NCBI GenBank assembly: GCA_040754075.1 | Contig: JBFMDH010000005.1 | Span: forward strand, 124,001-188,000 | From: Acidobacteriota bacterium | GTDB lineage: Bacteria; Acidobacteriota; Blastocatellia; UBA7656 | Reading direction: 5' to 3' | DNA length: 64,000 bases | The notes under the pieces: model-generated | Told to the model about the DNA's origin: nothing | The model's database searches: none | Seen by the model: only the letters and a program-made list of their open reading frames with translations | Shown here: piece by piece, positions 1 to 64,000 of the stretch | Numbering within the stretch: the first letter of the stretch is position 1 | Layout: every line of letters begins with the position of its first letter | Made by a program: the position numbers and the translations under genes

Positions 1-310
1 GCGCCTGCACATCCAATCCGTAAAACGGCACCGAACTGTTATAGGAACCCGCCTGCAAGCGGGGTTCGACGCGATTATTTTTTGCAATCATCACAAACAC
101 ACGCCCGGTGATTGGTCCCTTATCGATTGCTGTCGGATAGGAAATTTCAAATCGCGCATCGGCTGCCATCGCGCAAACCGAAGCGACTGCGATTATCAAG
201 AGACAAAGCATGGCTTTCGTGACTGCCTGCCCGGTCCATTGCAATTGAGCTTTCATTGGAACATTGCGCGCCACTGAATTGAAACTCTCCGGTCGAATTC
301 GCTGATTCAT
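1..310 (-). CDS. secreted protein, N-terminal part only (possible esterase-like hydrolase)
   Basis: An open frame runs off the left edge of the window. It starts at the ATG at 310-308 and stays open for about 103 codons. A hydrophobic segment around residues 33-50 (LCLLIIAVASVCAMAADA) is preceded by a basic stretch and looks like a signal peptide. The mature part begins ARFEISYP and continues with an ITGRVFVMI and PFYGLDV pattern, which recalls the N-terminal domain of secreted esterases of the enterochelin-esterase type in Acidobacteria and Bacteroidetes. That resemblance is from memory and the catalytic domain lies outside the window. The presence of a secreted coding region is much surer than its function. 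Confidence 0.6.
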   Translation of the reverse strand, partial: MNQRIRPESFNSVARNVPMKAQLQWTGQAVTKAMLCLLIIAVASVCAMAADARFEISYPTAIDKGPITGRVFVMIAKNNRVEPRLQAGSYNSSVPFYGLDVQA

Positions 311-629
311 GTTTCCTCCACAATCGTCAAATTGATTCACTGACAACTCCTGCCAAAATTTTGGCACCCGAAACTCATTGTTTGATTGAACAATTTCCGT
401 TGAGCCTGAAAAAGCCAGGTGACGGCGGAATCATACAACCGATTGAATAGAAAATTGAATGACGATTCTGGAAAATTTCTTATTTGATGCTTAGGGTACA
501 TCATTTGCCTGAGTGAATGCCGGGGTGATTTGTAAAAAATTTAACGCGCAGTTTTGTAGGGAAATTATGCACTCGCCGATTATGAAATTACAGCCGTTGG
601 GCGAGCCTGGTTTGAGAAGGAGATGGATT
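311..629. other. intergenic, no gene seen
   Basis: About 320 bases between the partial gene on the minus strand and a possible tiny gene on the plus strand. Short overlapping frames occur on both strands, but none has a convincing ribosome binding site or protein-like composition. The sequence is AT-rich near 430-560, as expected for promoters of the divergent neighbours. No strong hairpin with a T run was found. Confidence 0.4.
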
Positions 630-734
630 ATGGCGCTCAAGAAAAAAGGAGAGCCGAAAGGGCGTTCAGGCAATCAAGGTTATCAGGAAGGCAATGAAGG
701 ACGTGAACACGAAAAGCCTGCCACACCGCTTTGA
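630..734 (+). CDS. possible 34-residue charged microprotein
   Basis: A short frame begins at the ATG at 630 with AAGGAGA at 618-624, a good Shine-Dalgarno match at normal spacing. The predicted peptide starts MALKKKGEPKGRSGNQGYQE and is almost wholly polar, rich in Lys, Glu, Gly and Asn, with no hydrophobic core. It would be a disordered, soluble small protein. The composition loosely recalls small stress-induced glycine-rich proteins, but no family is recognised. The frame could be chance; the ribosome binding site and biased composition are the only support. Confidence 0.3.
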   Translation: MALKKKGEPKGRSGNQGYQEGNEGREHEKPATPL

Positions 735-885
735 TGCTCGCCAATCAAGGCGGTCACGAAGACACGGCTTTTTCGCTCAGGCAAGCCGGAGCAGTTGAAT
801 AGCATCCATTGAAAAATTGATGCCCGCGAGACACTTAACTTGAGCGATGAAGCCGTGCAATTAACCGCAATCAGAAATGCCTAAA

Positions 886-1836
886 TCATTTTGGGTTTTT
901 CATATCTTCCAACTTACCCGAAAGCCAGTGCATGATGTTTAAAAGAAATTGCGGATTCTTTGCGGCAATTGGCGCATTCATTCCCACCGGCGTGCGATTG
1001 GCTCCCGCGAGTTGCGCCGAAAACATCGCGGCTTCTCCGAAAATCGCAATACGCCCTTTGCCGAATTTCATCGTCGCCCCCTGCAACCAACCCTTTACCG
1101 GAAGGCGCGGCGTGTCGTCATTTACCTGACCGGCTACCGTGGTCAGCACAGACACCACCGATGAACCGAGAATGAGCAGCGGTTGGGCTTCGCCTTCGAT
1201 TTGAAACGCTGAGCCGGTGAAGGTCGCAACCGAATCCACCTTTTCATTCTCATTTCGCCCACGGGTAATCGCGTGTTCTTTCAGTAAGCCATCCGCCAGT
1301 TTAAAAACTATTGGACCCTGCGCTTTTTCATCTACCGCATAACCGTTGCTGAAACGAATGCCGAAAGCTTTTGCCAGGTTTTCCGCAGCCCCCGGAAATG
1401 GCATATGGTCAACGATGAGCAGTAGCGCGCCGCCATCTTTCACCCAATCGCGCACGCTGGCAATCTCCTCATCGGTAAAGGCTGTGGGCGTCGGCAACTT
1501 CCAACTCGATTGATTCTGCTCAGCCAGAGCGTTGGCAATTATCAGTATCTGTCCCTTTTGCAGAGCGGCTTTGCTGAATTTTTCGCGCGACCCCTGTACC
1601 ACATAACCGTCGCGTCGTATGAATTCGGCAAATGGCTGGTAGCGTCCATCCACCGTATGAAAATTGAAGTGGGCTTCATCAAGTAAGATGACCGGACCCC
1701 GACCCGTAGCGTACAGCGGATTCGCTATGGGCGGTTTAAACGCGGGGTCGGCAATTTGTTGCCCATAGCTATTGACGCTTAAAAGCATCGAAATCAATAT
1801 CGTAAACTGCAGCATCATGCGTAGTTTTATTATCAT
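886..1836 (-). CDS. secreted DUF4350 domain protein
   Basis: 316 residues. The start at 1836 has AAGGA just upstream. A signal peptide is visible ([19 protein letters not shown], about residues 9-27). The mature part has the order seen in DUF4350 / glutamine-amidotransferase-fold proteins: [15 protein letters not shown] near residue 48, [10 protein letters not shown] near 97, and [20 protein letters not shown] near 130, where the aspartate and glycine-rich loop resemble class I amidotransferase-like folds that often lack the catalytic cysteine. No enzymatic activity can be assigned. It stands alone, flanked by genes on the other strand. Family assignment is by motif recognition. Confidence 0.7.
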
Positions 1837-2020
1837 GGAGATTCCTTTGTTCGACGTGTCTGGCTGGATACGTCGCGAGATTTTAGCTTACTTAAACAAC
1901 CGGAATCAAAATTAAAACCGGCGCGGCGAAATGCGCCAGGGCAGGCAAAAATCGTCAATCATACTTTGGCAAAGGTAGAGTTTATTACAGTGGAACCTAA
2001 GTAAGTTGATATTTTTCAGC

Positions 2021-2084
2021 GTTCAGAGTCACGTCTTCAGGCGTGAGAAAAAAGCGATTCACGCATAAATGCGTAACTCTGAAC
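2021..2084. repeat. nested dyads upstream of the MBL-fold gene
   Basis: GTTCAGAGT at 2021-2029 is repeated as its exact reverse complement ACTCTGAAC at 2076-2084. Between them lies a second tight dyad, ACGCAT-AA-ATGCGT, at 2061-2074. The block ends 20 bases before the start codon at 2105, so it would be in the leader RNA or act as a binding site. No known regulator motif is recognised. Confidence 0.45.
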
Positions 2085-2104
2085 CTCAAGAAATTTAGTT
2101 TCCA

Positions 2105-3136
2105 ATGTACTTATCCTCGGATAAAACGGATAAGGCAAATTCACTATGCCGCATATTGCCCAACCTGTGGCATCATAAAAAGGTGAATATTAAGAATCTC
2201 AAAATTTATACGAAGTATGCCCGCCAGCACGGGCGTCGTTATTTTAATCAGCAGGCGCAAGACCGGCGCTTGCCGATTGCGCCCGCGCCTCATACTCCGC
2301 AACTTGAAAACTGGCGCGATGATGAACTGACGGTCGCCTGGATTGGACACGCGACCGTGCTCATTAATTTTTTCGGCACCTGGATTTTGACAGACCCGGT
2401 GATGCGTTCGCATGTCGGCGTCAATCTCGCAGGCTTAACTATCGGGCCGCGTCGTCTGGTGCATCCGGCGCTCTCAGCAAATGAACTCCCGCCGCTTGAT
2501 GCGGTGTTGATTTCGCACGCGCATATGGATCATTGCGATCTCGGCACACTGAAAAAATTGCCGCGCAAAACTCACGTCATCGTTCAACAAGGCAATCGCG
2601 ATTTAGTGAGCAGGTTCGCCAAAGTAAGCGAAATCGGTTGGGGCGAACAGGTGACATTTAAAGATACCGGTGTGGAAGCCATCGAAGTCAATCACTGGGG
2701 GGCGCGGCGACTCACCGACCGGCATCGCGGCTACGGCGGCTTTTTAATTACCAAAGGCGAGCGCGCTATTGTCTTTGGCGGTGACACCGCTTATACGCGG
2801 GCGTTTTCGCGTCTGCGTTACCGAGGGATAAAAATTGAACTTGCCATCTTGCCGATTGGCGCATACAACCCCTATATCTACGCGCATGCGAATCCTGAAC
2901 AAGCCTGGCAGATGCGCCATGAAATGAATGCGAACTATATTTTACCGATGCACCATTCGACCTTTCGCCTGGGACGTGAACCGGTCGGCGAACCGATTCA
3001 CCGTCTGCTTAAAGCGGCGGGCGATGAAGGCTGGCGCGTCTGTTTGACCAAACCCGGCGAGACCTGGAAATTACCGGCTCGCGAGATTCACCTTCCGCTT
3101 CGCGCAAAGACAACCGCTGAACTGGTTGCCGATTGA
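2105..3136 (+). CDS. metallo-beta-lactamase-fold hydrolase, NAPE-PLD/UlaG-like
   Basis: 343 residues. The family signature is clear: an N-terminal WIGHATVLI strand near residue 80, the zinc-binding motif HAHMDH near residue 138, the downstream aspartate in GGDTAYT near 225, and MHHSTFR near 283 supplying a final metal-binding histidine. This pattern is that of the zinc-dependent hydrolases that include N-acyl-phosphatidylethanolamine phospholipase D and UlaG-type lactonases. The substrate here is unknown. There is no signal peptide, so a cytoplasmic enzyme is likely. The start is uncertain: the first ATG has a poor ribosome binding site and an in-frame GTG at 2183 has AAAAAGG directly before it. 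Confidence 0.8.
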   Translation: MYLSSDKTDKANSLCRILPNLWHHKKVNIKNLKIYTKYARQHGRRYFNQQAQDRRLPIAPAPHTPQLENWRDDELTVAWIGHATVLINFFGTWILTDPVMRSHVGVNLAGLTIGPRRLVHPALSANELPPLDAVLISHAHMDHCDLGTLKKLPRKTHVIVQQGNRDLVSRFAKVSEIGWGEQVTFKDTGVEAIEVNHWGARRLTDRHRGYGGFLITKGERAIVFGGDTAYTRAFSRLRYRGIKIELAILPIGAYNPYIYAHANPEQAWQMRHEMNANYILPMHHSTFRLGREPVGEPIHRLLKAAGDEGWRVCLTKPGETWKLPAREIHLPLRAKTTAELVAD

Positions 3137-3672
3137 GCGGAATAAATTTTCCGCAATATAAAAACTCGGATGCTGTATGGATAGCAAACTGAGTGTCTGC
3201 AAATTTTTACACTTTAAAATACAGGATGGTTTATAGATTGAAGCAGTGAATGATTTTCGCCGCCAGGTTCTGCTTGCCTGCCATACAACTCAACGTCTGA
3301 AAAAAACCTCATTGAGGATGTAACACGCTTCCCGGTTTTTTCCGGAGAATTTTAATTCTTTATAGACCTTCACTTACTTCAACTCTGCGAGTTCGAGTTC
3401 GGCTTTGCCGGTTCACAAAAAGTTCAACGGCATATCGGTTGCTAAATACCAATCGCGTAGGACAAAGGTTATTGCAGAAAAACTTGCAATAACTCGACCG
3501 GTTTTTTAATCGGTCACCACTATAAGGGCTGTTTGAAGATTACTGGTTTTAACGTGTTTCATAAAACTGCTGATGTTGAAGAACGGGATTTCTTCACCAT
3601 ATTAAGCGTTTTGGATTATGCGTTAAGTTCAAAAAAGAATCTTCAAACAGCTTGAAAAATAAGGAGAGACCT
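3137..3672. other. long intergenic region with 14-bp inverted repeat
   Basis: About 535 bases with no convincing gene. A perfect 14-bp inverted repeat has arms at 3528-3541 (GCTGTTTGAAGATT) and 3638-3651, so the right arm ends 21 bases before the start codon of the next gene. GACCG/CGGTC at about 3496-3515 could form a small hairpin around a T-rich loop. The rest is AT-rich and looks like promoter and leader sequence. Confidence 0.5.
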
Positions 3673-4107
3673 ATGAAAAAGGCACTGTTATCTATAGCCG
3701 TTCTATTTTTATTAGCAGGCGTTCCATCAACCACTTCAGCTCAAATCGCTTATACCATTGAAGCGACCATTCCCTTCGATTTTACCGTCAAGGATATGAG
3801 ATTTTCTGCGGGCGAATATTCGCTCCGACGAGTCAATACTTATAACCCGCACATCTTAGCTTTGCGTGATGAAAGAGGACACAATTTGATGTTATTCCAC
3901 ACCATCAATGCTCAGCTCCCGGAATATTCCGAAGACACCAAATTGGTTTTCCAACGTGTGGGGAATCGTTACTTCTTATCGCAGATTTTTGAAGAAGGTG
4001 AACGCTTGGGATTAGAGTTAATCAAATCGGATATGCAGAAGAGATTGGAGAGAGAAATTTCTTATGCTTATTCCCGACCGGTCGTCGTAAATGGTTATAT
4101 TCGATAA
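3673..4107 (+). CDS. small secreted protein of a type common in Acidobacteria
   Basis: 144 residues, starting at the ATG at 3673 with AAGGAGA at 3661-3667. An upstream in-frame TTG at 3652 lacks a ribosome binding site. The signal peptide is clear (MKKALLSIAVLFLLAGVPST to TSAQ). The mature part begins with IPFDFTVKDMRFSAGEYSLR. An 'IPFDFTV..F.AGEY' opening recurs in many small secreted proteins of Acidobacteria, by my recollection of the group; their function is unknown. The gene is followed directly by a strong terminator and is probably transcribed alone. An inverted repeat sits just upstream. Confidence 0.75.
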   Translation: MKKALLSIAVLFLLAGVPSTTSAQIAYTIEATIPFDFTVKDMRFSAGEYSLRRVNTYNPHILALRDERGHNLMLFHTINAQLPEYSEDTKLVFQRVGNRYFLSQIFEEGERLGLELIKSDMQKRLEREISYAYSRPVVVNGYIR

Positions 4108-4171
4108 ATACCGGTTTAATAAATTCGACAAATTTACTTTCCTTGTGAAAGCAACTCTGAAATTAAATCCA

Positions 4172-4205
4172 GGGAATCAAGTTTAAAACTTCGATTCCCT
4201 TTTTT
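4172..4205 (+). terminator. rho-independent terminator
   Basis: GGGAATC at 4172-4178 pairs with GATTCCC at 4193-4199, and AAGTTT/AACTT extends the stem inward. A run of six T follows on the plus strand. It ends the small secreted protein gene and separates it from the convergent giant gene. Confidence 0.85.
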
Positions 4206-4274
4206 GTTTATTGAAACCTGTAGCGCTTCGCTTTTTTTCCGTGCTCAACGAAAAACCACAAATCCTCTGTGAAT

Positions 4275-7200
4275 TTAGAAGGTCTGTCCGAAGCGAATAT
4301 GAATCACGCCTTGCGGTTGACGAATCACCATGCCTCCGGCGCTTAGGAAGGTCGAGGGATTCAACAAATAGCCATAATCGATTCCCACGGGACCAATCGG
4401 GGTATTCAACCTTAACCCCAAGCCAATCGTATGTGACATGCCGTTCCATTCAATGTCACTGACGCGGCGGAAAACATTGCCTAAATCGTAAAACGGCACC
4501 AGCCTGAGTTGCGTGGTGAGCGGATAACGCAATTCAAAATTCATCACCACCAAAGCGTTTCCGCCAAGCGGCACCAGCGTCGGCAATTCCTCTTCATTGC
4601 GCGGTTCGAGTATCGCTTGCGGTCCCGCCTGCTCAAATTGAAAGCCGCGCAAAGTGGTTGCGCCGCCGGAAAAGAAGCGCGCGCTGATGGGCAGTTGTCT
4701 GTCGGCATCGGTAATCGCGCCGTTTGCCCCGGTGCCGCGAATGCTGTACGGCGCAGCCAATCCCACGCGCGCCGCAAAAGCCAGCACCGAATCTTTGAGC
4801 AGCGGCGTGCTCACAGGCAGTTGTCTGTAGCGTTGATAGTTGGTGAAAAATTTATTGAACGCTTCGTTGCCGCCCAGGGGTCTTGCCGCCAGCGAATGCT
4901 CGAAACTGATGAGTTGCCCCGAGGTCGGATTAAGCGCCGAGTTGCGCGTGTCGCGCGTTAAGCCTGCCGATAGCTGTCCGAGGCGAACCGCTTGCGCATT
5001 GCGGGCAATTTCATCGACCGGAATATTTTGCACGTTGAATAATTTGGTGCTTTCAAAACTGTAGCGGAAGCGCATTGATGTGAGGTCAGAAAGTTTGCGC
5101 TCAGCCTGAGCGAAAGTCACAAAGCGATTGATGCCAAAACCGGGTCCATTATTGGTGGTCGTGCCGCCGGTCACCAGACGCCTTTGCAAGAAGGTTTGCA
5201 AATTGCTATTGCGATTAAAAAACGCCGAAACCGTGCCGCCCCATTTGCTGCCTAAAACGCGGGGGTCGATATATTGCACCTGCGCCAGTTGTTCGCGGAA
5301 ACTGGCGCGCAATCGAATCGACGCCGAATTGATGCGCCCGAACAAATTCGTATTGGTAAATTGCAACAAGCCGCGCGGTCCCTCATCTGTCGAATATCCC
5401 AAACCATAAACCATCAACAAGGGTTTGGCTTCCGTTACCCGCACATTCACGATTCGCGCGTCGGGGTTTTTGCCGGACATCCCGAGCGGACGAATACTCA
5501 CTTCGCTGAATGCGCCGGTGGCAAATAAATCGCGTTGTGTGCGGCGAATCTTGTCGGGCGTCAACACCTCACCGGGTTTGAAATCAAAGAACCGCCGAAT
5601 CGAATTTTCATGAGTTTTGCTATGCCCGGTGACTTCGATTTCGGCAATCACCGACCGTGTGCCTTCCACGATATTGTATTGGAGCATCACGCGGTCGGCT
5701 TCGACATCCAGAATGGCGTATTGCACGGTGGTTTCCAGAAAGCCTTTCTCGGCATACATCGCCTTGATGCGTTGATTGCTTTGCCGCGCCTCGGTTGGCG
5801 AAAAGGCATCTTCGGCTTTGATGGGCAGATTCTCGCGCAACTCTTCCGCCGTTATCATGGTGTTGCCTTGAAAAGTGATATCCGCCACCGTTGAACGCGC
5901 GCCCTCTTCAACGATGAACACCAGCACCATATCATCGCTGTTCGGTTTGGTATCAATGCGCGAAGTCACACGCGCCGAACGAAATCCTAAATCCGCCAGG
6001 CGCGCGCGAATGGTTTCGCGGTCGCGACGGATGCGGTCATCACTGGTAATGCCGCGCGCCAAGCCGCCAATCAACGGCATATTTTTCAGCAGCGGCACGC
6101 CGCCAAAAAATGCCGCGCTCTTGGATTGCAACGCGCTGCTGACATCGCCGAAACTGATTTCATCCGTGCCTTCGATTTGAATGTCATCCAGGTCATAACG
6201 CGCGCCGGGTTGCACATCATAAATCAGTTTCAAACCCGTCCCGCTGCAATCCGCAGGCTCGCAACGCGAACGCACCGTCGCAAAAAAGTAACCGCGCTCT
6301 TGCAGATAATTTGCCAGGTTTCGTTCACCAAGTCTGGCGAGCGGGCGACTGAAACCAGCGGTTTTAACGGGCAATAATTCGCGCTGCCGTCTGTCGCTGA
6401 GCTTAATCCCTTCGGGAAAATTAATCACCACTTGGGCTTCAGGCTTGGGCGCGCGTTCGATGCGCGGCGGTTCATTCGCAGTGGTTTTGCCCGCGCCATT
6501 GCCTTCGCGATTGAAGCCCAGTGAAAACCGCCGACGACCGCGCACTTCCAATGTGAAATCGCTATTGGTGCGCGCGCCGTTGGTCACGCTGCCGCCCTGT
6601 GTGTAAGACGCCAGCGCCGAAAATTTATTGGTCAGGGTGTATTCAACAATTGCGCTTTGATCCTGTTCGGAACCGACGTTGGTCGAATAGGTGAACGCCA
6701 GATCGCGGGTCAGTTGTTTGCCAAGCGTCAATCGCGCCGCCGGGTTGGTATTCGGTTGCAAAACCGGGTCTATCTGAAACCGGCTCAGCCCCAACAGGGA
6801 TTGCGCGGGCGCTGAAATGAATTCTTCTGAAAGCAAGGATGCCGCCGTGCCCAAACCGGATGCTAGAATCTCTTCGCTTCCCAGTGTGCTCGAATCGGTT
6901 TTGCCGGTCGCTACCAGTGAAAGAATTTCCGAACGCGGCAAATCCGGGTCAGCGCGCAACGTCACTTCCATCGCATCAATCGGGCCCTCAAGTCCAAGAT
7001 AGACGTGATAACCGCTCACGTCGCCTTCGGTTAAAATGTTGACGATAGGCGACGCGCCGCCAATCGGAAAATCGAGCGTGCCGGTGGTGATTTCATAACG
7101 CTGTGAGCGCAACTTGATGGTGCCGCCTTCGATGCTGACGCGCCCGGTCACACTCGGGTCGTCGAGCGTGCCGCCGATTGTTAAGGCTGCTGATGCTACG

Positions 7201-10200
7201 GTGTTGATTTGTTGATTGCGTACCAGCAAGGAACTGGGCGCGTCGACGCGCACATCGAGATTGATGGAAGGGAAAAAAGTATTTGCATTGCCTGCTGTGG
7301 TGCTGCCGCTTCCGAAACTCAAACTGCCGCTGCCGCCGCTTTCGGTTAAACCCGTGAGGTCAAGATTGGTGGTGTATTCGCCTTCGGGAATGGTGACGGT
7401 GCCGCTTAACACCTGGCGGTCAGGATTACCGGTCAAATTAAAATCGCCATTCACGATTGCCTGCGCGCCTTGATACAACACATCCACGTTACTGGCACGC
7501 GCCACAAAGTTCCATTCTTTGGGTTTGAGTTGCGCCAGCGTCATCGACCCATTGGCGCTTAGGGTTCCTTCATTAGCGGTTGCGGTGAAGTTTTCAAGGG
7601 TGACGCGATCACCGGCAAGCGCGATGCGCCCGTTACCGTTTTCAATCGACACCGGCAAATCAATGCCGGTAAACGATAGATTGCTGGCAATGATTTCTCC
7701 CGCGAGGTTCGGCTCACTTGCCGTGCCGGTCAATCGCGCATCAATCTTCAGAGTGCCGCCCACGAATGTATCAGGGTCGAATTGACCGAGAGCGTCGAGA
7801 TTGGCTGTGCCACTCAGTGCAAAGTTGAGCGCGGCGTTTTCTTTCAAACCAATCGTGCCGCCGAGTCTGAGATCAATGCCCTGCCCGCTGATGCGGGTCT
7901 GCGACAGCGCCACCTGCGCGTCACTGAGCGTCACCGCGAGCGGCGTTTGAATGTTGATGGCTCGCTCTTTGACTTGCAGAGCAATGTTATTGAGCGTGAG
8001 GTCGCCGCGAAGTCCATCAACCGTTATCTCATCTTTTTCATTCACCAGAGGTCCGGCGATGTGCAATCGACCATTGACCGTACCGGCAATCGAAGCCGCA
8101 AGGTCGGGAGCGAAAGCCGCGACCGCCGGTTCAAAATTAAAATCCGCGAGATTGGCATCAATCGTAATCGGGCGACCCGGACGACGCAGTTCAATGCTTG
8201 CCGTGAAGGGTTGTGGTTTTCCGGTGATGCCAGTGGTGAGATTGATGTCAACGCGCCCGCCGGGATTGGTTTGCGCCGTGAGACTCAATTGCCCAGCATC
8301 ACGTCCATTGATGGTGACGTTTTGCCCTTCGGCTCTCAACTGAACATTGAGTTCACCAATGTCATCGGTATTGCCATTGGCTTGAAACGTCGCGTTGGCA
8401 ATCCCGGTCACTGTGGTGTTGGTGAGTTCGAGCGAATTGGCAAGCTCACCTAAATCGATATTGCCGGCATTGCCCTGCAATTGATAATCGTTGCTCTTTA
8501 AATCAAGCGTGCCGGTTGCGGTGAGTTGCCCTTGCGCGAGCCGGATTTCGCTGCGTTCAAGTCGCGCGCTGCGTCCATCGAATACGAGATTAGCGGTCGC
8601 AAGCTGCGCGGTCTGTCCTGCAAGCGTGCCATCCAACAGATTGACGGTTGCGGTGCCGGTTGGCGCATCGGGCAGCCCGGTTAAATGGGCTTCGCCGGTA
8701 AGCGCCCCGGAAATAAATTTCTGGTCGGCTGCAAGCCCTGCGGCAGTGGCAAGCGGCGCGACATTTACGCGGTTAAGCGTTGCGTCCAATCGTCCCGCTG
8801 TGGCTTTCTCTGCGCGTGGCGCGGCATAAGTGAATTTCGCGGTGCCGCCATCGGCGACGGCAAGCGTGCCATTTTCAAAAGCAATATCGGTTGGTGAAAC
8901 GCGCACATGCCCTGTGAGGCTGCCAAGCGTTTGTTCGCGCAAACCAACCTCCGCAGCATCGACATCACCTTCAATCACCGGGTCTGCGAGTTTGCCGGTC
9001 ACTCGACCTGAAAAGGTGAATGCGCCTGCAAGACGCGGTTTATAATCGGCTATGGATTTCTGTACATCTTCAATCGAATAGGCGATGGTTTGCAGTTCTT
9101 CGGCATTCGTGGAAGTGAGCGAAAAATTTAAATCCGAATTGCCTTTCGATGAGAGTTGTCCGGTTGCCGTCAGTTGCGAAGCGGGCGTCGCCAGCGTCAG
9201 TTGTTCGACATTGAACGTCCCGCTTTGCGCGTTAATTGAAACATCGCCATTCACCGGAATGGCGTTTGTGGTCTGTGTGGTTTCGCCGGTCAGATGCGCG
9301 GTAATTTGTCCGCTCAACAAATCGAACTGGGTTCCCGGAAAGGTGATGTCGACCTGCGCATTGACATTGCCGGTCAAAGAATCGTCTTTGACTTCAGCGA
9401 GACTGAAAAGCTCACCGGTTTTAACATCAGTGAGCGTAGCGGTCACGCGCGACTCGCCGTTTCCGGCAATCTGCAAACTGGCATCACCGGTCGCTGTGCC
9501 GCCCAAAATGGCGCTGGTGAATTGGCTCAAGGCAAGGGTGCGGTTAGTTGCAGTGAGTTGTCCCCGCGTCTCTCCAACGGTTGCGCCTGAGACCTTGCCG
9601 CCATCGAGAGTGAGTCCGGCAGTGACCTCGAAACCTTCGCCCCGCAAATCGGCGACGACATCGCGCAAGGCAAGCCCTGCGAGTTGTCCTTGTTCAAGGT
9701 CAAGGCGCGTGGCGTTCACCTGTTGCACGCGCGCTTCCGTGCGACCACCCGCAATGGTTGCGCTGATATTTTGCAGAGTGGTTCCCGCAAATTGCGCCTC
9801 GGCAAGAGTGGCTTGCGAAATCGTTGCCTGCTGCGCGTTAGCCTGTGTGCGACCGTTTTCAACGGTGACGCGGATATTGTTTAAGGCAAGCTCTGAGAGT
9901 TGCCCTTGCGATAATTTCACCCCGGAAGCCGTCGCGCGTTGAATGCTGGCTTGCGTTCGCCCGTCAACATATTCGCCGCTGAGCGCCCCGGCTCGCACCT
10001 GCGAGAGTTGATTGGCTTCTACATTGATGGCATCTGCTATGAGTTGATTGCCGGAAAAATTGATGCGTGTGCCATCGCTTTCAACATTGAGGCTCTGAAT
10101 ATTTGCGCCGCGTAGCCGTGTGGTTTCGGCAATCAGTTCGCCGGATGAAAGCGCGCCGTTAATTTTGAACCGCTTGCCTTCACCATTGACGTTGCCCTTG

Positions 10201-11084
10201 AACTGGGCATCGCCTTGCAGATTCATCTCCGGCGCAACGACGCGCTCGACTTCATCGAGATTGACTTGCGCCTCTGTATCAAAGTTGTAACGCAAAGCAT
10301 TCCAATCATCGAGGCGACCATTGGCAGCGATTGCGCCGACGGGCGAATGCAAAGTCAGGCGCTCGACCTCTGCGCTGGTTTCGCTGAGTCGACCGATGAG
10401 TTCAAGCGCATCAAGGGTGGTTTCACGTCCTTCAATATTTATGCGACCTTCACTGGCATTCAACTGCAAAGTGACGAACGATTCACCGGCAACCGGCTGG
10501 GCGTTAGCTTGCAATTTGCCGAGTTCACCGCTCAATTGATGGGCTTTGTCACTGAGATGAACCGTGCCGCTTTTAATCGAACCGATGAGACTGGAAAAAT
10601 CAAAAGTGATGCGGCTCGGCGCGCTCGGCGGCGGCGAATGAATGCCGCTGAAATTGGTGTTTCCCTGTTCATCGAGGTCAACATAAGCTTGCAGATTATC
10701 AAGGTCGAGGCGTTTAAAAATAATTTCGCGGCGCAACCGCAAAGCGTAAGGATTGGGAATATCGACAACCAGTTCCGCCTGTTCGATTGTGGCAATCAAC
10801 TGGTCGGTTTGCGCGTTATAGATTTTCACATCACGGACTTTTGCGGTGCGGATTCCCCAGACCAGATCGAGTTCACCGACTTCGGCGCGCAGTCCGTATT
10901 CGGCAAGCGCCGTTTGCACTTGAGTGACGATATAGCGATTGAGCCGTCCTGAACGGACATAATAAATTGCCGTAACGGCGATGATGATGATCAGCGCGAG
11001 CGCAATGATGCCGCCGATAAGCCAACCTTTATGTCGCGTTGACCACGGCAGTGGAGATGGGGACGATTCCGGTGTCTGACTCAT
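4275..11084 (-). CDS. TamB-like protein fused to POTRA domains and Omp85 (BamA/TamA) barrel
   Basis: A single uninterrupted frame of 2269 residues. Residues 1-20 are polar, followed by one membrane anchor (GWLIGGIIALALIIIIAVTA). Residues about 50-1200 form a long beta-rich AsmA/TamB-type repeat region. From about 1200 to 1520 the TamB (DUF490) C-terminal domain is recognisable, with VTIPEGEYTTNLDLTG, GTLDDPSVTGRVSIEGGTI and a LPRSEILSLVATG segment. After a proline-rich joint near 1540, several POTRA-like domains run to about 1880. The rest is an Omp85 barrel containing FSGGATTLRGF near 2140 (the conserved RGF loop) and a terminal phenylalanine. In Proteobacteria TamA and TamB are separate proteins that together insert outer-membrane proteins and may move phospholipid. 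Here both lie on one chain able to span inner membrane, periplasm and outer membrane. The domain calls are by motif. Confidence 0.85.
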   Translation of the reverse strand: MSQTPESSPSPLPWSTRHKGWLIGGIIALALIIIIAVTAIYYVRSGRLNRYIVTQVQTALAEYGLRAEVGELDLVWGIRTAKVRDVKIYNAQTDQLIATIEQAELVVDIPNPYALRLRREIIFKRLDLDNLQAYVDLDEQGNTNFSGIHSPPPSAPSRITFDFSSLIGSIKSGTVHLSDKAHQLSGELGKLQANAQPVAGESFVTLQLNASEGRINIEGRETTLDALELIGRLSETSAEVERLTLHSPVGAIAANGRLDDWNALRYNFDTEAQVNLDEVERVVAPEMNLQGDAQFKGNVNGEGKRFKINGALSSGELIAETTRLRGANIQSLNVESDGTRINFSGNQLIADAINVEANQLSQVRAGALSGEYVDGRTQASIQRATASGVKLSQGQLSELALNNIRVTVENGRTQANAQQATISQATLAEAQFAGTTLQNISATIAGGRTEARVQQVNATRLDLEQGQLAGLALRDVVADLRGEGFEVTAGLTLDGGKVSGATVGETRGQLTATNRTLALSQFTSAILGGTATGDASLQIAGNGESRVTATLTDVKTGELFSLAEVKDDSLTGNVNAQVDITFPGTQFDLLSGQITAHLTGETTQTTNAIPVNGDVSINAQSGTFNVEQLTLATPASQLTATGQLSSKGNSDLNFSLTSTNAEELQTIAYSIEDVQKSIADYKPRLAGAFTFSGRVTGKLADPVIEGDVDAAEVGLREQTLGSLTGHVRVSPTDIAFENGTLAVADGGTAKFTYAAPRAEKATAGRLDATLNRVNVAPLATAAGLAADQKFISGALTGEAHLTGLPDAPTGTATVNLLDGTLAGQTAQLATANLVFDGRSARLERSEIRLAQGQLTATGTLDLKSNDYQLQGNAGNIDLGELANSLELTNTTVTGIANATFQANGNTDDIGELNVQLRAEGQNVTINGRDAGQLSLTAQTNPGGRVDINLTTGITGKPQPFTASIELRRPGRPITIDANLADFNFEPAVAAFAPDLAASIAGTVNGRLHIAGPLVNEKDEITVDGLRGDLTLNNIALQVKERAINIQTPLAVTLSDAQVALSQTRISGQGIDLRLGGTIGLKENAALNFALSGTANLDALGQFDPDTFVGGTLKIDARLTGTASEPNLAGEIIASNLSFTGIDLPVSIENGNGRIALAGDRVTLENFTATANEGTLSANGSMTLAQLKPKEWNFVARASNVDVLYQGAQAIVNGDFNLTGNPDRQVLSGTVTIPEGEYTTNLDLTGLTESGGSGSLSFGSGSTTAGNANTFFPSINLDVRVDAPSSLLVRNQQINTVASAALTIGGTLDDPSVTGRVSIEGGTIKLRSQRYEITTGTLDFPIGGASPIVNILTEGDVSGYHVYLGLEGPIDAMEVTLRADPDLPRSEILSLVATGKTDSSTLGSEEILASGLGTAASLLSEEFISAPAQSLLGLSRFQIDPVLQPNTNPAARLTLGKQLTRDLAFTYSTNVGSEQDQSAIVEYTLTNKFSALASYTQGGSVTNGARTNSDFTLEVRGRRRFSLGFNREGNGAGKTTANEPPRIERAPKPEAQVVINFPEGIKLSDRRQRELLPVKTAGFSRPLARLGERNLANYLQERGYFFATVRSRCEPADCSGTGLKLIYDVQPGARYDLDDIQIEGTDEISFGDVSSALQSKSAAFFGGVPLLKNMPLIGGLARGITSDDRIRRDRETIRARLADLGFRSARVTSRIDTKPNSDDMVLVFIVEEGARSTVADITFQGNTMITAEELRENLPIKAEDAFSPTEARQSNQRIKAMYAEKGFLETTVQYAILDVEADRVMLQYNIVEGTRSVIAEIEVTGHSKTHENSIRRFFDFKPGEVLTPDKIRRTQRDLFATGAFSEVSIRPLGMSGKNPDARIVNVRVTEAKPLLMVYGLGYSTDEGPRGLLQFTNTNLFGRINSASIRLRASFREQLAQVQYIDPRVLGSKWGGTVSAFFNRNSNLQTFLQRRLVTGGTTTNNGPGFGINRFVTFAQAERKLSDLTSMRFRYSFESTKLFNVQNIPVDEIARNAQAVRLGQLSAGLTRDTRNSALNPTSGQLISFEHSLAARPLGGNEAFNKFFTNYQRYRQLPVSTPLLKDSVLAFAARVGLAAPYSIRGTGANGAITDADRQLPISARFFSGGATTLRGFQFEQAGPQAILEPRNEEELPTLVPLGGNALVVMNFELRYPLTTQLRLVPFYDLGNVFRRVSDIEWNGMSHTIGLGLRLNTPIGPVGIDYGYLLNPSTFLSAGGMVIRQPQGVIHIRFGQTF

Positions 11085-11305
11085 GCGATGTTCACAATCA
11101 ATGAAATGTTTAGGAAGGAGCTGGCAACAAACTTATCATGTGCCATTACTGATGGTAAATCCGATTCATCGTTTTGTGGCTGTAACTGCCTGCTCCTCTG
11201 TTACTGGTTTAACTAACTTGTGATTCGCTTCGTTTAGGGTTGCCGCTTAATCATTGTTCATTTCACCGCAAATTTCAAATTCGATTCATCACCTTGGCAG
11301 GGCTT

Positions 11306-11340
11306 GAAAAAAGTAACGGGCACCATGCAAGTGATGCCCG
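11306..11340 (-). terminator. rho-independent terminator of the oxidoreductase gene
   Basis: Read on the minus strand, ACGGGCA pairs with TGCCCGT around a short loop and is followed by TACTTTTTT. It lies about 40 bases beyond the stop of the Gfo/Idh/MocA gene. The remaining bases from 11085 to 11305 hold no gene and probably carry the promoter of the giant TamB-barrel gene. Confidence 0.75.
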
Positions 11341-11380
11341 TGAGGATATTCGCTGATTGAGTTTTATCAAACAGTCTGGC

Positions 11381-12895
11381 TTAGAGGCTCCAGCCTTTGC
11401 GATATTCGCGCTGCAAATACTGATTGGCATCGGCAATGTTGGTGACCTTTCCGGCTTCTCCATCATAGTAAATGCGTTTGCCTTGCCCTGTGCGAAGCGC
11501 GACGATGCCAAGCAACATGGTTTCCGTAAGCGGTCCCGCATAATCGAATGGCGTGGTGGCTTTGCCCTGACCTTTTGCGGCTTTCGACCAGTTCAGTTTG
11601 TGCAGCGCGTCTTTGCGTTCGTTGGTCTCAATGCGCTCATACCGCTTGGGCACTTTGAGCGCGACTTCCATCAACGATTCGGGATAGAGTTTGGGATTCT
11701 TGCCGTAGGTTTCGTGCATCAGGATGCCTTTTTCGCCGATGAAAATCACTCCGCCGCCGCGTTGCAACGGCACATTATCGGGCAAGACGTCGGGACGACC
11801 GGGCATCAGTCCGCCATCGCTCCAAGTTAGTGTGACGCCGGGTTGCGCGCCGCGCGCCGGGAATTTATAAACCACCTGAGTGGCTTGCGGGTAACTCGCA
11901 GGCTTGCCGTCCCAACCGGGTCCAAATGGCGTCGAGGTTGCTTCAATGGATGTCGGGTATTTGAGTCCTAAAGCCCAGTACGGATGATCGAGCAGATGCG
12001 CCGCCATATCACCGAGCGCGCCGGTGCCCCATTCGACCCACCCGCGCCAATTGAACGGATGATAAATCGGATGGTATTGCACATCGGGACCTGGGCCTAA
12101 ATACAAATCCCAGTTCAACCCTTCGGGCACCGGATAATTTCCGGCAAAGGCAGCGGCTGAAGTTTGCCAGACGCCGCGCTGATCCCAGCTCACATTTTCA
12201 GGCGCGCCGCTTCCCCCTTTACCGGGACGCGGAATGCCTTGCGGCCAGATCGGACGATTCGTCCACACCTGCACTTCGCGCACCTGACCAATGACGCCCG
12301 CCTGAATCCATTCGTTGATGAGTCGCGCTTCTTCGCTTGAATGACCATGATTGCCCATCTGAGTGACCACTTTTTTGCGGGCAGCGGTTTCGCGAAGCAC
12401 ACGCGCTTCATACACTGACCAGGTTAAAGGTTTTTCAACATAGACGTGTTTGCCGAGTTCCATTGCAGCTTTGGCAATCACCGCGTGCAAGTGGTCTGGC
12501 GTTGCCACCAGCACCGCGTCAATATCTTTTTGCTCATCGAGCATCTTGCGATAATCGGTGTGACGTTTGGCTTTTGTGTAAGCTTCCTGCAATTTAATGA
12601 AATCGGGATTGGGTTTGCCATCTCGGCTTTTCGTGCGATTGGCAATTGATTTATCGACATAATTGAAATCGACATCGCAAATGGCGACGATGTTTTCACC
12701 ACCGGCGACCAGTTCGGTTGCGTCAGAAGCGCCTTGCCCGCCGGTGCCGACGACAGCGATGTTGAGCCGGTCGCTCGGCGCAAGAAAACCGGTGCCGCCG
12801 AGAACGTGGCGTGGCACGACCATCAAGGAGAACGCCGCACCCGCAGTGCCTGCAACGAAATTGCGGCGCGTGATTTTGTCTTTTTTCATGTTCAA
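11381..12895 (-). CDS. Tat-exported Gfo/Idh/MocA family oxidoreductase
   Basis: 504 residues. A twin-arginine signal is at the N-terminus ([20 protein letters not shown]), so it is exported folded, probably with bound NAD(P). The Rossmann motif [11 protein letters not shown] is near residue 45, and VEKPLT near residue 155 holds the EKP lysine typical of this superfamily. The C-terminal half has the [11 protein letters not shown]-like beta-sheet substrate domain ([19 protein letters not shown]). These enzymes oxidise or reduce sugars and cyclitols; in Bacteroidetes, Planctomycetes and Acidobacteria exported forms are numerous. The substrate cannot be deduced. It is a single gene, divergent from the DNA-repair operon. 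Confidence 0.88.
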
Positions 12896-13117
12896 TTCCT
12901 TTGTGCTGGATTAAGAGTGTCGGATTGCAAAATTTTAGTTTTTATCAGCTTTTTGCAGTTGGTAATAGTATGTCCAACGCTTGCGCTATGCAACTGATTC
13001 AGCGCATTCATCGAACGACTTTTCGCATTGACCAACGGTTTCAACCAATATTTCTCCTCAATATCCATGTCCGAATCCAGCCAGTTCTATTTTTTTTGAT
13101 ATGCTAATCTACGGCTT

Positions 13118-14572
13118 ATGAAATTAGACCGTGACATCTGTTACAAAGCCGCGCTCAGTCGTGACCAGCGTTTCGACGGGCGCTTTTTCATCGGCGTCAC
13201 CAGCACCGGAATCTATTGTCGTCCGATTTGTCCGGCGCGCACCCCGAAACCAACGAATATGAAATTTTTCGCCTGTGCCGCCGCCGCCGAAGAAGCCGGC
13301 TTTCGCGCCTGTCGCCGTTGTCGCCCGGAATCCGCGCCCGGTACACCCGCCTGGCTTGGCACATCGGTTACCGTAGCGCGCGCCCTCAAATTGATTTCCG
13401 AAGGCGCGCTCGATGAAACCAATCTTGAATTTTTAGCCGCCCGGCTCGGCATGGGAGAACGCCATCTGAGAAGATTATTCACCGAAGAACTCGGCGTTTC
13501 GCCATCGGTGGTGGCGCAAACCCGACGTGTGCATTTTGCCGCAAAACTTCTCGAAGAAACCCAACTGCCCATCGGCGAAGTCGCCTTCGGCGCGGGCTTT
13601 CGCAGCATCCGCCGCTTCAACGATGTGATGAAAAAATCGTTCGGCAAATCACCTTCGATGTTTCGCCGGGCGATTGATAAAACCGATTCACGAAATGAAT
13701 CGGGCAAACTCAATTTGAAAATTCCTTTTCGTCATCCCTACAACTGGCAACAGGTGGTGGGTTTCCTGCAACCGCGAGCCATCACCGGTGTCGAAGTCAT
13801 CACGCCCTACAGTTATCGCCGCACCTTTGCCATTCAAAATGCCTGTGGCATTTTAGAAGTGCGCCCTTCGATGAAAGAGCATTGTTTATGGCTGTCGCTT
13901 CCGGCAATCGATACGCGACTCTTGCGCGTCATCGTTGAACGAGTGCGGCGATTGTTTGATTGCAACGCCGACCCGCTGCGCATTTCAGAACATTTGAAAC
14001 AGGACGCCTTGCTTGCGCCAATTATTCGCAGACATCAAGGGTTGAGAGTTCCCGGCGCGTTCGATAATTTTGAAATCGCCGTGCGCGCCATTCTCGGTCA
14101 ACAAATCACCGTTGCCGGCGCAACCACCTTATCGGGGCGTCTGGTGCAAACCTTAGGCAAAAAAATTTATGACGACCGCAACGATGGACTCACCTGCCTT
14201 TTTCCAACACCCGAAGTGTTAGCCGCAAGTGACCTCACGGAAATCGGACTTCCGCAAGCGCGCGCCAAAACCATTTCCGCTTTAGCCGAAGCGGTACTCG
14301 AACGTCCGACCTTGCTTGATGGCATAGATGGGTTGGACGAAACGCTCATCGCCCTGACTGCAATCAAAGGCATCGGCGAATGGACGGCTCAATACATCGC
14401 CATGCGGGTGATGGGCGAACCCGACGCTTTTCCGGCAAGCGACCTTGCACTGAGACGCGCCGCCTCAAATAGCACGGAACCCATTTCGGCAAAGGCGCTC
14501 GCCGAACAAGCCGAAGCGTGGCGACCGTGGCGTTCATATGCGGCAATGTTTTTGTGGTCGAGTTTGAAATAG
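13118..14572 (+). CDS. Ada methyl-phosphotriester/HTH domain fused to AlkA 3-methyladenine DNA glycosylase
   Basis: 484 residues in three parts. Residues 1-75 are the Ada zinc domain with four cysteines, C34 and C38 (GIYCRPIC) and C65 and C68 (CRRC); in Ada one of these accepts methyl groups from DNA phosphotriesters. Residues about 85-190 form an AraC-type helix-turn-helix pair. Residues about 200-484 are AlkA-like, with the HhH-GPD helix-hairpin-helix IKGIGEWTAQYIAMRV near 415 and the catalytic aspartate in AFPASDLALRRA. It would sense alkylation, activate transcription and excise 3-methyladenine. The methyltransferase part of classical Ada is absent and is encoded by the next gene, 12 bases downstream. 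This Ada-AlkA arrangement is known in several phyla. Confidence 0.92.
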   Translation: MKLDRDICYKAALSRDQRFDGRFFIGVTSTGIYCRPICPARTPKPTNMKFFACAAAAEEAGFRACRRCRPESAPGTPAWLGTSVTVARALKLISEGALDETNLEFLAARLGMGERHLRRLFTEELGVSPSVVAQTRRVHFAAKLLEETQLPIGEVAFGAGFRSIRRFNDVMKKSFGKSPSMFRRAIDKTDSRNESGKLNLKIPFRHPYNWQQVVGFLQPRAITGVEVITPYSYRRTFAIQNACGILEVRPSMKEHCLWLSLPAIDTRLLRVIVERVRRLFDCNADPLRISEHLKQDALLAPIIRRHQGLRVPGAFDNFEIAVRAILGQQITVAGATTLSGRLVQTLGKKIYDDRNDGLTCLFPTPEVLAASDLTEIGLPQARAKTISALAEAVLERPTLLDGIDGLDETLIALTAIKGIGEWTAQYIAMRVMGEPDAFPASDLALRRAASNSTEPISAKALAEQAEAWRPWRSYAAMFLWSSLK

Positions 14573-14584
14573 GATGGAGAACAG

Positions 14585-15106
14585 ATGAACAACGAAAGCA
14601 AACGCTATACATTGATTGATAGTCCGGTCGGCAAAATTTTAATCGCCGGAACCTCGGAAACCTTAACCCAAGTCTGGTTTCTCGAAGGCAAACATCCGGT
14701 GAAGATTCCAACTGAATGGCAAGCGGATGATCATTTATTCAAAGAAGCCATCGCACAACTCGACGCCTATTTTGAACGCAAACTGTTTACTTTTGATTTG
14801 CCGCTCAGACTCGAAGGCACGCCGTTTCAAATCGAAGTGTGGAATGCGTTGAAAGAGATTCCTTACGGAAAAACGATTTCTTATGGCGAACTGGCGCGAC
14901 GTATTGATAGACCGAAGGCGGTTCGCGCGGTCGGCGCGGCGAATGGGCAAAATCCGATTTCGATTATCGTTCCCTGCCACCGGGTCATCGGCAGCAACGG
15001 CTCGCTTACCGGTTACGGCGGCGGACTGAAAAATAAAGAAGCCTTGTTAGCTTTAGAACAAGGCAGAGTTTCGCGGCTCACATCACAAGCCTCGCTATTC
15101 GAGTAG
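14585..15106 (+). CDS. ogt: methylated-DNA--protein-cysteine methyltransferase
   Basis: 173 residues. The active-site motif IIVPCHRVIG places the methyl-accepting cysteine at residue 131. The preceding helix-turn-helix, PYGKTISYGELARRI and AVRAVGAANGQNPI, is typical for O6-alkylguanine-DNA alkyltransferases. It removes methyl groups from O6-methylguanine by suicide transfer. The start has GGATGGAGA about 10 bases upstream. It follows the Ada-AlkA gene by 12 bases, so the two form an operon that together covers the functions of Ada, AlkA and Ogt. Confidence 0.93.
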   Translation: MNNESKRYTLIDSPVGKILIAGTSETLTQVWFLEGKHPVKIPTEWQADDHLFKEAIAQLDAYFERKLFTFDLPLRLEGTPFQIEVWNALKEIPYGKTISYGELARRIDRPKAVRAVGAANGQNPISIIVPCHRVIGSNGSLTGYGGGLKNKEALLALEQGRVSRLTSQASLFE

Positions 15107-15517
15107 TGGAATAATCAGCATAGAGATATTGCATACTGTGAACTTTGCGATGATCACCGAGTAACCGGTTTAAAGATTATCACGGGAAACGACTGCTGAT
15201 AGTTTTCAAGTTGAATTTCCCAGCGGATGCCGCGGATTAATGCGGGTTAATGCGGATTCTATTCACACCCTTGAAATTAAATTGCTGCCTGAAGAGCGGC
15301 TGCGCGCGAAAAATCCGTCCCTATCCACTCAATCCGCCGCATCCGCTGGGAAACCGGAATTGAAACTGCCGCCCGCTGACTTTTCATTGTTCAATTCATT
15401 CCCTCCTCAATCTCTCTCAACATCGAAAAGCGCCGGTGATTGCCAGACATTCAAGCGGTTCGTTATACTGCGCTTTCAAGTAAGCGAAATTTCTTCAAAC
15501 CACTTTCAGGAGGCGCA
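15107..15517. other. intergenic region with long imperfect inverted repeat
   Basis: About 410 bases without a supported gene. Arms at 15216-15238 and 15331-15353 are reverse complements over 23 bases with one mismatch (left arm begins TTTCCCAGCGGATGCC). Inside the left arm and beyond it, GCGGATTAAT and GCGGGTTAAT occur as 10-base tandem units. The segment between the arms contains no coherent coding sequence. It may be a dispersed repeat. Confidence 0.55.
15216..15353. repeat. inverted repeat, 23-bp arms, with 10-bp tandem units
   Basis: The arms differ by a single base in 23 and are separated by 92 bases. Adjacent units GCGGATTAAT, GCGGGTTAAT and GCGGATT form a short tandem array of period 10. 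The word differs in period from the 7-base arrays elsewhere in this window. Confidence 0.6.
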
Positions 15518-16456
15518 ATGTTCAACAAATTTTTTTCACTTTGCATTCTATTACTGCTGAGCACAACCGCTATGGCGCAAAAAAATCCTTACGTTGGTAA
15601 ATGGGACATCACCGCAACCCCGGCAAAAGGCGATAAACAGGTTTTCTGGCTCGAAATCAAGCCCGATAACACCGGCACATTTTTATATCGCTGGGGAAGC
15701 GTTTATAAACTCATATCGGTTGCCGTCGACAATGGCGAACTCACTTTCGATTCATCGCAACCCGGCATGAAACAAATTCACAAAGCGAAAATCGAAGGCG
15801 GCAAACTGGTCGGCACTTTAACGATTAGCAATACCAAAACCAATCAAACTGAAACCGTCAACTGGGTCGGCGTTCGCGCGCCGAAATGGGGCAACGCGAA
15901 TGCCAATGCCAAACACAAATTCGGAAAACCCATTGAACTTTTCGATGGCAAAAGCATCGAAACGACCTGGGGCGTTGAACATCAAGGTCAGGAGTCGGGT
16001 TGGTCTGTGGTTGATGGCGTGATGACCAACAAAGCCGGAGCCAACAATCTGGTTTCAAAACAAACCTTCAAAGATTTCAAAATCGCCTGCGAATACAAAC
16101 TCGAAGCAAAGAGCAACAGTGGCATTTACCTGCGCGGGCGTTATGAATTGCAGGTGCTCGATGATTACGGCAAAGAAGCGGAAAGCCACGGACATATGGG
16201 CATCTACAGTCGCATCGCGCCGATGACCAATGCCAGCAAACCCGCAGGTGAATGGCAGACTATGGAAGCCACGATTATCGGCAATCGCGTCACGGTTTTC
16301 TTAAATGGTAAAAAAGTTCATGACAATCAAGTGATTGATGGACTCACGGGCGGCGCGCTCAACGCCAATGAAGACCAACCGGGACCGATTATGTTGCAAG
16401 GCGACCACGGCAAAGTCTGGTTCAAAAAAGTCACAGTTACACCGATTATCAAGTAG
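15518..16456 (+). CDS. secreted DUF1080 (3-keto-disaccharide hydrolase-like) protein
   Basis: 312 residues, starting at the ATG at 15518 with CAGGAGG at 15507-15513; a longer in-frame extension upstream has no ribosome binding site. A signal peptide is present (FFSLCILLLLSTTAMAQ). Residues about 20-140 form a first beta domain (YVGKWDITATP). Residues about 145-310 match the DUF1080 concanavalin-like fold, with IELFDGKS, GWSVVDGVM, SNSGIYLRGRYELQVLD and VTVFLNGKKV. This family binds or hydrolyses modified glycans and is abundant in Acidobacteria and Planctomycetes. The true substrate is unknown. A heptad repeat array begins right at the stop codon. Confidence 0.85.
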   Translation: MFNKFFSLCILLLLSTTAMAQKNPYVGKWDITATPAKGDKQVFWLEIKPDNTGTFLYRWGSVYKLISVAVDNGELTFDSSQPGMKQIHKAKIEGGKLVGTLTISNTKTNQTETVNWVGVRAPKWGNANANAKHKFGKPIELFDGKSIETTWGVEHQGQESGWSVVDGVMTNKAGANNLVSKQTFKDFKIACEYKLEAKSNSGIYLRGRYELQVLDDYGKEAESHGHMGIYSRIAPMTNASKPAGEWQTMEATIIGNRVTVFLNGKKVHDNQVIDGLTGGALNANEDQPGPIMLQGDHGKVWFKKVTVTPIIK

Positions 16457-16610
16457 GATTCAGGATTCAGGGAAAGGAAAGTATGAAGTAGGAACGATGA
16501 ACGAGGAACCGAAAGCGGTTTGCAGTTGTTCATCCTTCAGCCTTCTTCAGCCTTCCGCTTTCATCGTTTCTTCTCCCCTGAATCCTGAATCCTGCATCCT
16601 GCATCCTTGA
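16455..16610. repeat. heptad-phased inverted repeat, locus A
   Basis: Directly after the DUF1080 stop, the sequence reads in 7-base words (GATTCAG, GATTCAG, then degenerate GAAGTAG, GAACGAT, GAACGAG). The right arm runs in the opposite sense with TGAATCC and TGCATCC words. AGGATTCAGGATTCAGGG at 16455-16472 is the exact reverse complement of 16576-16593 (18 bp). The right arm ends just before the next ribosome binding site. Confidence 0.75.
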
Positions 16611-16616
16611 GGAATT

Positions 16617-17585
16617 ATGAAAGCAATCGTTGTTGAACAATATGGCGGCGCGGAGGCGTTGCAGGTCAAAGAAGTTGATAAACCGACGCCGAATCAGGGC
16701 GAAGCATTGGTGAAACTCGCGGCGACGGGATTGAATTTTATTGACGTTTATCATCGCACAGGACTTTATCCGTTGCCGCTTCCCTTCACGCCGGGCAATG
16801 AAGGCGCGGGCACGGTTGAAGCCGTAGGCAGCGGCGTGACTGAAGTTGCAGTCGGCGACCGCGTGGCTTATGTTGGCGCGATGGGCGCTTATGCAGAATA
16901 TACCCTCGTGCCTGCCGGTCGTTTGATTAAACTCCCCAATGCGATTGATGAACGAAGCGCCGCCGCCGCGATGTTGCAAGGTATGACCGCGCACTATCTG
17001 GTCTATTCGACGTATCAATTAAAAAGCGGCGATACGGCATTGATTCATGCGGCAGCAGGTGGCGTCGGTCTGTTGTTGATTCAAATGGCAAAACGTATCG
17101 GCGCGCGGGTGATTGGCACCTGTTCAACCCAAGCCAAAGCGCAACTCGCGCGTGAGGCAGGCGCAGACGAAATCATTCTCTATACTGAAAAAGATTTTGA
17201 AGAAGAGGTCAAACGCCTGACGAATAATCGAGGGGTGCAGGTGGTTTATGATTCGGTTGGCAAGACGACCTTTTTGAAAAGTTTGAAATGTTTAGCGCCG
17301 CGCGGCATGCTCGCATTGTTTGGACAATCGAGCGGCACGGTCGAAGCCTTCAATCCGGCATTGCTTGCGCAACAAGGTTCAATCTTTTTAACCCGACCGA
17401 GTCTGTTTCATTACGTTGCCACACGCGAAGAATTAGAGTGGCGCGCCGATGATGTGTTGAGTTGGGTGGCAGCGGGCGAATTGAAACTCAGAATCGAACA
17501 AACCTTTGCGCTCGCCGATGCCAGTGAGGCGCATCGCGCGTTGGAAGGTCGAAAGACGACCGGCAAAGTGCTGCTCATTCCGTAA
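16617..17585 (+). CDS. qor: NADPH:quinone oxidoreductase, zinc-independent MDR family
   Basis: 322 residues. The opening MKAIVVEQYGGAEALQ, the segment TGLNFIDVYHRTGLY near residue 38 and the NADPH-binding HAAAGGVGLLLIQMA near 143 are diagnostic of quinone oxidoreductases of the medium-chain dehydrogenase superfamily. The structural-zinc cysteines of alcohol dehydrogenases are absent. It would reduce quinones by one or two electrons with NADPH in the cytoplasm. The start has TTGAGGA just upstream. It lies between two unrelated genes and seems monocistronic. Confidence 0.9.
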   Translation: MKAIVVEQYGGAEALQVKEVDKPTPNQGEALVKLAATGLNFIDVYHRTGLYPLPLPFTPGNEGAGTVEAVGSGVTEVAVGDRVAYVGAMGAYAEYTLVPAGRLIKLPNAIDERSAAAAMLQGMTAHYLVYSTYQLKSGDTALIHAAAGGVGLLLIQMAKRIGARVIGTCSTQAKAQLAREAGADEIILYTEKDFEEEVKRLTNNRGVQVVYDSVGKTTFLKSLKCLAPRGMLALFGQSSGTVEAFNPALLAQQGSIFLTRPSLFHYVATREELEWRADDVLSWVAAGELKLRIEQTFALADASEAHRALEGRKTTGKVLLIP

Positions 17586-17638
17586 CAGTGAAGTTATGTT
17601 AAGATGGCAGTGCGCTCACACATAGGGAGATACGCCGT

Positions 17639-18208
17639 ATGAGAAATATGAGAAAAGCAATCGAACCGCTCCTGACAATCGCTGACCTCGACGCCATGCC
17701 CGATGATGGCAACCGATATGAATTGATCGAAGGAGATATTTATATGTCGCGTTCCCCCACGATTTCACACCAACTTGCTTTGCAAAATTTGCAGGTGGAA
17801 CTTGCTCTATTTTTGCGAAGTAATCCGCTGGGAATTTTGCTGCCCGGCATTGGCGTCATCTTCGATGATTTCAACGGGGTGATTCCCGATTTGATTTTTA
17901 TCGCCAATGAAAATATTCAAGACCTCGCTTCCGGTGACCGGGTTTATGGTTCACCCGATATTGCCATCGAAATCATTTCGCCCGGCGCGGAAAATGAACG
18001 CCGCGACCGCAGCATGAAACGCAGGCTTTATAGTCTGCACAAAGTCAAAGAGTATTGGATTGTTGACCCCTACAAATACACTATCGAAGTTTACAAATTG
18101 AAAAAGCGCGGGCTTGACCTCGCCGCGACTTTCGGAATTAAAGACCAATTGACCTCTGCGGTTTTGAAAGGTTTGCGCTTGCCGGTAAAAACCATTCTCA
18201 CTCGTTAA
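17639..18208 (+). CDS. Uma2 family (DUF820) putative endonuclease
   Basis: 189 residues with AGGGAGA before the start. The PD-(D/E)XK core is visible: RYELIEGDIY near residue 28, PDLIFI near 83, the PDIAIEIISPG segment near 102 holding the catalytic aspartate and glutamate, and VKEYWIVDPY near 134 with the conserved tyrosine, tryptophan and aspartate. Uma2 proteins are widespread in cyanobacteria and Acidobacteria and mostly uncharacterised; a nuclease role is inferred from the fold. The next gene follows after 2 bases. Confidence 0.85.
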   Translation: MRNMRKAIEPLLTIADLDAMPDDGNRYELIEGDIYMSRSPTISHQLALQNLQVELALFLRSNPLGILLPGIGVIFDDFNGVIPDLIFIANENIQDLASGDRVYGSPDIAIEIISPGAENERRDRSMKRRLYSLHKVKEYWIVDPYKYTIEVYKLKKRGLDLAATFGIKDQLTSAVLKGLRLPVKTILTR

Positions 18209-18210
18209 GT

Positions 18211-18564
18211 ATGATCATCGAAACCTTGCGCCACTATTGTCTGTCATTGCCACACGCCACCGAAGGCGTACAAGGGGACAGCGATTTACTGTTTCGCCTC
18301 GGCGGAAAAATGTTTGCGGTGACCAATCTCGATGGCACGCCAACTAAAGTGTCATTCAAATGCACGCCCGAAAAATTCGATGAGTTGATTGAAAGCGCCG
18401 GCATCATTCCTGCGCCCTATCTGGCGCGCAATAAATGGGTGATGGTTGAACGCTTGAATGCGCTCAATGATAAAGAACTCAAAGCCTTAATTAAACATTC
18501 ATACGATATGCTTTTTGCGAAATTGCCTAAGAAAATTAAAACCACTTTGATTACGCGATCATAG
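18211..18564 (+). CDS. MmcQ/YjbR family protein
   Basis: 117 residues, 2 bases after the Uma2 gene, so translationally coupled to it. The family pattern is clear: [12 protein letters not shown] near residue 10, [10 protein letters not shown] near 35, [13 protein letters not shown] near 47, and [11 protein letters not shown] near 72, with a final helix pair. YjbR proteins have a double-wing DNA-binding fold of unknown precise role. A strong terminator follows. Confidence 0.85.
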
Positions 18565-18573
18565 AGAAACTTT

Positions 18574-18606
18574 AAAGCGCAAGTTTTCAAGCTTGCGCTT
18601 TTTTTA
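18574..18606 (+). terminator. rho-independent terminator
   Basis: AAAGCGCAAG at 18574-18583 pairs perfectly with CTTGCGCTTT at 18592-18601, followed by more T. It closes the Uma2-YjbR operon. The next start codon is only 14 bases away, so the downstream gene must have a promoter within or upstream of this hairpin, or depend on readthrough. Confidence 0.88.
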
Positions 18607-18619
18607 TGGAGAAAAATTT

Positions 18620-19798
18620 ATGCAAGCACTTAAAAAGATGAGTCTCACTGAAAACGGTCTGGTTTATGTTGACAGCCAACCGGAACCGGCTATCGGACAC
18701 GCTGATGTGAAGATTCGTATGCAAGCCGCTTCGATTTGCGGCACCGATCAGAGCATTTATCAAATCACTGCGCGACAAGGCATGCGCGACGAGATGTTGA
18801 TTTACAATGGCGGCGATGTGAATCTCTATCAACCCATCGTTGTCGGTCATGAATTTTGCGGCGAAGTGGTTGAAGTCGGCGTTGATGTTCCTGCGGGTTT
18901 GGTACAGGTCGGCGATTATGTCACCAGTGAAATGCACATCAGTTGCGGACATTGTCAACAATGTCGCACAGGCAAACGCCATATCTGTCGCAACACCCGC
19001 GTCAAGGGCGTGCATCTTGATGGCGCGTTTGCCGAATACATCGTCGTGCCTTCGGAAAACGTCATCAACCTTGAACGCTTCGGCGGTCGCGGGGTGATTT
19101 CCCCGCGCATCGGCGCATTTCTTGATGCGCTTGGAAACGCCGTGCATACCGTGAGTGAAGGCGAAGTCGCGGGTAAAACGGTTGCCGTGCTGGGCTGTGG
19201 CGCGCAAGGACTGATGGCAACCGCAGTGGCGCGCACGCTTGGCGCTTCGCGAATTTATGTCACGGATTTTTCCAACCCCACGGGCAGTTTTGATTTGCCG
19301 ACCATGGCAAAGCGCTTTGCACTGGCGAAAGAGATGGGCGCGGATTTTTGCTTCGATATGAACGAAGATGCGTCGCCCGGTCAAAAACCGGAACTCTTTG
19401 AACGCGCGCGCAGCGAACACGGCGGCGGCATCGATGTGATTTTAGAAATGAGCGGCGCGGAATCGGCATATAACGATGCCGGTGTGATTGTTAAAAACGG
19501 CGGCTTGATTGTTTTGCTGGGCATTCCTGCGCGCCCGCTTTCAAATTATGACATCGGCAAATATATCGTCTGGCGCGGCGTGACTATCAAAGGCATTTTC
19601 GGGCGACGAATGTTTGAAACCTGGTATTCGATGCTCGATTTACTGGAAACTGAAAGTTCGGGACTGAAAGCCAAAGTTGAAAAAATTATCGCCCCCGAAA
19701 CTGTCGCGCTGACTAATTTTGAGCGAGGGTTTGAACTCGTGCGCACCCACAAATCGGTCAAACAACTGCTCGTTCTGGATGATAAAACGGTCATTTAA
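18620..19798 (+). CDS. zinc-dependent alcohol dehydrogenase, MDR family
   Basis: 392 residues from the ATG at 18620 with TGGAGA at 18607-18612. Upstream in-frame codons fall inside a terminator and are rejected. Catalytic zinc ligands are in AASICGTDQ (Cys near residue 38) and [14 protein letters not shown] (His-Glu near 75). Structural zinc cysteines are in [16 protein letters not shown] near 112-127. The NAD-binding [13 protein letters not shown] is near 190. The arrangement resembles threonine dehydrogenase-like and 2-deoxy-scyllo-inosamine dehydrogenase-like enzymes. The substrate, a secondary alcohol or polyol, cannot be named. A terminator follows directly. Confidence 0.88.
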
Positions 19799-19804
19799 CC
19801 ATTG

Positions 19805-19836
19805 AAGGAGCAAGTCAAATGGCTTGCTCCTTTTCT
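19805..19836 (+). terminator. rho-independent terminator
   Basis: AAGGAGCAAG at 19805-19814 pairs with CTTGCTCCTT at 19823-19832, then TTCTTC. It ends the alcohol dehydrogenase gene 6 bases after its stop. Confidence 0.85.
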
Positions 19837-20110
19837 TCGTAACAATCAGCGCTTTTTACCTGTTGAACTCAGCTTTTTTCTCGCCTCTAGCACACCTCAA
19901 TGACATCAATAATATTGATGCCAAAGCCGCAAAGCATCACCGATTCCGTCGATTTACCCGTTTTGTTTCTGATAGTTACAGTTGATTTTCAACACTTACG
20001 GGAAGTCGGGTTTTGTAAGAAATTCGCAAGAAGTCCTGATAAGCTTTGCAATTTTAAAAGTAAGGTCAGGCAAAGCGACCCGAGAAGCGGTTTTGCGCCG
20101 GTGGGGAGGG
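19837..20110. other. intergenic, no gene seen
   Basis: This AT-rich stretch between the terminator and the promoter of the 3D-domain gene contains only short low-quality frames. It probably holds upstream promoter elements. No repeats were noticed. Confidence 0.4.
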
Positions 20111-20138
20111 TAGACAAGGATTTTTCGGGTGATATACT
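20111..20138 (+). promoter_or_regulatory. sigma-70-type promoter for the 3D-domain gene
   Basis: TAGACA at 20111-20116 and TATACT at 20133-20138 are separated by 16 bases, a good housekeeping-type promoter. Transcription would start near 20145, giving a leader of about 155 bases before the start codon at 20302. Confidence 0.6.
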
Positions 20139-20301
20139 GTGGCTTCGTTTGACCCCACAGATGTATTAGGACAACAAAAACGAAAGATTAGTCAACGGAA
20201 GCGCACGGCTCGGATGTCTGGCAGGTGTAAAAGTCCGGTGCGATTCCGGTCTTGGTTGATTCCAGGTCGTGCAAGGCATTAACCAAATTTCAGGAAAGTG
20301 C
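20139..20301 (+). ncRNA. candidate structured 5' leader (possible riboswitch)
   Basis: The leader can fold into a stacked stem: GCACG 20203-20207 with CGTGC 20268-20272, CTGG 20218-20221 with CCAG 20262-20265, and CCGG 20235-20238 with CCGG 20246-20249 around the loop TGCGATT. A competing stem pairs TTGGTT 20252-20257 with AACCAA 20281-20286, ending just before the ribosome binding site CAGGAAAG. The two folds exclude one another. The loop region AAGTCCGGTGCGATTCCGG has slight similarity to part of cobalamin riboswitches, but no B12 box is visible. No known class was matched. Confidence 0.4.
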
Positions 20302-21030
20302 ATGAATCAAATAACCAACACTGGTTTTAACAAAACCCTCTCTACTTTTTCAATTCTAGCCCTCTTATCAGGAGGTTCATTAATCACCACAGGTCTTTCG
20401 ACCGCCCATGCAGAAGGTAAAAAAAATTCGGCACAGGTTGCCAAAGTGGCTGTACCGGCTCAGGTAGAAATCGAAGATGAAGAGACCATGGAACTACCGG
20501 GCATTTTTAAAACCCTGCCCGCCGAAGGCGCTGAATCCACCCAAAAGCAGACTTCACATCATCTTGCTAAACGTCAATCCGACGCGCAGTTTTCAGCCGA
20601 CTTAAATAAAGTGGCATGGCTTGCGCCAAAACGTCTGGAAAAGAAAGAAGAGAGTAACTCACTTCCAAGACGCGCCGATAAACGCGAAAATGATTTAATT
20701 ATCGCCAACAAGCCCGAAGCCAAAACCATCATTATCCCTAAAACGATTACCAGCAAAGAAGCAGGCGAATTTCATGCGACCGCTTATTGTTTGAAAGGTC
20801 GCACCGCCACAGGCGAATATGTTCGCAGAGGCATTGTCGCCGCCGACCCCAAAATTTTACCGCTTGGCACCCTGGTACACATCGAAGCCGGTAAATATTC
20901 CGGCGTGTATAAAGTCGCTGATACAGGTGGGGCAATCCGTGGTCGCCGCATCGATATTTATGTTCCGTCTTATTCGGAAGCCGTGTCATTCGGCAGAAAG
21001 AAAATCAAAATCAAAGTTCTCGGTCGTTAA
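20302..21030 (+). CDS. secreted 3D-domain protein (cell-wall acting)
   Basis: 242 residues, starting at ATG 20302 after CAGGAAAG. A signal peptide is followed by an AEGKK cleavage region near residue 33. Residues about 35-150 are a charged, low-complexity linker. The C-terminal 90 residues are a 3D domain: FHATAYCLKGRTATGEYVR near 157, VAADPKILPLGTLVHIE near 180, VADTGGAIRGRRIDIYV near 210, holding the three aspartates that name the family. Related domains occur in MltA-type lytic transglycosylases and in resuscitation-promoting factors. A peptidoglycan role is inferred. Its leader RNA looks regulated. Confidence 0.88.
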   Translation: MNQITNTGFNKTLSTFSILALLSGGSLITTGLSTAHAEGKKNSAQVAKVAVPAQVEIEDEETMELPGIFKTLPAEGAESTQKQTSHHLAKRQSDAQFSADLNKVAWLAPKRLEKKEESNSLPRRADKRENDLIIANKPEAKTIIIPKTITSKEAGEFHATAYCLKGRTATGEYVRRGIVAADPKILPLGTLVHIEAGKYSGVYKVADTGGAIRGRRIDIYVPSYSEAVSFGRKKIKIKVLGR

Positions 21031-21046
21031 GCTGCGCCAGCTGGCG

Positions 21047-21092
21047 AAAAAATATCCCGCCATCGAAGGGCTTCGATGGCGGGATATTTTTT
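21047..21092. terminator. bidirectional terminator, 21-bp perfect stem
   Basis: Bases 21047-21067 and 21072-21092 are exact reverse complements with a GGGC loop at 21068-21071. The stem has A and T runs at its ends, so it works in both directions. It separates the 3D-domain gene from the convergent RNA-binding protein gene. Confidence 0.92.
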
Positions 21093-21130
21093 TGTTGCCT
21101 GGTGGTCTGGAACCCCTGAACCGGTAAATA

Positions 21131-21163
21131 AAAAAGGCTGGATGCAAATCCAGCCCTTTTTAC
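21131..21163 (-). terminator. rho-independent terminator of the RRM gene
   Basis: On the minus strand GGCTGGAT pairs with ATCCAGCC around a 4-base loop and is followed by a run of T. It lies about 20 bases past the stop of the RNA-binding protein gene. Confidence 0.85.
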
Positions 21164-21180
21164 ATCGAGTTCTTTCGCAA

Positions 21181-21549
21181 CTACCAACGTGGTTCGCGAT
21201 TAAATCCACCGCGACCGCCGCCGCCGCCGTTACCACGTCCGCCACGACCACCGCCGAATCCACCGCCACGATTACCGCCGAATCCGCGACCGCCGCCACC
21301 GCTACGTTCCTGACGGGGACGCGCTTCGTTGACATTGATGTTGCGCCCATTGAATTCATACCCGTTGAACTGCTCAATCGCTTTGTTGCCTGCATCATCA
21401 CTCATTTCAACAAACGCGAAACCCCTTGAACGACCGGTTTCTCTGTCGGTCACAATTGATGCCGATTCAACCTGCCCGACCTGAGAAAATAGATTCAACA
21501 GTTCATCTTCTGTCGTCTGATACGACAGATTGCCTACAAATATTTTCAT
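21181..21549 (-). CDS. RRM RNA-binding protein with RGG-like glycine-rich tail
   Basis: 122 residues. Residues 1-80 are a single RNA recognition motif with RNP2 (KIFVGNL, residues 2-8) and RNP1 (SRGFAFVEM, near 41-49), including the two aromatic residues that stack on RNA. Residues about 84-122 are an Arg/Gly repeat tail. Such proteins are known as cold-inducible Rbp proteins in cyanobacteria and occur in many bacteria, where they act as RNA chaperones. AGGAGA precedes the start. The 240-base region upstream (21550-21790) has no gene and may be a long leader, as is usual for cold-regulated genes. Confidence 0.93.
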   Translation of the reverse strand: MKIFVGNLSYQTTEDELLNLFSQVGQVESASIVTDRETGRSRGFAFVEMSDDAGNKAIEQFNGYEFNGRNINVNEARPRQERSGGGGRGFGGNRGGGFGGGRGGRGNGGGGGRGGFNREPRW

Positions 21550-21790
21550 ACTGACTCTCTCCTGAATGTCTATACAGACTAGCTAGGGGAACTCGGTTTA
21601 GCTATCCGGCGGGAAAAATGAGTCGTGGACTCCGATACACTTCCGAACAGGGAAAACGTGCTCCAAACACCAAACACTCACAGCAGCCTGAACGCGCTGC
21701 CAACACGAACCCATTTAGGCTAGCAGTACAACTTAATTTTGTCGAGGCTTATGTTTCGCGAGAAGGCGAAATGTCCGACAGGCAAAACTC

Positions 21791-24025
21791 TCACTTTATC
21801 GTCAGCAAAATTTCCGACGCCCCATCAGCCACGCGATTGCCGGTAAAATCTTCGGCAATGATTTTTAAAATATAATTACCCGGCGCAATCAATGATGTGC
21901 GAAGCCATCCCGGCTGCGCCTGCCCATCACGAACCCGATTGGTCACCAGGTATTTGAATTTTGTTGGCGTTCCATAGGCGCTCACCCCGCTGCCTTCAGC
22001 ATAAGCAAGCTTTACGGCATCCATTGCCGCAGGCAGACGATTGAATTCGATATTAATCAGCGGCTGTTCAAAACCTTTCACTGGCGCGCGCGTGTCGGTC
22101 AACAACTGATAACCCACGCGATAGAGTCCCAGTTTGCGGCTCGCGCCATTGCCATCGATGCGATCATAAGCGGTCACCTGAATCGCCACATCGCCGGTGA
22201 TAACCAAACGCCCCTGCGATTTTTCTTTAAACGGTTTGCCATCAGGCGAAGTGATTTCAATGCCATTTGGTTCAATAACGGGCGCAACCGTGTCTTTGAA
22301 ATTTGCAAAGGGAAAAGCGATGGCGTTGGCTTCACCATTGCGCGGGCCGACATTCATGTGAACATGATTCAAGCGATTCAAGGTGCCGATAAAATCGCCA
22401 ACGCGAAATCGCGTGCCGCGCCTGACGCGCACACCGATTAACTTACTACCTGAATCAAGCGATAGATTTTTACTCGTATCGAATCGCGGTTTGAATTTAG
22501 CATCTAAAATTTCGTCTTTTGCAGTTCGCCCAATGCGAATGTGTATGTAGCTGATCAAACCGACGCGCAAGCCTTCACCGGTATCATTAAAGCCCCAGTT
22601 GGCAATCGGCGCAGTCACTTTTTCATCCATCACCGACAAACAGTTGTCGCCCATTTTACCGACCACGTCGAGTCCGCTATGAAAATGATCGCGCGCTTCA
22701 CCGTTGAACCAGCCGCGCACTTCCCCGACCACACCGGCAAACTCATGCCACTCGCTTTGCGGACTGAGCGGATAAGGAAACGGCGAAGCGATGTTCAATA
22801 CTTCTTTATCAATTCTCGGAATCGCCGTTTCAATCTGTTGCGAGTTGCCATTCGCTTCGTTGTTTATTGCCGGTTGAATAAACGGCGCATCTGCGCGATC
22901 TGAATTTTGCGCAATTGAATTATTAGTTCCCGGCGCGACTTTGCGAATTAAAAAATTATTGCTGTCGGCGACGAACAGATTTCCTTCGCGATCAAGCGCA
23001 ATCCCCGAAATGCCGTTGAACTTTGCCTGTTCGCCGATGCCTTCATTAAAGCCCGAGGTGAATCCCGCATAAATCGTTAATGAGCTTTCGGGAGACAAGC
23101 GATAAACGCGACCGTTGCCGCTGCTTGCGATAAATAGAAATCCGTCGTGAGTTAAAGCGAGTCCGACAGGTTGGCGAATCGGCTTATCGGCATTCGCTTC
23201 ATCATTATTTTGCAAGCCGCCCGCAATCGTCGTTACTTCACCCTGTTTACTGATTTTCCTGATGGCGTCGTTGCCGGTGTCGGCGACAAAAATATTGCCG
23301 AGTTTATCGACGGCAATGCCGCCTGGCGTATCAAACATCGCGCTTTGCGCTTCGCCGTCCTGATAACCGGCAGCGCCCGTTCCGGCAAGTGTCGTCACTT
23401 CCCCGTCTTTAGAAATTTTTCTAATCCGGTCGTTATAGGTGTCCGCGACATACACAACGCCCTCTTCATCAACCGCTACGCCGATGGGCGAATCAAACTC
23501 GGCTTCGCTTGCGCTGCCATCTTTGAAGCCGGTGTTTCCGGTTCCTGCAAGCGTCGTAACCTGACCTTTTTTATCGAGTTTGCGAAGTCGATTGTTCGAG
23601 GTATCGGCAATGATGAGATTGCCATTGTTATCAAAGGCAATCGCCGAGGGCGTGTTGAATTTCGCTTGACCAGCCGAACCGTCATTAAATCCTTCATCAA
23701 AACCGGCAACGGTTTCGACATTGCCTTGCGCGTTGATGCGACGAATACAGTTGCACTGACCGGCGTCTGCAACGTAGATATTGCCATCATCGTCAACCGC
23801 GATGCCGAACGGGTCACTAAACGCCGCCTGTCGCGCCTGTCCATTTTCAACGCCCGTGTAACCGGCTCCCGCAAGTGTCAACACCTGTCCGATTGCCTGG
23901 GGGTTTGTCGGAACTTGCTTTTTAAAAACCAACCGATAGACGGCAAAAGCAGCAGCGAGAATGAAAATAAAAACCAGAAGAAAAACTATTTTTCGCGCAG
24001 GTGATGAAGATTTCCAGATTGGCAT
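21791..24025 (-). CDS. membrane-anchored NHL beta-propeller fused to a LytM/M23-like domain
   Basis: 744 residues. A membrane anchor lies at residues 12-32. Residues about 45-370 carry six NHL repeats (FGIAVDDDGNIYVADAG, IGVAVDEEGVVYVADTY and similar) that form a propeller. After a Ser/Asn-rich linker, residues about 425-570 resemble an M23 peptidase: HSGLD near 444 gives the first His and Asp, and HVHM near 551 gives the HxH motif, with GVRVRRGTRFRVGDFIG between. A C-terminal beta domain follows. Whether it is active is open, because spacing differs from standard lysostaphin-type enzymes. It would sit at the inner membrane facing the periplasm and could act on peptidoglycan or be a catalytically dead binder. 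Confidence 0.75.
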   Translation of the reverse strand: MPIWKSSSPARKIVFLLVFIFILAAAFAVYRLVFKKQVPTNPQAIGQVLTLAGAGYTGVENGQARQAAFSDPFGIAVDDDGNIYVADAGQCNCIRRINAQGNVETVAGFDEGFNDGSAGQAKFNTPSAIAFDNNGNLIIADTSNNRLRKLDKKGQVTTLAGTGNTGFKDGSASEAEFDSPIGVAVDEEGVVYVADTYNDRIRKISKDGEVTTLAGTGAAGYQDGEAQSAMFDTPGGIAVDKLGNIFVADTGNDAIRKISKQGEVTTIAGGLQNNDEANADKPIRQPVGLALTHDGFLFIASSGNGRVYRLSPESSLTIYAGFTSGFNEGIGEQAKFNGISGIALDREGNLFVADSNNFLIRKVAPGTNNSIAQNSDRADAPFIQPAINNEANGNSQQIETAIPRIDKEVLNIASPFPYPLSPQSEWHEFAGVVGEVRGWFNGEARDHFHSGLDVVGKMGDNCLSVMDEKVTAPIANWGFNDTGEGLRVGLISYIHIRIGRTAKDEILDAKFKPRFDTSKNLSLDSGSKLIGVRVRRGTRFRVGDFIGTLNRLNHVHMNVGPRNGEANAIAFPFANFKDTVAPVIEPNGIEITSPDGKPFKEKSQGRLVITGDVAIQVTAYDRIDGNGASRKLGLYRVGYQLLTDTRAPVKGFEQPLINIEFNRLPAAMDAVKLAYAEGSGVSAYGTPTKFKYLVTNRVRDGQAQPGWLRTSLIAPGNYILKIIAEDFTGNRVADGASEILLTIK

Positions 24026-24113
24026 AGATTGAATTTATCGGGACAAAAAATCTCTATTAAGAAACGCGAAAAAGTTTTTCATATTTTATCCGCCAAGCCA
24101 ACTGTAAAAGCTG

Positions 24114-24150
24114 AAAAAAAGTGAGCCGCAAATTTTTCAACTTGCGACTC
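24114..24150 (-). terminator. rho-independent terminator
   Basis: On the minus strand GAGTCGCAAG-type and TTGCGGCTC arms pair with one mismatch, followed by seven T. It lies downstream of the gene ending at 24308 and upstream of the NHL gene, so it separates two transcription units on the same strand. Confidence 0.75.
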
Positions 24151-24307
24151 GTTTGAGGGTGGTTGAATTGAGCACAGCTCGTTCTTCGAGATTAATCGAG
24201 AGTTTGCCAATAAGCGATTTACCAGAGAGAACCTGTCTCTGCCAATCTCATAAGGTTCAATTTAGCAGTTCTTTGTCGGGCTGTTGATGCTTAGCCTCGC
24301 AGAAACC

Positions 24308-24817
24308 TCAGTCGACGATCACCGCCAATAGCTTCTCGTCATAATAGATGCGCGCCGGCAGGCGCACTTTACCGTTCAGCGCATAAAACTCTTTGAGGTG
24401 CGCAGAGGGCGCGATATTTCTTTCAACAGCCGGCCAATACTTATCGCCGGATTGAATAGCCAGCACGTCAACTTGCGTGTTGTCGCTTCCGACAAACGAG
24501 AGTTTTTGCGGAGAAAAGGTCGTAAATCCCGTCCCTGTATTTTCCACTTGCGCCTCCACAGAGCCATTGCCGAGTTTCATGAAACTACCTCTAAACTCCG
24601 CAAAGGTGAACTTCAACGATCCAACAACAAGTGGCATACGCTCTAGCTCTGAGGTGCGAATGCGAATGGGCTGCTGAGCGGCAGATGATGTAACCAACGC
24701 TACAAACAGGACGAGAATGCCCGCAGTCAGTGATTGTCTACGCAGGTTTCGCCGTCTCTGCTTGAGGCAGTCATCAGCGCGCCGGTTTATGGGCATTGTC
24801 GAGTTATGCAATTTCAT
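24308..24817 (-). CDS. secreted protein of unknown function
   Basis: 169 residues. The start at 24817 has a perfect AAGGAGG 8 bases upstream. The N-terminus is long and basic (RRADDCLKQRRRNLRRQ) before a hydrophobic segment LTAGILVLFVALVTSSAAQQ, a signal peptide of extended form. The mature 125 residues look like a beta-sandwich, with GNGSVEAQVENTGTGFTTFS suggesting a transglutaminase-like or CARDB-like fold. No family is recognised. It lies 33 bases after the next gene upstream in the same direction, so the pair form an operon. Confidence 0.65.
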   Translation of the reverse strand: MKLHNSTMPINRRADDCLKQRRRNLRRQSLTAGILVLFVALVTSSAAQQPIRIRTSELERMPLVVGSLKFTFAEFRGSFMKLGNGSVEAQVENTGTGFTTFSPQKLSFVGSDNTQVDVLAIQSGDKYWPAVERNIAPSAHLKEFYALNGKVRLPARIYYDEKLLAVIVD

Positions 24818-24850
24818 GCAACGACCTCCTTGCCGCAGAACTTACTGCGG

Positions 24851-26275
24851 TTATTCATCAAACAATCCATCTATCACAAACAGTCCTTCATGCGCTGCGC
24901 TGCCTTCGCCAACCGTGCCGCGCAGCAGCAGCGAGCCGGTGTCGCTGAGCTTGAGCGGCGAAAAATCGCGCACGACCTGTCCATCGGTTGTGGCGTCACC
25001 TTCAACCAACACCAGTTCGGTCTCAAAAACATCCGGTTTCCCAATGGTGACTTTACGAGTCCAGAGCCATAACGCTGAGCGGCTTCCACTGAGCTTGACG
25101 ATAGATACAATCCCGGACGGGTAGCGCTGTGTACTGTCAGCAAAGGGGAAAACCGCATTAGACACAGGAGGGCTAAAGCTTTGCATCGTTTCGCCGGGCA
25201 GACCGGGAGCCGCATCACCCGCGGCAGCAATGACAGATGCACCGCCAAGCACATTGCGCACGGCAATCGCACTTATCCCTCCTTTGAGGACAACCGATGC
25301 GATTGAGACCTGAAAAGTTATCGCCGGTGGAGTTAAGATTTGCTTTATTCTAGGAAATCCTTCGATCTTTCCTTTTGTCCTGAAGTTACTGCCGGAAATA
25401 ATGTTGCCAGCAATCAGAATCACATCCTTGTAGTTCTTGCCATTGGTGAGATCGTGCATATCGGCTACTGCACACACAGCCTCACCGCCCGACTGAGAAA
25501 TTACGAAGTCTTTCACTTCAGCATTGCCCAATACATCGCCAGTAGTTACTTCTATCGGTGACACCGCATCGGAAGTTACGACGATTGATTTGCTGCCTTC
25601 TTCCATCAGCGCAAGGAAGGTTAGAAAGTAACCACCTCCTCGATCTCCTCTCTCAGCAATGAGGGTCGGTTGGGCAAAGGACTTGTAGGTAAATCCTCGC
25701 GGAGACTTGCCGCCTGCAAGCGCAATCACCTGTATTCCATCAGGCTTCAACAGGAATAATCCTTCTGATGCAGATTGACCCTCTAACTCGGCTCGAAACA
25801 GTAGAAGAGCGAAATCTGCGTTGTGGAAGCCATAGAATGATCTATCAATCTCATCGAACTTCTTGTATGTGCTTCCATCCGGCGCTTGGTCTCCTGATCG
25901 CAAAAGCACCTGAACCGTGTCACCTGATTTGAGCAGAATCGCGCTGCTTGCCGATGAATCTGACAGCATTGCGCTGAAAGCCACGTCGCCGGAATTATCC
26001 ACGGCGGCAGAGATGATCTTCGAGTAGGTTCCGCCGACCTCGGCAGGCGCGGGGTCAGACTCTAACGCGATTAAATGCGCGTTGTTGGCGGCAGTTGTTG
26101 CAGAAGCGTTCCTGGTTGCTGGCGCAATGATGGCTGTAGTCATGGCAATTACTCCTAATGTCAAAAAGATGTTCCTCGATTTGCCGCAAGCCCCGGCAAA
26201 TACTCGACGCCATCTTCGCGTCATCATATCGCCTGCGGCTCGTCGGGTTTCTGTTTCTCTATTGCTTGAGATCAT
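24851..26275 (-). CDS. secreted beta-repeat protein (DUF7453-like)
   Basis: 474 residues from the ATG at 26275, which has GGAGG 10 bases upstream; a GTG nine bases earlier is too close to that site. A signal sequence follows an arginine-rich N-terminus (NIFLTLGVIAMTTAIIAPAT). The mature part repeats a pattern of the form AAVDNSGDVAFSAML followed by ILLKSGDTVQVLLRSGDQAPDG. This is like the bacterial secreted beta-propeller proteins carrying 'N..G.VAF.A' repeats. No enzymatic residues are recognised. It is the middle gene of a group with a small Tat protein upstream, now separated from it by an IS630 insertion. Confidence 0.65.
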   Translation of the reverse strand: MISSNRETETRRAAGDMMTRRWRRVFAGACGKSRNIFLTLGVIAMTTAIIAPATRNASATTAANNAHLIALESDPAPAEVGGTYSKIISAAVDNSGDVAFSAMLSDSSASSAILLKSGDTVQVLLRSGDQAPDGSTYKKFDEIDRSFYGFHNADFALLLFRAELEGQSASEGLFLLKPDGIQVIALAGGKSPRGFTYKSFAQPTLIAERGDRGGGYFLTFLALMEEGSKSIVVTSDAVSPIEVTTGDVLGNAEVKDFVISQSGGEAVCAVADMHDLTNGKNYKDVILIAGNIISGSNFRTKGKIEGFPRIKQILTPPAITFQVSIASVVLKGGISAIAVRNVLGGASVIAAAGDAAPGLPGETMQSFSPPVSNAVFPFADSTQRYPSGIVSIVKLSGSRSALWLWTRKVTIGKPDVFETELVLVEGDATTDGQVVRDFSPLKLSDTGSLLLRGTVGEGSAAHEGLFVIDGLFDE

Positions 26276-26405
26276 CGGACGCACACCTCCTTTCGTCCTT
26301 GTCGGTAGCCGAATCGAAGGGGCATTTAGTGTACCGTCTTCAAGCGGCTTGTGAGTTGAGGAAGAACTGCTTGATTAAAGTCGGCGCTCTCTAATCAAGG
26401 TTCTA

Positions 26406-27617
26406 TAGACCTCATGAAAAAGAATTTCTGAGAATCACTTGAAAGTAAGGATGCAATCGGGGTATCTCCATAGTTTCACTTTATCCAAAAACCAAAGGAG
26501 ATTCCCCGATGTTACCCTTTCGTCTTACCATATCTACGCCGCTTTGCAAAGAGATGGAGCAGGCTTTGCAGTCCGCTCAACGCCGTGGCGACCTTCGCCT
26601 CGTCAAACGCCTACTCGCCATCTTCGCTCTACGCGATTCCCATTCTCCCGAACACCTCGCCGACTTACTCAAAGTTTCCGTCGCTGCCGTCCTTGATTGG
26701 GCCAAGAACTTTCTCTGCTACAACCTCAAGGGCTTGCAAGAGAAAAAAGCTCCCGGGCGACCTGCAAAACTGACGAAATCCCAAAAGCGTCAACTCGCCG
26801 CCTTGATTGATTCAGGACCAAGCGCCTGCGGCTTCTCGGCGGCTTGTTGGCGTTCACCGATGATTCAACATCTGATTCACCAAACCTTTGGCGTCTTTTA
26901 CTCGGTCTTCTACATCGCGCAGTTGCTCAAAAGTCTCGGCTTCTCCTATCAAAAAGCCAAATTTGTCGCCCACCACCTCGACCAGGACAAGCGCCAACTC
27001 TGGCAACAAAAGACCTTACAGGAGGCTATCGAACTGGCGCGCCAACAAAATGCTTATCTGTTGTTTGGCGATGAAGCGAGCTTTCCACAATGGGGGACGC
27101 TCTCCTACACTTGGTCACGACGCGGGCAACAACCCGAAGTCAAAACCTCTGGCAAAAGAAAAGCCTACAAAGTCTTCGGCTTGATTGACTATTTCACCGG
27201 CAAGTTGTTTTCTCAAGCGACCCAAGAGCGTCTGACCTCGGCAAGTTATGAAGCCTTTCTGACGCAGGTACTGGCACAAAGCAACCGCCCAATCGTCTTG
27301 ATTCAAGATGGGGCGCGCTATCACACCTCAAAGGCGATGCAAGCATTCTTTGGCAAACACGCCGACCGCTTAACGGTCTTTCAACTACCGAGTTACTCGC
27401 CAGACTTCAACCCCATTGAAAAGCTGTGGAAAAAAATCAAAGAGCAAGAAACCCACCTACATTACTTTGCGACCTTTGAGTCGTTAAAAGAAAAGGTCGA
27501 ACAAGCATTGGTAAAATTTGCCAATGCCCCCAAAGAGATTTTGGCCTTATTCGGCTTTGCCGCCTAAGGCTTTAGCTTTACAATCCTATTTCTCAAAAAA
27601 CATTTTCTTAAAAGCTA
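26406..27617 (+). mobile_element. IS630 family insertion sequence, intact
   Basis: A 1212-bp element flanked by TA at 26404-26405 and 27618-27619, the duplication expected for IS630. Its ends are imperfect inverted repeats: the first 29 bases (TAGACCTCATGAAAA...) match the reverse complement of the last 29 at about 20 positions, including GAAAA and TGAGAA blocks. One full-length transposase fills the element. The intact gene suggests recent arrival or activity. Confidence 0.85.
26509..27567 (+). CDS. IS630 family transposase
   Basis: 352 residues, apparently complete. An N-terminal helix-turn-helix lies in residues about 40-90. The DDE catalytic triad is visible: GDEASF near residue 187 (first Asp), LIQDGARYH near 266 (second Asp) and PDFNPIEKLWKKIK near 304 (Glu). 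The fold is that of the IS630/Tc1/mariner superfamily, which cuts and pastes at TA. The start follows AAAGGAGA with good spacing. No frameshift is seen, unlike many IS630 copies that need one. Confidence 0.93.
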   Translation: MLPFRLTISTPLCKEMEQALQSAQRRGDLRLVKRLLAIFALRDSHSPEHLADLLKVSVAAVLDWAKNFLCYNLKGLQEKKAPGRPAKLTKSQKRQLAALIDSGPSACGFSAACWRSPMIQHLIHQTFGVFYSVFYIAQLLKSLGFSYQKAKFVAHHLDQDKRQLWQQKTLQEAIELARQQNAYLLFGDEASFPQWGTLSYTWSRRGQQPEVKTSGKRKAYKVFGLIDYFTGKLFSQATQERLTSASYEAFLTQVLAQSNRPIVLIQDGARYHTSKAMQAFFGKHADRLTVFQLPSYSPDFNPIEKLWKKIKEQETHLHYFATFESLKEKVEQALVKFANAPKEILALFGFAA

Positions 27618-27820
27618 TAGTTCAAGGAGCCGTGGCGGTGATGGCGGCTTTCGCCAGTGCCGCCTTTCAGCGCAAGCGCAGCCCCGGCGGCAGCCGTTCC
27701 AATTGCGGCATGGCGAACAAACTTCCGCCGAGAGAGTCTTGGCTTTCTCTTGCTGTTGTGTGATTCCATCATTTCGTCATCGTCCTTGATGACTATTTGC
27801 TCATCATGATAAGTTGACAT
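27608..27820 (-). CDS. 70-residue Tat-signal protein, stop codon altered by IS630
   Basis: Start ATG at 27820 with GGAGA 10 bases upstream. The N-terminus is acidic (HDEQIVIKDDDEMME), then comes a twin-arginine motif SRRKFVRHAAIG at residues 30-41 and a hydrophobic run TAAAGAALAL. Only about 20 polar residues follow, ending in ESRHHRHGSLN. The last three residues (YSF) and the stop come from the IS630 end; without the element the frame would read SLN then TAG. It is therefore a naturally short protein, not a truncation. It may be an exported His-rich peptide or an uncleaved membrane-tail protein. No family is recognised. Confidence 0.55.
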   Translation of the reverse strand: MSTYHDEQIVIKDDDEMMESHNSKRKPRLSRRKFVRHAAIGTAAAGAALALKGGTGESRHHRHGSLNYSF

Positions 27821-28289
27821 TGAGACAAATCTCCTTTCTTCTGCCTCTCCCGAGGTGGGACAGGGGAAGTTCAAGGGCAGGTGTTCGAGCATCTGCCCTC
27901 TACTGTTTCATAATTACCCGGAAAGTCCGAGTTGTGGATATTGTTGATGGTGTGGAGTTCTGGTCCCCTTCTATAACTCCTTGCTCGTCCTGGCTGCTAT
28001 TCGCTAGATTCCCATCTCTGTACGCTAGCAACAGTATTGGAAATAAATAGCATGACCACGCCACGGGTGATTACTCCAGGTTTTTTGAGTGCTTTTTTAG
28101 TTGTATTGATTCTCAAACCCCAAAGTAACTTATGTTGTAGACCATATATTAGGGGGGGGGGGGAATGTCAAGAGAGCGGGTTAATATTTTTTTACCTTTT
28201 CAAGAGCATACTGAGAAATCAGAGGAAAGGCAGTGGAAATGGGTAAATTGTCATTACTATAACCAAATAATCTTATTCCTCTAACCTCT
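27821..28289. other. intergenic, with hairpin and 12-G homopolymer
   Basis: About 470 bases without a supported gene. AGGGCAGGTG at 27874-27883 pairs with CATCTGCCCT at 27890-27899 and could be an attenuator or a terminator of a lost gene. A run of 12 G lies at 28152-28163. The region is next to an insertion sequence and a gene fragment and looks decayed. Confidence 0.5.
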
Positions 28290-28571
28290 TCAATGAGCAG
28301 TGGAATCTACTCGAATCGAGGTTATCACCTCCGTCTCTGCGCAGTCGCAAACAAACCAAGTGCCCGAAGAACCGTGCGAAGTTAATTTCTCAACCCGCTG
28401 TAAAACTTTTTTAACACGCGGCAACTCCGCATCGCGTTTGAATTTGTGCAACCTGAGTCCCGCATTCAATCCCGTTTGAATGATGTCAGCAAACGAAAAC
28501 TGCGGCATCGCTCCAAGTTTTCCTTGAACGAATGCCGCAGCCAATTTCGTGTAGTAGCGGTCTTCCTGCAT
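28290..28571 (-). pseudogene. truncated methyltransferase-like gene
   Basis: A 93-residue frame whose first 60 residues look protein-like: MQEDRYYTKLAAAFVQGK, then GLNAGLRLHKFKRDAELPRVKKVLQ. From memory this is the N-terminal signature of a SAM-dependent methyltransferase family of soil bacteria in which a DIGSGRG loop should follow shortly. Here the sequence after VEKLTSHGSSG loses that pattern and stops. The catalytic domain is missing, so this is probably the remnant of a deletion. The identification of the family is tentative. Confidence 0.4.
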
Positions 28572-28600
28572 GGTAATTTCAACAAAGAGCTAGACCAATC

Positions 28601-28641
28601 ATTTTGCTTTCGCAAAATTCGGGCAGGTACAAAACCTGCCC
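28601..28641. repeat. two tandem hairpins downstream of sat
   Basis: ATTTTGC 28601-28607 pairs with GCAAAAT 28612-28618, and GGGCAGGT 28621-28628 pairs with ACCTGCCC 28634-28641. On the minus strand the first hairpin has a GAAA tetraloop. They lie 28 bases past the stop of sat and could end its transcript or be a dispersed repeat; there is no T run. Confidence 0.5.
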
Positions 28642-28668
28642 TTACAATTTCACGCTAATCATCACGCT

Positions 28669-29820
28669 TCACTTCTTCATTGATTCAATCAAGATGGCGG
28701 CGACTTCGGGACGCGAAAATTCTTTCGGCGGCATTTCGCCTTGTGAGAGCGTCTCGCGCACTTTCGTACCCGAAAGCGCGACGTGCTGGCTTGAATCATG
28801 CGGGCAGGTCTTGTTCGATGCCATGCCTTCACACACCCGGCAGAAAAAGGTGTGGTCAAAAAACATCGGTGTGATACCTAAAGCTTCGGCGTCGAATTCA
28901 TTAAAAATATAGTGCGCGTCATAAGTGCCGTAATAATTGCCCACACCCGCGTGGTCGCGCCCGACGATGAAATGCGTGCAGCCATAATTTTTTCTGATAA
29001 TCGCGTGAAACACCGCTTCGCGTGGTCCCGCATAACGCATCGCCGCAGGATTGACAGATAACATCGTGCGGGTTTTCGGAAAATAATTCTGCAACATCGC
29101 TTCGTAACAATTCATGCGCACGTCCGCAGGAATGTCATCGGATTTGGTTTCGCCGACAATCGGATGCAACAGGAGTCCATCGACCACTTCGAGCGCGCAT
29201 TTAATGATGTATTCGTGGGCGCGATGAATCGGGTTGCGGGTTTGAAAAGCGACGACGCGATGCCAGCCTTTTTTGGTAAACGCTTCGCGGGTCTCGGCAG
29301 GATCGAGGCGATAGGCGGGGAAACTCACATTGCGCGGGCGGTTCAGCAAACTGATTTTTCCGCCAAGCAGCCAGTCGCCCTGCGCGTAAAGCGCCGCCAC
29401 GCCGGGATGCGCGGTTTCAGTTGTGAGATAGACGCGCTCGGCTTCGCGCTGTTTGTCGTAGCGGTATTTTTGTTCGAGGTGCAATACGCCAAGCAGATGG
29501 TCATCACTGTAGAGCGCCAGGTCTTCGCCTTCTTTTATTTTATTTGCGAAATCATCATCGGTTGAAAGCGTCACGGGAAGGGTCCACGGCAATCCCGATG
29601 CCAGATGTTTATTGCCGCGAACCGCGCTGTAATCGTCTTCGCACATAAACCCTTCGAGCGGCGAAAACGCGCCATTGGCAATCATTTCGAGGTCAGAAAC
29701 TTCGCGGGGTTTTAAATTGATTTTCGGCATCGCGGGGGTGCGCTCCAGAAGGGTTTCGCGGGCAATGCCTGTGAGTTCGCGATTGATTAAACGTCCGCCG
29801 TGCGCCGGTATGGTTTCCAT
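28669..29820 (-). CDS. sat: sulfate adenylyltransferase (ATP sulfurylase)
   Basis: 383 residues. The homo-oligomeric ATP sulfurylase signature is clear: FQTRNPIHRAHEYI near residue 195 (Q-x-R-N-P-x-H-x-x-H, ATP and sulfate binding), GRDHAGVGNYYG near 290 and AxxPxxx-type LSGTKVRETL near 350. It makes adenosine 5'-phosphosulfate and pyrophosphate from ATP and sulfate in the cytoplasm. Cysteines in FFCRVCEGMASNKTCPH suggest a small zinc site seen in some bacterial forms. No APS kinase or reductase is nearby, so assimilation and dissimilation cannot be told apart from this window; assimilation is more likely in this group. Confidence 0.94.
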   Translation of the reverse strand: METIPAHGGRLINRELTGIARETLLERTPAMPKINLKPREVSDLEMIANGAFSPLEGFMCEDDYSAVRGNKHLASGLPWTLPVTLSTDDDFANKIKEGEDLALYSDDHLLGVLHLEQKYRYDKQREAERVYLTTETAHPGVAALYAQGDWLLGGKISLLNRPRNVSFPAYRLDPAETREAFTKKGWHRVVAFQTRNPIHRAHEYIIKCALEVVDGLLLHPIVGETKSDDIPADVRMNCYEAMLQNYFPKTRTMLSVNPAAMRYAGPREAVFHAIIRKNYGCTHFIVGRDHAGVGNYYGTYDAHYIFNEFDAEALGITPMFFDHTFFCRVCEGMASNKTCPHDSSQHVALSGTKVRETLSQGEMPPKEFSRPEVAAILIESMKK

Positions 29821-29977
29821 GTCTTTTATGACTCCTTGTAAAAAATTTTAATAAAACAAATGTTGAGCCTTGTGTTAAAAAGCCTCAACACTGAGGATTG
29901 GTGAGCAGTTTACATTTTGTTCGATTGTGCAGGTGATTGAGTGATTGCCGGTTAATAAACATGGGTTGAATGCAATG

Positions 29978-30063
29978 TGGCGGAGGGGACAGGACTCGAA
30001 CCTGCAAGGGCTTGCGGCCCGGTGGTTTTCAAGACCACTTCCTTACCATTAGGATACCCCTCC
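29978..30063 (-). tRNA. tRNA-Ser (anticodon UGA)
   Basis: On the minus strand an 86-base cloverleaf can be drawn: acceptor GGAGGGG/CCCCTCC, D arm TCCT-AATGGTA-AGGA, anticodon arm GTGGT-CTTGAAA-ACCAC with anticodon TGA, a long variable arm GGGC-CGCAA-GCCC as in serine tRNAs, T arm with TTCGAGT loop, discriminator G, and an encoded CCA end. Confidence 0.95.
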
Positions 30064-30438
30064 GCAAAAAATCGACTTATCAAACAAAAGTGCAGTATAG
30101 GTAATGGGCAGGGCTTTTTCAAGGGTTGCGGAAATTATGCCTGTCGAGGCATTGCCAGTGCTGCGAAATGAATAGGCTTGACGCCGCCGGGGGTTGCCGC
30201 CTATTTTGTAAACATCCTCCCAATCGCCTTGACTCCACATTTATTCGAGACATAATTCATGCGAGTAAAATAATTGGCACACAGGATTATCTGCCCCTAT
30301 CAGATAATCTGTTCATGTTGAAAATTCGACGGATAATTTTTATTTAAAGATTTTCTGTTTAAACAACGTCGTTGAACAATCTCATCCCCGTATATTACTG
30401 AGCGTCTCCTTTGAGGCAGCGGGAAAAGGAGTAAAACA
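30064..30438. other. intergenic, upstream of the zinc ribbon gene
   Basis: About 375 bases without a supported gene. It contains a perfect 9-bp dyad (listed separately). TTGAAC and TATATT motifs near 30374-30398 are spaced by only 13 bases and are not a convincing promoter. No terminator is visible for the tRNA on this side because the tRNA reads away from it. Confidence 0.4.
30286..30310. promoter_or_regulatory. 9-bp perfect dyad, possible operator
   Basis: GATTATCTG at 30286-30294 and CAGATAATC at 30302-30310 form an exact inverted repeat with a 7-base spacer, so the half-sites are 16 bases apart centre to centre, about one and a half helical turns. It is 129 bases before the zinc ribbon gene. 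No regulator is identified. Confidence 0.35.
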
Positions 30439-30780
30439 GTGTACGAATACAACGACAAAAGACTGACCTGTCAGGATTGCGGTCAGGAGTTTACCTTTAC
30501 CGCAGGCGAGCAACAGTTTTTTGCAGACAAAGGATTAAAGAACGAACCGAAACGGTGCAAGGATTGCAAAGTCAAAAAGAACGAACGAATTTTGGCGGTG
30601 GCTCAAGCCTATGCTCATGCGCTTCCCAAAGAACGTGTCGAAGTCGCCGTCCGTTGCGCCTTGTGCGCGACGCCAACAACCGTTCCCTTTAATCCAAATC
30701 AAGGAAGACCGGTATATTGCCGCGATTGTTTTCTAAAGATGAAAGCCTCATCTACACGATTTAATTCGGAATTGGTTTAA
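30439..30780 (+). CDS. zinc ribbon protein with two CxxC-type modules
   Basis: 113 residues, GTG start at 30439 preceded by AAAAGGAG. Four CxxC motifs are present: CQDCGQEF near residue 11, CKDC near 40, CALC near 72 and CRDC near 93. The first half, FTFTAGEQQFFADKGLKNEPKRCKDC, is the zinc-ribbon family (zf-trcl type) common in Acidobacteria and Chloroflexi; the second half ends in VPFNPNQGRPVYCRDCF, another familiar module. These proteins are often highly expressed and their role is unknown; nucleic-acid binding is a guess. Confidence 0.85.
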   Translation: MYEYNDKRLTCQDCGQEFTFTAGEQQFFADKGLKNEPKRCKDCKVKKNERILAVAQAYAHALPKERVEVAVRCALCATPTTVPFNPNQGRPVYCRDCFLKMKASSTRFNSELV

Positions 30781-30869
30781 TCGGTTGACCGGCGGCAACC
30801 CTCTCTTCTCAGCAAAGATTCATAGCGATGGCGTTTTCACGCGGTGCAACAGGGTTGGTGTGTGTGACG

Positions 30870-31838
30870 CTAGTTGCCAATCTCGGCTAAGTAATCGCGA
30901 ACTTTTTTCATATCTTCCCAGGCTTCACGTTTTTTATCCGGCGACCGCAACAGGTAAGCAGGATGAAACGTCGGCATCACCTGATAGCCATTCCACTCTC
31001 TGAACTCGCCGCGCGCCCGACTGATGGCTTCTTTGGTTCTGAACAGACACTGAAATGCCGGTGAACCGAGCGCCACAATGACTTTCGGATTGATGAGTTT
31101 AATCTGTCGGAAAAGAAATCCTTCGCAGGCATCGGTTTCATCTTTTTCCGGCGCGCGGTTTTGCGGGGGACGACATTTGACCACGTTTGCGATGAATACG
31201 TCTTCGCGTTTTTTGCCGATGGCGGCGATGATTTTATCGAGCAATTGCCCGGCGCGTCCGACAAACGGGCGACCGGTGGCGTCTTCATCCGCGCCCGGCC
31301 CTTCACCGATAAACATCAACCGCGCCTGCGGATTGCCTTCACCGAAAACGATGTGTTTGCGATGCTCGTGCAATTTGCACCGTGTGCAATCGCCGATGTC
31401 GGCGCGAATGTCTTCAAGAAATTTATCCGCAGGGAGTGTTGAAAGAATCGGCAGCCCGCTTGATTTCGCCGGCTTGCCGGCATCCGAAACCAGGTCTGCG
31501 AATAATCCGACCGGTGGCAAAACTTCCGGCGGGGGGGCTGCGATTTTTTGAACCGCAGCAATGTCAATCTTCGATGGTTCACTTGCAAGACTTTCAGGTT
31601 TTGCAGGCGACCTGGCGATTTCAGGCGCAGCAACCATTTCGGTGGTTGGTTCGTCATGCGTTTCCACAGGCGTTGAGCTAACGATTTCGCGTGGCGCAAT
31701 CTGTTTGAGCATCTGCAAAAATTGTTCATCACGCAACGCGCCGCCGATATCGGTGATGCCGAGTTCAGCGTAAAATTCCAGTTGCGCTTTCAGTTGCAAA
31801 CTAATGTCTATCAAGGTCTGATTGCTCTCTTCCGCCAT
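30870..31838 (-). CDS. family 4 (iron-sulfur) uracil-DNA glycosylase
   Basis: 322 residues. The first 140 residues are a poorly conserved, Pro/Ala-rich extension. The rest is a type 4 [13 protein letters not shown] near residue 155 gives two cluster cysteines, [20 protein letters not shown] near 177 the catalytic loop, [20 protein letters not shown] near 220-240 the other two cysteines, and [11 protein letters not shown] near 295 the HPxxxLR motif. It removes uracil from DNA formed by cytosine deamination. It has a [4Fe-4S] cluster. The long N-terminal extension is unusual in length and may bind a partner such as a polymerase clamp. Confidence 0.9.
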
Positions 31839-31974
31839 AAGTGTGCATTCTCTATTAGTGAATGAAGGCGGTCAAGCATTGACCGTTGATTTAAGTTTTG
31901 AGGATGCACACAAGCCGCTGTCTGTGTGCGCATGGCATTTTGCGTTCACTGACCTGAGCCGTTATAAATAAATT

Positions 31975-33252
31975 GTGAATGACCAACTGCCGCAATCGAG
32001 CCGGGTGAAATTAGCCATTCGCGCCCTTCGGCATCGCAACTATCAACTCTACTATTTCGGCATGCTGGTCTCTTTCGTGGGCACCTGGATGCAATCGGTG
32101 GCGCAAAGCTGGCTGGTATACCGCTTGACCGATTCCGAACTCTTACTCGGACTGGTGGGGTTTGCCGGACAAATTCCGATTTTTTTATTTACCCCGATTG
32201 GCGGCGTGATTGCCGACCGCTACTCGCGTCAACGCATTATTTCCATCACCCAGACGCTTGCGATGTTGCAAGCCTTCGCGCTTGCCATTCTCACCCTCAC
32301 GCATCACATCAATGTTGAGTTGGTTATCGCCCTGGCGTTTCTGCTCGGTTGCATCAATGCTTTTGATTTACCCACCCGGCAATCGCTGTTATCGGAACTC
32401 GTCGAACGCGAAGATTTGATGAACGCGATTGCCCTGAATTCATCGATGGTCAACGGGTCGCGCATAGTCGGTCCGGCAGTTGCAGGCATCCTGGTCGCGT
32501 GGCTTGGTGAAGGCTGGTGTTTTTTAATCAATGCCCTGAGCTATATTGCCGCGATTGCCGCTTTTTTTGCCATGCGCATTACCCGCAAGCGTGAGCCGCA
32601 TACATCTACCTCGGCAGTTTCGGCTCTTAAAGAAGGTTTCGATTTTGTGCGACGAACTGCACCGATTCGCGCTCTGTTGCTGCTTGTCGCTTTAGTGAGT
32701 ATTTGCGGATTGTCTTACATCACCTTGATGCCGATTTTTGCCGACAAAATTTTAAACGGCGGCCCGAAAGCTTTGGGAATCATGTTGAGCGCCGCCGGCA
32801 TCGGTTCGCTGGCAGCGGCGCTCACACTTGCCTCGCGAAAAGAAGCGCGCGGGCTTGGTCGCGTGGTTGCCGTTAGCGTCGTGTTGTTCGGTGTGCTGAT
32901 GGTGATATTTGCCATGTCGCGCAATTTGCTCTTGTCCTGCGCGTTGCTTGTGCCGATGGGGTACACCGTGATGTTGCAGCTATCGGGGTCAAACACGCTG
33001 TTACAGACCATGGTTGACGACCGGCTGCGCGGCAGGGTGATGAGTTTCTTTTCGATGAGTCTGATGGGCATGTCGCCGTTTGGAAGTTTACTGGCAGGCG
33101 CAGTCGCCAATAAAATCGGGGCGGCATTTACGCTCGCCTTGGGCGGCGCAATCTGTGTTATCGGAGCAATCATTTTCGGTTTGCGCTTGCCGAGCCTCAA
33201 ACGCGCCGCGGCATCATTGATGCCACCGCCGCAAACCACCGCAAGCCGATAA
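31975..33252 (+). CDS. MFS transporter, EntS-like exporter family
   Basis: 425 residues with about 12 hydrophobic segments. It begins with a typical HRNYQLYYFGMLVSFVGTWMQ and LVYRLTDSELLLGLVGFAGQIP, and the loop motif GGVIADRYSRQRII follows, the hallmark of MFS drug and siderophore exporters of the EntS type. GTG at 31975 is chosen because the frame is conserved from there, though the ribosome binding site is poor. The substrate is not predictable. Its neighbours are unrelated. Confidence 0.87.
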   Translation: MNDQLPQSSRVKLAIRALRHRNYQLYYFGMLVSFVGTWMQSVAQSWLVYRLTDSELLLGLVGFAGQIPIFLFTPIGGVIADRYSRQRIISITQTLAMLQAFALAILTLTHHINVELVIALAFLLGCINAFDLPTRQSLLSELVEREDLMNAIALNSSMVNGSRIVGPAVAGILVAWLGEGWCFLINALSYIAAIAAFFAMRITRKREPHTSTSAVSALKEGFDFVRRTAPIRALLLLVALVSICGLSYITLMPIFADKILNGGPKALGIMLSAAGIGSLAAALTLASRKEARGLGRVVAVSVVLFGVLMVIFAMSRNLLLSCALLVPMGYTVMLQLSGSNTLLQTMVDDRLRGRVMSFFSMSLMGMSPFGSLLAGAVANKIGAAFTLALGGAICVIGAIIFGLRLPSLKRAAASLMPPPQTTASR

Positions 33253-33403
33253 AAACTTGATACGCGCCAGGCAAACCCTAATGATTTTTCGGCAGTTGTT
33301 TTGTCTCCTTCGGTTTACCTCACCACGTTGTTGTGCTACTTTTGCGGCTAAGCAAAAGGCGTTTCGCTTTTGAAACCTGCACACGCGCTTTTCGGAGGTG
33401 CTT

Positions 33404-34612
33404 ATGCGTTTGAAAAATTCCGCCCGTTACTTTCCGGCAATCGCTTTGCTGTTATCGCTATTTGCCGTACCCCTGCAAGCGCAAGCGCCGCCTTCGATTC
33501 AATTCTTTATGCCTGACGGTTCGCTGCCGCCGCGTGAAGTCCGCTTTACCATGACCAGTGATGACGGATTGGTGCAGACCTATTTCAGCGATTCAAAGGG
33601 GCGTTTTTTAATCACTCGCAAAGAAGGTCTCAAACCGGATTCGGCATATACCGTCACCGTCATCGGCGATGGACGGACATTTGGTAACACCACAACTTCA
33701 TTCAAACATTATGGGGTTTATTATGTGACGATTTTTCTGAATCCCGTTGAAGAGACCAAGACCCGACCGGCTGGCGTGGTTGATGTCTCGGAACTCGATG
33801 AAAAGGCATCTACTGAGGCGCGCGCGGCTTATGATAGTGCCAATCAAGCATTATCTGAAGGTCGCTTGAACGATGCTGTCGAACGTTTTCATCATGCCAT
33901 CACGCTTTATCCGAATTATTTTCGCGCTCTGAACGATCTGGGCGTCTTGCTCATTCGTTTGCGCCGTTATGATGAAGCAGTCACCATCTTTGAACACGCC
34001 ATCGAGATTGCCCCACAGGTTTACTATCCGCGATTGAATTTAGCGGTCATCAAAACCCGCCAGGGAAACTATCAAGACGCTATCAATATGCTGGAAAAGT
34101 TACATAAAGAGTATCCGACTTTTACCCAGATTCGCATTGCGCTGGCTGATGCCTTGATTGCCGATAATCGTTTAAAAGATGCCGAAGGGCATTTGCGAAC
34201 TGCGCTTGAAGATAAAAAATTAATCGCCGATAAACGCGGCAATGTGTTGTACCTGCTCGGACTGGTGCATAACAAACAGGGACGATACGCGGAAGCCGCA
34301 AAAACTCTTGAACAGGCAGTCAAGGTTTTGCCGACCGCGCCGCGCGCCCATTTGCAATTTGGCGCAGCCCTGTTGCTTTTGAATAAACTCGATGATGCCG
34401 AACGCGAGTTGAAAGCGGCTTATGAGTTGGGCGGGGTGAGCCTCGGCGGCGCGCAATTTCTGCTCGGTCAGCTCTATTTCACGCAAAAGAAATATGAATT
34501 GGCAAAGCAGGCTTTTGAACGCTATTTGACCGATGTGCCGGATGCGCCCAATAAAATCGAAGTCGCCAAAGTCATTGACCAGATCAAAGCCGCCAAGCCG
34601 CCCGATAAGTAA
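33404..34612 (+). CDS. secreted TPR protein with N-terminal beta domain
   Basis: 402 residues from the ATG at 33404, which has CGGAGG directly upstream; the earlier in-frame GTG overlaps that site. A signal peptide ends at AQA near residue 28. Residues about 30-125 are a carboxypeptidase-regulatory-like beta domain (PDGSLPPREVRFTMTSDDG). Residues about 140-395 hold seven or so tetratricopeptide repeats (ALNDLGVLLIRLRRYDEAV, LYLLGLVHNKQGRYAEAA). It would be a periplasmic or outer-membrane scaffold. The gene lies alone between the MFS and kor genes. Confidence 0.83.
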   Translation: MRLKNSARYFPAIALLLSLFAVPLQAQAPPSIQFFMPDGSLPPREVRFTMTSDDGLVQTYFSDSKGRFLITRKEGLKPDSAYTVTVIGDGRTFGNTTTSFKHYGVYYVTIFLNPVEETKTRPAGVVDVSELDEKASTEARAAYDSANQALSEGRLNDAVERFHHAITLYPNYFRALNDLGVLLIRLRRYDEAVTIFEHAIEIAPQVYYPRLNLAVIKTRQGNYQDAINMLEKLHKEYPTFTQIRIALADALIADNRLKDAEGHLRTALEDKKLIADKRGNVLYLLGLVHNKQGRYAEAAKTLEQAVKVLPTAPRAHLQFGAALLLLNKLDDAERELKAAYELGGVSLGGAQFLLGQLYFTQKKYELAKQAFERYLTDVPDAPNKIEVAKVIDQIKAAKPPDK

Positions 34613-34858
34613 AAAGGCAAAAACAGCTATACGGTTTGCCAGTTTGCCGGAAATCGTTTAATGAAAATGTGGGCATTTGGTCGGCGTTTCCAAATCGCTC
34701 ATTTCGTCGCTTGCGCCAAGCTTTACGCTGCCCCTGCTTTTCTGTAAAATCTTTCATTTGGAAATAGAGCATATTGGCGAGAATCTCATGACCTGTTCTC
34801 TAACCAGTGGCTTGCATTCCTTATTCTATAAATCCATTACATTCAGGATAGGCAATAT

Positions 34859-36724
34859 ATGAGTTCAACTACTATTCTCAACAACGTTGAAGAACGTCAC
34901 ATTGAAGAACTTGATGCCGTAACCATACGTTTTGCCGGCGACTCCGGCGATGGTATGCAGCTTACCGGCACGCAGTTCACGAATACTTCGGCGGTGCTTG
35001 GCAACGATGTTTCGACGCTGCCCGATTTTCCTGCTGAAATTCGCGCCCCGGCAGGCAGTTTGCCAGGCGTTTCCGGCTTTCAGTTAAATTTTTCCAATCA
35101 CGATATTCGCACACCGGGCGATGAACCGCATGTGCTGGTGGCGATGAATCCTGCGGCTTTGAAGGTCAATCTTCCTGACCTCGAAAAAGGCGGCTTGCTT
35201 ATCGTCAACACCGACGCTTTCAATGACAACAACTTGAAGAAAGCCGGTTATGCGACCAACCCGCTCGAAGACGATTCCTTGAGCGGTTATCGTTTGTTCA
35301 AAATTCCGATTACGACCGCTAACCGCGCTGCCTTGCGTGACGTTGTGCAAATTTCGTCCAAAGAGATGGATCGCTGCAAAAATTTCTGGGCGCTTGGACT
35401 CATGTACTGGCTCTATGACCGTCCGCTTGAACCGACCATGCGCTGGATTGAAGGCAAGTTCAAAAAGAATGCCGAAGTCGCCAAAGCCAACGTCACTGCC
35501 TTGAAAGCCGGTTTCGCTTACGCTGACGCTACGGAACTTTTCACCACCCATTATCGCGTTAAACGCGCCGCCATCGCGCCGGGTAAATATCGCAACATCA
35601 CCGGCAACGAAGCCACCGCGCTCGGTTGCATTGCCGCAGCGGTGTTAGCCGAACGCCCGCTGTTTTACGCGAGCTACCCGATTACCCCTGCATCAGACAT
35701 TTTGCATGCGCTCTCATCGTATAAAAATTTCGGCGTCAAGACCTTTCAAGCTGAAGATGAAATCGCCGCCATTTGTGCGGCAATCGGTGCCTCGTTTGCC
35801 GGACAATTGGGACTGACGGGAACCAGCGGTCCTGGACTCGCCTTGAAATCCGAAGCTCTGGGCTTAGCCGTAATGACCGAACTTCCACTGGTGGTCATCA
35901 ATGTACAACGCGGCGGACCTTCAACAGGGCTTCCGACCAAGACCGAACAGGCAGACCTCTTGCAAGCCATGTTCGGGCGCAACGGCGAATGCCCGGTTGC
36001 GGTGGTTGCCGCAGCCAGTCCCGCAGACTGTTTCAACATGGCAATCGAAGCTTTCCGCATTGCCACGACTCACATGATTCCGGTGGTCTATTTGACCGAC
36101 GGGTATCTGGGGAACGGCGCTGAACCCTGGCTGTTGCCCAAGATAGAAGAGTTGCCGCGCTTTGAAGTCAAATTCTATTCTGACCCGACGACCTTCAAAG
36201 CTTATTCGCGCAATCCTGAAACCCTGGCGCGTCCGTGGGCGGTTCCGGGAACCCCTGGGCTTGAACATCGCATCGGCGGCATCGAAAAACAGGACATCAC
36301 CGGCAATGTTTCTTACGACCCGGAAAATCACATGCACATGGTGTTGACGCGCGCTAAAAAAGTTGACCTGATTGCCAATGACATTCCTGAACTGGAAATC
36401 TTCGGCGAACCGGAAGGGCGCGTGCTGGTGCTTGGCTGGGGTTCGACCTATGGCGCAATCACTTCGGCAGTCGAAGAGATGCAAAGCCAGGGCTATTCGG
36501 TTTCAAGCGCGCACCTGCGTTATCTCAATCCCTTCCCGAAAAACCTCGGCGAGGTGCTTGGGCGTTTTGACCGCGTGCTGGTGCCTGAACTCAATCTCGG
36601 ACAACTTGCCCTGCTGCTCAGAGCGAAATACCTCATACCGGCGATTTCATTTGCGAAAGTCAAAGGCAAGCCGTTCAAGATCAGCGAACTCACGGCGAAG
36701 ATTAAGGAAGTTTACGAAGATTAG
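34859..36724 (+). CDS. korA: 2-oxoglutarate:ferredoxin oxidoreductase, alpha subunit with fused gamma domain
   Basis: 621 residues. Residues about 20-200 are the gamma (2-oxoacid oxidoreductase) domain, with [18 protein letters not shown] and [21 protein letters not shown]. The rest is the pyrimidine-binding alpha part: [16 protein letters not shown] near residue 270 with the YPITP motif, [20 protein letters not shown] near 297 and [18 protein letters not shown] near 322. With KorB it forms or cleaves 2-oxoglutarate with CoA, succinyl-CoA, CO2 and ferredoxin, replacing the 2-oxoglutarate dehydrogenase complex. A 9-bp inverted repeat (TTTCCAAAT, 34687-34695 and 34756-34764) lies in the 246-base leader region. 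Confidence 0.93.
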
Positions 36725-36736
36725 TTAGGAAACGAT

Positions 36737-36790
36737 GAAGTATGAATGATGAACAATCAGAAACTTTTCTTAGTTCATCATTCATACTTC
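36737..36790. repeat. heptad-phased inverted repeat, locus B
   Basis: GAAGTATGAATGATGAAC at 36737-36754 is the exact reverse complement of 36773-36790. Both arms can be read as 7-base words (GAAGTAT, GAATGAT, GAACAAT). The element lies wholly between the korA stop and the korB ribosome binding site and would form a stem of 18 pairs. Confidence 0.85.
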
Positions 36791-36805
36791 AAAAGAGGAA
36801 TCATT

Positions 36806-37858
<1,053 letters not shown>

Positions 37859-37889
37859 AAGTCGAGAGTCAGAATAAAGTAGGAACGCT

Positions 37890-37943
37890 GAAGTATGAAC
37901 GATGAACAACAGCAAAAGCTAGAGCGTTCATCGTTCATACTTC
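37890..37943. repeat. heptad-phased inverted repeat, locus C
   Basis: GAAGTATGAACGATGAAC at 37890-37907 is the exact reverse complement of 37926-37943. It differs from locus B by one base in 18, so the two are copies of one element 1.15 kb apart. Heptad words extend outward on both sides (GAGAGTC, AGAATAA on the left; TTCGGAC, TTCAGAC, TCCAGAC on the right to about 37984), nearly reaching the next start codon. Confidence 0.85.
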
Positions 37944-38006
37944 CGACTTCACACTTGCTTATTCGGACTTCAGACTCCAGACTCAAAACGGAGTAGTATC
38001 AATCCA

Positions 38007-40431
<2,425 letters not shown>

Positions 40432-40434
40432 AAT

Positions 40435-41592
40435 ATGAAAATTCACGAATATCAAGGCAAACAACTTTTAGCGAAATATGGGGTGACGGTGCCGCGCGGC
40501 GTTGTGGTAACGAGCGTCGATGAAGTTCCTGCGGCTGTTGAACAACTCGGACTACCGGTTGTCGTCAAAGCGCAGATTCACGCGGGCGGGCGCGGCAAAG
40601 GCGGCGGCGTTAAACTTGCCAAAACCGCCGAAGAAGCCAAAGCACTCGCCGGACAAATTCTCGGCATGAATCTGGTCACCCATCAGACCGGCCCCGAAGG
40701 TCGTCTGGTTCGCACTCTGCTCATCGAAGAAGGACTGAAAATCAAACAGGAATTTTATTTAGGCATCGTGCTTGACCGCGCCATTTCGCAATTGGTGTTT
40801 ATGGCATCAGCGGCGGGCGGCATGGATATTGAAGAGGTCGCCGCCCACGAACCGGAAAAGATTTTGAAAGAAGCGATTGACCCGGCGGTTGGACTTACGG
40901 CTTTTCAAGCCCGCAAACTCGCCTTCGGCATCGGCATTCCCAACGAATCCATCAACAAAGCTGTGAAATTTATGACCGCGTTGTATAAAGCCTTCGTCGA
41001 ATCGGATGCTTCGCTTGCCGAAATCAATCCGTTTCTGCTTACGGAAGACGGCGAACTCTATGCGCTCGACGCCAAGTTGAATTTCGATGACAACGCTTTG
41101 TTTCGCCACAAAGACTATGAAGCCTTACGCGATTTGAACGAAGAGGAGCCGCTCGAAATCGAAGCCTCGAAGCATGATTTGAACTACATCAAGTTGGACG
41201 GCAACATCGGTTGTATGGTGAACGGCGCGGGGCTGGCGATGGCGACGATGGACATCATCAAACTGGCGGGCGGCGAACCGGCAAACTTCCTGGATGTCGG
41301 CGGCGGCGCTTCGCAGGAGCGCGTTGAAAATGCCTTTCGCATTCTGCTTTCCGATAAAAATGTGAAAGCCGTATTGATTAATATTTTCGGCGGCATTGTG
41401 CGCACAGACATGGTGGCAAGCGGCGTCGTGGCAGCGGCAAAAAATCTCGGCGTGAACATTCCGGTGGTCGTTCGTCTGGAAGGAACCAATGTCGAACTCG
41501 GTCGCAAAGTGATTGAAGAATCGGGTTTGAATTTCACCACCGCGTCAGGCATGAAAGACGCCGCTGAAAAAGTTGTGGCGCTTGCCGGGTAA
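40435..41592 (+). CDS. sucC: succinyl-CoA synthetase (ADP-forming) beta subunit
   Basis: 385 residues. [17 protein letters not shown] at the N-terminus, [19 protein letters not shown] near residue 43 (ATP-grasp lysine), [10 protein letters not shown] near 197 and the CoA-ligase domain [19 protein letters not shown] near 256 with LDVGGGAS near 283 identify it. It makes ATP from succinyl-CoA with SucD; sucD is not in the window. The start ATG is preceded by repeat units (TACTGCCTACTGAAT) and no Shine-Dalgarno sequence, so initiation must be unusual. The last 36 bases of the gene are duplicated 555 bases downstream, beyond a toxin-antitoxin pair. Confidence 0.94.
41557..41592 (+). repeat. 36-bp direct repeat, copy 1 (3' end of sucC)
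   Basis: The last 36 bases of sucC, coding [11 protein letters not shown] and the stop, occur again exactly at 42148-42183. The similarity continues with mismatches a few bases to either side (TGAA upstream; a run of A after the stop downstream). The copies flank hicAB. Confidence 0.92.
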
Positions 41593-41684
41593 TCAAAAAA
41601 ACTGCATTTAATCGCCGTTCATTAGCTTGACGTATTGCGCCAATGAACGGCGATGGCATTTCACCGCTTGCTATTTTCACCTTT

Positions 41685-41879
41685 ATGCCGAGAAAAATCC
41701 GACAATTGATTGCCGAACTTGAAAACGCCGGATTTTTGAATCGCGGCGGTAAAGGCAGCCATCGAAATTTTTCCCATCCGAAAGGCGTGCGTATCACGAT
41801 TTCTGGTAAACTTGGGGATGATGCAAAAGCCTATCAGGAACACGCTGTCAAAGAAGCGATTAGAGAGAGCAAAAAATGA
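41685..41879 (+). CDS. hicA: HicA family mRNA interferase toxin
   Basis: 64 residues from the ATG at 41685; a longer frame begins upstream without a ribosome binding site. The double-stranded RNA-binding-like fold is indicated by LIAELENAGFLNRGGKGSHRNF, with the catalytic histidine in GSHRNFSHP at about residue 26, and a C-terminal helix. It would cleave mRNA when free of antitoxin. The stop overlaps the next start by 4 bases (ATGA), so translation of the pair is coupled. Flanking direct repeats suggest acquisition as a unit. Confidence 0.87.
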   Translation: MPRKIRQLIAELENAGFLNRGGKGSHRNFSHPKGVRITISGKLGDDAKAYQEHAVKEAIRESKK

Positions 41880-42145
41880 AAGATTCGGCTCGTTATCTGA
41901 AAATTGTTGAATGGTCGGATGAAGATAGCTGTTACATCGGACGTTGCCCAAGTTTGATGCTTGGCGGCGTTCATGGCAATGATGAGTTGAAAGTCTATAC
42001 GGAACTTTGTAAAGCGGTTGATGAGTGGATTGACATTTTAAAAGCGGAAGGTCAGCCTTTACCCGAACCGACATCAAGGTATGTCTATAAAAAACCGCTG
42101 CGACGACATTCAGGCAAGCAATCCAAAGTTGCGCCGCGCCATTGA
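41876..42145 (+). CDS. hicB: HicB family antitoxin
   Basis: 89 residues overlapping hicA. The partial RNase H-like HicB fold is visible: YLKIVEWSDEDSCYIGRCPSL, then LGGVHGNDELKVYTEL. The C-terminal 25 residues (RYVYKKPLRRHSGKQSKVAPRH) are basic and show no clear ribbon-helix-helix or helix-turn-helix, so DNA-binding autoregulation is uncertain. It neutralises HicA by binding it. Gene order toxin first is usual for this family. Confidence 0.85.
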   Translation: MKDSARYLKIVEWSDEDSCYIGRCPSLMLGGVHGNDELKVYTELCKAVDEWIDILKAEGQPLPEPTSRYVYKKPLRRHSGKQSKVAPRH

Positions 42146-42147
42146 AG

Positions 42148-42183
42148 GACGCCGCTGAAAAAGTTGTGGCGCTTGCCGGGTAA
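42148..42183 (+). repeat. 36-bp direct repeat, copy 2
   Basis: An exact copy of the last 36 bases of sucC including its stop codon, two bases after the hicB stop. Immediately downstream is the hairpin that probably ended sucC transcription before the hicAB cassette came between them. Confidence 0.92.
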
Positions 42184-42192
42184 ATAAAAAAT

Positions 42193-42226
42193 CGGTTGGT
42201 CTGAATTTTTTAATCCAGACCAACCG
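42193..42226. terminator. terminator shared by convergent genes
   Basis: CGGTTGGTCTG at 42193-42203 pairs perfectly with CAGACCAACCG at 42216-42226. On the minus strand it is followed by ATTTTTTATTT, so it is a strong terminator for the gene on that strand; on the plus strand it would serve sucC-hicAB less well. Confidence 0.82.
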
Positions 42227-42269
42227 CTCTCACCAATCAATTGCTTAACCTCACCTTTTCTCGCAAGGT

Positions 42270-43865
42270 TCATTCCAACGGGCGCGTGTACATAATTTCA
42301 CTGGAAACTTTACCGCTTGCGGTATTCTTGACTTGAATCATCACGGTTTGACCGGGGGCAATCCATCTGCCGGATTTTGCGGCAATCACCAGGGTGGTCG
42401 GGTTGTCGATGTCGTTGGCGGTCTTCTTCTGGCGTTCGCCGTTGACGTAAATTTCGGTGGGCGATTCAAAGTTCACACCCGTAACCAGTAATTTTTTGCC
42501 TTTCACTTGTACGCTTTGAATTTGCGGCGTCTGACTGTCGGCAGGTGTTAATGCGAAAACATAAACCGCGCCGGGTTGCTGCGTATTCGCGCCGCTCGGG
42601 CTTTTTTGCGGAGTGCCAATCAGCATTTCGTCATTATTCAGAGCAACGCTTGAGCCGAAATAATCCAATGCCAAGCCATCATTAGCTGTGAGCCGGGCTT
42701 GCGGTTCCCACAGAGCGCCGTTGCGTTTGAATAAATAGGCTGTGCCTTGTTGCAGTTTGCCGTCTACGCGAGTGCTGTAAGCGCCAATAGCAAGGGCATC
42801 GTTTTTCAATGAAACAGCCCATCCGAAGTTATTGTTAGCGCCAATATCCGCAGCATCGGCGGTCAACTTTGCCTGTTGCGCCCAATCATCGTTTGAACGG
42901 GTAAAAATATAGGCTGCCCCTGCAAAAGAAGTACCTGCAACCATAGAACCCAAAGCCCCGACGACAGCCGTATCGCCACTCACCGATAGCGAAAAACCGA
43001 AATCATCTTGGTAAGTGCTGTCATCTGCCATCAGTTTGGCTTGCTCTGTCCAGACGGTTCCCGTACGGGTAAAAACGTAAGCAGCCCCTACCCGGATATC
43101 TCTGGAGCTTTCGGGAGCGCCAATCAAAATGGTATTGGCATCAATCGCTACGGAAGAGCCAAAAAAAGCGTAGTCCTGTGGAGTGCTTGCCGTGAGTTTT
43201 GCCTGCTGTGTCCAGGTAGCATTTTCGCGAATGAAAACATATGCCGCGCCTTTGTTGGTATCAGGTGTACCTGACGGGTCATGAAGGACTGCGCCGACAA
43301 TGATGGTATTGCCATTGATGGCGACAGCTTCCCCGAAACGGTCGTGGTTCACTGTATCAGTGCCAAGGAGTTTTGCCTGCTGAATCCAAGCTGCGTTTGA
43401 TCTCACAAAAACATATGCCGCGCCTTTATTGGATGGGGCAGTGGTTCTCGCTCCGATGACAATCGTGTCACCATCAATTGCAACGGTAAATCCGAATTGG
43501 GCGTTGGCGCTTCCCTCATCGGCAGTCAATTTGGTTTGCAGCGTCCAAACTCCGTTGGTTTTTGCATAAACATAGGCTGCGCCTTGATTGGTCTTGCCGT
43601 TGACATCGGCAAGCGGCGAACCAATGACCATCAGGTTGCCGCTTGCCGAAACTGACCACCCGAAAGCATCGCTTACCGCGCCATCATTCGCCAAAAGTTT
43701 CTGCTGCTGCGTCACGGTTCCAAGGCTGACAGCAGACCCGTCTGAAGGGGTCGCAGGCTCGACTTGCGCGAGTACCTTAAATTGCATAGCGCTTGCCGCG
43801 CATAACCAGGCAATCAATAAGAAAATAAATATTTTGTTGTGCAAAGTTTTTATTGTGGTTTTCAT
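42270..43865 (-). CDS. secreted FG-GAP repeat protein with C-terminal TIG-like domain
   Basis: 531 residues from the ATG at 43865 with GGAG upstream; a longer frame lacks this. A signal peptide is present (IFIFLLIAWLCAASA). The mature part has about seven repeats of the type FGWSVSASGNLMVIGSPL... GAAYVYAKTNGVWTLQTKL, the FG-GAP pattern of integrin-like propellers. The last 85 residues (IQSVQVKGKKLLVTGVNF to the end) are an IPT/TIG-like beta-sandwich and are almost identical to the end of the next gene. It is probably a secreted surface protein; function unknown. Confidence 0.83.
   Translation of the reverse strand: MKTTIKTLHNKIFIFLLIAWLCAASAMQFKVLAQVEPATPSDGSAVSLGTVTQQQKLLANDGAVSDAFGWSVSASGNLMVIGSPLADVNGKTNQGAAYVYAKTNGVWTLQTKLTADEGSANAQFGFTVAIDGDTIVIGARTTAPSNKGAAYVFVRSNAAWIQQAKLLGTDTVNHDRFGEAVAINGNTIIVGAVLHDPSGTPDTNKGAAYVFIRENATWTQQAKLTASTPQDYAFFGSSVAIDANTILIGAPESSRDIRVGAAYVFTRTGTVWTEQAKLMADDSTYQDDFGFSLSVSGDTAVVGALGSMVAGTSFAGAAYIFTRSNDDWAQQAKLTADAADIGANNNFGWAVSLKNDALAIGAYSTRVDGKLQQGTAYLFKRNGALWEPQARLTANDGLALDYFGSSVALNNDEMLIGTPQKSPSGANTQQPGAVYVFALTPADSQTPQIQSVQVKGKKLLVTGVNFESPTEIYVNGERQKKTANDIDNPTTLVIAAKSGRWIAPGQTVMIQVKNTASGKVSSEIMYTRPLE
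42281..42523 (-). repeat. duplicated 3' domain, copy 1
   Basis: About 243 bases coding the C-terminal TIG-like domain match 44012-44254 with only about three mismatches. The upstream parts of the two genes are unrelated in sequence. Confidence 0.9.
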
Positions 43866-43944
43866 ACAGGCTCCTTCTGATTTTCTTGAAGTTTTTATTT
43901 TTGATTGATGATCAAGGTTGCTTCCCTTGCGAAAAGTTGGAACC

Positions 43945-43988
43945 TGGCTAAACTCCGACTGCAAAAAGTCCATGTCGGAGCCTAGCCA
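43945..43988 (-). terminator. hairpin between the two repeat-protein genes
   Basis: TGGCTA-AA-CTCCGAC at 43945-43959 pairs with GTCGGAG-CC-TAGCCA at 43974-43988. It lies 13 bases beyond the stop of the upstream gene on the minus strand. It has no T run after it but a T-rich loop, so it may attenuate or protect the transcript end. Confidence 0.55.
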
Positions 43989-44000
43989 AATCTTTGCGGT

Positions 44001-45635
44001 TTATTCGAGGGGGCGCGTGTACATAATTTCACTGGAAACTTTACCGCTTGCGGTATTCTTGACTTGAATCATCACGGTTTGACCGGGGGCAATCCATCTG
44101 CCGGATTTCGCGGCAATCACCAGGGTGGTCGGGTTGTCGATGTCGTTGGCGGTCTTCTTCTGGCGTTCGCCGTTGACGTAAATTTCGGTGGGCGATTCAA
44201 AGTTCACACCCGTAACCAGTAATTTTTTGCCTTTCACCTGCACGCTTTGAATCTGTGGTTCATTTTGACTAGTGTTTTCACCGAGCGCATAGGCAGCAAG
44301 CCCGAACCCGCTTTGAGCGCTTTTGACGCGCCCGGCGACGATGGCGCGACCATTGGATTGAAGGGCAATCGCACGAGCTTCATCCTCATTGCTGAAAAAG
44401 TCTGTGGTGATTTTGCCGCCGTTGCCAAAAGTAGTATCGAGGCTGCCATCCGCTTTGTAACAAACCAGCGCGAAATCACGATAGACACTATCATTGACAT
44501 TCGCCATATTAGCCATTCCCGCTTGCAGAATGCGCCCGTCTGCAAGCACAGCGAGGCTGTAGCCAAAATCGGTTCCCCCAACGATGCCAAAGTCTGTAAT
44601 CACTTTGCCGCCGTTGCCAAATGCCAGGTCAGGCGTACCATTGGCAAGCACCCGCATCAGAAGAAAATCGAAACCGTTTTGCCCGATACCGCCACCAATG
44701 AGAATTCCTCCATCACTGAGTAGTGCTATGCTATGAGCGGCGCTTGATGAATTAAGCGGTAAAATCGCTTTTCCACCAATGGCAAAAGAGCCATCAAGTG
44801 AACCATTCGTCAAATAGCGCGCATACGATAGTCGGATGTCTGAAACGCCGACGGCAACAATCCGCCCGTCCGGTTGAATCGCCAGGTCGTGAACCTCTTC
44901 AAAGTTTTCAGATTCTCCGGGGGCAGAGTAAATCTGAGTATTGATTTTGCCGCCGACGCCAAAGGTTGGATCAAGCGTACCGGTTGCCGTAAACCGCACC
45001 AACCCAAAATCGGTAGCCGTTTGACTGATAGTGGCACGTCCGCCAACTACAATACGTCCATCCGTCTGAATGGCAATCGCCGTAACCTGATCGTTCAAGC
45101 CAAAAAAATCGACCGTTGCCACCCCGCCGTTGCCAAAGGTGTTATCAGGTGTCCCATCTGCGTTGTAACGCGCCAAGCCAAAATCGGTGCTTGAACCTCC
45201 TCCCTGAAATCCTGCAATGAGAATTTTACCGTCAGATTGAATGGCAATATCCTGAATGGTAGAGATTAACCCTTCCACTTTGCCGTCGTTACTGAAAGTG
45301 GTATCCAGCGCGCCATCAGGTAAAAACCGCGCCAGGTCTACGGAACCAAATCCGCCAACTACAATTTTATTATCTTTTTGAATCGCCAGTTCCGTAGCCG
45401 CCATAAAAGTACCCGTAACCTTGCCACCAACTCCGAAGTTAGTATCCAACTCGCCGGGTTTGAATTGCGGCACAACCTCCTGCGCAGAAATGTGAAAGGT
45501 AGACACCACCATCAACACCAGACTTAAAACGGATGTGAAAATTTTATTTGACCTCCAAAGGGTATTTTTCTTTTTGCTAAACCCTCCGGTCATTCGATCT
45601 CGTTTATCGAGCAGTTTATTGATTTGAAATTTCAT
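44001..45635 (-). CDS. secreted delta-60 repeat protein with C-terminal TIG-like domain
   Basis: 544 residues from the ATG at 45635 with GGAG upstream. A long signal region ends at HISAQ near residue 52. The mature part has about seven copies of the delta-60 repeat: LDTTFGNGGKITTDF-type strands alternating with AIAIQTDGRIVVGG. This repeat was first noticed in Myxococcales and is found in secreted proteins with no known function. The last 85 residues equal those of the preceding FG-GAP protein. The two genes are 135 bases apart on the same strand and may be co-transcribed. Confidence 0.84.
   Translation of the reverse strand: MKFQINKLLDKRDRMTGGFSKKKNTLWRSNKIFTSVLSLVLMVVSTFHISAQEVVPQFKPGELDTNFGVGGKVTGTFMAATELAIQKDNKIVVGGFGSVDLARFLPDGALDTTFSNDGKVEGLISTIQDIAIQSDGKILIAGFQGGGSSTDFGLARYNADGTPDNTFGNGGVATVDFFGLNDQVTAIAIQTDGRIVVGGRATISQTATDFGLVRFTATGTLDPTFGVGGKINTQIYSAPGESENFEEVHDLAIQPDGRIVAVGVSDIRLSYARYLTNGSLDGSFAIGGKAILPLNSSSAAHSIALLSDGGILIGGGIGQNGFDFLLMRVLANGTPDLAFGNGGKVITDFGIVGGTDFGYSLAVLADGRILQAGMANMANVNDSVYRDFALVCYKADGSLDTTFGNGGKITTDFFSNEDEARAIALQSNGRAIVAGRVKSAQSGFGLAAYALGENTSQNEPQIQSVQVKGKKLLVTGVNFESPTEIYVNGERQKKTANDIDNPTTLVIAAKSGRWIAPGQTVMIQVKNTASGKVSSEIMYTRPLE
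44012..44254 (-). repeat. duplicated 3' domain, copy 2
   Basis: Near-identical at the DNA level to 42281-42523, including third codon positions. This indicates a very recent copy or ongoing gene conversion. Confidence 0.9.
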
Positions 45636-45794
45636 ATCTTCTCCTTCTGTTTTCCCTTTGTTTTTCCTGTCATTCACTAATGCGGAATCCGGCGACCAAA
45701 ACTGCCACATTAAAAATATTTTTTTTTGCGGATTACAGAAGTGGATTTCAATGTGATAAATTTCGCCCCGAACGATTGGCTTTTGCGGGTAATT

Positions 45795-46358
45795 ATGGCA
45801 TTCACCGGTTCTCAGGATTTAACCCAATTGCTGCAAGCCTGGAGCGACGGCGACGAAGCGGCGCTCGAAAAACTTGCGCCGCTGGTGCAGGCTGAACTCC
45901 ATCGTCTGGCGAAAGCCTATATGCGGCGCGAACACCCCGGTCACACCTTGCAGCCGACGGCGCTGGTCAACGAAGCTTATATGCGATTAATCGATTGGAA
46001 GAATGCCCGCTGGCAAAACCGCGCCCATTTTTTCGGCGTATCGGCAAAACTGATGCGGCGCATATTAGTTGACTTTGCGCGCGCCCGTCCGAAAGCCGGT
46101 GAAAATACCATTCAACACCTGTCACTGGATGATGCGCTCGGCGTCGGCAATGAACAAACTGCCGAGGTGTTGGCGCTTGACGATGCGCTGCACGCGCTGG
46201 AAAAACTTGACCCCCGCAAGAGTCAGATTGTCGAACTCAGATTTTTCGGTGGACTCAGTGTTGAAGAGACTGCCGAAGTGCTGAAAATTTCCGAACGCAC
46301 AGTCATGCGCGAATGGGAAAAAGCGCGCGTCTGGCTTTACCGGGAATTGAAAAGATAA
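45795..46358 (+). CDS. ECF sigma factor, Acidobacteria type (TIGR02999-like)
   Basis: 187 residues from the ATG at 45795. Region 2 is at HRLAKAYMRREHPGHTLQPTALVNEAYMRL, a long form typical of ECF factors found with kinases in Acidobacteria and Planctomycetes; region 4 is at VELRFFGGLSVEETAEVLKISERTVMREWEKAR with a clear helix-turn-helix. It is the first gene of a pair with a Ser/Thr kinase 255 bases downstream. That pairing implies kinase-dependent control of the sigma factor. The intergenic gap is filled by a large nested inverted repeat. Confidence 0.9.
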   Translation: MAFTGSQDLTQLLQAWSDGDEAALEKLAPLVQAELHRLAKAYMRREHPGHTLQPTALVNEAYMRLIDWKNARWQNRAHFFGVSAKLMRRILVDFARARPKAGENTIQHLSLDDALGVGNEQTAEVLALDDALHALEKLDPRKSQIVELRFFGGLSVEETAEVLKISERTVMREWEKARVWLYRELKR

Positions 46359-46603
46359 GATACAGGATACAGGATTCAGGAAGAGGAAAGTATGAAGTAT
46401 GAACGATGAAGGATGAACAAAAAGAATTTCACCTATATGCACGGCACACCAAGATTCGGGGAATGAAACGGAGCGAACCGTTTTACCGTTCGACTCGTCG
46501 CGGCGGTCAAACCGAATCTTGGTGTGCCGCCTCTACAGTTCATCGTTCAGCGTTCCGCCTTCATCGTTATCCTGAATCCTGTATCCTGTATCCTGTATCC
46601 TGA
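46359..46603. repeat. nested heptad inverted repeat, locus E
   Basis: Outer arms 46359-46381 and 46570-46592 are exact 23-bp reverse complements built of GATACAG/GATTCAG words. Further degenerate heptads (GAAGTAT, GAACGAT, GAAGGAT) continue inward on the left and their opposite on the right. The inner pair 46442-46459 and 46512-46529 (CGGCACACCAAGATTCGG) is an exact 18-bp inverted repeat. The block fills the whole gap from the sigma stop to near the kinase start. Confidence 0.88.
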
Positions 46604-46613
46604 CACCTCGCTT

Positions 46614-49478
46614 ATGGACGCTGACCGCTTTAAAAAAGTAGATGAAATTTTTGATGCGGTTCTCGATCTGCAACCGGATGAACGCGCGGCATATTTAGGG
46701 CAGGTCTGTGGCGGGGATTCCGATTTGCGACGCGAAGTTGAATCCCTGCTTGAAGCGCGCAATCAAATTGGCAATTTTATTGAAACGCCTGCCGCCCAAG
46801 CTGCGGCTAAGTCTTTCGCGCAACAAACTGGTCGCTCACTCATCGGACGCGCCATCAAACACTACAACATTCTTGCGCTCATCGGCACCGGCGGTATGGG
46901 CGAAGTCTATTTGGCGGAAGACACGCGCCTCCACCGCAAAGTCGCTTTGAAAATTCTGCCGCCGCAATCAACGCGCGACCCCGACCGCGTGGCGCGTTTT
47001 CAACGCGAATCGCGCGCGGCGTCAGCATTGAATCATCCCAACATCATCACCATTCATGAAATCGGACAAGAGGGCGACCTCTATTTCATCGTCACTGAAT
47101 TTATTGAAGGCGATACCCTGCGTAAAAAAATCGCGCGCGGCAAACTCGCTTTGAAAGAAGCGATTGATATTACTCTGCAAGCCGCCGCCGCGCTTGATGC
47201 CGCGCACCGGGCAGGTATCGTGCATCGCGACATCAAACCCGAAAACATCATGATTCGCCATGACGGTTATGTAAAAGTGCTGGATTTCGGACTCGCCAAG
47301 CTCACGGAAAAAAGCGAGAGTGACGCAAACCTTACAGGCGAAATTCAACTATCAACTGAAACCGGAGTGGTAATGGGAACCGTCAGTTATATGTCGCCCG
47401 AACAGGCTGCCGGGCACTCGCTCGACCATCGCACAGACCTATTCAGTCTGGGCGTAGTGTTTTATGAAGCGGTGAGTGGCAAGAATCCTTTCAAACGCGA
47501 TTTATTGGCAACCACGTTGAACGCCATACTCGAAGAGCAACCGCCACCTATCAGCAATTCAAACGCGGCGGTCTCGTTAGAGCTTGAACGCATCATCACG
47601 CGCCTGCTCGAAAAAGATAAAGAACTGCGCTATCAAACGGCTGCCGATTTGCGAGCATCATTCAGGCGTCTGCAAAAAAATCTCGATTCACGCATCACCG
47701 CTTCGGCAGATAAAATTTCCGCCACCCGCCCGACTATATCGAGAAAGCCTGTAAGCGAGTGGTGGCGCAACCTGGCAATCGCGCTTGCGGGGTTGTCGAT
47801 TTTTCTTCTCGCCGGTTGGCTGTTCTTTCCCCGAAGCGGCGTCAAAAGCAATATGCCAAACTGGCAAAATGCGCGGGTCACTAAACTCACAGACCAATCC
47901 GGCGTGGAATATTTTCCAAGCCTTTCACCTGATGGCAAATCCATCATTTATGCGAGTGATGCGCGCGGCAATTTCGATATCTATCTGCAACGCATTGGCA
48001 GTAAAAAGACGATTAACCTGACCGAAGATTCGCCAGGCGATGATACGCAAGCGACATTTTCACCCGACGGCACACGCATCGCTTTTCGTTCAGAAAGAAA
48101 TGGCGGCGGTATTTTTTTAATGAATGAAACCGGCGAATCGGTCAAACAGTTGACGAACTTCGGATATAACCCGTCGTGGTCGCCCGACAGCAAAGCCATC
48201 GTCTGCGCCGAAGAAGCGATTACCATCCCTTCCGGCAGAGAAAAAATTCCCAGTCGCCTGTGGGTCGTCAGTGTCGCAACCGGCGAAAGCCGTATACTCA
48301 GCGAAGGTGATGCCGTGCAACCGAACTGGTCACCCAACGGCAAACGCATCGCCTATGGCGTCACCAGGCAAGGGATATGGACGATGCGCCCGGATGGCAG
48401 CGATGCCAAGCCGATACTCACAAATAATGCCGGAAATTCCAGCGATGTCTGGTCACCTGATGGTCGTTACATCTATTTCAACAATGCGCGGCGTGGCGTA
48501 CCTTACATCTGGCGAGTAGCAATTGATGAAGCAAGCGGCGAAACTTCGGGCGAACCGGAATTGATTCCTACACCCGCTTCATATGTCTACCAACTGACAT
48601 TTTCCAAAGACGGCAAACGCCTGGCGTTTTCTCAGGATCATACGATTCAAAATATTTACCGCCTGCCTTTTGACCCTGTAACAACACGCATCACCGGACA
48701 ACCGGAGCCGGTTACAAACAACACCGACTCATCTTATATGCCGGTCATTTCGCCAAATGGTGAGTTGCTGATTTTCATGAAGCGATTTAAATTGCTGGCG
48801 CTGAAAACCAATTCCTCGACACCGCACCAACTCATTGAAGGAACGGCTAATGAAGCAACGCCACGATGGTCACCCGATGGCAAACGTATCGCCTTTCAAA
48901 TGGCTGGTCAAATCTATGGAGTGAATGCCGATGGCAGTGGGTTACAACAAATCACCAAAGCCCCTGCGCCCGGCGTCGCCTACCCGGTCTGGTCGCCGGA
49001 TGGCAAAAGACTGGCATATTCCGTAGTCAGCAATAAAACCTACATCCTGGATTTAAGCCGCCCCTTTGACCAGCAAACGCCCGAACCGACACCCGATTTT
49101 CCCAATTCCAATGCCTATTTCATCGCCTGGGATTGGTCTCCCGATGGCAAATATCTGGTTGGCAATCAGGGCGAAAACGGCATCGATTCCAGAGGCATTT
49201 ATATCTATTCGCTCGCCAACAAAACCTATGAAGCGATTTCCGATATCAACTTTTCGGAAATCGTCGGTCGTCCCTTGTGGCTCAATGATTCCCGTCACAT
49301 CATGTTCAGCACCAGAGAAAAAATTCTGGTTGCCGATATGCAAACCAAAAAGCTTCAGGAAATTTATGCAACCGGTCGAAACGCAATCGAAGTCTATTCG
49401 CTGACTAAAGATAATCGCTACATCTATGCTTCGATTGCCAAGCCTGACGCCGACATCTGGATGCTTGCGCTTGAATAA
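46614..49478 (+). CDS. Ser/Thr protein kinase with transmembrane segment and PD40 propeller
   Basis: 954 residues from the ATG at 46614; a longer frame reads through repeat DNA. Residues about 1-85 are an N-terminal helical segment often seen in this family (FDAVLDLQPDERAAYL). The kinase domain spans 88-350: GTGGMGEVYLAED (glycine loop), VALKILP (Lys), HRDIKPENIM near 203 and DFGLAKL near 223, with a Hanks-type activation loop. A membrane helix at about 383-405 follows. Residues 430-954 hold TolB/PD40-like propeller repeats (FPSLSPDGKSIIYASD, WSPDGKRIAFQMAG). It would sense a periplasmic or extracellular signal and phosphorylate cytoplasmic targets, probably involving the upstream sigma factor. 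Confidence 0.92.
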   Translation: MDADRFKKVDEIFDAVLDLQPDERAAYLGQVCGGDSDLRREVESLLEARNQIGNFIETPAAQAAAKSFAQQTGRSLIGRAIKHYNILALIGTGGMGEVYLAEDTRLHRKVALKILPPQSTRDPDRVARFQRESRAASALNHPNIITIHEIGQEGDLYFIVTEFIEGDTLRKKIARGKLALKEAIDITLQAAAALDAAHRAGIVHRDIKPENIMIRHDGYVKVLDFGLAKLTEKSESDANLTGEIQLSTETGVVMGTVSYMSPEQAAGHSLDHRTDLFSLGVVFYEAVSGKNPFKRDLLATTLNAILEEQPPPISNSNAAVSLELERIITRLLEKDKELRYQTAADLRASFRRLQKNLDSRITASADKISATRPTISRKPVSEWWRNLAIALAGLSIFLLAGWLFFPRSGVKSNMPNWQNARVTKLTDQSGVEYFPSLSPDGKSIIYASDARGNFDIYLQRIGSKKTINLTEDSPGDDTQATFSPDGTRIAFRSERNGGGIFLMNETGESVKQLTNFGYNPSWSPDSKAIVCAEEAITIPSGREKIPSRLWVVSVATGESRILSEGDAVQPNWSPNGKRIAYGVTRQGIWTMRPDGSDAKPILTNNAGNSSDVWSPDGRYIYFNNARRGVPYIWRVAIDEASGETSGEPELIPTPASYVYQLTFSKDGKRLAFSQDHTIQNIYRLPFDPVTTRITGQPEPVTNNTDSSYMPVISPNGELLIFMKRFKLLALKTNSSTPHQLIEGTANEATPRWSPDGKRIAFQMAGQIYGVNADGSGLQQITKAPAPGVAYPVWSPDGKRLAYSVVSNKTYILDLSRPFDQQTPEPTPDFPNSNAYFIAWDWSPDGKYLVGNQGENGIDSRGIYIYSLANKTYEAISDINFSEIVGRPLWLNDSRHIMFSTREKILVADMQTKKLQEIYATGRNAIEVYSLTKDNRYIYASIAKPDADIWMLALE

Positions 49479-49551
49479 AAAAGTCCGTGCTCGCTGGCAT
49501 CGAGGTTCATCCACGACACCTCGCCGCAACCAACGGTACGGACTTTTGTTG
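49479..49551 (+). terminator. terminator of the kinase gene
   Basis: AAAAGTCCGT at 49479-49488 pairs with ACGGACTTTT at 49538-49547 directly after the stop codon. An inner stem (CGAGGT/ACCTCG) lies within. The T run gives termination on the plus strand and the A run on the other end serves the convergent gene. Confidence 0.85.
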
Positions 49552-49597
49552 AACTCGAAGCATTACGCAAACGCGCTGCTCATCGACAACCGGCGCA

Positions 49598-50155
49598 TCA
49601 AGATTGGGTGTGAATTTCTACGGTGTACTTTCCGCTGGTTGTGCCTTTCGGAGCCGATACGCCGATGACGATGTTATAAGTATTCATCGTCGGATTTTGA
49701 AAAGCGATTTTGCGCTCGCTGGTTTGCACTTTGCCCTTCCACGGACGATCCCATTTGTGGTCGGCTTCGCAGGTGATACAGCGCGGCAAGTTGGGAACCA
49801 GGTCAAACGAGTTATTGCCCTGCATATAACCATACAAACTCATATTGGCATCGGCAGCATCGGGTTTTAAGGTTACGGTGAGAATCGAACGCGGCGGAAT
49901 CGTAGTCGCGTACAACACATGATTGCCGCGAAACTTTTCGTTTTGGGTTGCCGGAAAACAGGCGTTGGAACTATTGGACGCCCAACTCAAATCTTCCATC
50001 AAGCTGCCTTCGGCTAAATCGCCAGAGGCTTTCACGGTTTCGTTTGCTTTACTCGAAATCACTTTGACCTGCGCGGGCCAGCCACCTTTTTGCCCGTAAG
50101 CCAATGATGAAATCAAAATCATCGTCAACAATCCGACAGTTAATAAACGTTTCAT
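49598..50155 (-). CDS. small secreted protein of unknown function
   Basis: 185 residues from the ATG at 50155, which has GGAAAGGGGAAA upstream; a longer frame is unlikely. The signal peptide is MKRLLTVGLLTMILISSLAY. The mature part contains a four-cysteine arrangement and ends in VIGVSAPKGTTSGKYTVEIHTQS, which resembles bacterial pre-peptidase C-terminal (PPC) beta domains. It is the last of three secreted-protein genes on this strand. It has no recognised relatives. Confidence 0.65.
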   Translation of the reverse strand: MKRLLTVGLLTMILISSLAYGQKGGWPAQVKVISSKANETVKASGDLAEGSLMEDLSWASNSSNACFPATQNEKFRGNHVLYATTIPPRSILTVTLKPDAADANMSLYGYMQGNNSFDLVPNLPRCITCEADHKWDRPWKGKVQTSERKIAFQNPTMNTYNIVIGVSAPKGTTSGKYTVEIHTQS

Positions 50156-50267
50156 AGTTTCCCCTTTCCTGAATTGACAACTACACAAACACGCATTTGT
50201 AGTTTTTGATTGATTACAAACCGACGGCGAAACGAAAACCGCTTCGGCAATCCTACTGCGCCAACGG

Positions 50268-50897
50268 TTATCGCAACGGTTTATCGGCATCGGCAATCAC
50301 CTTTTTGCATTTATCAAGCAATCGCAGATTTTGTGTAATCTGGTCTTCGTGTCCGGTTTTGGTATCGCTGTAGTAAGTGAGAATGGTTTCGGCATAATCA
50401 ATCATCCGGCGATAAAATGCCTGCATCGCCGCCTCTTTGGTTTTGCTCAGTTTGCTTTCAAATATCCCTTTCTCTTTTTCTACACGTTCCTGCGCGGCAT
50501 CAAATATTCCCTGAACCGTGTTGCGTATCTGATTGCAGTTCTCGGCGTTGGTCAGACGTTGTTCGCAAATGCCGCGAATCTCTTTGATTTTTTCCTTATC
50601 CTTTTTGATTCGCGCCTGCGCGAGTGGAATCGTCTGGTCATCACATTTGCGAACCATGCCGTTGTGGCAGAGGCGATTTTTTTCACTCACCAGATTTTTG
50701 CAATCCCGCTGAAAGGGAAAAGGAATGGTTTCACAGCCTCTATCTTTTGGTCGGTCTTTGGCGACTTGGGCGGCTGCGCTGTATGCCTTCTCCATCGCCT
50801 TATCGTCTGCAAGTGACATCGAGGCGCTCAGATTTACACTCATCAGCAGACCGATAGCCATCGCCATCATCAAAGCGGTCACACACATTCTGTTCAT
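50268..50897 (-). CDS. secreted coiled-coil protein of unknown function
   Basis: 209 residues from the ATG at 50897 with AAGGAGCC upstream. A signal peptide is followed by a mainly helical, charged chain with six cysteines in the middle (CETIPFPFQRDCKNL, CHNGMVRKC, CEQRLTNAENC). The helical segments LAQARIKKDKEKIKEIRGICEQ and VEKEKGIFESKLSKTKEAAM suggest a coiled coil. It lies 112 bases from the next gene downstream and 24 bases from the previous one. No family is recognised. Confidence 0.63.
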   Translation of the reverse strand: MNRMCVTALMMAMAIGLLMSVNLSASMSLADDKAMEKAYSAAAQVAKDRPKDRGCETIPFPFQRDCKNLVSEKNRLCHNGMVRKCDDQTIPLAQARIKKDKEKIKEIRGICEQRLTNAENCNQIRNTVQGIFDAAQERVEKEKGIFESKLSKTKEAAMQAFYRRMIDYAETILTYYSDTKTGHEDQITQNLRLLDKCKKVIADADKPLR

Positions 50898-50921
50898 CTG
50901 GGGCTCCTTTCTCATTGCCGC

Positions 50922-51398
50922 TTATTTCGGCGGGACGACGGTGATTGGTTTGGTCACGGCATCGCCAAACCATTTGTTTTGCTTCACCATTTTCCATTCC
51001 AGCGTGTAGTTGCCGAGGTAATAAGGTCCGGTGATTTCATATTCAAATTCGTGTCTATCGCCCGGTTTGATTTTGTATTTGAGGTCAACAATCGGCGTCA
51101 GTTCATCTCTTTGTGCACTGCTGCCCGATGGACCTCTGAGAATTTTAATCGACAGACGTATGCCGCTGCTGGTGTCCCAGTTGCAACTTCCGTTATTAAC
51201 CACGGTCACCCGCACGCGATAGGTTTTGTTCACCACGATTTGACTGGGGATAACCACATCGCTTGGACGCATCTGCGCATCCATTTCACACGATTGCGCG
51301 TTAGTGATTTGCGACAACAGGAAAATCATTCCCAAGGTTAAAATCGTAAAAGTAGTTTTCGTAATCAGGGTTTTCATTAAATTTGAACTGATTTGCAT
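50922..51398 (-). CDS. secreted NBR1-Ig-like domain protein
   Basis: 158 residues from the ATG at 51398 with AAAGGAGA upstream. The signal peptide is LITKTTFTILTLGMIFLLSQ. The mature part is one immunoglobulin-like domain: YRVRVTVVNNGSCNWDTSSG, then IKPGDRHEFEYEITGPYYLG and YTLEWKMVKQNKWFGDAVT. The tryptophan after an asparagine-rich turn and the final W-F-G-D pattern are those of the NBR1-type Ig-like (CARDB-like) domain, often a secreted binding module. It is the first gene of the three-gene group. Confidence 0.72.
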   Translation of the reverse strand: MQISSNLMKTLITKTTFTILTLGMIFLLSQITNAQSCEMDAQMRPSDVVIPSQIVVNKTYRVRVTVVNNGSCNWDTSSGIRLSIKILRGPSGSSAQRDELTPIVDLKYKIKPGDRHEFEYEITGPYYLGNYTLEWKMVKQNKWFGDAVTKPITVVPPK

Positions 51399-51779
51399 GC
51401 GCTTTCTCCTTTCATTTTCTCCATCTCTTTTTGATTTGAAATTTCTTTCTCTAATCGTTGCGACATTTTCTATGCCTGTAGATATGGCGCGCCAATATGG
51501 GCTATTTCGCCAATCCGCCGCCAAAGTCGCGCCAATAACTTCATCACACCATTGCGATAATTCATTCAACACTTTTCACTGTCCATCCGCGCTCTCCATC
51601 ACTCAAAAAATCCGTTCGCAACCTAGTGCGGGAAGTTCGCGAAATGTATCAAAAATTTTTTTCAATTTTTTTTCGGCGCTTTGATTTGTCTGCCGCGTGT
51701 GCAGGCGGATAAATTGACGCGCCTTGCGAAGCCGTATAGAGTGCTCCTTGAAAGGTATGAACAATCAAGAGGTGATGGA
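51399..51779. other. divergent intergenic region
   Basis: About 380 bases between the secreted-protein operon and the macrodomain gene. It is AT-rich with a poly-T tract near 51655-51675. It must hold promoters for both directions. No gene is supported. Confidence 0.5.
51714..51740 (+). promoter_or_regulatory. possible promoter for the macrodomain gene
   Basis: TTGACG at 51714-51719 and TATAGA at 51735-51740 are good consensus matches, but the 15-base spacer is short. Transcription would begin near 51747, giving a 33-base leader before the ATG at 51780. Confidence 0.4.
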
Positions 51780-52298
51780 ATGAAAGCGCGCATGGAGGTT
51801 ATACAAGGCGACATCACGAAATTGCAGGTCGATGCGATTGTCAATGCTGCAAACAGTTCATTGCTTGGCGGGAGCGGCGTTGATGGCGCGATTCATCGCG
51901 CGGCAGGCGCAGACCTGCTGCACGAATGCCGTTTGCTTGGCGGTTGTAAAACCGGGCAGGCAAAAATCACCAAAGGCTATCGCTTGCCCGCGAAATTCGT
52001 CATTCACACGGTTGGTCCCGTTTGGCATGGCGGGCATCAACGAGAGCCTGAATTGCTGGCTTCCTGTTATCGGGAAAGTTTAAAACTGACGGTTGCCAAT
52101 CAAATTCTGACCATCGCTTTCCCGGCAATCAGTTGCGGCATTTATGGCTATCCAATTCCACAAGCCGCGCGCATCGCCATTAATGAAGTGCAGCAGTTCC
52201 TTGCCAACCAGCAAACGCTTCAAAAAGTTTTCTTCATCTGTTTTGAAGATGCGGTGTTTGAAATTTATCAGCAAGCCTTTGAAGAGTTGACTGCCTAG
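51780..52298 (+). CDS. macrodomain O-acetyl-ADP-ribose deacetylase-like protein
   Basis: 172 residues from the ATG at 51780, with AGAGG about 8 bases upstream. The macrodomain is nearly the whole protein: [37 protein letters not shown] gives the ADP-ribose pocket with its NAAN and GGVDGAIH motifs, and VIHTVGPVW and [12 protein letters not shown] follow. Bacterial members remove ADP-ribose from proteins or O-acetyl-ADP-ribose. The longer frame upstream overlaps the promoter and is rejected. Neighbours give no hint of function. Confidence 0.9.
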
Positions 52299-52563
52299 CT
52301 GGCAGCAATCAAAGCGTTTGCCCGTTGCCTCATTGGTATCCTTGCCAACGAAAAAATCACCTACGAAACAAACGAAAATAACGGAATAAACCAAACGAGT
52401 TTTTAATTTGCGCCTCTCCTTTTTTGAGTTGTCGAACCAGTTATTTTTTGTTGCTCTCGCGCATTCATTCATTCCCTGAATTGGTGAACAATCAATCTTT
52501 TTTGCAAAAATTTCCGCCAGGTTTCTGAAAATCAGCGGATTTTGAGCATATTCCATAAGCATC
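52299..52563. other. intergenic, no gene seen
   Basis: A 265-base gap with scattered short frames and no ribosome binding sites. It probably holds the promoter of the sugar dehydrogenase gene. No hairpin terminator was found after the macrodomain gene. Confidence 0.4.
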
Positions 52564-54048
52564 ATGAAATCGCTGAAACCTCCGATTTATTGCTGTATTT
52601 TGCTTGTTTCTCTTTTCCTGAGTCTGAGTTTCTTTGCCCTCGGAACTCAGGGGAAACCAGAAGCGGCTGCTGCCGAAGCGCCAATTGCGCTTCAGCCCTT
52701 CCTCACAGGGCTTGCGCAGCCGCTTCTGATTACCAATGCAGGCGATGGCAGCCGTCGCCTCTTCATTGTCGAACGCCACGGCATCATCAAAGTTTTGCAA
52801 TACGGCGAATCGCAACCCACCATCTTTTTAGACCTCACCGCAAAAGTCCTGATTGATAAATTAGGCGGACTCACGGGATTGACCTTTCACCCGCAATATC
52901 GCAACAACGGACGTTTTTTCGTTCACTATACGCGCAGGGATGACACGGCGGTGGTGACTGCCGAATACACAGTCAAAGAGGCAAATCCCGATGTCGCAGA
53001 CCCGGCGAGCGAAAAGATTTTGATTGTCGAACCCAAGGATGCCGATGGGCATTCGGGCGGCGGACTGACTTTCGCTCCCGACGGATTTCTTTATATCGGC
53101 ATGGGAGACGGCTCGCTCAGTCAAGACCTCAACAATAACGCACAGAATCTTGACTCGCTTTCAGGCAAAATTCTTCGCATAGATGTTGACCGCGAAAGTG
53201 ACGGTAAACCCTATTCATCGCCTTCAAGCAATCCATTTTTCGGCGCGAAAACAGGACGTGATGAAATTTTTGCTTACGGCTTTCGCAATCCTTACCGAAT
53301 CGCTTTCGATTCCGCGACCGGCGAGTTATATGTTGGCGATGTCGGTGAAACCATGCGCGAAGAGATTGATCTCGTGACCCCAGGCAATAACTATGGCTGG
53401 CGCGTGAAAGAAGGTACGAGTTGCACGAACTATGACCAGGCGTTGTGCGATTCTCTGCGCTCGGTTGCGCCAATTATCGAATATGAACACGGCACAAGGC
53501 GTTGTTCAGTAACCGGCGGTTATGTGTATCGCGGGCGACGCGCCACTTTGCCACAGGGAACCTATGTTTTCGGTGATCTCTGTTCGGGCGAAATCTGGAG
53601 CTATCAAGCGGGGCGAACAAGTTTGCTTCTCGACACCGGCATCTTTTTTCTCGCTTCGTTCGGCGAAGATGAAGAGGGCGAACTGTATGTGGTGTCAATC
53701 ATTGATGGTCGGATTTATAAACTCGTCAATGATGCCGCGATAGAACCGCAAGTGCAGTTGCTTGCGCCCAATATACCGATGAAACTCAAAGGCAATTCCA
53801 TCACTACGATTAGCTGGCGTACCACAGGCACGGGCATCTATCGTCACGATATTCAATGGACACAGGATGGCGGCGAAAACTGGCAGGACATTACCAGCGG
53901 TTTACCGGCTGAATTGTCGAGCTATGAATGGACAGTGCCCAACATCGCAACCAAGAAAGCCCGCGTGCGCGTCATCTCATATGGCAGCGTTACGACCGGA
54001 CAAGATGAAAGCGATGCCAATTTCAAAATCAGACCGCGCGCTCAATAA
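52564..54048 (+). CDS. PQQ-dependent sugar (glucose/sorbosone) dehydrogenase-like protein
   Basis: 494 residues with a signal peptide (YCCILLVSLFLSLSFFALG). The six-bladed propeller of soluble glucose dehydrogenases is clear: RRLFIVERHGIIKVL, GLTGLTFHPQYRNNGRFFVHYT, DADGHSGGGLTFAPDGFLYIGMGD with the catalytic histidine, YGFRNPYRIAFDSATGELYVGDVGE, and GGYVYRG. The final 100 residues form an Ig-like domain (LKGNSITTISWRTTGTG to DIQWTQDGGENW). It would oxidise aldose sugars in the periplasm with PQQ. No PQQ synthesis genes are nearby, so the cofactor must come from elsewhere. The ribosome binding site is weak. Confidence 0.87.
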   Translation: MKSLKPPIYCCILLVSLFLSLSFFALGTQGKPEAAAAEAPIALQPFLTGLAQPLLITNAGDGSRRLFIVERHGIIKVLQYGESQPTIFLDLTAKVLIDKLGGLTGLTFHPQYRNNGRFFVHYTRRDDTAVVTAEYTVKEANPDVADPASEKILIVEPKDADGHSGGGLTFAPDGFLYIGMGDGSLSQDLNNNAQNLDSLSGKILRIDVDRESDGKPYSSPSSNPFFGAKTGRDEIFAYGFRNPYRIAFDSATGELYVGDVGETMREEIDLVTPGNNYGWRVKEGTSCTNYDQALCDSLRSVAPIIEYEHGTRRCSVTGGYVYRGRRATLPQGTYVFGDLCSGEIWSYQAGRTSLLLDTGIFFLASFGEDEEGELYVVSIIDGRIYKLVNDAAIEPQVQLLAPNIPMKLKGNSITTISWRTTGTGIYRHDIQWTQDGGENWQDITSGLPAELSSYEWTVPNIATKKARVRVISYGSVTTGQDESDANFKIRPRAQ

Positions 54049-54136
54049 AGCGAACGCCTGAACATTCATCGCAGAAATTTTATAACCGGTTGAGCAGCCG
54101 TCAAAGAATGCGAGCATTCTTTGCGATAGCCAAGCC

Positions 54137-54502
54137 TCAGTGAAACGACGTTCCCGACATGGCATAGTAAAAAAATCCGGTGCAGGCGGCATTGAGTAAA
54201 AAAACAATGGCTGCGCCGATGATGATGCCTTTGGCGGTCTGTTTTTTACCTTTCATAAAGGCGATGATTACTGCCGGAATCATATACAACAACTGGCTGA
54301 CACCGACAAATAAAATCAACATCAGCGGTATCTCTTCATTGAACAGATAGGTAACGACAATCATCGGAATCTGAAACAGGTGAAGTAACAAAGATATTAT
54401 AAAACCGATTAGCGCGTGACCTTCGTTTGGTTGCGCAGACATCGGCGCGCCGTAATAGGGATAAGGTGGTTGATTCGAGGGGTAAGGATTTTGTTCAGAC
54501 AT
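54137..54502 (-). CDS. small membrane protein with Pro/Tyr-rich N-terminus
   Basis: 121 residues from the ATG at 54502 with GGAAGGAAG upstream. The first 30 residues are rich in Pro, Tyr, Asn and Gln (SEQNPYPSNQPPYPYYGAP). Three hydrophobic segments follow (LIGFIISLLLHLFQIPMIVV, LMLILFVGVSQLLYMIPAV, GIIIGAAIVFLLNAACTG). Its start overlaps the end of the radical SAM gene by 8 bases, so it is translationally coupled to it. Family not recognised; such small Pro-rich membrane proteins are often subunits or adaptors. Its placement suggests a role with the lipid enzymes. Confidence 0.7.
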   Translation of the reverse strand: MSEQNPYPSNQPPYPYYGAPMSAQPNEGHALIGFIISLLLHLFQIPMIVVTYLFNEEIPLMLILFVGVSQLLYMIPAVIIAFMKGKKQTAKGIIIGAAIVFLLNAACTGFFYYAMSGTSFH

Positions 54503-55919
54503 ATCGGCTTCCTTCCTGCATCTCACGCAAAGCGGCAAGTCGCGTGCGCTCCAAATCATCGCGGTAAAACAGATTGTAAGTATCAAACGGAATCAAACGC
54601 CCGTCCGGGTGAACAATGTGAACGCACGATTTTTTCACCGAGCGCACATCGAACGAATAAGCATCAATAAATTCCATAATGATCACGCGAAAGAGATTTT
54701 CGTAACTGATGCCTTCGGGCACTGCCACTTGTGGCAAACAACAGAGCAAATCGCCGAGCGTCGTCGCCGAAGATTCAGGTGAATGATTCGTGGCAAAGAG
54801 TTTGAAAATGTAGTCGCGAATCGCCTGGTCTTCTTCATAGACAATCGTATTGCGGCTGCCGTTAATCAACACCTGCGGGTCAATCATCCCTGTAAGCGGC
54901 ACGACTTCGCCGCCGAGTTTCAACGCATAAGCCATCGCCAGACTATCCGGGTGACACGGCACAGGAATAATATCTTCGGGGCGAAACACCTGAGTTTGTT
55001 CGAGAATTTTCCGGCGCACTTCGGTAAGCGTCAGCCGGTCGGTCGCCGGATTGAATTGCTCTAATCTTCCCGCTGCTTGAATCGGTTGCAAAGTTACGCC
55101 ACGCACCGAGGGTTGTTTCAGCGCGTATTCGATGATGCGTCCGATTTCATTGTCGTTCAGCCCTTTTTTCAAGGTCACCACCAGCGTTGTCGAAATGCCT
55201 AGCTGATTCAAACGTTTCAAAGCCTGCTCGCGTATATCGCGCAAATCTGCGCCTCTGAGTTCCATCAACACTTCGCGCTCGAATGAGTCGAACTGTAAAT
55301 AGATTTCAAAGCCCGGCATGTAACTCGCCAGACGTTCGGCAAAGGCTTCATCTTTGGCAATGCGAATGCCGTTGGTGTTGAGCATCAAATGGCGAATCGG
55401 ACGGGCGCGCGCCATATCCATCACTTCAAAAAAATTCGGATGGGTGGTTGGTTCACCGCCCGATAGCTGCACGACATCCGGCTCGCCTTCGTTGCGCACT
55501 ACCGCATCAAGCATCTTTTCGATTTCCTCAAGCGAGCGATGCGTTAAACGCGCGGGGCTGCTCGACGCATAACAAATCGGGCATTCGAGATTGCAATAAT
55601 CGTTGATTTCAACCAGCGTCAAACACGAATGCTGTTCGTGGTCTGTGCATAAACCGCAATCATACGGACAGCCCCATCGCACGGGCGTGTTGTAAATCAC
55701 GGGCATTTCCGGCGGTTTAATAAACACTTCGCGAGAACGGCGATAATAATCGACATCTGTGGCGATGAGCGTTTTTTCAAATCCATGTTCGGCGCAGCGT
55801 TTAGTTAAGAAAACTTTGTCGTCTTGAAAAATAATTTTGCCTTCGACTTTGCGATAACAGACCGAGCAAATCGAAATCGCAATATCATAATAGAGATACG
55901 GGCGCACGCGCTCTGTCAT
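54495..55919 (-). CDS. radical SAM protein resembling tetraether/membrane-spanning lipid synthase (Tes-like)
   Basis: 474 residues from the ATG at 55919, which overlaps the stop of the Lgt-like gene (ATGA). Near the N-terminus is a CSVCYRK zinc-like motif, then RCAEHG, then WGCPYDCGLCTDHEQHSC near residue 80-97, giving extra cysteines for accessory iron-sulfur clusters. The radical SAM motif is CNLECPICYASSSP near residue 110, followed by VVQLSGGEPTTHPNF. This order is that of the archaeal tetraether lipid synthase Tes (MJ0619 type) and its bacterial relatives, which join lipid tails by C-C bonds. Acidobacteria of this group make membrane-spanning iso-diabolic acid lipids. The substrate here is inferred from these relatives. 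Confidence 0.78.
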   Translation of the reverse strand: MTERVRPYLYYDIAISICSVCYRKVEGKIIFQDDKVFLTKRCAEHGFEKTLIATDVDYYRRSREVFIKPPEMPVIYNTPVRWGCPYDCGLCTDHEQHSCLTLVEINDYCNLECPICYASSSPARLTHRSLEEIEKMLDAVVRNEGEPDVVQLSGGEPTTHPNFFEVMDMARARPIRHLMLNTNGIRIAKDEAFAERLASYMPGFEIYLQFDSFEREVLMELRGADLRDIREQALKRLNQLGISTTLVVTLKKGLNDNEIGRIIEYALKQPSVRGVTLQPIQAAGRLEQFNPATDRLTLTEVRRKILEQTQVFRPEDIIPVPCHPDSLAMAYALKLGGEVVPLTGMIDPQVLINGSRNTIVYEEDQAIRDYIFKLFATNHSPESSATTLGDLLCCLPQVAVPEGISYENLFRVIIMEFIDAYSFDVRSVKKSCVHIVHPDGRLIPFDTYNLFYRDDLERTRLAALREMQEGSRYV

Positions 55920-56668
55920 AAACTCTCGGACTCCTTGATGTGAAACAGATACGGTAAATCCCTCGCATAATACACGAGCGCCAGCAAGCACGCCCATTGA
56001 ATTGCCGTAAGTCCGCCAAACGCCACCGCCGGTTTAATGAAATCTATCAACAGACGAAATCCCATATAACCGACCATAAACAATTTGAAGGGGTCGCCTT
56101 CGCGATGGGCGTGTTGTGACAGGCGATAAATCCAAAAGCCTAGCAACAACAAAAACCCCGCTTCATAAAGTTGAGTCGGATGCCTGCTTACCCCATCACC
56201 GAAATCAATACCCGTTGGTAAAGCGGTTGCGATGCCATAGGTTTCATCGCCCAAGCCTGAAAGAAAACAACCGATGCGTCCGATGGCGATGGCAAGCGTC
56301 AAGGGAATGGCAAACAAGTCGCCGGTGCGGCGCGTGATGCCGAGAATTTTTTTGGCGATTTCAACGGCGAGGAATCCGCCGAGGAGTCCGCCAACCACGG
56401 TTTTGCCTGCCATCAAATAAAATGGGTTGTTCCAGTTCTGCAAAGTGAGCGCGGGATTTTCCAACCAGTAGAGCAGTTTGCTGCCGAGCGCCGCGCCGAC
56501 CGCTGCGGCAACCACAATCCACAAACGATTGCTGCTGTCGAGATGGTCGCCCGTGTTTTTGCGCAAACGCAGGTAGATGCGAAAGCCGATGAAATAGGCG
56601 AGACTTTCAAAAATCCAGTGCGGGTGGATTTGCAGGGAAGCGATTTTAAAATAGACAGGAAAGGTCAT
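55916..56668 (-). CDS. prolipoprotein diacylglyceryl transferase-like membrane protein
   Basis: 250 residues with about seven membrane segments. The Lgt fold is indicated by GAALGSKLLYWLENP near residue 58, GRIGCFLSGLGDETYG near 130 and RHPTQLYEAGFLLLLGFW near 160. Canonical Lgt transfers diacylglycerol from phosphatidylglycerol to lipoproteins; the conserved Arg and Tyr-Glu around HPTQLYE are present. The GRIGCFLSG loop differs from the usual GRIGCFLNGC form, so this may be a paralogue with an altered lipid substrate. It heads the operon with the Tes-like enzyme. A second, orthodox Lgt may exist elsewhere in the genome. Confidence 0.8.
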   Translation of the reverse strand: MTFPVYFKIASLQIHPHWIFESLAYFIGFRIYLRLRKNTGDHLDSSNRLWIVVAAAVGAALGSKLLYWLENPALTLQNWNNPFYLMAGKTVVGGLLGGFLAVEIAKKILGITRRTGDLFAIPLTLAIAIGRIGCFLSGLGDETYGIATALPTGIDFGDGVSRHPTQLYEAGFLLLLGFWIYRLSQHAHREGDPFKLFMVGYMGFRLLIDFIKPAVAFGGLTAIQWACLLALVYYARDLPYLFHIKESESL

Positions 56669-56753
56669 GCCGGGAGATGTAAAGGTACATTGATTGAATC
56701 AGTTTGCAGTGATTCAAAATAAATTGATGATTAGCTTTTGCATGAATTGAAAA

Positions 56754-56866
56754 TTGATTTCCGCATCTTCTGCGTCCACCTCCGTGTCCTCTGCGGTTTT
56801 ACTTTCATGAGTAAATTAACCGCAGAGGATACAGAGTTAGACACTGAGAACGCAGAGCATTTCCAG
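56754..56866. repeat. CGCAGAG-type heptad inverted repeat, locus G
   Basis: CCTCTGCGGTT at 56788-56798 is the exact reverse complement of AACCGCAGAGG at 56818-56828, and similarity continues outward. Read in one sense the words are CGCAGAG, GACACGG, AGGTGGA, CGCAGAA; in the other CGCAGAG, GATACAG, AGTTAGA, CACTGAG. The block lies between the Lgt-like gene start and the stop of the TPR gene. Confidence 0.8.
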
Positions 56867-56877
56867 TTGGTGGCTGC

Positions 56878-58575
56878 TTAACGCCCTTGCGCCTGTTTCA
56901 AATAATCCTGTGCCTCGGCAACTTCTTTTATGCCGGCGTCGGCTTTCGACCAAATCTTCAAAAGCTTGGAATAGGCTGTGGTAGCCGCTTTGGTGTCGCC
57001 GCTCTGATCGGCGGCGCGCGCCGCGCCGATGAGTGAACGAACGCGATTGGGTTGTCGGGCAAGCGCCACCGAAAATGCCTGCGCCGCTTCTTTCGGGCGA
57101 TTCGCTCGCAGCAGGATTTCGCCATACAGTTCATGCGACGGTTTGATCAGCGAAGGCGGACCCGATGGCGGCGACATATCTTCTTCCAAGGCGGTTGCCC
57201 GTTTCATCAACTCGATTGCCTGTTCGTGCGCGCCTTTCATCGAAGCGGCAAAGGCGCGCACTTCGAGTTGCATAATCTCAATGCTTTTTGCCTGTTGCCC
57301 GTTAAATAGTTTTGCGACTTCGGCGAGTTCCGCCGCGTTTCTTTCCGCCTCATCGGTTTTATTCATCGCCGCTGCCGCAAGCCCATTGATAAAGGTCGTC
57401 AAATAACGGAAACGTTGCGCCGTGGGTCTAACGGTTTTCGCATCACTTGAACCCATCGTGTGACCTGCGTGTTCACCGGATGCGGGCGCAGGGGTCGCGG
57501 CTTTTGCAGTCGATTTTGGCATGGCGTCAAATATTTGTTTGGCATCGCTCCAACGCTCGGTGCCGACAATCAAATCCGCCGACATGGTCACATAATTGTT
57601 TTCGTAATAATTCGGGCGCATATCGTTTTCATAATTTGATTTGCGCATGCTTTCGCGCATGACTTCCATAGTCTCTTCGGCTTTTTTGTAGCGCCCCTGT
57701 TCAAGGTAGGCATAATTCAACCAGTGGAGGCTGTGATAATCGCGCAAGTAAATCGGCAGATTTTTGCGCTTCACCCAGACATCAGAAGCTTCCCACGCCG
57801 ATTCGTTCGAGGTGGCGACATTATCCCACATGCCGAGTTGCACGAAGATATGCGAAGGCATATGGCGGGCGTGCGATGATTCGGGGGCGATTTGCGCGTA
57901 GCGATATGCCGCAGGCAAGGCGAGGATGGCGTGTTCCGGGTCATCGAATGCATGAATGATGAAATGCGCCGCGCCCGGATGATTGGGATTTTTTTGATAG
58001 ACTTCCAGAGCGATGGCTCCGGCTTTCATCTGTCGCGCATAGCCTTTATCACCGGCGCGCACGGTGCCAAGCAGCGACAGCGAATAAAAAATTGCTGCCT
58101 CAGAATCTTTCGGATAGTCATTGTAAATTTTTTCCATCGCCGCCGCGTAAGCTTTATCGCGTGTGAGTTTGTCGCCTTCGCCGTAAAGCGCGCGCGCCGC
58201 GCCGATGAAAGCGCGTTCTTTATCGGTCAGATTTTTCGCATCTTGCAATTTGGTTAGCACTTTGCGTCCCGATTCAGTGTCCTGTTCAGACCACAGCGGA
58301 TGGTTATGCGCCATGGCTTCGCCCCAGTAACCCATCATAAAATCGGGTTCGATTTTCGTAGCGGCGCGAAACGCTTCGAGGGCTTCTTCAAACCAGAAGG
58401 AATGCAATGCCGCGACGCCGCGAATGAAATGTTTCTGGGCTTCGGGGGATTTCGCAGAAGTTGGAAAATCAACACTGCCAAGCGTCGCCTGTTGGGCGTT
58501 GGTTTGCGAAGTCAAACTCAACGTCACCAGCAAGGCAACCATCAAGGTGATTGAGCGAAAGTGTTTGATAAGCAT
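56878..58575 (-). CDS. secreted tetratricopeptide repeat protein
   Basis: 565 residues with a signal peptide (LMVALLVTLSLTSQTNAQ). TPR-like helices run through the chain, first AQKHFIRGVAALHSFWFEEALEAF near residue 45. The middle has HPGAAHFIIHAFDDPEHA and HARHMPSHIFVQLGMWD, a histidine-rich motif known in this TPR family (HxxxH...HMPSHIF) that may bind metal. The C-terminal part is again helical (QAFSVALARQPNRVRSLIGAARAA). Such proteins are common in Acidobacteria and Bacteroidetes with unknown role. It appears monocistronic. Confidence 0.83.
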   Translation of the reverse strand: MLIKHFRSITLMVALLVTLSLTSQTNAQQATLGSVDFPTSAKSPEAQKHFIRGVAALHSFWFEEALEAFRAATKIEPDFMMGYWGEAMAHNHPLWSEQDTESGRKVLTKLQDAKNLTDKERAFIGAARALYGEGDKLTRDKAYAAAMEKIYNDYPKDSEAAIFYSLSLLGTVRAGDKGYARQMKAGAIALEVYQKNPNHPGAAHFIIHAFDDPEHAILALPAAYRYAQIAPESSHARHMPSHIFVQLGMWDNVATSNESAWEASDVWVKRKNLPIYLRDYHSLHWLNYAYLEQGRYKKAEETMEVMRESMRKSNYENDMRPNYYENNYVTMSADLIVGTERWSDAKQIFDAMPKSTAKAATPAPASGEHAGHTMGSSDAKTVRPTAQRFRYLTTFINGLAAAAMNKTDEAERNAAELAEVAKLFNGQQAKSIEIMQLEVRAFAASMKGAHEQAIELMKRATALEEDMSPPSGPPSLIKPSHELYGEILLRANRPKEAAQAFSVALARQPNRVRSLIGAARAADQSGDTKAATTAYSKLLKIWSKADAGIKEVAEAQDYLKQAQGR

Positions 58576-58834
58576 AAGACCTCCGGTGCTGGAATATTTA
58601 GCGGGTGAAGCGGTGATTGTACGCCCGCCCGCAGGTAAGAGACAACTGCTTGATAGCTTGTCTCAACAGTCAAAGCCGGGTTACGTTTTCGACAAGTTAA
58701 AGAGTGGCTCGCCTGCACAGGATGAAAATTTATCTTCCCGAAGATAGCCTTATCTTTTCATTGCAGACAGCATGACTTTATCGAACCGGTTTTAACCCAT
58801 CTTTTTCATTAACGCCTCATCTCGGTCAGATCAT
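58576..58834. other. intergenic, one small palindrome
   Basis: About 260 bases between two genes on the minus strand. ATCTTC-CC-GAAGAT at 58732-58745 is a short palindrome that could act in termination for the gene ending at 58835. No gene is supported. Confidence 0.4.
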
Positions 58835-59986
58835 TTATCGATTAAACACAGGCGTCCATCCTTCTTCAAATGTGGTTCCCATCATGAGGCTGATGACTTC
58901 GCCGTAATTAGGGGTGGCGTTATTGGCTTTCAAAAATTGCTGGTACATTTCCCATTGAGCTTTGCTGATTTGTTCGTTGATTTGTCGCTTGTTCTCTTCT
59001 TCAGCCATCGCCAGCAAATCGGCTTCAACCTGCGGCGAAAATTTCGGCAAGGCTTGGCGCGTCGCTTCATCGGCATCATTTAAAATTCTTTGCAAAGGGA
59101 TGTGCGAATAGAGCGCCAGCCATCCCGCGTAACGACAGGCGGCGTCTTCGGAACGCAGGAGCGCCAGAAGCCCTATGAAACTGGCTTCCGATTCGGTCGC
59201 GTAACCCGCCAGGTGTCCCCATTCGTGCGCTAAGGTAAAGGCGCGGTCGAGCGGATGAAAACCTCTGGCGACGATAGTTTCAAATCCGAAAGGATTCAAA
59301 AATCCGCTGATGCCGGTCGATTCGAGATATTTGTCAAACAGGGTTGCTTTGGGCTTTGCAAGCGTGAGGTTAGAAGTTCTGCCCAAGGCTTTCAGCAAGG
59401 CGTCATACGAAGGTTGAAGGCGACGCAGCCACTCGCGGTCATCGGGGAAAGCGGTTTGGTGAGCTTTATCGACTTCGGCGTTGGCTTGTTCAATGCACAG
59501 GCGAGCGAGTCTGAGTGCCGCGTCTTTATTGATGCGGTCATCGTGGTAATCAAGTTTTTGACTGAGCGGCTGGCGCGCATAGTTAAAGCCCCAGAGCAAT
59601 TGAAAGAGCAAAAAAATCACTGCCGCAAAAACCATTGTGTTGATCAGCAATCTCGCAGCCGTTTTTAAACGCCTTCCCTTCCCGGCTTTCACCAGACGAA
59701 CCATCCACCACGCGGGCGCGCCGAAAATGACTGCGACAATCAACAAATCATAAATCGCAAACGGCAGGAGGTTGGTGACGGGTGTAACGAATGATTGCAA
59801 GCGCGGATAAAACCCGTTTGCATAAACGCGGTCAACGAAGGCTACAGGCAACTGAAAAACCGTAAGTAAAATTGCGACCATAACGACAGCAATTTTTAAA
59901 ATCGTTTTTGCCGAAAGTTGCTCTTTGCGAAACACAAAACGTCGCGCCTTTGCGGGTTTAAGTTCTTCTACCGTTGATTTGCTCAT
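58835..59986 (-). CDS. DUF3810 membrane protein with zinc-peptidase motif
   Basis: 383 residues. Three membrane segments lie in the first 140 residues (KIAVVMVAILLTVFQLPV, AIYDLLIVAVIFGAPAWWM, NTMVFAAVIFLLFQLLWGF). The globular part carries FTLAHEWGHLAGY near residue 250 with the HExxH zinc motif, and ATESEASFIGLLALL shortly after with the third ligand glutamate. This is the DUF3810 family, thought to be membrane metallopeptidases on the strength of these residues. Its substrate is unknown. It is divergent from the transporter gene. Confidence 0.85.
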   Translation of the reverse strand: MSKSTVEELKPAKARRFVFRKEQLSAKTILKIAVVMVAILLTVFQLPVAFVDRVYANGFYPRLQSFVTPVTNLLPFAIYDLLIVAVIFGAPAWWMVRLVKAGKGRRLKTAARLLINTMVFAAVIFLLFQLLWGFNYARQPLSQKLDYHDDRINKDAALRLARLCIEQANAEVDKAHQTAFPDDREWLRRLQPSYDALLKALGRTSNLTLAKPKATLFDKYLESTGISGFLNPFGFETIVARGFHPLDRAFTLAHEWGHLAGYATESEASFIGLLALLRSEDAACRYAGWLALYSHIPLQRILNDADEATRQALPKFSPQVEADLLAMAEEENKRQINEQISKAQWEMYQQFLKANNATPNYGEVISLMMGTTFEEGWTPVFNR

Positions 59987-60341
59987 GCAGTTTCTATTTG
60001 GGTGTTAAAAAATTCATACTATGAGATGTCGCTATCGGTTCTACAAAATCGTGAATTGAATATTTTGCGGTTGTGCCGCTCGAAAAAAAATGCGCCGGCG
60101 ACAGGGATTCACCTTTTATCATTCATCAAGGCTTACCAGGTACGAAAGAACCATTTTCATCTGCAAATCCGCAATCTGCAATCTGCAATTGGTCGGGTTG
60201 CCGCCGCTTTCCGTGCTAAGATAGAATGCCGCTGCCCAAACTGCCTACGACCCGGCGTACAATCGCGGAACCCAACGCATCAGAAGTTGTAGGTCGCGGG
60301 GCACATTCCCGCTGCAAAAATCAAAACGAGGTCTAAATATT
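59987..60341. other. divergent intergenic region with a heptad array
   Basis: About 355 bases containing promoters for two divergent genes. CTGCAAATCCGCAATCTGCAATCTGCAATTGG (positions 60161-60192) reads in 7-base words (GCAATCT, GCAATCT, GCAATTG), a single-arm relative of the inverted arrays elsewhere. No gene is supported. Confidence 0.55.
60161..60192. repeat. heptad array, single arm, locus H
   Basis: Tandem 7-base words GCAATCT, GCAATCT, GCAATTG preceded by GCAAATC. No inverted partner was found nearby, unlike other loci. Confidence 0.6.
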
Positions 60342-62150
60342 ATGGCAACAAATACCCAAATAGAACCGTCCATTCACACCGGTGCTGATATGGAAAAGCA
60401 CCCGCCGGGACTTTACGCACTGTTTGCGACAGAGATGTGGGAGCGTTTCAGTTTTTATTCGATGCTCGCGCTCTTTACCCTTTATATGCAGGACTCAAAA
60501 CAAGGTTTCAGTTGGACTCCCGCGCAAGCAACAGGACTTTATGCAAACTATCTGGCATTCGTCTATGCCAGTCCGCTGGTTGGCGGTTGGCTTGCCGATA
60601 AAAAGCTTGGCTATCGAAAAGCGGTAATGATTGGCGGCTTATTTTTTATCGCAGGACACGCACTATTAGCGATTCCAACTTTATGGGCGGTTTACGCAGC
60701 ACTTTCATGTTTGGTCATCGGTAATGGCTTCTTCAAACCGAATGTATCAACGATGGTCGGCAACCTTTACCCGGAAGGCAGCCATTTAAAAGACCGTGCT
60801 TATAATATTTTTTATATGGGAATCAATATTGGTGCCGCCTCAGCGCCCATTGTAATGGAAATCGTCAAAGCCAAATTCGGATTCCACCCAGCGTTCACCG
60901 TAGCAGCTTTCGGAATGGTCATTTCAGTTGCCATTCTCTGGAAGTATAAAAATATTGTTGAAGACCCAGCTATGCTGAAAGTGCGTCAAGCAGGAAAGCC
61001 GGTCGTTGATGAAAATACTCCTAAACGGGCTATTGATATGGTGCCTGACTGGAAGCGGATCGGCGCACTTGTTGTCGTCTTTCTCATTGTTATTGTCTTC
61101 TGGATGATCTTCCATCAAAACGGTTCAACACTCACTTACTGGGCAGATGACAATACAGAATGGAATGTTTCCGGCACCATTTCAAATGCCATCAATCCGG
61201 GGTGGATTGTTATATTGACCTTTCCGCTGGTGTGGTTCTGGAAATGGCTTGACAAAAAAGGCAAAGAACCTTCAACACCTACAAAAATTGCAATTGGAAT
61301 GCTGCTGACAGGCGTATCGTTTTCTATCATGTACGCAGCAGCCAAACAGGGCGAAGCCAAAGAAGTGCGACCTGATATGTATGCTTCGGGGAGGTTCAGA
61401 ATCACCGAACGCGCACTTGATAGTTTGAAAACGGATGGTATTCCTGAAGAGATTTTGCAAAAGCTTGCAACAGCAAAAGACGTAGAGGAAAAATTCATCG
61501 TTAAGGATAAGAAATTTGCTACCGATAAATCCTTTTCAGCCGCCTTTGAAACTATCAAATATGACCTGAAATCCGATGGGCTACCTGATGATGTTTGGGG
61601 AAAGTTGAAGGATGCAAAAATTGAAGATGGGGAAATCAGCGGAGATGGTAAATTTGCTTCGGCGCTTGAAACCGCAATACAAAAGCTGCAAGACGAAAAT
61701 GTGCCTGGTGGCGTTTTAGACAAAATACGTGGCTACAAAAACAAAACCTTTACCGCTCAAGAAAAGCTTCTGGACGGAATTAAAAAAGCGGTGGGCAGTA
61801 ATCAAGCTGACAAATTTGAAGCGGCGCTTTTGAATCGCGCCTATATTTTCAGGGTTTCCTGGTTCTGGTTGATTCTCGCTTATGCGGTGATTTCACTTGG
61901 CGAATTGATGCTGTCGCCGATGGGGTTATCATTGGTGTCGAAAGTTGCGCCGCTTAGAGTGCGTGGGTTGATGATGGGCGGCTGGTTTGTCGCCACGGCA
62001 ATCGGCAACAAGCTCACGGCAATCGGTGTTTTCTGGACAATCTGGAAACAATCCTCGTTCTTCATCGTCCTGGCTTGTATGGCTTTCGTAATGGCTGTCG
62101 TGCTGGCGTTTCTTTTGAAGCCGTTGAAGAAAGCCATGCCCGGCGTGTAA
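60342..62150 (+). CDS. proton-dependent oligopeptide transporter (POT/PTR2) with large central insertion
   Basis: 602 residues, longer than the usual bacterial POT length of about 450-500. The transporter parts are clear: FATEMWERFSFYSMLALFTLYM near residue 28, the PTR2 signature YNIFYMGINIGAASAPIVME near 150, and the C-terminal ISLGELMLSPMGLSLVSKVAP near 512. Residues about 345-498 are an extra polar segment with three related units (LKTDGIPEEILQKL, LKSDGLPDDVWGKLKD, LQDENVPGGVLDKIRG). They are predicted helical and would sit in a loop between transmembrane helices. Di- and tripeptide import with protons is expected. The insertion role is unknown. AACGAGG lies upstream of the start. Confidence 0.88.
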   Translation: MATNTQIEPSIHTGADMEKHPPGLYALFATEMWERFSFYSMLALFTLYMQDSKQGFSWTPAQATGLYANYLAFVYASPLVGGWLADKKLGYRKAVMIGGLFFIAGHALLAIPTLWAVYAALSCLVIGNGFFKPNVSTMVGNLYPEGSHLKDRAYNIFYMGINIGAASAPIVMEIVKAKFGFHPAFTVAAFGMVISVAILWKYKNIVEDPAMLKVRQAGKPVVDENTPKRAIDMVPDWKRIGALVVVFLIVIVFWMIFHQNGSTLTYWADDNTEWNVSGTISNAINPGWIVILTFPLVWFWKWLDKKGKEPSTPTKIAIGMLLTGVSFSIMYAAAKQGEAKEVRPDMYASGRFRITERALDSLKTDGIPEEILQKLATAKDVEEKFIVKDKKFATDKSFSAAFETIKYDLKSDGLPDDVWGKLKDAKIEDGEISGDGKFASALETAIQKLQDENVPGGVLDKIRGYKNKTFTAQEKLLDGIKKAVGSNQADKFEAALLNRAYIFRVSWFWLILAYAVISLGELMLSPMGLSLVSKVAPLRVRGLMMGGWFVATAIGNKLTAIGVFWTIWKQSSFFIVLACMAFVMAVVLAFLLKPLKKAMPGV

Positions 62151-62271
62151 GCGCAAGTAAAACGTAAGAAGTAAACGGCAAAAGTGAAGCGGCAAACTTC
62201 AAGCAAGTGGATTTTGCTACCCGGCTTTTGCCTTTTTGTTTGGTCATCCGAATTTTCAGGGAGAAGAAATA

Positions 62272-64000
62272 ATGAATCAGCCTCTGGCGCAAAAAACTTC
62301 GATTTTACTGGTCATTTTACTGCTTGCGAGTTCAACTACACTAACGTTCGCGCAGCAGAAACCCAATGCTAAAACCTCCGCTCCAACAGCAAGCACGGCG
62401 AAATTTAATCTCACCATTGATAACATTATGCGCGGCAATGAATTCGTCGGCTATGAACCGCGCGCCATTCGCTGGTCGGGCGATAAACTCTATTTTCAAT
62501 GGAAACAATATAACGACGGGCGCGATAAAGATTTTGACACTTACATGGTCAATGCCGATGGCAGCGGGCTTCGTAAACTCACGGAAGCCGAAGCCAAACT
62601 TGCGCCACCCATCGGCGGCGTCGATTCCAAAGACAAACGCTTGACGCTTTACACCAACGCCGGCGACATCTATCTTTACGACCACAAAACCGGCGAGCGC
62701 AAACAGATCACCGACACCACCGACAACGAATCGAACGCGCGCTTTACCGCAGATGAAAAGAGCATCTACTTCACGCGCTCGAATAACCTTTTCGTCATGG
62801 CGCTTGATTCGGGTTCGCTCGTACAGATGACCAACATCGTCGCGGCAGGCGGCGCAGCGCCACCGGTTGCCGGCGGTTTTGGCGGCGGACGCGGCGGCGG
62901 TGGCGCACAAGCGCAACGCGACGGCGCCGGGCGCGGCACAGAAAGCCAGGAGTTCATCAAAAAAGAAGAGCGCGACCTGCTGGACATTACACGCCGTCGC
63001 GCCCAGCGTCGCGAAGAAGACGAAGCGCGACGCAAACGCGACAACCCGCGTAAACCCTTTCAACTCGCGCAAACCCAATCGGTCGCCAGCCTGCAACTTT
63101 CGCCCGACGCGAAATCGGTGATTGCCGCGATCAGCGAACAGGGCACAGGCGCGCGCAATACCCTGGTGCCGAATTATGTGACCGAATCGGGCTACACCGA
63201 AGACATCCCTTCGCGTAACAACGTCGGTGACACGCAAAACCGCAATCGCCTGGTCATCATCGATGTCACAACCGGCGACAGCAAATGGGTCGACCACGGA
63301 CAGAAACTTATCGCAGGCGGTGAAGCCAAACCCGATACGCAAAGCGAGGCAGAGAGCGATTCAATAGAAGAAGCATCAGACGCGCCCGCCGCTTCACAAC
63401 AAGGGCGCAGTGCGGCTGCAAATGATCGCGACGTGCAACTCTTTCAAGCCCTGTGGTCAGATGATGGCACCAAAGCCGTGATGATGGCGCGTTCTGCCGA
63501 CAACAAAGACAAATGGATTTTCGCGCTCGACACTGCGACCGGCAAAACCCGTGTGATTACCACAGACCACGACGACGCCTGGATCAACGGTCCCGGCGCG
63601 TTTACCCTCGGTTGGCTCAAAGATAACCAGCGCATCTATTTTCAATCCGAGCGCGACGGTTATTCACATCTCTACACCGTAAACTATGACGGCTCGAACC
63701 TGAAACAACTCACCTCCGGCAGATGGGAAGTTACAGGGTTGCAACTTGCCAATGACAAATCGAAGTTTTATCTCACGACCAGCGAAGCGCATCCCGGCGA
63801 GCGCCACTTCTATACGATGAGCGTGGATGGCGGCGAACGCGCAAAAATCACGTCAATGCCGGGCGGCAACGCAGCGACGCTGTCACGCGATGAAAGCAAA
63901 ATCGCTCTGGTCTATTCATTCAGCAACAAACCGCCCGAACTTTTGGTGATGGATAATCGCGCCGGCTCAGAAGCGAAAAAAATCACCTCGTCACCTGCGC
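62272..64000 (+). CDS. S9 family (dipeptidyl peptidase IV-like) peptidase, N-terminal part
   Basis: At least 576 codons, running off the right edge. The start has AGGGAGAAG upstream. A signal peptide is seen (TSILLVILLLASSTTLTFAQ). Blade repeats of the type PRAIRWSGDKLYFQWKQ, YMVNADGSGLRKLTEAEA, IYLYDHKTGERKQITD and SHLYTVNYDGSNLKQLTSG form the N-terminal propeller of DPP-IV-like prolyl oligopeptidases. A glycine-rich, low-complexity insertion lies near residue 205, and an Arg/Glu-rich stretch follows (RRRAQRREEDEARRKRD). The catalytic alpha/beta-hydrolase part, with its serine, is outside the window. Secreted peptidase activity is therefore likely but not shown here. Confidence 0.82.
   Translation, partial: MNQPLAQKTSILLVILLLASSTTLTFAQQKPNAKTSAPTASTAKFNLTIDNIMRGNEFVGYEPRAIRWSGDKLYFQWKQYNDGRDKDFDTYMVNADGSGLRKLTEAEAKLAPPIGGVDSKDKRLTLYTNAGDIYLYDHKTGERKQITDTTDNESNARFTADEKSIYFTRSNNLFVMALDSGSLVQMTNIVAAGGAAPPVAGGFGGGRGGGGAQAQRDGAGRGTESQEFIKKEERDLLDITRRRAQRREEDEARRKRDNPRKPFQLAQTQSVASLQLSPDAKSVIAAISEQGTGARNTLVPNYVTESGYTEDIPSRNNVGDTQNRNRLVIIDVTTGDSKWVDHGQKLIAGGEAKPDTQSEAESDSIEEASDAPAASQQGRSAAANDRDVQLFQALWSDDGTKAVMMARSADNKDKWIFALDTATGKTRVITTDHDDAWINGPGAFTLGWLKDNQRIYFQSERDGYSHLYTVNYDGSNLKQLTSGRWEVTGLQLANDKSKFYLTTSEAHPGERHFYTMSVDGGERAKITSMPGGNAATLSRDESKIALVYSFSNKPPELLVMDNRAGSEAKKITSSPA

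Follow-up and report, generated by a model that had tools for sequence, protein, structure and literature searches.

A conserved pair of an Lgt-fold paralogue and a Tes/TrsS-superfamily radical SAM protein, usually accompanied by a small membrane protein, in an Acidobacteriota bacterium

What is made by an operon in which a paralogue of the prolipoprotein diacylglyceryl transferase Lgt is joined to a radical SAM protein resembling tetraether synthases (Tes)? The question is raised by a 64,000-nucleotide stretch of Acidobacteriota DNA (GCA_040754075.1, contig JBFMDH010000005.1, positions 124,001 to 188,000), here called the window, for which a first, sequence-only reading had described an overlapping operon of three genes. 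This operon was borne out by the sequence. At the positions given in that reading and all on the minus strand, it encodes an Lgt-fold paralogue of 250 aa (55916..56668), a radical SAM protein of the Tes/TrsS superfamily with 474 aa (54495..55919), and a small membrane protein of 121 aa (54137..54502). The Lgt-like gene ends with TTA TGA, and the ATG of the resulting ATGA (55916..55919) is the start codon of the radical SAM gene, giving an overlap of 4 bases. The radical SAM gene ends with TAT GTC TGA at 54495 and the small-protein gene starts with ATG TCT GAA at 54502, an overlap of 8 bases (54495..54502). For two of the genes we adopted downstream starts because these are conserved in relatives; automatic ORF calls choose earlier ones. 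Judged by the overlaps, the three genes would be translationally coupled. Pfam searches of the window returned LGT with 98.3 bits (cut-off, 24.9), Radical_SAM with 87 bits, and an HMPTM zinc ribbon with 58 bits; for the small protein no significant family was found in Pfam or NCBIfam.

A genome scan identified 22 loci encoding radical SAM proteins 59 to 75% identical to that of the window, in Bacillota, Bacteroidota, Pseudomonadota, Cyanobacteriota, Chlorobi-type, and Acidobacteriota genomes, and in most of them the Lgt paralogue was encoded directly upstream of the radical SAM gene. As this order recurs in Bacillota, Bacteroidota, Pseudomonadota, Cyanobacteriota, and Acidobacteriota, the arrangement is not due to chance, and both the joining of an Lgt paralogue to a Tes-superfamily radical SAM protein and the strong conservation of this neighbourhood in relatives were confirmed. 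Profile searches in the host's class detected the radical SAM protein (>830 bits) in 14 of 162 genomes and the Lgt paralogue (>210 bits) in the identical 14; the next-best Lgt, with 118 bits, was a member of a diverged pair, and a fifteenth genome (G041) contained a radical SAM fragment alone, at a contig end. Both enzymes were likewise found in the same 40 of 249 genomes of the genus of Flavobacterium branchiophilum and in the same 4 of 13 genomes of a Paenibacillus-type genus, and none of these three counted sets included a genome with one enzyme alone. The odds of coincidence are 10^-20, 10^-46, and 10^-3 for the three sets, respectively, if genomes are taken as independent, an assumption by which they are overstated; the pattern nevertheless repeats in three phyla. 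The pair was kept also where the genes are unlinked, as in F. branchiophilum (L146, 301 bits) and in G009 with a 2.5-kb gap, and distances among the radical SAM proteins track those among the Lgt paralogues (Mantel r of 0.82, 0 of 9999 permutations). Diverged Lgt-radical SAM pairs were present in an M. avium plasmid, in Nonomuraea, and in a genome of the host's order (G007). The patchy distribution, to which a Shewanella form found in 3 of 129 Shewanella-type genomes adds, together with the high identities across phyla suggests horizontal transfer. In the genomes counted the two enzymes are obligate partners, with the small membrane protein as the usual third component, and we regard it as very likely that this enzyme pair forms one functional unit.

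The radical SAM protein had been taken for a Tes or membrane-spanning-lipid synthase, an identity that did not withstand closer analysis. It shares with Tes (MJ0619; profile match to 7tol) and bacterial Mss proteins the fold and three ligand sets, namely a rubredoxin-like site (C18, C21, C42, H45), an N-terminal [4Fe-4S] cluster site (C84, C88, C91, H94), and the radical SAM CX3CX2C motif (C109, C113, C116), all of which were invariant in the 35 window-type proteins of our ligand table. The AF2 model (pLDDT 82.6, residues 372 to 401 unreliable) superposed on GDGT-MAS (7tom) with a Z score of 40.5 over 395 residues. However, the protein is 30% identical to Tes and scored 268 bits with the Tes model NF045702 (cut-off, 450). 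Its best NCBIfam match was the TrsS model NF045646, with 319 bits also below the cut-off of 490. In a midpoint-rooted FastTree phylogeny of 101 proteins, in which MJ0619 alone stood for archaeal Tes, the window clade was placed outside the Tes clade. On one side of a split with a support of 0.999 stood the window clade, a methyltransferase-linked group, and the diverged relatives with an Lgt link; on the other were MJ0619, bacterial Tes-like proteins, and Mss-like proteins of about 700 residues from the host's class. Of the two findings named in the sequence-only reading as refuting it, a position outside the Tes clade was obtained, and a neighbourhood not conserved in relatives was not.

In the C-terminal cluster domain of GDGT-MAS, for which Met439 (labile) and Tyr459 have been named, the lipid radical is trapped through formation of a carbon-sulfur bond (PMC9433317). 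From their conservation, C338, C455, and C470 are the probable cluster ligands of Tes: these three residues, Met439, and Tyr459 were all kept in 27 of 27 Tes-like and 15 of 15 Mss-like proteins. Among the window-type proteins, C338 is C, A, or S, C455 is S in 31 of 35 proteins, C470 is D or E and Tyr459 is I in all 35, and position 439 is M in 25 and V in 10. We therefore dropped membership in Tes/Mss on the grounds of the phylogeny, the Tes score, and the loss of the C-terminal-cluster cysteines and Tyr459. The Lgt-linked group has four further conserved cysteines (322, 393, 394, and 432), possible ligands of a different centre, of which the Shewanella form lacks 393 and 394. The NF045702 cut-off was passed by proteins in 34 of 297 Acidobacteriota genomes. 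The host genome itself encodes a 711-aa Tes/Mss-type radical SAM protein (C2:183116-184678, L003; L070:6892-9027) with the full set of C-terminal cluster ligands and without the N-terminal cluster cysteines, which adjoins a second radical SAM gene (L070:5664-6767) and is near-universal in relatives. By sequence, this protein is a likely candidate for the host's synthase of membrane-spanning lipids of the iso-diabolic-acid type.

The Lgt paralogue was compared with E. coli Lgt (5azb, PF01790) by a family alignment of 25 sequences, a residue table of 28 proteins, and an AF2 model (pLDDT 90.7), which superposed on 5azb with a Z score of 15.3 (239 aligned residues, 4.8 A). It has the same fold and the GRxG signature motif and keeps R143, G154, Y235, and R239 (window R131, G145, Y201, and R205), as do all 28 proteins of the table. 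In contrast to Lgt, Y26 is replaced by H (window H17) and N146 by C (C134) in all 28 proteins, R246 by K (K212) in 27, H103 is never H (V, I, L, or A; window V92), and E243 is E or D (window D209). E. coli Lgt depends on six residues (Y26, H103, R143, N146, G154, and R239), of which R143, G154, and R239 are kept, and the score with the lgt equivalog TIGR00544, 42.7 bits, is below the cut-off of 118.9. The roles described for E. coli Lgt are contact with and activation of phosphatidylglycerol for R143 and R239, and contact with phosphatidylglycerol in the first site for Y26 (PMC4728403). A catalytically dead Lgt, as suggested by H103V and N146C, was considered and rejected, as the host's other Lgt, described next, also deviates at both positions, so that inactivity does not follow from them alone. 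H103 and N146 vary among accepted Lgts too (PMC13251419). A further Lgt, whose presence the sequence-only reading had left to a genome check, was indeed found in the host (C5:57010-57759, L001, 189.5 bits) and carries F in place of H103 and C in place of N146 of E. coli Lgt. The rules for essential residues in E. coli hence do not hold in this phylum, and we make no claim of lost lipid chemistry. Loss of the periplasmic head domain was also dropped as a diagnostic feature, since the Lgts of Shewanella are similarly short in this stretch (20 versus 18 residues in the same alignment). Y26H and N146C are shared with MSMEG_5408, the second Lgt homologue of M. smegmatis, which was presumed to have low Lgt activity in a 2026 paper that says nothing of a radical SAM partner (PMC13251419); related pairs occur in the M. 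avium plasmid.

The small protein of the window has a Pro/Tyr-rich N-terminus, three predicted transmembrane helices, and a cysteine, Cys107, fifteen residues from the C-terminus. Its last helix and tail (GIIIGAAIVFLLNAACTGFFYYAMSGTSFH; 54140..54229, minus strand) come just after a basic loop, KGKKQTAK. Homologues were found in eight of the loci (L009, L010, L015, L017, and L031 to L034). The last 22 residues of the small protein included a cysteine in 23 of 24 loci with a small membrane protein directly downstream (one locus counted twice) and in 30 of 30 Flavobacterium loci; the proteins are otherwise very divergent, with 54 to 133 aa and two to three predicted helices. As a background, 25 of 61 other proteins ending in a transmembrane helix at these loci, spurious ORFs included, had a cysteine in the last 22 residues. 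In small proteins picked for carrying the cysteine, a basic loop leads into the last helix, the helix shows the consensus [LIV]-[GLN]-x-[GSA]-x-C, and an uncharged tail of 3 to 14 residues closes the protein; the mean number of K+R in this set was 3.1 in the loop versus 0.17 in the tail. According to the positive-inside rule, the cysteine is therefore predicted to face outward. The motif is no standard lipobox, and no mature domain follows it. Tandem copies of the small protein occur in L020, L034, and L158, the one in L014 is without the cysteine, and at the diverged G007 locus a 160-aa protein ending in LVLAGTCFAIVMAYQ is encoded between the two genes. As four genomes of one Acidobacteriota family encode both enzymes but no small protein next to them, the small protein is frequent but not universal. 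The main reason for tying the small protein to the Lgt paralogue is their joint absence from the form found in Shewanella and Colwellia (L022, L024, and L025), which is nested inside the Lgt-linked clade and in which the radical SAM gene is followed by genes for a DUF547 protein and a DVU_1556-like methyltransferase.

We propose that the operon specifies a horizontally mobile membrane module of two enzymes and a small protein. Since the two catalytic, phosphatidylglycerol-contacting arginines are invariant, the Lgt paralogue may still bind phosphatidylglycerol. With the small protein as the acceptor, it would transfer diacylglyceryl to the cysteine, or couple lipid there in another way; this cysteine is predicted to lie where the last helix reaches the extracytoplasmic side, in the leaflet of the Lgt active site. 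The radical SAM enzyme, having the Tes fold without the chain-coupling cluster site, would carry out a different radical modification, most likely on a lipid chain or on the small protein, and would yield something other than a membrane-spanning (iso-diabolic or tetraether) lipid. Use of phosphatidylglycerol by the Lgt paralogue to lipidate the small protein's cysteine is plausible, though we hold it tentatively and at less than an even chance; whether the radical reaction modifies lipid or peptide we can state with low confidence. The more far-reaching version, in which a non-lipoprotein diacylglyceryl transferase acts on the C-terminal transmembrane cysteine of tandem small proteins, a second modification is added by the radical SAM enzyme, and such lipidated peptides have spread horizontally across phyla, appears rather unlikely as a whole. 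Lipidation of the cysteine is opposed by the four genomes lacking the small protein beside the operon, the cysteine-free protein in L014, the deviation from a standard lipobox with no mature domain after it, the replacement of three residues indispensable to E. coli Lgt (Y26, H103, and N146), and the background frequency of 25 in 61.

Several of these observations would also be accounted for if both enzymes modified free phospholipid, with the Lgt fold extracting or presenting phosphatidylglycerol and the small protein being merely a structural subunit. Phospholipids are bound in the tunnel of Tes (PMC9433317), on which the window model superposes, the arginines of the phosphatidylglycerol site of Lgt are retained, and the small protein is missing from some loci. 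Yet it is left unexplained why the C-terminal cysteine is nearly invariant and why the small proteins occur in tandem and diverge fast, and we rate this explanation as possible but doubtful. The proposal of the sequence-only reading that an Lgt-fold protein was recruited for handling the lipid substrate is possible.

A further explanation starts from the exchange of partners. The ArsM-like, DVU_1556-like methyltransferase accompanies the radical SAM protein not only in Shewanella and Colwellia but also in a sister group with 37% identity, in Mycolicibacterium, and in haloarchaea, and MerA-like or ArsC-like neighbours occur at some methyltransferase-linked loci. A TrsS-type enzyme might accordingly place its radical product on a small acceptor, such as a metal(loid), thiol, or selenol, which is then capped by the methyltransferase or, in the window, by diacylglyceryl from the Lgt paralogue. 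Close tree relatives of the window protein do pair with DVU_1556-like methyltransferases like TrsS, whereas the window operon has the Lgt paralogue and the small membrane protein and no DVU_1556-type methyltransferase beside it. This explanation seems to us quite improbable, as genes for resistance or metals are not recurrent neighbours of the Lgt-linked operons in the loci examined, DVU_1556 and TrsS have no known function, and the small proteins would again be unexplained. A role in metal resistance was rejected for the Lgt-linked operons, the hints being confined to the methyltransferase-linked sister group. In that group (about 37% identity; L065, L066, L071, and L072 in G011, G025, G017, and G037, respectively) the partner is a DVU_1556-like methyltransferase, several loci include a gene for a MerA-like flavoprotein, and L065 also contains a phosphate/sulfate-permease-like gene. 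On a plasmid of Halorarius halobius (L062:5965-8128), a haloarchaeal TrsS-like radical SAM gene is followed by a methyltransferase gene, with genes of the low-molecular-weight phosphatase family, DsrE, and thioredoxin in the vicinity.

The Lgt paralogue could instead be a second prolipoprotein transferase for ordinary lipoproteins next to an unrelated radical SAM gene, as its Pfam family and fold would permit and as several Lgts are present in some bacteria (PMC13251419). The exact co-occurrence of the two proteins even when their genes are unlinked, the low TIGR00544 score, and the distinct signature of invariant residues make this very improbable. A bacterial tetraether or membrane-spanning-lipid synthase operon, despite the shared superfamily, fold, and three conserved ligand sets, is the least credible explanation in view of the position outside the Tes clade, the score below the Tes cut-off, the replaced C455, C470, and Y459 and variable C338, the separate Tes/Mss-type protein of the host, and the spread through Flavobacterium, Pedobacter, and Paenibacillus, which to our knowledge are not known for membrane-spanning lipids.

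The interest of the operon lies in its conservation more than in the Tes idea, and it appears to encode a membrane-modification system not yet described. New are the combination of two known superfamilies and the unrecorded small-protein component: in the open-access literature, outside which most subscription journals lie, we found no description of the Lgt-radical SAM pairing, and within the same scope searches on TrsS function, on DUF547 with radical SAM proteins, and on MSMEG_5408 yielded nothing on it. If our proposal of a lipid-coupling module is correct, it would provide the first function for an Lgt-fold enzyme outside lipoprotein maturation; we know of no other. It would also split off a large group now easily confused with tetraether synthases. 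BLAST surveys for Tes homologues have used low identity limits of >20% (PMC8941075) and could catch proteins like that of the window, leading to misleading assignments of tetraether producers. The presence of the pair in cultured Flavobacterium and Paenibacillus relatives makes it open to genetics.

In the window, the operon is preceded on the same strand by a gene for a TPR protein (56878-58575) and followed on the other strand by a glucose/sorbosone dehydrogenase-like gene, neither of which recurs in the relatives examined. Upstream of this neighbourhood, at 51681-52298, the window also encodes a Macro-domain protein (Pfam Macro, 156 bits).
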